Position numbers and translations under genes: made by a program. Of a stretch of 21,468 nucleotides of DNA, positions 1 through 21,468 are shown piece by piece. Source of the DNA: a virus. Positions within the stretch are counted from its first letter, which is position 1; every line of letters starts with the position of its first letter. A model generated the notes under the pieces. The model had not been told where the DNA came from, searched no databases, and saw only the letters and a program-made list of their open reading frames with translations. The stretch lies in the IMG/VR virus record IMGVR_UViG_3300046780_001181, positions 1-21,468 of that record. One strand, written 5' to 3'.

Positions 1-480
1 ATGCGCAGGCTCCTTGAGAAGTTTGAGAGGGGCGTCCTAACCCCCGAGGTGCGCAACTCCGCCCGGGCAGTCTCAGCCGCCCTGCTACTTCTCTTCGGAC
101 TATCGTGGTGGATCAACATCATATCGGGTGCGACGGGTAGGCTCGGTATGTTGTCGATCCTCTTTGTGCACGGGCTTTACCTGTTGTCCAAGGCGCTCGT
201 GCTCGTGAAGCTCGCTCGTTCCCCAAAGGCGAGCAGCAAGCTGGGCGACGATCTCTACCTCATCCTTCGAAAAGTCTACGGTGAGAAGCACGCAAAGCGC
301 GTCTTCGAGCCTGCGATCGCCGACATGCAGCATGAGTACGACGAAGCGCTCGCGCGCGGCGCGGGTCGCTTTGAGCGAGCGTGGATGCGTTGGCGCGGCT
401 ACTTTGTGATCGCGAAGACGAGTGGTCTTTTATCGGTGGTGACCGTGCTGTATCGCATCATCCGCACCATCGTTCAGTAG
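1..480 (+). CDS. Membrane protein of unknown function (may be cut by window edge)
   Basis: The frame is open from the first base, which is an ATG, so the true start could lie outside the window. The 159-residue product has a basic N-terminus, a strongly hydrophobic stretch at about residues 24-44 with a second at about 48-69, a hydrophilic charged middle (75-130), and a third hydrophobic segment at about 134-155. This suggests a three-pass inner-membrane protein. I do not recognise the family. The stretch ADMQHEYDEALARG followed by an Arg/Trp-rich RAWMRWRGY feels like chromosomal bacterial membrane proteins rather than a phage structural protein, so it could be host flank or a phage accessory (moron) gene; that is inference. 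It is followed by a small ORF on the same strand after 49 bases. Confidence 0.6.
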   Translation: MRRLLEKFERGVLTPEVRNSARAVSAALLLLFGLSWWINIISGATGRLGMLSILFVHGLYLLSKALVLVKLARSPKASSKLGDDLYLILRKVYGEKHAKRVFEPAIADMQHEYDEALARGAGRFERAWMRWRGYFVIAKTSGLLSVVTVLYRIIRTIVQ

Positions 481-529
481 GTACCTCGATTCTTCGCAAC
501 CTCGAGCGCGCCGCGCCGATACCCTCGGC

Positions 530-706
530 ATGCTCAAGCCGCTCTACTTCACTCCTGGGGTGTTTCACGATTCGCTGGTGCTGCGCCTTCCCGATGGGCG
601 CCTTCTGTCGCTAATGCTGATCGATGGCGCGGGCTATCTGCGCAGTGTCGGTGTGTGGCGCTGGGAGGGTCGCGCGCTTGGAGCGGTCAACGCCGGCAGC
701 GCCTAG
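530..706 (+). CDS. Small hypothetical protein, 58 residues
   Basis: An ATG at 530 opens a 58-codon frame ending in TAG at 704-706. The product starts MLKPLYFTPGVFHDSLVLRL and is rich in hydrophobic and beta-prone residues with several tryptophans and glycines; no signal peptide or known motif is seen. About three quarters of its codons end in G or C, in keeping with the neighbours. Its stop abuts the stop of the convergent lipoprotein gene with no base between, which is the packing expected of a real gene. There is no clear Shine-Dalgarno sequence. Function unknown. Confidence 0.4.
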   Translation: MLKPLYFTPGVFHDSLVLRLPDGRLLSLMLIDGAGYLRSVGVWRWEGRALGAVNAGSA

Positions 707-1201
707 CTACATCAAGATCAATCGAGCCTTGCGATAGTGCGTGTCGACGCTAGTGACGCTGCCGCACTCGACGTAGAACTTGCCTCCTGACGAGAAGCCG
801 ACCGTCGTCGTGCAGTCGGGCTTTGGGATCGAAAACCCTGTGCATGTGCCTGGGCAATAGACGGTGTTGGGGTTCGAAACGTGGTCGCAGATCAACACGC
901 GGTCGACCGCGTTCACATCGTCCACGTCGAACTGCGCAAAGTAGTGGGTTTGAACGACTGTCCCGATCGTAGCGACGGTTGAAAGAGAGCACTCTGACTC
1001 GAGAGTGCGCGACGGTTCAGCGTGCGCGTCGGCGGGGCCAGCCGCATCAACCATATCGGCAGCGCCCATCATCGCGCGCCCGGCATCTTCGAGCATGGCG
1101 CCCGCGTCGTGCATCAGCTCGGCCATGGTGTCGGTGCCGCCCGCAGAGCAAGCAGCAAGGATGGCCGCCGCGGCGACCAGGGTGGGGGAGAGTTTTGCCA
1201 T
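707..1201 (-). CDS. Cysteine-rich lipoprotein
   Basis: The 164-residue product begins with a short basic end, a hydrophobic run and a lipobox ILAAC, with the lipidated cysteine predicted at residue 18 followed by Ser-Ala. This points to export and anchoring in a membrane, probably the outer membrane of a Gram-negative host. Residues 19-68 are a low-complexity Ala/Asp/Met-rich tether. Residues 70-164 form a folded-looking domain with six further cysteines (71, 105, 116, 120, 130, 146), an even number compatible with disulfides in the periplasm or at the surface. No family is recognised. A lone lipoprotein in a phage accessory region is often a superinfection-exclusion or lysogenic-conversion factor, but nothing here proves that. 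It is transcribed away from the small acidic gene at 1460 and convergent with the 58-residue ORF. Confidence 0.75.
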   Translation of the reverse strand: MAKLSPTLVAAAAILAACSAGGTDTMAELMHDAGAMLEDAGRAMMGAADMVDAAGPADAHAEPSRTLESECSLSTVATIGTVVQTHYFAQFDVDDVNAVDRVLICDHVSNPNTVYCPGTCTGFSIPKPDCTTTVGFSSGGKFYVECGSVTSVDTHYRKARLILM

Positions 1202-1459
1202 GCGCGAAAAGATGCGAGCGCGCGGGCGCCGCGCAACGGTCGGCGCTCACATTTCACGAGCCATGTAATCGCCGGGCCTTGGCTGGTGCCGACGTGGCCG
1301 GCTGGCATGGCCAAGCCCCCGATCCAGATGCGTGGGATGTCTGACGAACGCGGCCCCAGCTCCGGCGGTGGCGGTCTCTGCGAGGGCCTCGCAATCTGGC
1401 GTCTCTTTGGTCGGGTGGTGCTTGTCGTCACAGCGGGCCAGTGCTGAGATCCGGCTCGA
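1202..1459. other. Divergent intergenic region
   Basis: This 258-base gap separates the lipoprotein (minus) from the acidic protein (plus), so it should hold promoters for both. On the plus strand a weak sigma70-like pair, TTGTCG (1422-1427) and TGAGAT (1445-1450) with a 17-base spacer, lies just before the 1460 start; the match is poor. A 36-codon frame (1337-1447) is open but has no convincing ribosome site and is not called. No tRNA or strong hairpin was seen. Confidence 0.3.
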
Positions 1460-1750
1460 ATGACGACGCCCGAGGATCTCGAAGAGCTCAAGAAGAGATT
1501 CAAGGACGCAACGATGCGGGCCTACCAGGCCGGCGCACTGGACGAGAGACGCATGAAGTCGATGGTTCTGGCGTTCGAGGCCCGCGCGCTCGAGGGTGGC
1601 CAGGACCCCGCCACTGTGATCGACGTTTACGAAGACACGCCCGAGGGATGGACGAACTATCTGGGTTGCGTAGTTGCGCAGTTACTTGATGCGCTGGAGT
1701 ATCAGCGCATCTTCGACGCTCTAAGGCGTGACGATGACGATTGGCCTTGA
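1460..1750 (+). CDS. Small acidic hypothetical protein
   Basis: The 96-residue product (MTTPEDLEELKKRFKDATMR at the N-terminus) looks mainly alpha-helical and ends in a very acidic DDDDWP tail. No membrane segment, signal peptide or known motif is visible. The start codon is the first ATG after the divergent gap; no good Shine-Dalgarno is seen. It ends two bases from the stop of the convergent ParB-like gene. Small acidic proteins in phage accessory regions include DNA mimics and inhibitors, but there is no sequence evidence for such a role here. Function unknown. Confidence 0.6.
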   Translation: MTTPEDLEELKKRFKDATMRAYQAGALDERRMKSMVLAFEARALEGGQDPATVIDVYEDTPEGWTNYLGCVVAQLLDALEYQRIFDALRRDDDDWP

Positions 1751-1752
1751 GG

Positions 1753-2706
1753 TCAACGCACCGCGCCCAGCACCACATCGCCGCTCACGTAGCGGTTCGC
1801 GACGTCCTGCACGCCGAGCGCTCCCATGACCTCGCGACAGTGCGCATCGTCGCGGCACACGACCACCACGTAGAAGTCAGCGCGGGTCTTGCCAGCGAGC
1901 TGATCGGTGTACGCGTAGCGACGCTCAGCCACGCTATCGCGGTACTCCTGCGTGTAGGTCTCGCCACCTGCACCACCTGCGCCAGCCTCCTCGCCGAGCT
2001 CGGGCATGACGGCATCTCCGTCCGAGGTTCCACCGGGCGGGGTCGTCGACACGCGCCGATCGTGCCCGCGCACGTTCGTCGTGCGTGCTTCGTCCTTCGC
2101 AGCTTCGATGGCGTCGAGTGCGCCTTTCGCGCCGGGCATGGTGCTCTGCTCGGGCTCGAGGTCGGGAAACATGGAGCCGAAGCGCTCGTCGCCGGGGAAC
2201 ATCTGCCCGATGTCGACCTCGTCGAAGCCGAAGCCTTCGAGGCCAGCCAGGTCGTCGGCGAGCAGCTCCCCGAGCCGCTCCCAGTCGAAGGCGCCCTGTG
2301 TACGCGGATTGTTGAAGAACGAGTTCTGTCGCTTCTCCTTCTTCTCGGGCCAGTCGATCACGGTCATGTCGAGCTGGTAGTCCTTCTCGGGTGTGCCGTC
2401 GTACTCCTCGAGAAAGTCGAGTTGCTCAAGGCGCTGGTGTCCGCTCACCAGTCGCGTCGTCCGCTTGTTGAACACCAAGGCCGGGCCCACCAAGCCCACC
2501 GTGCGCAGGTTCTCCCGCAGCCGACGCGCGTTGTCCTTCTGGATGTGCCGTGGGTTGTACGCTGCGACGTTCAACGCGGACCTTCGCATGCGCTCGACCG
2601 ACCCGGTTTGAAACCTCGATCGTTCGCCCGCGGCTGCCGAAGAGTCGATCTCGCTCGAGGATGGCTTCGGCGAGCGGGAACGCGTCGATGATTTTTGCGT
2701 AATCAT
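1753..2706 (-). CDS. ParB/sulfiredoxin-superfamily protein (phage ParB-like nuclease domain)
   Basis: The 317-residue product has a Ser/Arg-rich N-terminal 30 residues, then a ParB-like domain (about 31-135) with the family landmarks YNPR at 50-53, the LVSGHQRL motif with GHQR at 89-92, and an NNP motif at 132-134. A Gly/Glu-rich linker follows (about 185-245), then a C-terminal domain (about 256-317). ParB/Srx-fold proteins bind or hydrolyse nucleotides; phage members are commonly labelled ParB-like nucleases and occur beside PAPS-reductase-family or DNA methyltransferase genes. Here the partner is directly upstream and overlaps it by 281 bases. An AAGGAAAGG seven bases before the ATG supports this start; the next in-frame ATG (2589) would remove residues that look like part of the domain. 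Not a partitioning ParB: no helix-turn-helix region or ParA is seen. Confidence 0.8.
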   Translation of the reverse strand: MITQKSSTRSRSPKPSSSEIDSSAAAGERSRFQTGSVERMRRSALNVAAYNPRHIQKDNARRLRENLRTVGLVGPALVFNKRTTRLVSGHQRLEQLDFLEEYDGTPEKDYQLDMTVIDWPEKKEKRQNSFFNNPRTQGAFDWERLGELLADDLAGLEGFGFDEVDIGQMFPGDERFGSMFPDLEPEQSTMPGAKGALDAIEAAKDEARTTNVRGHDRRVSTTPPGGTSDGDAVMPELGEEAGAGGAGGETYTQEYRDSVAERRYAYTDQLAGKTRADFYVVVVCRDDAHCREVMGALGVQDVANRYVSGDVVLGAVR

Positions 2707-3313
2707 GGGGGAACCTTTCCTTGATCTGCGGCAGCACGTTCAGACTCACGCCGCTCATGTCCGCTTTGTCGGCGGCCTGAAACGACGGCGCGAGCGGAAC
2801 GCCCAAGAGGCCCACGAGCGAGCGCACCTCACGATGCGTCCAATCCCACACCGGATAGAGACGCTGCTCCTTGGGGTTGATGCCTTCGAACGGGCGGAGC
2901 AGAAACCGGCGTTGCAGGCTGTCCACCTGCTTCTCGCCGCTCGCGGTCCACGCGCAACCGGTGCGCTTCTTGGCGAGCGCTTCGACATCGCGAAACTTCA
3001 CCTTCCGCGTGCCCACCTTCGTTTGCCACGGCGTGAACGTGCCCGTGCGTAGGAGCTCGAGCGTGTTGACCTCGGGCACGGTCACGAGCGGATGGCGGAC
3101 GCCGAAGTGCGCAAGCTGCGCACGGATAGGCGTCTCGACGCATCGCAGGCCTTCGACGAAGAATCGGAAGCACGGGACGATGCGCGCGGGTCCGATGGCT
3201 TCGGTCGCGAGCTTGAGCACCGCGATCGAGTCCTTGCCGCCCGATACCCACACAAGGAGCGGATCGCGCGGGTGCTGGGCGCTCCATCGGGAGAAGACGG
3301 AGAGGTCGCGCAC
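2426..3313 (-). CDS. PP-loop ATP-pyrophosphatase of the PAPS reductase family
   Basis: The 295-residue frame starts with GTG at 3313, seven codons before a region matching the PP-loop fold. The SGGKDS P-loop (residues 24-29, in VWVSGGKDSIAVLKLA) binds the ATP that the family uses to adenylate a substrate. Residues 145-165 (EGINPKEQRLYPVWDWTHRE) match the domain segment before the C-terminal helices. The C-terminal catalytic Cys motif of true PAPS reductases is missing; cysteines are at 48, 58 and 120 only. So sulfate assimilation is unlikely, and nucleotide or nucleic-acid modification is more plausible (inference). Residues after about 230 read as low-complexity and lose the G/C third-position bias just where the ParB frame gains it, so the functional protein may end near there or be frameshifted. 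It follows the basic protein gene by six bases. Confidence 0.75.
   Translation of the reverse strand: MRDLSVFSRWSAQHPRDPLLVWVSGGKDSIAVLKLATEAIGPARIVPCFRFFVEGLRCVETPIRAQLAHFGVRHPLVTVPEVNTLELLRTGTFTPWQTKVGTRKVKFRDVEALAKKRTGCAWTASGEKQVDSLQRRFLLRPFEGINPKEQRLYPVWDWTHREVRSLVGLLGVPLAPSFQAADKADMSGVSLNVLPQIKERFPHDYAKIIDAFPLAEAILERDRLFGSRGRTIEVSNRVGRAHAKVRVERRSVQPTAHPEGQRASAAGEPAHGGLGGPGLGVQQADDATGERTPAP
2714..2722 (-). promoter_or_regulatory. Ribosome binding site of the ParB-like gene
   Basis: AAGGAAAGG on the minus strand sits seven bases before the ATG at 2706. It supports that start although it lies inside the coding frame of the upstream PAPS-reductase-family gene, and so argues that the gene overlap is genuine. 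Confidence 0.5.
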
Positions 3314-3319
3314 GGGCCG

Positions 3320-3523
3320 CTATCCGCCCGAGGCCGAGCCGCTCTCACGCGAGAACTTGCCACCGCCAGCGAACAAGCCCGCCTTGGACGCCGCCTTGCG
3401 CTTCTCGGCGGGGGATGCCTTGGCCGCCTTGCGCTTGCTGGCTGAGAGCGCCTTGCCAGCCCGTGCGATGGCCGCCCGCCCGCGCGCCGTGCCCTTCTTC
3501 TTCGCTGCTTTCCTGGCTGCCAT
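3320..3523 (-). CDS. Lys/Ala-rich basic protein, histone H1-like
   Basis: The 67-residue product is built of Ala, Lys, Arg and Ser (MAARKAAKKKGTARGRAA at the start) with a Gly/Ser-rich end. This composition matches the H1-like C-terminal tails of bacterial nucleoid proteins and small phage DNA-binding proteins, so a nucleic-acid-binding role is likely but not proven. A GAAGGGG stands six bases before the ATG. It is the first gene of the minus-strand group with the PAPS-family and ParB-like genes, six bases upstream of the former, and lies next to the palindrome at 3633-3652. Simple composition makes homology hard to judge; being a spurious frame in GC-rich DNA is possible but the ribosome site and spacing argue against it. 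Confidence 0.6.
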   Translation of the reverse strand: MAARKAAKKKGTARGRAAIARAGKALSASKRKAAKASPAEKRKAASKAGLFAGGGKFSRESGSASGG

Positions 3524-3632
3524 GGGGTGCCCCTTCGCTGCTTGGCTCTTTGGCCTTGGAGATCAAGACGATGGGCGGGGCAGGGGAGGCGGTACGGATG
3601 CTTGAAGGAACGAAAAGCGCCAGTCGATGTTT

Positions 3633-3652
3633 GATTGTTGTCGACAACAATC
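3633..3652. promoter_or_regulatory. Perfect 20-bp palindrome, candidate operator
   Basis: GATTGTTGTCGACAACAATC is its own reverse complement with no mismatch. It is centred in the 152-base gap between the divergent basic-protein gene (start 3523) and the plus-strand gene (start 3676), 23 bases from the latter ATG. It is AT-richer than the surroundings, as expected of a promoter region. A symmetrical site here suits a dimeric repressor controlling both directions. No repressor gene is recognised in the window and no second copy was found by eye. Confidence 0.5.
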
Positions 3653-3675
3653 TGTGTTGGGCCTAGTGTCTGGTC

Positions 3676-3966
3676 ATGACGACGACGGCGAAAACGATTG
3701 CGGAGCAGATTGGAAACGTGGCTTTCGCGATGATCGGGGCGCACAGCCTCGTAGGCAGCGAGACGGCTCTGCAGTTCGGGATCCGCGGCTCGAAGCGCTG
3801 CAACAAGATCCGGGTCGTCTACGAGGCGGGCGCGGACCTCTACACGGTCGAGGCGTGGAAGTGCCGCGGCGTCAACATCAGTCGCGTTGGTGTCAGCGAG
3901 GATGTCTTCGCGGACTCGCTCCGCACCACCATCACCGCGCTCACCGGCCTCTACACGACCTTTTGA
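3676..3966 (+). CDS. Conserved phage protein of unknown function
   Basis: The 96-residue product has the pattern IGNVAFAMIGAHSLVGSE near residues 12-29, then alternating beta strands, and ends in LTGLYTTF. I recognise this layout (a hydrophobic GA-x-x-LVG segment, FxI strand, VExxxxRG strand and a C-terminal TGLYT) from small proteins found in many unrelated phages, but know no function or symbol for it. It opens the plus-strand cluster that runs to 5510. Its ATG lies just downstream of the palindrome, which may regulate it. No strong Shine-Dalgarno is present. Confidence 0.75.
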   Translation: MTTTAKTIAEQIGNVAFAMIGAHSLVGSETALQFGIRGSKRCNKIRVVYEAGADLYTVEAWKCRGVNISRVGVSEDVFADSLRTTITALTGLYTTF

Positions 3967-3983
3967 AGGGAGACGCGCTCGCC

Positions 3984-4559
3984 ATGCTCACCACAATCGA
4001 AATCGGATTTACCTACTTCAGCGGCAACGCGATGTATCCCACGCTGAGCGTCGTTCTCGACCTACTCTCGTTCGATGAGCTGCCCGCGGTGGCCAGAAAG
4101 GGCGCGCAGATCATCCATTCGGGCAAGGCGGACAACGGCGCGCGCTGGGTCGAGTTTCGAAACGTAGGCTCGCATAGCGCCGTTTGCCACTCGCGCGAAG
4201 ACACCTTCGCAGCAACCCGCTACGCATCGGCAACGGACCACGTCAACGCGTTCGCTGAGATCGAGACAACGAGCGTGAAGCTTACTGGCGTGCTCAAGAC
4301 CTACAGCGATTGGGACAACAGCGGCCTTTACCTGCACAACTTTCTTCAGGTTGGCGACTCGGTCGACGAAGCGCTCGAGATGCACTTTCTCGAGGTCTTG
4401 CCCCCCGCTTACTACGACTCGTCGCTTACCCAGATCGGCGAGGCGAGCGACCACAAGGGGCCGAACGGCAGCGCCCGCTACGCCACGGTGCAGAAGCACG
4501 GCAAGGCATGGATCTACACCGGTGACCGCGCCAAGCGCGAGCGCGTGCAAATCGGATGA
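3984..4559 (+). CDS. Hypothetical protein, 191 residues
   Basis: The frame is open further upstream (to 3627), but that part would overlap the preceding gene. The ATG at 3984, 17 bases after that gene's stop and preceded by GAAGGGA at about 12 bases, is the better start. The product is soluble with no signal or membrane segment. Residues 1-110 look alpha/beta. The C-terminal part carries VLPPAYYDSSLTQIGEAS and a charged KRERVQIG end, a layout reminiscent of small plasmid and phage proteins of unknown role. The gene overlaps the next by four bases (ATGA), so the two are probably co-translated. Confidence 0.65.
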   Translation: MLTTIEIGFTYFSGNAMYPTLSVVLDLLSFDELPAVARKGAQIIHSGKADNGARWVEFRNVGSHSAVCHSREDTFAATRYASATDHVNAFAEIETTSVKLTGVLKTYSDWDNSGLYLHNFLQVGDSVDEALEMHFLEVLPPAYYDSSLTQIGEASDHKGPNGSARYATVQKHGKAWIYTGDRAKRERVQIG

Positions 4560-4828
4560 GTGGCCGCATGGCCAAGCCTTCACGACCGCTCACCCCGGCC
4601 GAAGCCTGGTGCTGGGTTGCCCGCATGCTCAGCCGCGAGGCGGACGAGCACTACTACTCCTGGCCGAGAACGGAAGACGCCCTGAAGTGCGGGGTCGCCT
4701 GCGAAGAGGCGAGTGCTGCAGCGTATGCGCGCGCCAAGAAGTTGGGCGCGACCAAAGCCACATGGAAGAGCGCCCTGCGCAAGTGGGACGCGGTGACGGA
4801 ACCAAAAAGGAGCGAAAGCGATGCGTAG
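4556..4828 (+). CDS. Hypothetical protein, 90 residues
   Basis: The start overlaps the preceding stop as ATGA, the usual sign of translational coupling; an alternative ATG follows at 4568. The product is helical, with Trp-rich hydrophobic turns (AEAWCWVARM at about residues 15-24) and a basic C-terminus ending PKRSESDA. Two cysteines (19, 45) do not form a known motif. It overlaps the following zinc-finger gene by eight bases. Not recognised. Confidence 0.6.
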   Translation: MSGRMAKPSRPLTPAEAWCWVARMLSREADEHYYSWPRTEDALKCGVACEEASAAAYARAKKLGATKATWKSALRKWDAVTEPKRSESDA

Positions 4829-5291
4829 CCATCACGAAGCGAGCAACTACATCAACGACCACCGCGTGGTCGCGGGCGAGCGCGGCCAGCGCTTCAAGTT
4901 CGACGCGAAGGCCATGACGCTCACGGTCGAGCTCTACAACGGCGAAGCCGAAGAGCACGAGGCCGAGTTTCAGGAATTCGCCTTCCCCGCGCGCTACGCG
5001 GTGTGTCCCACGTGCCGCGGCAAGGGCAGTCACGTGAACCCCAGCATCGACGCAGGCGGCATCACCGGGGAGGAGTTGGGGGAATGGGACGATGACGAGC
5101 GCGAGAGCTACCTCAACGGGCGCTATGACGTGGCCTGCTACCAGTGCGGGGGAGAGCGCCTGGTTCCCGAGATCGACAAGAGCAACCTGAACGACGCGGC
5201 CAAGGCGGCCCTGAAGCGCTTCCGTAAGCAGGAACGTGAGGCCGAGGAGTGCGAAGCGATGTCGCGCGCCGAGCGGGCGATGGGGGCCTGA
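4821..5291 (+). CDS. Zinc-finger protein with DnaJ-type CxxCxGxG motifs
   Basis: The 156-residue protein has CPTCRGKG at about residues 62-69 and CYQCGGER at about 106-113, two CxxCxG halves that together should bind one zinc ion, as in the cysteine-rich region of DnaJ. There is no J domain. Between the halves is an acidic loop containing NPSIDAGGI, and the C-terminal 40 residues are a charged helix. Similar stand-alone proteins with the same spacer occur in many phages, without assigned function; the family resemblance is from memory. An AAGGAG eight bases before the ATG (4807-4812) supports the start. It is the fourth gene of the plus-strand cluster. Confidence 0.75.
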   Translation: MRSHHEASNYINDHRVVAGERGQRFKFDAKAMTLTVELYNGEAEEHEAEFQEFAFPARYAVCPTCRGKGSHVNPSIDAGGITGEELGEWDDDERESYLNGRYDVACYQCGGERLVPEIDKSNLNDAAKAALKRFRKQEREAEECEAMSRAERAMGA

Positions 5292-5306
5292 GCTAGGCTC
5301 GCGCCC

Positions 5307-5510
5307 ATGCCCAGAGGCGGAAAACGAGAAGGCGCGGGACGTCTACCCCGGCCAGGCGGCCAGCTCGAGAAGCTCACCGTGCGCGTGACACCCGGCGCGA
5401 TCGAGCGCTTCCAAGCGCTACAGGATGGACGCAGCAACACCCCCGCGGAGCAGTTCGATGAAATGCTCGACCTCGCAGAATCGACCGCGGACGCCGAAGA
5501 GAAGGCCTAG
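5307..5510 (+). CDS. Small basic hypothetical protein, possible ribbon-helix-helix regulator
   Basis: The 67-residue product starts MPRGGKREGAGRLPRPGGQL, the Gly/Arg-rich leader often seen on small phage proteins, followed by LEKLTVRVTPGAIERFQAL, a strand then helix that resembles the start of a CopG/Arc-like ribbon-helix-helix fold, and an acidic end. A DNA-binding role is therefore possible but unproven. The last stop shares the CTAG at 5507-5510 with the stop of the convergent holin-like gene. Confidence 0.55.
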   Translation: MPRGGKREGAGRLPRPGGQLEKLTVRVTPGAIERFQALQDGRSNTPAEQFDEMLDLAESTADAEEKA

Positions 5511-5908
5511 CTCTCGGCCCCCGGCGCGTCTTCCTTCTTAGGAGGCGGCTGCAGCACGGGCCGAAGCCGTTGCACTGCCGCATCGACCAACACCTTGAGC
5601 GCATCGTCGTCGTACTTCGTCAGCCCGCGCGGACCCACGCGCCGCGCCGAGTCGATTGCGATGGACTGCTTCGCTTCGCCTGAGAGCGCATGGACGCTGC
5701 CGAGCAGCTGGTTCGCCTTCTCCTCAGCGCGCCGCACGCCGATCTCGATCGAGTCGTTGATCGCTTGATCCTCGGTCGCTGACAGCTGCACGCCGTGGAT
5801 CTTGGCCAAGTTGCTCTTGATGCCTTGCAGGTAGGCAATCACGAGCGGCGTGACAATCGGGATCAAGTAGAGCGCGAGGTCCGCCAAAAAGTTCTTGAGC
5901 TCGTTCAT
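5507..5908 (-). CDS. Putative holin, LLH-like
   Basis: The 133-residue protein has a single membrane segment at about residues 8-27 (LALYLIPIVTPLVIAYLQGI), then a long charged helical domain and a Pro/Lys/Glu-rich C-terminus. A short N-terminal anchor followed by a helical region that begins with an ED-rich stretch, passes through a VRRAEEKA helix and ends in a VLVDAAVQRL helix is the layout of phage LL-H family holins. In that role it would oligomerise in the inner membrane and release or activate the endolysin. It is the last gene of the minus-strand late unit, 30 bases after a coiled-coil membrane protein and close to the endolysin. An alternative is a generic tail-end membrane protein. 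Confidence 0.55.
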   Translation of the reverse strand: MNELKNFLADLALYLIPIVTPLVIAYLQGIKSNLAKIHGVQLSATEDQAINDSIEIGVRRAEEKANQLLGSVHALSGEAKQSIAIDSARRVGPRGLTKYDDDALKVLVDAAVQRLRPVLQPPPKKEDAPGAES

Positions 5909-5938
5909 GGCCCACTTGTACAGGCGGCCGCGTTGCTT

Positions 5939-6424
5939 CTACGCCTTCGGTCGCAGTGGTGGAGGCCGAGGCCGCTCGGTGATTATGTCGCCGGCAGTGG
6001 TCGCCCTCGGCTCGTTTGAGCGGGGCGAGATCAGCTTCTGTCTACCCGTGATGTGCTCGAGATTTCTCTGCGCAGTTCGCGCGGCGACGCGGGATTCAGC
6101 CTCGCGTGCTTCGAGGTCAAGCTTGCCCTCCTTGAGCGCTTCGAGCTCGGTGCGTAGCTGGCGGTTCTCAAGGGAGAGCTCGATTGTGAGCTTACGCAAG
6201 CGGTCGATCTCCACGCCCTTCGAGAACTCCTCGGCCGCTACAACCACCTCGGTCTCGCGCTCCTCCATGGCGTCGATCTCTTGCACCTTGCGCTGAAAGG
6301 ACGGGGTGGGGTCCTTGCGCTTCTTCATCTCACGCCACGCCCCGAGCGCCATCGCAAAGATGGCCGCGCCAACCCACTGCGGATCACGAAGCTTGCTGAG
6401 TAGCTGATCGAACAGGTCCTTCAT
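5939..6424 (-). CDS. Membrane-anchored coiled-coil protein, possible inner-membrane spanin
   Basis: The 161-residue product has one hydrophobic segment at about residues 17-31 (WVGAAIFAMALGAW), basic residues after it, a long heptad-like charged helix at about 44-125 and a Pro-rich end (RPRPPPLRPKA). One N-terminal anchor plus a coiled coil is typical of i-spanins, which link inner and outer membranes during Gram-negative lysis; the Pro-rich end is more like an o-spanin, so the assignment is tentative. It overlaps the endolysin gene by four bases (ATGA), consistent with a lysis operon. Confidence 0.45.
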   Translation of the reverse strand: MKDLFDQLLSKLRDPQWVGAAIFAMALGAWREMKKRKDPTPSFQRKVQEIDAMEERETEVVVAAEEFSKGVEIDRLRKLTIELSLENRQLRTELEALKEGKLDLEAREAESRVAARTAQRNLEHITGRQKLISPRSNEPRATTAGDIITERPRPPPLRPKA

Positions 6425-7041
6425 CGCGTGCCGAGGCTCGCGAGATCAGCCGACGACAACAGCCCGCGCGGCCAGTCCTCGACCGATGGATCAAGCCCGA
6501 GCGGGAGGGCGAGGCCACGGATCAGCGGATCGGTGAGGTCGCGCTTGCCCGCGCGCACGCCGTCTCCGCTGTTGCCCTCGATGGTACTCACCGTCCAGCC
6601 GTTCTCAGACACGCCGGTGATGATGCCGGTGTGCCCTTCGCTTTGCCCCTTCTCGAATGGCTTTTCGAGACGGACGAACACGGCTCCAGGGTAGGGGCCG
6701 ACGAGCACACCCGAGCCCCGCGTCGCGCCTAGATCGAACCAACGCCCGCGTGCATATGCAGAGCGCGCAAGCTCGAAGCACCCACCGATCTGACGGTCAA
6801 ACGGGTGCATGAGCAATGCCTCGTGCCAGCACCAGGTAGCGAACCACGCGCACCAGGCCTCGGCCGACACGATGCGCCCCGCCTTCTTGTCGGCGGCGAA
6901 GAGCTCGGACCGCCGCCATTCTGGGCGGTACTCGTCGATGCGGGGGGAGCGGTTGGAGTGCGAGCCGCGCGGCAGCTCGATGATGCCTTCTTCGCGGGCG
7001 GCGACCTCAATGATGCGCGCGAGCTTCGTTGAAAGCGGCAT
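6421..7041 (-). CDS. CHAP/NlpC-P60-like endolysin (peptidoglycan hydrolase)
   Basis: The start is taken at the ATG at 7041 because AAGGAG lies eight bases before it; an earlier in-frame start at 7101 would add an Arg-rich leader and lengthen the overlap with the upstream gene. The 206-residue product has the cysteine-peptidase pattern: WCAWFATWCW with candidate nucleophile Cys64, then EGHTGIITGV with His137, and STIEGNSG with Glu155/Asn157 as the third polar residues. CHAP and NlpC/P60 enzymes cut amide bonds in peptidoglycan. No signal peptide is visible, so release should depend on a holin. Context fits: small membrane protein upstream, coiled-coil membrane protein and LLH-like holin downstream. 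A structural tail lysozyme is less likely given this position. Confidence 0.75.
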   Translation of the reverse strand: MPLSTKLARIIEVAAREEGIIELPRGSHSNRSPRIDEYRPEWRRSELFAADKKAGRIVSAEAWCAWFATWCWHEALLMHPFDRQIGGCFELARSAYARGRWFDLGATRGSGVLVGPYPGAVFVRLEKPFEKGQSEGHTGIITGVSENGWTVSTIEGNSGDGVRAGKRDLTDPLIRGLALPLGLDPSVEDWPRGLLSSADLASLGTR

Positions 7042-7285
7042 GGGCAGGACTCCTTCCCTCCGCCGTCGACGTGAGATGCGCGTTCGCGCCGATGTAGCCA
7101 ACCAGCGCGCCCGAGATGAACAGGAGAAGCATCGCGGAGAGGGATAAAGGCCGAGTAGCCGATGTGCGATGAGCTTCGAAGGATTCGCACATCTTGCACA
7201 CGCTCGTGTTGAGCAGGAGCAGGCTGTTGTTCACCCTGATCAGCAACTCGCGCGCTTCATCCGTTGGCTCTTTCGACTCACTCAC
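7007..7285 (-). CDS. Small single-pass membrane protein, possible second holin or antiholin
   Basis: The 92-residue product starts with GTG at 7285, seven bases after an AAGGAG. Residues 1-45 are polar with a CKMC pair (30-33); one membrane segment spans about 48-68 (SLSAMLLLFISGALVGYIGA); the C-terminus is short and His/Ala-rich. Position immediately upstream of, and overlapping by 35 bases, the endolysin start suggests a lysis role such as holin or antiholin, but a single-pass protein could also be an unrelated membrane protein. Confidence 0.5.
   Translation of the reverse strand: MSESKEPTDEARELLIRVNNSLLLLNTSVCKMCESFEAHRTSATRPLSLSAMLLLFISGALVGYIGANAHLTSTAEGRSPAHAAFNEARAHH
7050..7055 (-). 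promoter_or_regulatory. Ribosome binding site of the endolysin gene
   Basis: AAGGAG on the minus strand, eight bases before the ATG at 7041. It decides that start against the longer in-frame reading from 7101. Confidence 0.6.
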
Positions 7286-7301
7286 TATCTGACTCCTTGC
7301 T

Positions 7302-7646
7302 CTACCGGTTGCGCCCCAAGATCCTGCTCAACAGTCGGTCGAGCGCCCGTGCCCGCGGTCTCTCGGCCGGCGTAGGCTCGTCAGGCAGCTCGTCGTCGAG
7401 GATCGACTTCGTGGGCTGCGTGTTGCGAATGGCGCGGCAAAGGTCGTCGAACGAGCACTCGCGCGCGCCGATGGCCTGTCTCACCAGCGCGGCGAAGGTG
7501 GTCACGTCCTCGGATGCTTCGCGGTTGCGATCCCGAATCGTGGCGCGTTGCGCCAGCATGAGCTGCTCGACGAACGCGAGATCACGCGCACGCCGCCGAC
7601 CGATCAGCACCGGAATGCTGTCGCGCGAGCGTGGGCGGCGAGCCAT
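7302..7646 (-). CDS. Hypothetical basic phage protein
   Basis: The 114-residue product has an Arg-rich N-terminus (MARRPRSRDSIPVLIGRRRA), an alpha-helical middle and an Arg-rich C-terminus after an acidic, Pro-rich linker (LDDELPDEPTPAERP at about 82-96). No catalytic motif or membrane segment is seen. The ATG overlaps the previous stop in TGATG, so translation is coupled to the zincin-like gene. Function unknown; the charge would allow nucleic-acid binding. Confidence 0.55.
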   Translation of the reverse strand: MARRPRSRDSIPVLIGRRRARDLAFVEQLMLAQRATIRDRNREASEDVTTFAALVRQAIGARECSFDDLCRAIRNTQPTKSILDDELPDEPTPAERPRARALDRLLSRILGRNR

Positions 7647-8404
7647 CAGATGCCACCAAGGCGCTTAGTGCGCGCGTGGTCGTCACGCTTGTTCGCGAGC
7701 TTCTTCGAGCCGGCGTCGAGCTTTCCCCAGTTGTCCTCGGACCACGTCTCATAGGTCCCGTCGGGGCGCGCGCGCCGCAGCACGACATACCCCTCGGGCC
7801 CGATCTCGCCGGGTTGGCGTAGCCGCTTGCACCAGTCGAGCCCGTAGCCGAAGTCGTTCTCGAGCTCGACGAGCATGGCGGGCCGGCCGAACAGCTCGCT
7901 CCGGTACCAATGCGGCGTCACGAAGTTGCACGCGGGCCACTTCTCACCCTTGTGCTCGATGATGTAGGTGTCTTGCGTGGGGTCGCAGCACTCGTAAGCG
8001 ACCTGAATGCCGCGCCGCGCTGGGTTCGGGTGGTCCGCCCACACCGCGAGGTACGCGTTGCACTTGGCTTCCGCGAGCTCGTGGCAGATGGACTCGAACA
8101 CGGACGCGGAGCCCGCGGTATTGCCGGTGGTGTTGGCAATGAACACGCGCGCAGCCGGCACGTCGCGAACACGGTCGTAGTAGTGATTGGCGATGGTGTT
8201 CACGTCATCGCCTTGCTCGACGCACACGATTGGCATCGCGCCCTTGGGCACATGCGCCGCGCGGTCGACCACCACCACCGACGCTGGCGCTTCGTCCATG
8301 TACGCCGTCGCGACGTGCTGCGCGTAGATGCGCAGCGGCTCAGCCATCGCGTAGAGGTCCGCCGTGCGGATCCGCGGCGTCTCCGTACAAAGCGCGAAGA
8401 TCAC
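7646..8404 (-). CDS. Putative zincin-like metalloprotein of phage
   Basis: The 252-residue product has HELAEA at 108-113, a HExxE-type sequence, preceded by a hydrophobic strand and followed about 25 residues on by YECCDP (137-142) and NFVTPHWY (160-167). I recall phage proteins with the same order: a helix bearing HE-x-x-E, an (L)VEVCDP box and an F-x-(T)P-x-(WF) box, which look like zinc peptidases with His and Glu ligands. Metal binding and peptidase activity are not demonstrated. The N-terminal third looks like an alpha/beta domain. Overlap of four bases with the lipoprotein gene and one base with the next gene puts it inside the late operon, so it may act on structural or host envelope proteins. 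Confidence in the ORF is high, in the function moderate. Confidence 0.6.
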   Translation of the reverse strand: MIFALCTETPRIRTADLYAMAEPLRIYAQHVATAYMDEAPASVVVVDRAAHVPKGAMPIVCVEQGDDVNTIANHYYDRVRDVPAARVFIANTTGNTAGSASVFESICHELAEAKCNAYLAVWADHPNPARRGIQVAYECCDPTQDTYIIEHKGEKWPACNFVTPHWYRSELFGRPAMLVELENDFGYGLDWCKRLRQPGEIGPEGYVVLRRARPDGTYETWSEDNWGKLDAGSKKLANKRDDHARTKRLGGI

Positions 8405-8796
8405 GTTCCGCCACCGCCGTCATCGAGCCGCACGGTCGTGCCGACCTCGGCCAGGAAGGCGCGTCCTCTATCAGCCGCAGCCGTCACGCCTGGGTCTTGC
8501 GCGGCGCCTGGGGATGACCAGTCGTTCACGAGCCGCTGTACGAGGCACGCGACGGTCTTGGGTCCTTCGGAGATAGCGACGTCCTTGAGCTGGTCTTTCC
8601 AACCGCTCCCGTCATTGAGCAGGATGCCGCTCACCTTGCCAATCGCATCGGGCACGTTCGGCGCGCAGTCGCTCACAACAGCTGGCCAGTCGACCTTCTT
8701 GCCGGCGAGCGTTCCGCACCCGGAAGCGAGAGGCACGGAGAACGCGAACAGGAACACGCTGGCAAACAGAAGGCTGAGTCTTCGCAAGAGTCGCAT
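8401..8796 (-). CDS. Small phage lipoprotein
   Basis: The ATG at 8796 is preferred over one at 8811 because GGAG lies nine bases before it and the product then starts MRLLRRLSLLF, a classical signal sequence. The lipobox ends LASGC with the lipidated cysteine at residue 27. The mature part (about 105 residues) has two more cysteines and no known motif; the C-terminus is Gly-rich. It sits between the tail-fibre gene (61 bases of gap, nothing else seen there) and the zincin-like gene, overlapping the latter by four bases. It could be the outer-membrane half of a spanin pair or a virion-entry or exclusion lipoprotein; the length is greater than a typical o-spanin. Confidence 0.65.
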   Translation of the reverse strand: MRLLRRLSLLFASVFLFAFSVPLASGCGTLAGKKVDWPAVVSDCAPNVPDAIGKVSGILLNDGSGWKDQLKDVAISEGPKTVACLVQRLVNDWSSPGAAQDPGVTAAADRGRAFLAEVGTTVRLDDGGGGT

Positions 8797-8805
8797 CGTG
8801 GGTAT

Positions 8806-8809
8806 CTCC
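8806..8809 (-). promoter_or_regulatory. Ribosome binding site of the small lipoprotein gene
   Basis: GGAG on the minus strand, nine bases before the ATG at 8796. It favours that start over the ATG at 8811, which it overlaps. Confidence 0.4.
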
Positions 8810-8871
8810 ATTCGGGTTGTGTTGCCCTCAATGAAGAGACTGCGACCAGCGCTATGCGCACTGCGGATGGT

Positions 8872-10650
8872 CTAGCCAGGTATCAGCTGATCCGCGGTGA
8901 ACGTGTATTCGACTCCGAAGACCCTATCCAGCGTCGCGGTCCCGCCCGTTCCGCCCGCGGCGATCGCGACGACAATAGAGAACGCGCCCTTGTTGAGGGT
9001 GTATCCGATGTTGTCCAGCAGACGCGTCTGAAGATTAGTAGTTCCGTCGTCTTGCACCGCTGTGGCAAGAGAGGTTGTGTTGCCGTCAAAATCGACGGCG
9101 AGAACGATGAACGCCATCTTGCTCGTGCCGCTGCGCGCCGCGCTGGGCTGCATGCGAACACGAACGCGATTGAGTACGCCAAAATGCGGGACATCTAGAC
9201 CGAAGAACAGGCTTCCCGTGGGACCGCTTATGTTCGACACCCACGCGTGAGTAGCGCTGTCCCAGTGCCATGAGGCGTATTGGACGTTGGTGCTCGAAAT
9301 CGTGACAGTGGTCTGCGAGGTCTGTGCATCGCTGAAGGCGTTCACGATTCGCGTCTGCGGGATCACAGGCGAGATTTGAAAGCCAGAAGCAATGGCTAGG
9401 TTCGCCGCGATCAAGTTGTTGCCAGCGCGGATGTCGCCGACGCTCGGCGGTGCGGTCACGCCGGTATAGATCTTCCCCGCGGTCGCGTAGACGTTGCCCG
9501 TGACCGAGTACACGTCAATGTCCGCACGGAGATCACGGCTCGCCCAGATGTCTCCTTGGAACGTCGGTGCTGCACCGGTAAAGACGTTCGTGGCTTGAAC
9601 GCCGCCGGTCGTGGCGAACTCTCCGAGCAAGGCGAGGTTGCCAACGATTTGTTGGTTGCCCGTGAAGCTGTTGCCGCCTGCGAGCCGCGCGAAGATCGAT
9701 GTGCTGATCGTGTCGAGCTTCGTTTTGTCCGCGGCTGACATGAAGCCCGCCACCGCCGCGGTCGCAAGCGCATGAAGCGACGCGCCAGGCTGATTGCCGT
9801 GCGCGTGTACGTGGTCGATTCGCGCGCTCTCAAGCAGTACGCCAGGCGTCGCAGTACCAAGCGGTTGCGGAGCGAGATTCGAAAGCGGCGTGCTCACTGA
9901 CGTGTCGAGCTTGTTCTTGTCTGCCGGGCTCATGAAGCCAGCTGTCGCTGCAGTCGCCAGCGCGTGCTGCGCTCCACCTCCGCGGTTGCCGTGCTGCGCG
10001 TCGGTCGCAAGGGTCCCTACCTGAATCGAGTCCGCGTTCACCGCGATCGAACCGTCAGGCGGTGCGCCCACGTTGAAGACGCGATCCGCGCTGAGGTCGC
10101 CGCCACCCGTGAGCCCGTTGCCTGCGTTGAGCGTGCGATTCGAGATGCCCCCACTCGCCGGGGCTTGCCATGTGGCTGTGGTCGTCGACGTCGCGGTGAG
10201 TACTTGCCCGATGGTAGGCGTGCCCGTGACCGCCATCGTATTGGCGGTCGAGATGGCGCCTACTTGCTGCGCGGTCGTCTGGTGCGGGTTGTTGAAGTCC
10301 GAGCGGTGGTTGTCGTTGAGCACCTTGTCAGAAGACGCGTAGAAGCCGTTGACCGTGGTCGTGGCTACGGCGTGGAGCGTTCCTCCCGGAAGGTCACCGT
10401 GCTCGAAGGCGTTGAGCGCACCGGAGCTGATGACCCACCAGTTGACGGGTGCGAGATTGAAGAGGCCGTACCAAGCGCCGTTATCGAGGCGCTGAAAGAC
10501 CTTGCCAACATCTTCGATGGTGACAGCGCGGCCGTCTGGGTACTCCGAATCGTTGACGATGCCGGCGTTGAGATTGGTCTCGTTCGCGATCGTGCCGGCA
10601 AGAATGCCGTGGATGCCGTGTTCGATCGTGAGCGCCTTATGATGCGGCAT
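8872..10650 (-). CDS. Tail fibre protein A
   Basis: The 592-residue protein has an N-terminal anchor of about 72 residues shared with the fibre at 13734-15860, a repetitive shaft, and a C-terminal domain (about 430-592) unlike any I recognise. The shaft has three copies of a HA-x-AT-x4-GF-x-S-x2-DK-x2-L element (about residues 86-112, 225-250, 289-314), common in phage fibres, and an HVHAH motif (280-284) like the metal-binding HxH motifs of fibre tips. The middle is rich in Gly, Asn, Thr and Ala with Gly-Asn turns as in trimeric beta fibres. Role: receptor contact, as the distal end of the baseplate appendage. It lies downstream of the glycoside hydrolase by 48 bases; the ribosome site is weak. 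Confidence 0.8.
   Translation of the reverse strand: MPHHKALTIEHGIHGILAGTIANETNLNAGIVNDSEYPDGRAVTIEDVGKVFQRLDNGAWYGLFNLAPVNWWVISSGALNAFEHGDLPGGTLHAVATTTVNGFYASSDKVLNDNHRSDFNNPHQTTAQQVGAISTANTMAVTGTPTIGQVLTATSTTTATWQAPASGGISNRTLNAGNGLTGGGDLSADRVFNVGAPPDGSIAVNADSIQVGTLATDAQHGNRGGGAQHALATAATAGFMSPADKNKLDTSVSTPLSNLAPQPLGTATPGVLLESARIDHVHAHGNQPGASLHALATAAVAGFMSAADKTKLDTISTSIFARLAGGNSFTGNQQIVGNLALLGEFATTGGVQATNVFTGAAPTFQGDIWASRDLRADIDVYSVTGNVYATAGKIYTGVTAPPSVGDIRAGNNLIAANLAIASGFQISPVIPQTRIVNAFSDAQTSQTTVTISSTNVQYASWHWDSATHAWVSNISGPTGSLFFGLDVPHFGVLNRVRVRMQPSAARSGTSKMAFIVLAVDFDGNTTSLATAVQDDGTTNLQTRLLDNIGYTLNKGAFSIVVAIAAGGTGGTATLDRVFGVEYTFTADQLIPG
9709..10395 (-). repeat. Three copies of a fibre-shaft repeat in tail fibre A
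   Basis: The 26-28 residue element with core GFMSPADKNKLDT occurs at 10315-10395 (diverged copy GFYASSDKVLND), 9901-9978 and 9709-9786. The last two are nearly identical in sequence and separated by 114 bases. This is a familiar modular unit of tail fibres, and close copies allow recombinational exchange. Confidence 0.7.
10435..10650 (-). repeat. Duplicated fibre anchor domain (copy 1)
   Basis: The first 72 residues of fibre A align end to end and without gaps with residues 1-72 of the lectin fibre encoded at 15645-15860. By hand count 44 of 72 positions are identical, including GTIA, AGIV, DVGK and WYGLFN and the closing NWW. The two copies are about 5 kb apart in the same orientation. I read it as the domain that docks fibres on the baseplate. 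Confidence 0.75.
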
Positions 10651-10698
10651 GCGCTGCCACTATCGTTGCGACGGCCAGCGCCCCGCGGAATCGACTAT

Positions 10699-12453
10699 TC
10701 ACGTCCCGACGTGGTCGAGGTTCCACTGCACAAGCGCATCCATCTTCGGGCACTGCCGAGGAACCGCGTTGATGATCTGGCGAATATCTTCCATCCAGCC
10801 CCAACGGCCCCATTGCGAGAAGTCGCCCGCGTGGTGATAGGCAACGATCGGCCCGTTCGGCCCGCTGCTCCGAACCGAGCTCGCGTGAACCGAGTTGAGC
10901 CAGTTGTAGAGGAGTCCGTACATGTTCGCGTGGCGATTGATGTCGTTCAATCGGGCTTGCAACGCGGTGTTCCCGAAGTCGCTGTTGTAGAGGTGCTGAC
11001 CGCCCTCGTAGCAAGCCATGGGCAAGTTGTGCACCGCGGCCGCCGCAACGCTCGCTTGGAAATCGGCAATCACGGGTGGGATGTCTTCGGCAGCAATGCG
11101 CGCGATCGTTTGGGGGATGGTCTCGCTCATCGTGAGCGGGTTGTCCCCTCGGTCATGCCCAAAGTACGGCGCGACCGCCATGAAGTCTGCGTACTGCCAC
11201 GCGCGCGTGCCGTCGGTGAAAGGACCCACGGTGTACTGCCAGTCGCGAAGGATCTCGTTGCGCAGGACATAACCGACCTGCGACTCGAGCACGTGATGCA
11301 AACGAGAAGGTGCGATGCCGGCGTTGAGCATCGCCTGGCGCATGTACCTGCCCATGATCGCTTGGTACCCGAAGCGCGTGTCGTACTCGTTCGGTAGGCC
11401 GTAACGCGAGATCCCGAGCCGCATGGCGTCTCCGCCGTTGTAGAAGGCGTCGTTCCACTGCTCGTTGCCGTACGCGAAAAAGAAGTGCATCCACGGGGGC
11501 GCGTAGCTCGCGCACAGCCCGGCCATGCCGTCGCACCAGTTCGTGGTCGCGAAGAGCGGGACCTGGAACCACAGGTGACTGTTGTTGAGGCGGCACATGT
11601 CGATGAGGAGCTCGTTGCTGGCTCCCTGACGACGCGCTTGAAGCGCGTAGCCCGCGGTCGTGCGGGTGCTCCAGTCCGTGACAGCGCGCGAAAGGTCAGG
11701 CGTGGTTTCAGAGCTGCCGAGGCGATCGATGTTGTTGATCTGCTGCATGTCGAGCATGCGCAGCACGCCAAAAGGGGCGAGGGTCTCCATAAACCGCGGG
11801 TTGAAGAGTTTCGTCGCGTAGTCGGTCTCGTTGGCGATCGGAACGACGACCAGGTTGCGCACTGGGTTCGAGACGTTCGACCGCGTGATCAGGATGCCTA
11901 CGCGGTTGATGACATCGCCATCGTTCGCACCGTCGAGCTGCAGCACGTAGCGCCCCGGCGCGGAGCTGAGGATCGAGCCTCCAAAGTCGACGGAGATATC
12001 ACCGTCCCCCTGGTAGAGCGCGACATGTGGCCCCGGGTAGAGAACGCGTGCTTGAAAGCCTGCGTATTGGCCGCTGCCAGCGACTACGCTCCGAGGCCAC
12101 CCGTTGGCGTCGAGCGCGAGATTCTCACCCCCGCCGTAGCCCCAGTCCGAGCGTTGCCACCCCAGATCGAGCCCGTGCACGCAGCTGTCGTAATAGGTGA
12201 GCCAGGGGATGTTCATCGAAGCGCGAGAGCGCGCGCTGGTAACGGGGCTTGAGCCCGCCGCTCCAACGAGCCCGGGCAGAATGCCGGCTACGGAGCCGCC
12301 AATCCCAGTACCGCCGCCGAACATCTGCCCGCGCAGCCCTGGGAGCTGGCCTGCGACTTGGCCCGTGATCTCCACCGTGGGTGCGGACCCGTCACCGCCA
12401 CCGCCGCGCGGGCGGCCGAGAAGGCTGCGCAGCAAGGGGATCCCGGGACGCAT
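10699..12453 (-). CDS. Tail-associated glycoside hydrolase (clan A-like), LPGL-repeat N-terminus
   Basis: The 584-residue protein has an Arg/Gly-rich start, two VAxxLPGLxG repeats (about residues 31-42 and 53-65), then a large domain. Features of a clan GH-A TIM barrel are visible: AYGNEQWND with candidate acid/base Glu331, and CYEGGQHL with candidate nucleophile Glu483, both at strand ends. Tryptophans at WGYGG and WQYADF could line a sugar site. The residue roles are inferred from the pattern. There is no signal peptide, so it is likely a virion enzyme that cleaves host capsule or exopolysaccharide. It starts nine bases after the SGNH gene and precedes fibre A. Which polysaccharide it cuts cannot be read from sequence. 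Confidence 0.7.
   Translation of the reverse strand: MRPGIPLLRSLLGRPRGGGGDGSAPTVEITGQVAGQLPGLRGQMFGGGTGIGGSVAGILPGLVGAAGSSPVTSARSRASMNIPWLTYYDSCVHGLDLGWQRSDWGYGGGENLALDANGWPRSVVAGSGQYAGFQARVLYPGPHVALYQGDGDISVDFGGSILSSAPGRYVLQLDGANDGDVINRVGILITRSNVSNPVRNLVVVPIANETDYATKLFNPRFMETLAPFGVLRMLDMQQINNIDRLGSSETTPDLSRAVTDWSTRTTAGYALQARRQGASNELLIDMCRLNNSHLWFQVPLFATTNWCDGMAGLCASYAPPWMHFFFAYGNEQWNDAFYNGGDAMRLGISRYGLPNEYDTRFGYQAIMGRYMRQAMLNAGIAPSRLHHVLESQVGYVLRNEILRDWQYTVGPFTDGTRAWQYADFMAVAPYFGHDRGDNPLTMSETIPQTIARIAAEDIPPVIADFQASVAAAAVHNLPMACYEGGQHLYNSDFGNTALQARLNDINRHANMYGLLYNWLNSVHASSVRSSGPNGPIVAYHHAGDFSQWGRWGWMEDIRQIINAVPRQCPKMDALVQWNLDHVGT
12259..12363 (-). repeat. LPGL repeat pair, glycoside hydrolase gene
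   Basis: Two copies of a 22-residue unit with core GQVAGQLPGLRG and GSVAGILPGLVG lie at the start of the glycoside hydrolase. The same unit is present in the SGNH and lectin-fibre genes next door. Confidence 0.75.
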
Positions 12454-12462
12454 CAGCTCAGC

Positions 12463-13737
12463 TCACGTTGGGAAAGGCCACCATCCACTCACGGGAACAT
12501 CGGCGCTGGTCGACCAGTAGATCGGATTGTTGTTGTTCGTGGCCGCGAAAAAGCTCTGAAAGCCAGGGACGTCCTTGTCGAAGTACGCGCCGTAGATCGA
12601 CGCGAAGCTGTTCGCCTGCAGCAGACGCGCAGCGGTGTCGTGCTGCGGCCCGAGCGGTTGCCCGGTGTAGTACGCAGAGACGAAGTCCCAGGCCTCGTTT
12701 TGGAGGGAGGTCGCTTGCGTGCCGGTGACGCTGCCCAGGGTTGCCGCGCCGACGGGAGAGCGACGATAGAGCGACGCGTAGATCACGCAGCCCATGAAGT
12801 ACGCGCCCACCTCGGTCAGGTGCACGTCGCCTTCTGGGTAGTCTTCGTCTTGAATCACCGTGTAAACGGTGGCTGCGGAGCTGCCCTGGGTAATACCAGC
12901 GATGCTGCCCGTCGTAGCCCGCTCGAGCAGATAGGCGAGCGCGCTGCCCCCCGGCAAGGTCGCCATGCGGTCAAGCCGCCCGGTGAAAGAGAGCGTGTCG
13001 TTGATGCGTGTTGCGACGCCTTCCCAAAAAATGGTTTGTGCGCGCGTCAGGGCGAGCCAGTCTGTCAGGTCGCTCGCGTTCGTGATCCACGGCCATGCGT
13101 CGTAGTAGTAGCCAATGCCGCTCGGTGACGTGAAGTGAAAGGTCTCGTAGTAGGCGCGCAGCGACTTCAGCCCTTCGGAGAAGCGAAGCGATTCGAGCGA
13201 GTAGTGATCCTCTGCGATCACGAGGTGCGTGTAGTCGGTCGCCGAGATGCGGTTCGTGTTCTTCATCTCGAGGAACGCGTCTTGTCCCTCGGTGCCATCG
13301 CGGTTCTGGCCGTTCGTCCAGCCATCCCACGTCGTGGTGTCGTAGGGGTTGCCGCCGTTGGCGGTGCGCGCCCAAATCGTCGACGCCGGATACATCTGAT
13401 TTTCGTACTCGTTCGAGTAACCGCGGTCGGTCGCGATGTGGTCGACCACCGCCGCAATTTGAGCGTTGAGCAAGGAGTGCCCCGAATAGAAAACCGAGGC
13501 GGCACTGAGCGGCGTGCCGAGGTCCGGTGCACTTGCCGAGCTGCCCACCGCTGCACCTCGCAAGCCGGGCAACGAAGCCGCGACCGTTCCAGACAGCCCT
13601 ACGCCCGTCTGCAAACTCGCCCCGCGCAAGCCAGGTAAGACGGCGGCCACGGTGCCCACCAGGCCGGAAGGTGTGCCGCTGCCGCTGCCCCGCTTGGCGA
13701 CGCTCGCAGGCCAGCCCGACCAGCGCGGCCAGCTCAT
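12463..13737 (-). CDS. Tail-associated SGNH-hydrolase-like protein, LPGL-repeat N-terminus
   Basis: The 424-residue protein has an Arg/Trp start, two VAxxLPGLxG repeats (28-40, 50-62), and a domain beginning at about residue 78 with VFYSGHSLLN, where Ser88 would be the nucleophile of a GDSL-type esterase; here His replaces the usual Asp of GDSL. Near residue 304-311, DVHLTEVG, gives the D-x-H catalytic pair (Asp304, His306) of SGNH hydrolases. Such enzymes remove acetyl groups from polysaccharides. The region between (about 90-300) carries aromatic residues and several Asn and Tyr. The ATG overlaps the previous stop as ATGA. No signal peptide, so virion association is likely. The last third resembles nothing I know. 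Confidence 0.7.
   Translation of the reverse strand: MSWPRWSGWPASVAKRGSGSGTPSGLVGTVAAVLPGLRGASLQTGVGLSGTVAASLPGLRGAAVGSSASAPDLGTPLSAASVFYSGHSLLNAQIAAVVDHIATDRGYSNEYENQMYPASTIWARTANGGNPYDTTTWDGWTNGQNRDGTEGQDAFLEMKNTNRISATDYTHLVIAEDHYSLESLRFSEGLKSLRAYYETFHFTSPSGIGYYYDAWPWITNASDLTDWLALTRAQTIFWEGVATRINDTLSFTGRLDRMATLPGGSALAYLLERATTGSIAGITQGSSAATVYTVIQDEDYPEGDVHLTEVGAYFMGCVIYASLYRRSPVGAATLGSVTGTQATSLQNEAWDFVSAYYTGQPLGPQHDTAARLLQANSFASIYGAYFDKDVPGFQSFFAATNNNNPIYWSTSADVPVSGWWPFPT
13552..13656 (-). repeat. LPGL repeat pair, SGNH gene
   Basis: Two copies with core GTVAAVLPGLRGA and GTVAASLPGLRGA, 22 residues apart, lie at the N-terminus of the SGNH-like protein. These two are the most alike of the six copies seen in the window. 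Confidence 0.75.
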
Positions 13738-15860
13738 GGGATCGTGAGGCCCTTGTCCGAGGCCATGTAGACCGCGTCGGTGTGCACTTCAGTCGAGTCG
13801 AACGACTCGTTGTACACCGCGATCTCAGCGATGGTGCCCTCGGACGGATACGCCTCGTACATGCCGAGGTAGAAGAGCGAGAACGGCCCCTCAGCTTCGA
13901 TGGTGGCGTCAGTGAGCGTGACCGGTGCTGCGTCGACATAGAGCACGATGCTGCCCGCCGTAGCGCCCACGCGTGGCGTAACGACTGCCGTGACAACGTG
14001 TGGCGAACCGTTGTGAGCCACGGTGCCTTGCGCGAATCCGCCCGCTGTGTTCTCGGAGACCACCGAGAGCGCGCCGGCCGCGGACAATCCCACGTAGATG
14101 TAGTTGTTGCCGCTGCCTTTGATCGCCCACATCGCCTGATCAGCGATCAAGCTGTCGAACTTGCAGACGCAAGAGACTGTGAAGACGCCTCCAGACGTGA
14201 TGTCGACCGCGATTCCATCCGCGCGCAAGCCTTCGCCATCGCCGTTGTCGCGGTCGAACGAAATGGAGCCGTGCCCCGCGTAATTCGAATCGCTCCCCAC
14301 CCAAAGCGGCAGAGCGCCGAAGCTCGGCGCGCCCGCGTTGTTCACCTGCGTACTCAAGTCTGCGACGGCTGCGACGTCCGCGCCCGAAAGCGTGATGTTG
14401 GCGAGCTGCGCCTTGAACCAGCCGACCAGCGTGCCCTTGTCTGTGGGAAGGTAGCTGACACTTCCGACGGTCCCCGCGGCCGCTCCGACAAGCCCGGGCA
14501 TGGTCGCGGCTACCGTGCCGTCCAACGCGCCACCCGAAGAAGCGGAGCCCACCAGACCCGGAAGCGTAGCCGCGACCGCGCCAGTGAGACCTGCAGGCGT
14601 GCCCGAGTTCGGCTCGAAGCTTGGCGACCTCGCCGCGTACACCACGCTGCCAAGTTTCGACAGTGAGTACATAGTGGCGCCCGTTGTATACGCGTCGAGC
14701 GTTTCGCCCACAGGACGCTGCACGTCGCTCGGCCAAGTGAGCGCAAAGGGACCGCCGGACTGGGTTACAGCGAGCTGGCAGCCAGCCTCTGGAACGTTCG
14801 CTAGCCCATTGATCGTGCAGTTGTTGGTCAGCGCGAGCGTGAAGCGATCGACGCCCGTGAAGTCGAGCGCGAGTAGGCTCGAGAACGTCAGCGCAGACGT
14901 GACGAAGGAACCGCCGCCGCCCCCCGAGCTTGCGTTGTCGGCCGCGGGAGCCCACGCCGAGCCGTTGTACTTGATGACCTGCCCGGTCGCTGGCGTCGTC
15001 ATGCTCGGGGCGAACGAGCGGCCCATGATCCCGCTCACCGTGGGGGTGGGCAACGCGCCCGCCAGATCACCGCCCACGAGACCCGCTAGGTCGTGCGTGT
15101 GGTCGCTGCGGGAAGCCAAGCCGGAGACGCCGCCCGTTCCGTTCCCCACTGCAGGCGGCTCGGCACTCGATAGCCCCGCGCCACCCCCGCCGCCGCCCCC
15201 ACTTCCCGGGGGGCCGTAGCTCGCGTTGACCATGGGCGACATTGGAGCGATCGCTACGTAGTCAGAGCGCACCTCGTACGCGAGCAGGGTGACCGCAAGC
15301 GCGGTCTGGTCGACCTGCAACGTGCCCGGGCTGTCTGGCATCTTGATCGTGCGACCTGTGCACGTGATCCCGGTGATGTCGCGGCCGCCAACGCCGTCCT
15401 GACGAAGCTCGATGGTGCCACTCGCGCCATCCACCGGGTTGATCAGCACGATAGCGACGTCGCCATTGAGAGGCGCAATCGTGTGCGCGCATCGCACGCC
15501 CACATTGATGTTCACCGATGCCGCATAGGGCACCGAGGAGATCCGCGGAAGAAACGAGCCTGCGTCGAGTACGCTGAAGCCGTCCGCGTCGAGGTCTTGC
15601 GTCAGGACGCTAGGGAACGTGGTGGAACCACCACCGCCCAAGTCCCACCAGTTGATCGGCGCATAGTTGAAGAGCCCGTACCAAACGCCGGTGTCGGTGC
15701 GCTGATAGATCTTGCCGACGTCGGTGCTGCGAATGGCTCGCCCTGACGGGTTCTCGTGGTCGCGCACGATGCCGGCGGTGAACTCCGACTCGTCTGCGAT
15801 GGTCCCGGCGATGACGCTGTGAATGCCATCGGCGTAGGTGAGAGCCTCATGCGAGGGCAT
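13734..15860 (-). CDS. Tail fibre protein B with C-terminal lectin (LamG/ConA-like) domain
   Basis: An ATG at 15860 is chosen because the product then starts like fibre A; a GTG at 15869 is the longer option. Of 708 residues, 1-72 form the anchor shared with fibre A. A shaft follows with a poly-Gly linker (about 221-229) and SDHTHDL (HxH) at about 252-258, then two LPGL repeats (about 427-438, 448-459). The C-terminal region (about 470-708) has the strands of a concanavalin A-like/LamG fold: VGWFKAQ, SISFDRDNG, FTVSCVCKF, IVLYVDAAPV and GTIAEIAVYN. This suggests glycan binding. It is the first gene of the receptor trio and overlaps the SGNH gene by four bases. Phage fibre with lectin tip is the role I infer. 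Confidence 0.8.
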   Translation of the reverse strand: MPSHEALTYADGIHSVIAGTIADESEFTAGIVRDHENPSGRAIRSTDVGKIYQRTDTGVWYGLFNYAPINWWDLGGGGSTTFPSVLTQDLDADGFSVLDAGSFLPRISSVPYAASVNINVGVRCAHTIAPLNGDVAIVLINPVDGASGTIELRQDGVGGRDITGITCTGRTIKMPDSPGTLQVDQTALAVTLLAYEVRSDYVAIAPMSPMVNASYGPPGSGGGGGGGAGLSSAEPPAVGNGTGGVSGLASRSDHTHDLAGLVGGDLAGALPTPTVSGIMGRSFAPSMTTPATGQVIKYNGSAWAPAADNASSGGGGGSFVTSALTFSSLLALDFTGVDRFTLALTNNCTINGLANVPEAGCQLAVTQSGGPFALTWPSDVQRPVGETLDAYTTGATMYSLSKLGSVVYAARSPSFEPNSGTPAGLTGAVAATLPGLVGSASSGGALDGTVAATMPGLVGAAAGTVGSVSYLPTDKGTLVGWFKAQLANITLSGADVAAVADLSTQVNNAGAPSFGALPLWVGSDSNYAGHGSISFDRDNGDGEGLRADGIAVDITSGGVFTVSCVCKFDSLIADQAMWAIKGSGNNYIYVGLSAAGALSVVSENTAGGFAQGTVAHNGSPHVVTAVVTPRVGATAGSIVLYVDAAPVTLTDATIEAEGPFSLFYLGMYEAYPSEGTIAEIAVYNESFDSTEVHTDAVYMASDKGLTIP
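14484..14582 (-). repeat. LPGL repeat pair, lectin fibre gene
   Basis: Two copies with core GAVAATLPGLVG and GTVAATMPGLVG, 21 residues apart, lie immediately before the lectin domain. In this protein the pair is internal, unlike the terminal pairs of the two enzymes. Confidence 0.75.
15645..15860 (-). repeat. Duplicated fibre anchor domain (copy 2)
   Basis: Second copy of the 72-residue fibre anchor, residues 1-72 of fibre B. Key shared blocks are GTIA, AGIV, DVGK, WYGLFN and the final NWW. See the copy at 10435-10650. Confidence 0.75.
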
Positions 15861-15907
15861 GCGCACCACCTTCGGCCTCGCGCATCGCCGGGCTTGGATT
15901 CACGAGA

Positions 15908-16312
15908 TCAGGTTCCGATGACGTTCGTGATCGTGAACGAAGACAGGCTGATCGTTACGCCGGAGACGAAAGCCAGCGACGCGAACTGCGCCTCGCCTCC
16001 GCCGCCCGTTGTTGACACCGTGAAGTCACCAAGCCGCGTGGTGCCGTCGGACTGAAAGCAGCGAATGAACGTGCATGAACCAGTCGCGTCTGCGCTCGAA
16101 TCGGCCGTGATTGCGTTCGCCGTGAGAACGCCACCCGATGCAGCGGGAAACGCTGTCGCTCCGAATCGAAGCTCGGCGAGCAACGTGTTCCCAGAGAGCG
16201 CCGCGTCACCGTCAGTGGGCTTGGTGCCCGCGTAGCAGCGAATGTATCCGCTGTTGTAGCTCGCGCGAATCGCATCGAGCATGGCGTTGCGAATGACTAC
16301 CGGTGCTTTCAT
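15908..16312 (-). CDS. Conserved phage tail-region protein, Ala/Gly/Thr-rich
   Basis: The 134-residue product has SGYIRCYAGTKPTDGDAAL near residues 20-38, VLTANAITADSSADATGSC in the middle, and SGVTISLSSFTITNV near the end. I recall this arrangement (YIR-x-Y-x-G, LLAEL-x-FG, ANAI-x-DSSADATG) from small beta-rich proteins in many tailed phages, next to fibre genes; their exact role is not established to my knowledge. AGGGGA six to seven bases before the ATG supports the start. It is flanked by short gaps of 47 and 69 bases. Confidence 0.7.
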   Translation of the reverse strand: MKAPVVIRNAMLDAIRASYNSGYIRCYAGTKPTDGDAALSGNTLLAELRFGATAFPAASGGVLTANAITADSSADATGSCTFIRCFQSDGTTRLGDFTVSTTGGGGEAQFASLAFVSGVTISLSSFTITNVIGT

Positions 16313-16381
16313 CGACGTTCCCCTCGACGTCGAGCATCCGCGGCAGTGTTGCTTCGCTTCGGATAGCGCGGGCTGATGCGA

Positions 16382-17215
16382 TCAACCGTTGCGCGGCCCC
16401 GGGTCGTTGAACGTGACAGCGATCTGATAGATCGTGTCGAGCACCGGCTGACCAGACGAATACGCCTTCACGTAATACTTGCTCTGCGCGCGATTCACCG
16501 TCTCAGCGAGGCCGCTCGTGGTGTTGCCGAGGATGAAGTCGTTACCGAACCCAGCACCCGAAACGCCCGCTGCAACCTCAGGAAGAAGCGGCACGACGTC
16601 TGGCGGCCCACCCGCGAGGCCTCGGGGCGTGCTCTTGTACAACCCCGCACGGAAGTTGTTGCCGCTCAATCCCGGGCCACCTTGCGTGTGACCAGCCACG
16701 ACGAAGCCGGTGATGATGCACCCAGTGGGCAGCGCGATTTCCGCGGTGTACGGCACGTCGCCATCATCGGTGTAGACGTAGCCGTCGGCGCCAGTCCAGC
16801 CGAAAGCCGCGCCCACGTTGTTCATCACCGAAACCTGTGGCGGCATAGGCAGCAAGATGGCCTTGGCGCGCGGCGCGTTGTAGACGATCTCGTTTGCGGG
16901 GCCGTTGAGGATCGGACTCACGTTGTTGAAGCGCGTGAAGGTGCCGTTGAGCTCGGTCGTCGTGTTGAGCGCAACCAACGTGCCGTTGAACTGATGCGAG
17001 CCGATCCAGGTGTACGGTTTGTTCAGGAACTCCGGCTCGTTGTGCAGATTGTCGACGTACGCGTGCCACTGAAACGAGCCGTTGAACAGCCAGTTCATCA
17101 TCTTCGGAGGCGGTCGCTCTGCGAAAAGCCATCCCGAGGTTTTCTTAGCCTCAGCGGGCGCAGTGATCGCGCTCACTCCCGTAGCCCATCGGAACAGATC
17201 AGACGGCTTAGCCAT
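16382..17215 (-). CDS. Tail fibre or baseplate appendage protein
   Basis: The 277-residue product has an N-terminus typical of appendage proteins: SGWLFAERPPPKMMNWLFN at about residues 27-45, with the Gly-Trp, Arg-Pro-Pro and Asn-Trp positions seen in phage fibre proteins that attach to the baseplate. A Gly/Asn/Thr-rich beta region follows. A GAGG six bases before the ATG supports the start, and the gene overlaps the DUF2612-like gene by eight bases. Role is probably an adaptor or short fibre; the receptor-binding part is not identifiable. Confidence 0.65.
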   Translation of the reverse strand: MAKPSDLFRWATGVSAITAPAEAKKTSGWLFAERPPPKMMNWLFNGSFQWHAYVDNLHNEPEFLNKPYTWIGSHQFNGTLVALNTTTELNGTFTRFNNVSPILNGPANEIVYNAPRAKAILLPMPPQVSVMNNVGAAFGWTGADGYVYTDDGDVPYTAEIALPTGCIITGFVVAGHTQGGPGLSGNNFRAGLYKSTPRGLAGGPPDVVPLLPEVAAGVSGAGFGNDFILGNTTSGLAETVNRAQSKYYVKAYSSGQPVLDTIYQIAVTFNDPGPRNG

Positions 17216-17945
17216 AACGAACCTCTACTCCGATGAACTGTCCACCCACGAGCCCTGTAGCGTCCGCAAAACCCATGTTTGCGTCGTCGACGCTGTCTTC
17301 ACCGGGCGCGAACGTGAAGGTGTGCGCATCGTCCGAAGCCTGGAACCACACCTCGAGCCCAACGCCGCCGTATGTGGCCTCGAGCAAGAGATCCGCCAAA
17401 ACGCTCGCTACGACGTCTGGAGGCACCGTAGCGTCCCAAGGAAACTCGATGCGGTTGCCACCCACGTACATGCGGTAGCCCGCGGGATAGGACCCCTCGA
17501 GCCGCAACGTGTTGTTGGTGGGCCCGAGAATCGCGCGCGCGACCTTGTAGAGGATGTCCGCAGATCCGTTGCTGCGATTGATGAGCGTGCGCGCGATGAC
17601 GTACGCAAGGTACTCGCGGTCTAGGCGCCCATTACGCGGCTCGCCAAGCACGCCTCCGACGCGCGTGAGCCTGTCAGTCGTGCCGCTCGAGGAGCCGACC
17701 CACACGGGCGATCCATCGTTCGCGGTCACAAGCACGTCTTGGTTCGTGTAGACGTACTCGGTCAGCGAATCGATAATGTTGTCGAGGTCGAACGCCGTGT
17801 ACAGGCCAGGCAGTGCGTCTTCGAGGTCCTGAATCGACTTGAAGTAACACCGGATCCAGTTCTTGAGGTCCTCGTCGTCAGCGTGCTGCCCGTGCAGCAT
17901 CGCGACGGCCTGCTCGGCGTGGTCGGTGACGTGCGTATAGGACAT
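17208..17945 (-). CDS. Baseplate tail protein, DUF2612/tail protein I-like
   Basis: The 245-residue protein has a helical N-terminus and the segment VGGVLGEPRNGRLDREYLAY (about 96-115) followed by LINRSNGSADILYKVARAIL (121-140). This matches the DUF2612-type pattern, a lG-x2-lg-x2-R block then a D-x2-Y helix and N-x-S-x-G. Such proteins sit directly after baseplate J in many phages and connect fibres to the baseplate. A GAGGAG six bases before the ATG supports the start. C-terminal residues are beta-rich. The start is twelve bases after baseplate J ends. Confidence 0.65.
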   Translation of the reverse strand: MSYTHVTDHAEQAVAMLHGQHADDEDLKNWIRCYFKSIQDLEDALPGLYTAFDLDNIIDSLTEYVYTNQDVLVTANDGSPVWVGSSSGTTDRLTRVGGVLGEPRNGRLDREYLAYVIARTLINRSNGSADILYKVARAILGPTNNTLRLEGSYPAGYRMYVGGNRIEFPWDATVPPDVVASVLADLLLEATYGGVGLEVWFQASDDAHTFTFAPGEDSVDDANMGFADATGLVGGQFIGVEVRYG

Positions 17946-17957
17946 TCCAGGCTCCTC

Positions 17958-19181
17958 TCAGATCGCCATCTGCACGACGACGTCGCCGGATTGGATGCCG
18001 CGCTCGTTGAGGTGACCGAGGAACTCGCGCGGAGCGAGCTGGTAGTCGGCGTTGACCCAGCTCGCACCATCGGTGGAGAACTCCACCGTCGCGATACCCC
18101 GCACTCCGGAGACTGTCAGCGCCGCGGCCGCAATCTTCGAGCGATAGATCAAGCCACCGATCGCAACCTCGCCCTCGATCTTCGCCCCGTTGGTCGCCAC
18201 GAGCTCGATCGTGCCGTCGCTGAAGTCGCTGACTGTCTGCTTGACGGCGTCATCGCCGGGGTAGCCCTCCTGCCTGTTGCCGGAGAGGCGAACCCAAATG
18301 CGGCGCGCAATTGGCCGCGCGTAGAACACCGTTTGGTTGTTGCCCTCTTCGTCGACGATGATCTGAGAGCTCGTCCCCACCATCTCGATGCCGAAGCCCA
18401 CGTTCTTCCAAATCGCCTGCGCGATTTTCTGAGGGTCGCCGCCGAGTACGAGTGCCTCAACGCTCTTCGGCGCACGCCCCGCGGCGTCGATCTGCATCGA
18501 ACGATTCGTGTACACACGCACATCGTTCACGCCCTTGATGGCGCTCAGCGCTGAGCGAATGGCACCTACCGGACCGAGCGCAGCAAGCCCGAGCTCGCGC
18601 CGGCGGCGCACGCGCAGGCGAGGGTCGATCTCGGTCAGCGAGCCGATATCAGCGTCGACCTCGTTGTCGATCGCCAGTACGCCCGAAGGGGGAGCCACGA
18701 GCGTTCGCAAGGTGCCGACCGGCGCGCGCACGGGGCCTACCGCGGTCGCCACCATCGGCACGCGGATCACAGCGTTCCCTGAGCCCGGGTTGCTCGCGAT
18801 ATCTGTGTTCCAGAACCGCGCATCCGGCTTGTCCGTGACCGTGGCGACGATGCTGTGCGCGGCGTAGTCGCCCGGGGCCAATGTCACATTCGCAGTCAGC
18901 GTGGAAGCGAAAGGACCGTTCCGCTTCGTGCCCGAGTAAGCGCAGACCCGGTCGAGAGCCGCGCCGTCAGCGTTCTCGCTGAAGCTCTCGTAAATCTCTC
19001 CCTGTGCTTCGCCGAGCTCGGCGACCTTCGTCGCGACAATCGCACTGAACTGCCCAAAAACAGAATCAGGAGAGCTGTCAAGCGCGGGATGGATCAGAGT
19101 GCGACCTTCGCGCTCGAAGACCTTGAAGACCTCTTCCTCGGTCTCCCGCACGTACCCGGTCAAGCGCACGCCAACAGGCAC
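17958..19181 (-). CDS. Baseplate J-like protein (gp47/GpJ family)
   Basis: The start is a GTG at 19181, eight bases after GGGAGG and four bases after the upstream stop; a reading from 19235 would add 18 residues unlike the family. The 407-residue product has the GpJ-type N-terminus: SSPDSVFGQFSAIVATKVAE (about 36-55) and GAALDRVCAYSGTKR (73-87), then a beta domain and RVRRRRELGLAALG (about 210-223) with GVNDVRV after it, as in the family. GpJ proteins form the arms of the baseplate around the hub. Length is close to that of the family. The C-terminal residues end with a QSGDVVVQMAI beta edge. Neighbours are the wedge (upstream) and the DUF2612-like protein (downstream). Confidence 0.85.
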   Translation of the reverse strand: MPVGVRLTGYVRETEEEVFKVFEREGRTLIHPALDSSPDSVFGQFSAIVATKVAELGEAQGEIYESFSENADGAALDRVCAYSGTKRNGPFASTLTANVTLAPGDYAAHSIVATVTDKPDARFWNTDIASNPGSGNAVIRVPMVATAVGPVRAPVGTLRTLVAPPSGVLAIDNEVDADIGSLTEIDPRLRVRRRRELGLAALGPVGAIRSALSAIKGVNDVRVYTNRSMQIDAAGRAPKSVEALVLGGDPQKIAQAIWKNVGFGIEMVGTSSQIIVDEEGNNQTVFYARPIARRIWVRLSGNRQEGYPGDDAVKQTVSDFSDGTIELVATNGAKIEGEVAIGGLIYRSKIAAAALTVSGVRGIATVEFSTDGASWVNADYQLAPREFLGHLNERGIQSGDVVVQMAI

Positions 19182-19185
19182 GTTC

Positions 19186-19545
19186 TCAGCCTCCCGTGTC
19201 CAGCGACACGTCGATGACGTCACCACTGTCGGCAACGGCGAAGATGCGAACCGAAAGCTTCCGCGTCTTCGAGTCGAGCTTGAAAGTCATCGACTGAACG
19301 CTTCGGATCCCCGGGACGGAGAGACATCGACGTCGGATCTCGGCGCGACGCGCTAGGTCCGTGTTCTTCCCGACGATGGCGCCGCGATAGTCAGTGCCCG
19401 CGCTTTCGTCTCGGAACCACTCGCCCTTGAAGTGCAGGAGCGCGATCTTGAGGCGCTGCGCTGTCGCATGGACTCCCGTGACCAACGCGAAACGGGTGAC
19501 GTTGTGCACGAGCTTGTGATTTGAGCCGAGCGCGAAGTCAGCCAT
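19186..19545 (-). CDS. Baseplate wedge protein, gp25/DUF2634-like
   Basis: The 119-residue product has a central WFRDESAGTDYRGAIVGKNT (about 43-62), then an ARRAEIRRRCLSVPGIRSV helix-strand and a C-terminal LSVRIFAVADSGDVIDV strand pair. This follows the pattern of the gp25/W-type or DUF2634 wedge proteins: a Trp-x-Asp-x2-x-Gly core, an E-x-R helix and a PGI-x-SV turn. The wedge nucleates sheath and baseplate assembly. It starts three bases after the spike stop and ends four bases before the GTG of baseplate J, as expected in a tail operon. Confidence 0.7.
   Translation of the reverse strand: MADFALGSNHKLVHNVTRFALVTGVHATAQRLKIALLHFKGEWFRDESAGTDYRGAIVGKNTDLARRAEIRRRCLSVPGIRSVQSMTFKLDSKTRKLSVRIFAVADSGDVIDVSLDTGG
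19190..19195 (-). promoter_or_regulatory. Ribosome binding site of baseplate J
   Basis: GGGAGG on the minus strand, eight bases before the GTG at 19181. It decides the start of the baseplate J gene. Confidence 0.65.
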
Positions 19546-19548
19546 TCG

Positions 19549-20283
19549 CTATTCGGTACTCGACACCCTCGACGCAGTTGCGGATTTCAAAGCCAAGGCT
19601 GCTTGCAGCGCTGTGGTCCAAAGCGTTGCCGCGGGAGGAAGCGCGCCCGGCAATGGCGTAAGCGCTGCGATGATCCCTTGCAGAGAGTTGAACAGGACGT
19701 CGAGATACCTGTGTAGCGATTCGTCCTTTGTCACGCCCTCGGCGGGCAACAGACCAGGCCCCACCTGATGGCTCGACGTCGTCACCTGCACTGATCCGGT
19801 GGGAGTCATGCGAATCACCGCGGTGCCGTCTTCCTTGCCGATCACGAGGTCCGCGGTGCTCACGTTCTGCACGCGCAGCACATCGGGATAGCAGCCTGGC
19901 TCAGCCCAACACCCATTGAGCCCGTGCGGGTCGCTCACGCCCGGGTGCTCGTGCACCTGCCCGCTACCGCGCCACACGAGCAGGCTTTGAATCGAGCAGT
20001 GAACCTTCACCCAATCGCCGACCTTGAGCGGGAACGTGATGACGAAGCCACCCGCGCGCGGCCATTGGATGGGGATGTTCACCTGCTCGCCCAGGTCCTC
20101 GAACGCGACCCCCTCGTGCTCCTCGCCGGGCAGCTCGACCATCACCGCGGGGTCAACGTCGACCGTGCTGAGAGCTGCGTCATAGCGCACCACCTTGGCA
20201 GGAAAGCTCGTGTAGAGGTCGCGGCGAAAGTCATCAAGGACGCGGTCAAGCGCTTCGCGAGGTGTGGAGACGTCAGGGCCCAT
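19549..20283 (-). CDS. Baseplate spike protein, Gp138/GpV-like
   Basis: The ATG at 20283 gives 244 residues; an upstream in-frame reading to 20424 overlaps the hub gene and begins with Arg/Ser-rich sequence, so it is not used. The N-terminal half follows the Gp138 pattern, namely FPAKVVRYDAALSTVDVDPA (about 27-46), then VNIPIQWPRAGGFVITFPLK (about 68-87), GDWVKVHCSIQSLLVWRGSG and DPHGLNG. The OB-like start and a beta C-terminus suggest the membrane-piercing tip of the tail, a trimer under the hub. The later residues become Ala/Leu-rich. No ribosome site is obvious. The hub lies 43 bases upstream. Confidence 0.7.
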   Translation of the reverse strand: MGPDVSTPREALDRVLDDFRRDLYTSFPAKVVRYDAALSTVDVDPAVMVELPGEEHEGVAFEDLGEQVNIPIQWPRAGGFVITFPLKVGDWVKVHCSIQSLLVWRGSGQVHEHPGVSDPHGLNGCWAEPGCYPDVLRVQNVSTADLVIGKEDGTAVIRMTPTGSVQVTTSSHQVGPGLLPAEGVTKDESLHRYLDVLFNSLQGIIAALTPLPGALPPAATLWTTALQAALALKSATASRVSSTE

Positions 20284-20326
20284 GCGAGCATTCGAAAGGA
20301 GCGCGCGCGCAGCACCTTGGATTCGA

Positions 20327-21181
20327 TCAGCGGATCTCGCGCCCCTTCCCCTCGACCACCCAATCCTGTTCGCGGGTGTCGCCGATAACGCGGCGCTTCT
20401 CGATGCGCCACAGGCCCGTGCCATACGAGGTCAGCGACTCGATTTGTACCGGATACCCGCACTCAAGTCCGGGCAGGATGCGCGCGCGGAAGCTCATGAT
20501 CCCCTTCGTGTCGATCTCGGGAGAGCCTTCGAGCCCAGAGTCGCGATTCAGCACGGTCGCTTGCACGCTCAGCACGCCGCCGCGCTTGATGAGCTGAAAC
20601 TCGTTGCCTTGGATACTGAGCTCGTGCCCGGCCGAGCGCGCGAGCTTCTGCATGAGCTCGTACTCGCTGCCGCTGTAGTTGAGCCCACGCGCGAACGCTT
20701 GCCCGAGGCCCTCGAAACTGAGGTTACCCTTGCGGAGCTCGGCGCCCACGTTGCCGATGCCCACCCCCATCCGACTCGCGAGGTCACTCATCACGCGATC
20801 AAGGCTCACGCCCGGGCGCACGCCGCTGGTCTTGGCCTTCTTGCGGGTGCGCCGCGCGCCTTTGTCACCGTCGCCGGCACGAAGGACCGTGATCCAGGTC
20901 GCGCCGTCGCTATCCGGCCGGCTGTAGGCTGCACGCATCTCGCCCGCGAAGATGAGAGAGAGGCCCGTCTCCTCGTACCCCGCCTCGACGACCACCTTGG
21001 CCTTGGCGTCTGCCTTGTGCATGGCGTTGCGAGACGACTCGGCGAGGTTGTAAATCGAGACCTCAGAGCGATTCGTCTCCTTCGCAAGCGACTGCTCGAT
21101 CGTGAAGCCCACGCGGAGCTGCTCGACCGCGAGGCTATCGACGGTCACGCGGCAAATGCGCCTCCAGATCCGCGGTGCCAT
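20327..21181 (-). CDS. Baseplate hub protein (GpD/XkdQ-like)
   Basis: The 284-residue product has NRSEVSIYNLAESSR (about 37-51), AGYEETGLSLIFAGEMRAAY (about 67-86) and a Lys/Arg-rich linker near 109-117, with PEIDTKGIMSFRARILPGL at about 222-240. These are the usual blocks of hub proteins of myoviruses and XkdQ/GpD-like tail proteins, which connect the tube to the spike. The start overlaps the previous stop in TGATG. The length is near the lower end of the family. Position before the spike fits. Confidence 0.7.
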   Translation of the reverse strand: MAPRIWRRICRVTVDSLAVEQLRVGFTIEQSLAKETNRSEVSIYNLAESSRNAMHKADAKAKVVVEAGYEETGLSLIFAGEMRAAYSRPDSDGATWITVLRAGDGDKGARRTRKKAKTSGVRPGVSLDRVMSDLASRMGVGIGNVGAELRKGNLSFEGLGQAFARGLNYSGSEYELMQKLARSAGHELSIQGNEFQLIKRGGVLSVQATVLNRDSGLEGSPEIDTKGIMSFRARILPGLECGYPVQIESLTSYGTGLWRIEKRRVIGDTREQDWVVEGKGREIR

Positions 21182-21468
21182 CAGGGCTCTTCTACATCGG
21201 CCTGATCGATGAACACGACCTTGACGGCCTCGCCAAGGTCATCGTGGGTCGGGTCCACCTCTGCCACGCCATCCGGCGCGACGGCGATCATCATGCCGTC
21301 TGGCTTCCTCGGGTCGGCCGTGTTGTTCAAGAGGTCGACGTTGAGCACAACGCGCACACCGGAAAGGATCGGTCCATCCAAGTCCGAAAGGTCCATGAAC
21401 CAGGCGTTTCCGCGCTCGTTCCAGAGCCAACGAATGGTGTAGGTGACGCCATTGAGGGGCACCTTCAC
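21181..21468 (-). CDS. Baseplate plug protein (Pam3 gp18-like), probably 5'-truncated
   Basis: The 95-residue reading begins at the last base of the window with a GTG, and its first residues (VPLNGVTYTIRWLWNERGNA) look like the inside of a domain, so the true start probably lies to the right of the window. The motif WNERGNAWFMDLSDLDG (16-32), the VRVVLNVDLL strand, and DPTHDDLG near the end match the plug protein of cyanophage Pam3-type baseplates. That protein closes the tube above the hub. The stop overlaps the hub start in TGATG. Confidence 0.65.
   Translation of the reverse strand: MKVPLNGVTYTIRWLWNERGNAWFMDLSDLDGPILSGVRVVLNVDLLNNTADPRKPDGMMIAVAPDGVAEVDPTHDDLGEAVKVVFIDQADVEEP

Follow-up and report, generated by a model that had tools for sequence, protein, structure and literature searches.

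Phage tail tips are built of interchangeable parts, and how extra enzymes that lack an anchor are attached to them is often unknown. In branched receptor-binding systems, which set a precedent for the layout described here, a short N-terminal peptide is conserved among the secondary proteins, its presumed partner being a domain of another kind (PMC6872550). The 21,468-base IMG/VR virus record that we analysed over its whole length (the window) has on its minus strand a baseplate and tail-tip region that is like the G7C, K1-5 and KP32 group (PMC6872550) in that tip proteins lie next to one another, with one of them presumably anchored and with putative enzymes among the tips. Three of these tip proteins, whose domains are unrelated, carry two copies each of one short repeat; we conclude that this module is real and that the repeat is used here in an unusual way.

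Three adjacent tail-tip genes and their repeat pairs

The region comprises a baseplate hub (phrog_196), a Pam3_gp18-type plug, a baseplate wedge (phrog_6), a phrog_3758 virion protein, a 708-residue fibre, an SGNH-like protein, a glycoside-hydrolase-like (GH-like) protein and a second fibre (Table 1). The ATG start of the fibre gene at 15860 was picked by alignment to the second fibre, the longest open reading frame beginning with a GTG at 15869. Because the fibre stop and the SGNH-like start share 4 bases (ATGA) and only 9 bases lie between the SGNH-like stop and the start of the GH-like gene, we took these three genes as one unit. The baseplate proteins at 19549-21468 matched the Pam3_gp18 plug (2.1e-18), PF18352 (1.3e-12) and, weakly, E217_GP41, and judging by these matches the baseplate is probably of the simple contractile-tail type, like that of Pam3. 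Searches with baseplate J, the fibre's N-terminal module and the two putative enzymes (SGNH-like, GH-like) found no relatives of the window phage. Elsewhere in the window, a CHAP-domain protein (6421-7101, 2.1e-8) is a probable endolysin, and at 1753-3313 a PAPS-reductase-like gene (2.2e-4, just under the cut-off) lies beside an open reading frame that resembles a ParB-type nuclease domain protein.

Table 1. Coordinates of the tail-tip features, numbered from the first base of the window.
Feature	Position	Strand	Remark
phrog_3758 virion protein	15908..16312	-	adjoins fibre gene
Fibre gene	13734..15860	-	anchor-like N-terminal module, variable middle, repeat pair, LamG-type lectin
75-residue anchor-like N-terminal module of fibre	15636..15860	-	alignment
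Fibre core 1, VAATLPGLVG	14547..14576	-	
Fibre core 2, VAATMPGLVG	14484..14513	-	
LamG/ConA-like lectin domain of fibre, PF13385	13785..14198	-	24.3 bits, Pfam cut-off 27.6
SGNH-like esterase gene (putative)	12463..13737	-	motif reading only
SGNH-like core 1, VAAVLPGLRG	13621..13650	-	
SGNH-like core 2, VAASLPGLRG	13555..13584	-	
Glycoside-hydrolase-like gene (putative)	10699..12453	-	motif reading only
GH-like core 1, VAGQLPGLRG	12328..12357	-	
GH-like core 2, VAGILPGLVG	12262..12291	-	
Second fibre gene	8872-10650	-	without repeat
N-terminal module of second fibre, corresponding to that of fibre	10426..10650	-	alignment

The two putative enzymes were named from their motifs, GHSL...DVHLTEVG (of the GxSL and DxxH type) in the SGNH-like protein and GNEQWN...YEGGQH, holding a candidate pair of catalytic Glu residues, in the GH-like protein; neither protein had a match in Pfam, PHROGs, NCBIfam or the PDB. 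The 75-residue N-terminal modules of the two fibres are 59% identical and are presumably the virion anchor. Both enzymes are without this module; at their N-termini, a short basic leader is followed by a Gly-rich stretch and the repeat pair, so that the first ~70 residues are the only obvious part that might place them on the virion. The repeat pair may thus be how both putative enzymes join the tail. In the second fibre (8872-10650) we also saw two copies of HALATAAxAGFMSxADKxKLD, with weak PHROG matches there (phrog_5207, phrog_6907); we take this to be a common kind of tail-fibre motif.

The initial annotation of this DNA had described two copies of a unit with the core VAxx(L/M)PGLxG in each of three consecutive genes. 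When we ran the regular expression V[AS]..[LM]P[GA]L.G over all six frames of the window it matched exactly six times, only on the minus strand, with every one of the three adjacent genes holding two matches, where about 9e-5 copies would be expected by chance from the composition of the three proteins together. The annotated range of 12259-14582 was likewise correct (the cores span 12262-14576), and the pair is indeed N-terminal in both enzymes, at about residues 22-65 and 25-68. That of the fibre (residues 424-466) lies ahead of the LamG match (residues 558-695), about 90 residues separating the two. The cores within a pair are spaced by 21 residues in the fibre and by 22 residues in both the SGNH-like and GH-like proteins. 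No third unit was found in any frame of the window proteins, which therefore hold pairs and not arrays of at least three units. A fibre stretch at residues ~266-278 (GGDLAGALPTPTV, window 15030-15080) scored only 6.5 bits as a repeat unit and was left uncounted; it resembles the GGDLxGxYPxPTV motif of many phage tail proteins.

A 21-residue tandem repeat in other viruses

Outside sequences were gathered with DNA patterns and tblastn, and came from seven IMG/VR contigs (G001-G007) and three cyanophages. These showed the repeat to be a 21-residue tandem unit with the consensus GTLAGTLPALTGxLxGxVxVx. On the seven other IMG/VR contigs, eight proteins carry arrays of this period that hold 3 to about 18 units; the forms in G006 and in cyanophages Mae-JY02, Mel-JY03 and Pan4 are looser. 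The outside period is mostly 21 residues (range 19-23), which the spacings of the window pairs (21, 22, 22) fit. The initial annotation had mentioned VAATLPALTG strings in phage and bacterial proteins, and these arrays in viral contigs agree with that remark. A random spread of the repeat among unrelated proteins, which it had named as grounds for dropping the docking idea, was not seen in this small sample.

We made a two-unit profile solely from the arrays of other viruses, with the window left out; long sliding-window alignments were gappy and were also left out. As HMMER's composition correction, on by default, masked the match in the SGNH-like protein, we used uncorrected scores and judged them against shuffled and reversed decoys. 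The three window proteins scored 35.6, 23.0 and 19.9 bits, and the best decoy among thousands of shuffled or reversed sequences scored 11.8 bits. Run against whole records, a profile of this kind hit exactly three places in the window (E-values of 1e-6 to 1.8e-5). Since these are exactly the three window pairs, we conclude that the window unit is a two-copy form of the 21-residue tandem repeat. From virus to virus the P, L and G columns hardly vary, and the V, L, P, L, G positions are conserved.

Other searches for the repeat gave nothing further. An exact-66 DNA spacing pattern had no match in viral or genome contigs, and tblastn with an artificial consensus array had none either, probably due to the low-complexity filter. 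Candidates from a profile A1 did not pass a tblastn check. Three further matches were rejected: the pattern match in L005 does not lie in one open frame, that in L020 has no array, and a plasmid match (H15) runs antisense to the gene there, in what looks like a biosynthetic region. Searches of the repeat segments against Pfam (best E-value 0.22) and PHROGs (best E-value 0.51), and of the whole repeat proteins against NCBIfam, identified no family, and in the literature we found no paper with TLPALTG, ATLPALT or GTLPALTG, AATLPGL occurring only in an unrelated vaccine paper. The 21-residue viral repeat family is therefore apparently uncatalogued.

A LamG-type lectin was found on the repeat chain in four proteins from three viruses (the window fibre, two proteins of G005 and one of G007); one of the four, a G005 protein, exceeded the Pfam cut-off, and the other three scored 20.3-24.3 bits vs the cut-off of 27.6. 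The order is not fixed, as the lectin comes before the repeat in some array proteins. The window, G005 and G006 each have a phrog_3758 gene in the vicinity of a repeat gene. Since the outside records were gathered via the repeat itself, these lectin and neighbour associations are descriptive. In G005, two repeat genes, some 2 kb from each other, immediately precede the terminase gene; both encode a lectin plus an array, and they look like paralogues; this was the one virus outside the window with neighbouring repeat genes, in a small sample, and no unrelated enzymes are among them. Each lectin-plus-array gene of G005 (L021:6500-11518) is followed by a gene for a small protein of about 95 residues, and their location just upstream of terminase and portal is an unusual site for tip proteins. 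The Mae-JY02 protein WWT39551.1 (L010:6729-8621) is labelled a glycerophosphodiester phosphodiesterase; its sequence consists of a Gly-rich domain plus repeats, and the label looks mistaken.

Likeness of the units and explanations for their sharing

Between the window genes the 12-residue cores are 71% identical, and to outside units they are 47% identical. Units inside one outside array are 50-71% identical, so the window cores are as alike between genes as units elsewhere are within a single array. Position 9 is G in 6/6 window units and in 0/48 outside units, which carry A there, giving the window a private P-G-L core; among the window copies, the unit's second half shows little conservation. 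At the DNA level, identity between window units was 41-62%, the longest identical run between genes was 11 bases, and 43 identical codons were observed at shared residues vs 60.1 +/- 8.3 expected from codon usage. With a one-sided P of about 0.015, the shortage of identical codons might point to codon diversification; such a deficit was not consistent across four outside arrays.

These comparisons bear on the proposal in the initial annotation that the repeat is a short homology used to shuffle modules. In all three genes the pair does lie where unrelated domains adjoin, as would suit a DNA-level homology serving as a crossover point for the shuffling of tip modules. However, because synonymous codons are no more alike than chance, recent gene conversion and DNA-level shuffling are unsupported, and together with the low DNA identity and short identical runs this leads us to consider a crossover point very improbable; shuffling long ago, with drift since, may have occurred. 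The six window units look like one lineage held alike at the protein level, and on the sequence comparisons such constraint fits better than recent copying or a DNA crossover site. Of the remainder of the annotated interpretation, part stood: the sharing is real, the repeat recurs in viral proteins and is accompanied by lectins, and G005 too has it in adjacent genes.

AlphaFold2, given a four-unit array as a gap-free 12-row alignment, produced a model of low confidence (mean pLDDT 59, pTM 0.42) with a regular beta pattern every ~21 residues. Foldseek with this low-confidence model found no significant fold match; among its closest PDB neighbours, none of which reached significance, were several known beta-solenoid proteins. 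The full SGNH-like protein did not fold in its model, which had a mean pLDDT of 43 and showed the repeat pair as coil; a single pair might not suffice for independent folding.

The reading that we favour, at about even odds, is that each pair represents a brief stretch of the viral tandem repeat and forms a beta-rich stalk, or an attachment segment, bearing the exposed tip domains of tail proteins. The two-unit repeat would then join or position three putative carbohydrate-acting tips, namely a lectin, an esterase and a glycoside hydrolase; the beta fold, the stalk role and the placement on the tail are what we infer from the evidence above. Amino acids that are kept while synonymous codons are random, with P, L and G columns near invariant, are as expected of a folded element and not of a free linker. 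A plain flexible Gly/Ala/Ser-rich linker, with a likeness that is compositional, would agree with the high G/A/S content, the variable second half and the coil of low pLDDT in the SGNH-like model; but composition-matched shuffles and reversals never reach the window scores, and the V, L, P, L, G positions, none of which a free linker needs, are held across unrelated viruses, so such a linker appears rather unlikely.

It is also unlikely, in our estimate, that the repeat is a docking tag by which the lectin fibre and both enzymes would associate in trans, like repeat with like repeat, making the enzymes branches of the fibre. Consistent with docking are the within-array level of likeness between genes (71% over the core), the private P-G-L core, the presence of the anchor in the fibre and its absence from the enzymes, and a second fibre that is without the repeat; branched systems with short N-terminal peptides have moreover been modelled in Klebsiella phages (PMC6872550). 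The known branch peptide, however, presumably binds a different, T4gp10-like domain and not its own copy, and the outside arrays sit in single proteins, where they must serve without partners from other genes. No T4gp10-like domain was found in the window fibre with Pfam, PHROGs or NCBIfam, although a remote one could be missed by these searches. We think it quite doubtful that the pair is a homotypic connector through which like units of the fibre, esterase and hydrolase stack into a mixed tip complex; if this were true, an unanchored enzyme would join a phage tail via two copies of a general self-stacking unit. A short unit that can be counted with a profile and is common to lectin and enzyme genes gives a handle on tip proteins in unannotated viruses, and its attachment role could be probed simply, by deleting it and by binding assays.

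Comparison with known systems

Like those of the branched systems (PMC6872550), the unanchored tip proteins of the window have only a short shared N-terminal element. Unlike in those systems, the element is a two-copy member of a tandem-repeat family and also lies inside the presumably anchored fibre. Among folds of known structure, beta-solenoids (bactofilin, the MinC C-terminal domain and an ice-binding protein) have a comparable coil length and are among the top neighbours of the low-confidence array model, none of them significant. The cyanophage proteins of Mae-JY02 (WWT39551.1) and Pan4 (UXO94013.1) resemble the window enzymes in having a short N-terminus, a Gly-rich part (PF21722 in the Mae-JY02 protein) and ~20-residue (A)SGxLPLTG units; they differ in that the units are looser (10-26 bits per two-unit stretch) and no lectin or enzyme domain was recognised. 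The arrays of G001-G007 differ from the window in having 3 to about 18 units, usually with the lectin before the repeat, and no recognised enzyme. They are nonetheless like the window in unit length and in the GxVAxxLPxLxG core (G001-G005 and G007, with G006 looser), and, as in the window, the chain bears a LamG domain in G005 and G007 and has a phrog_3758 neighbour in G005 and G006.
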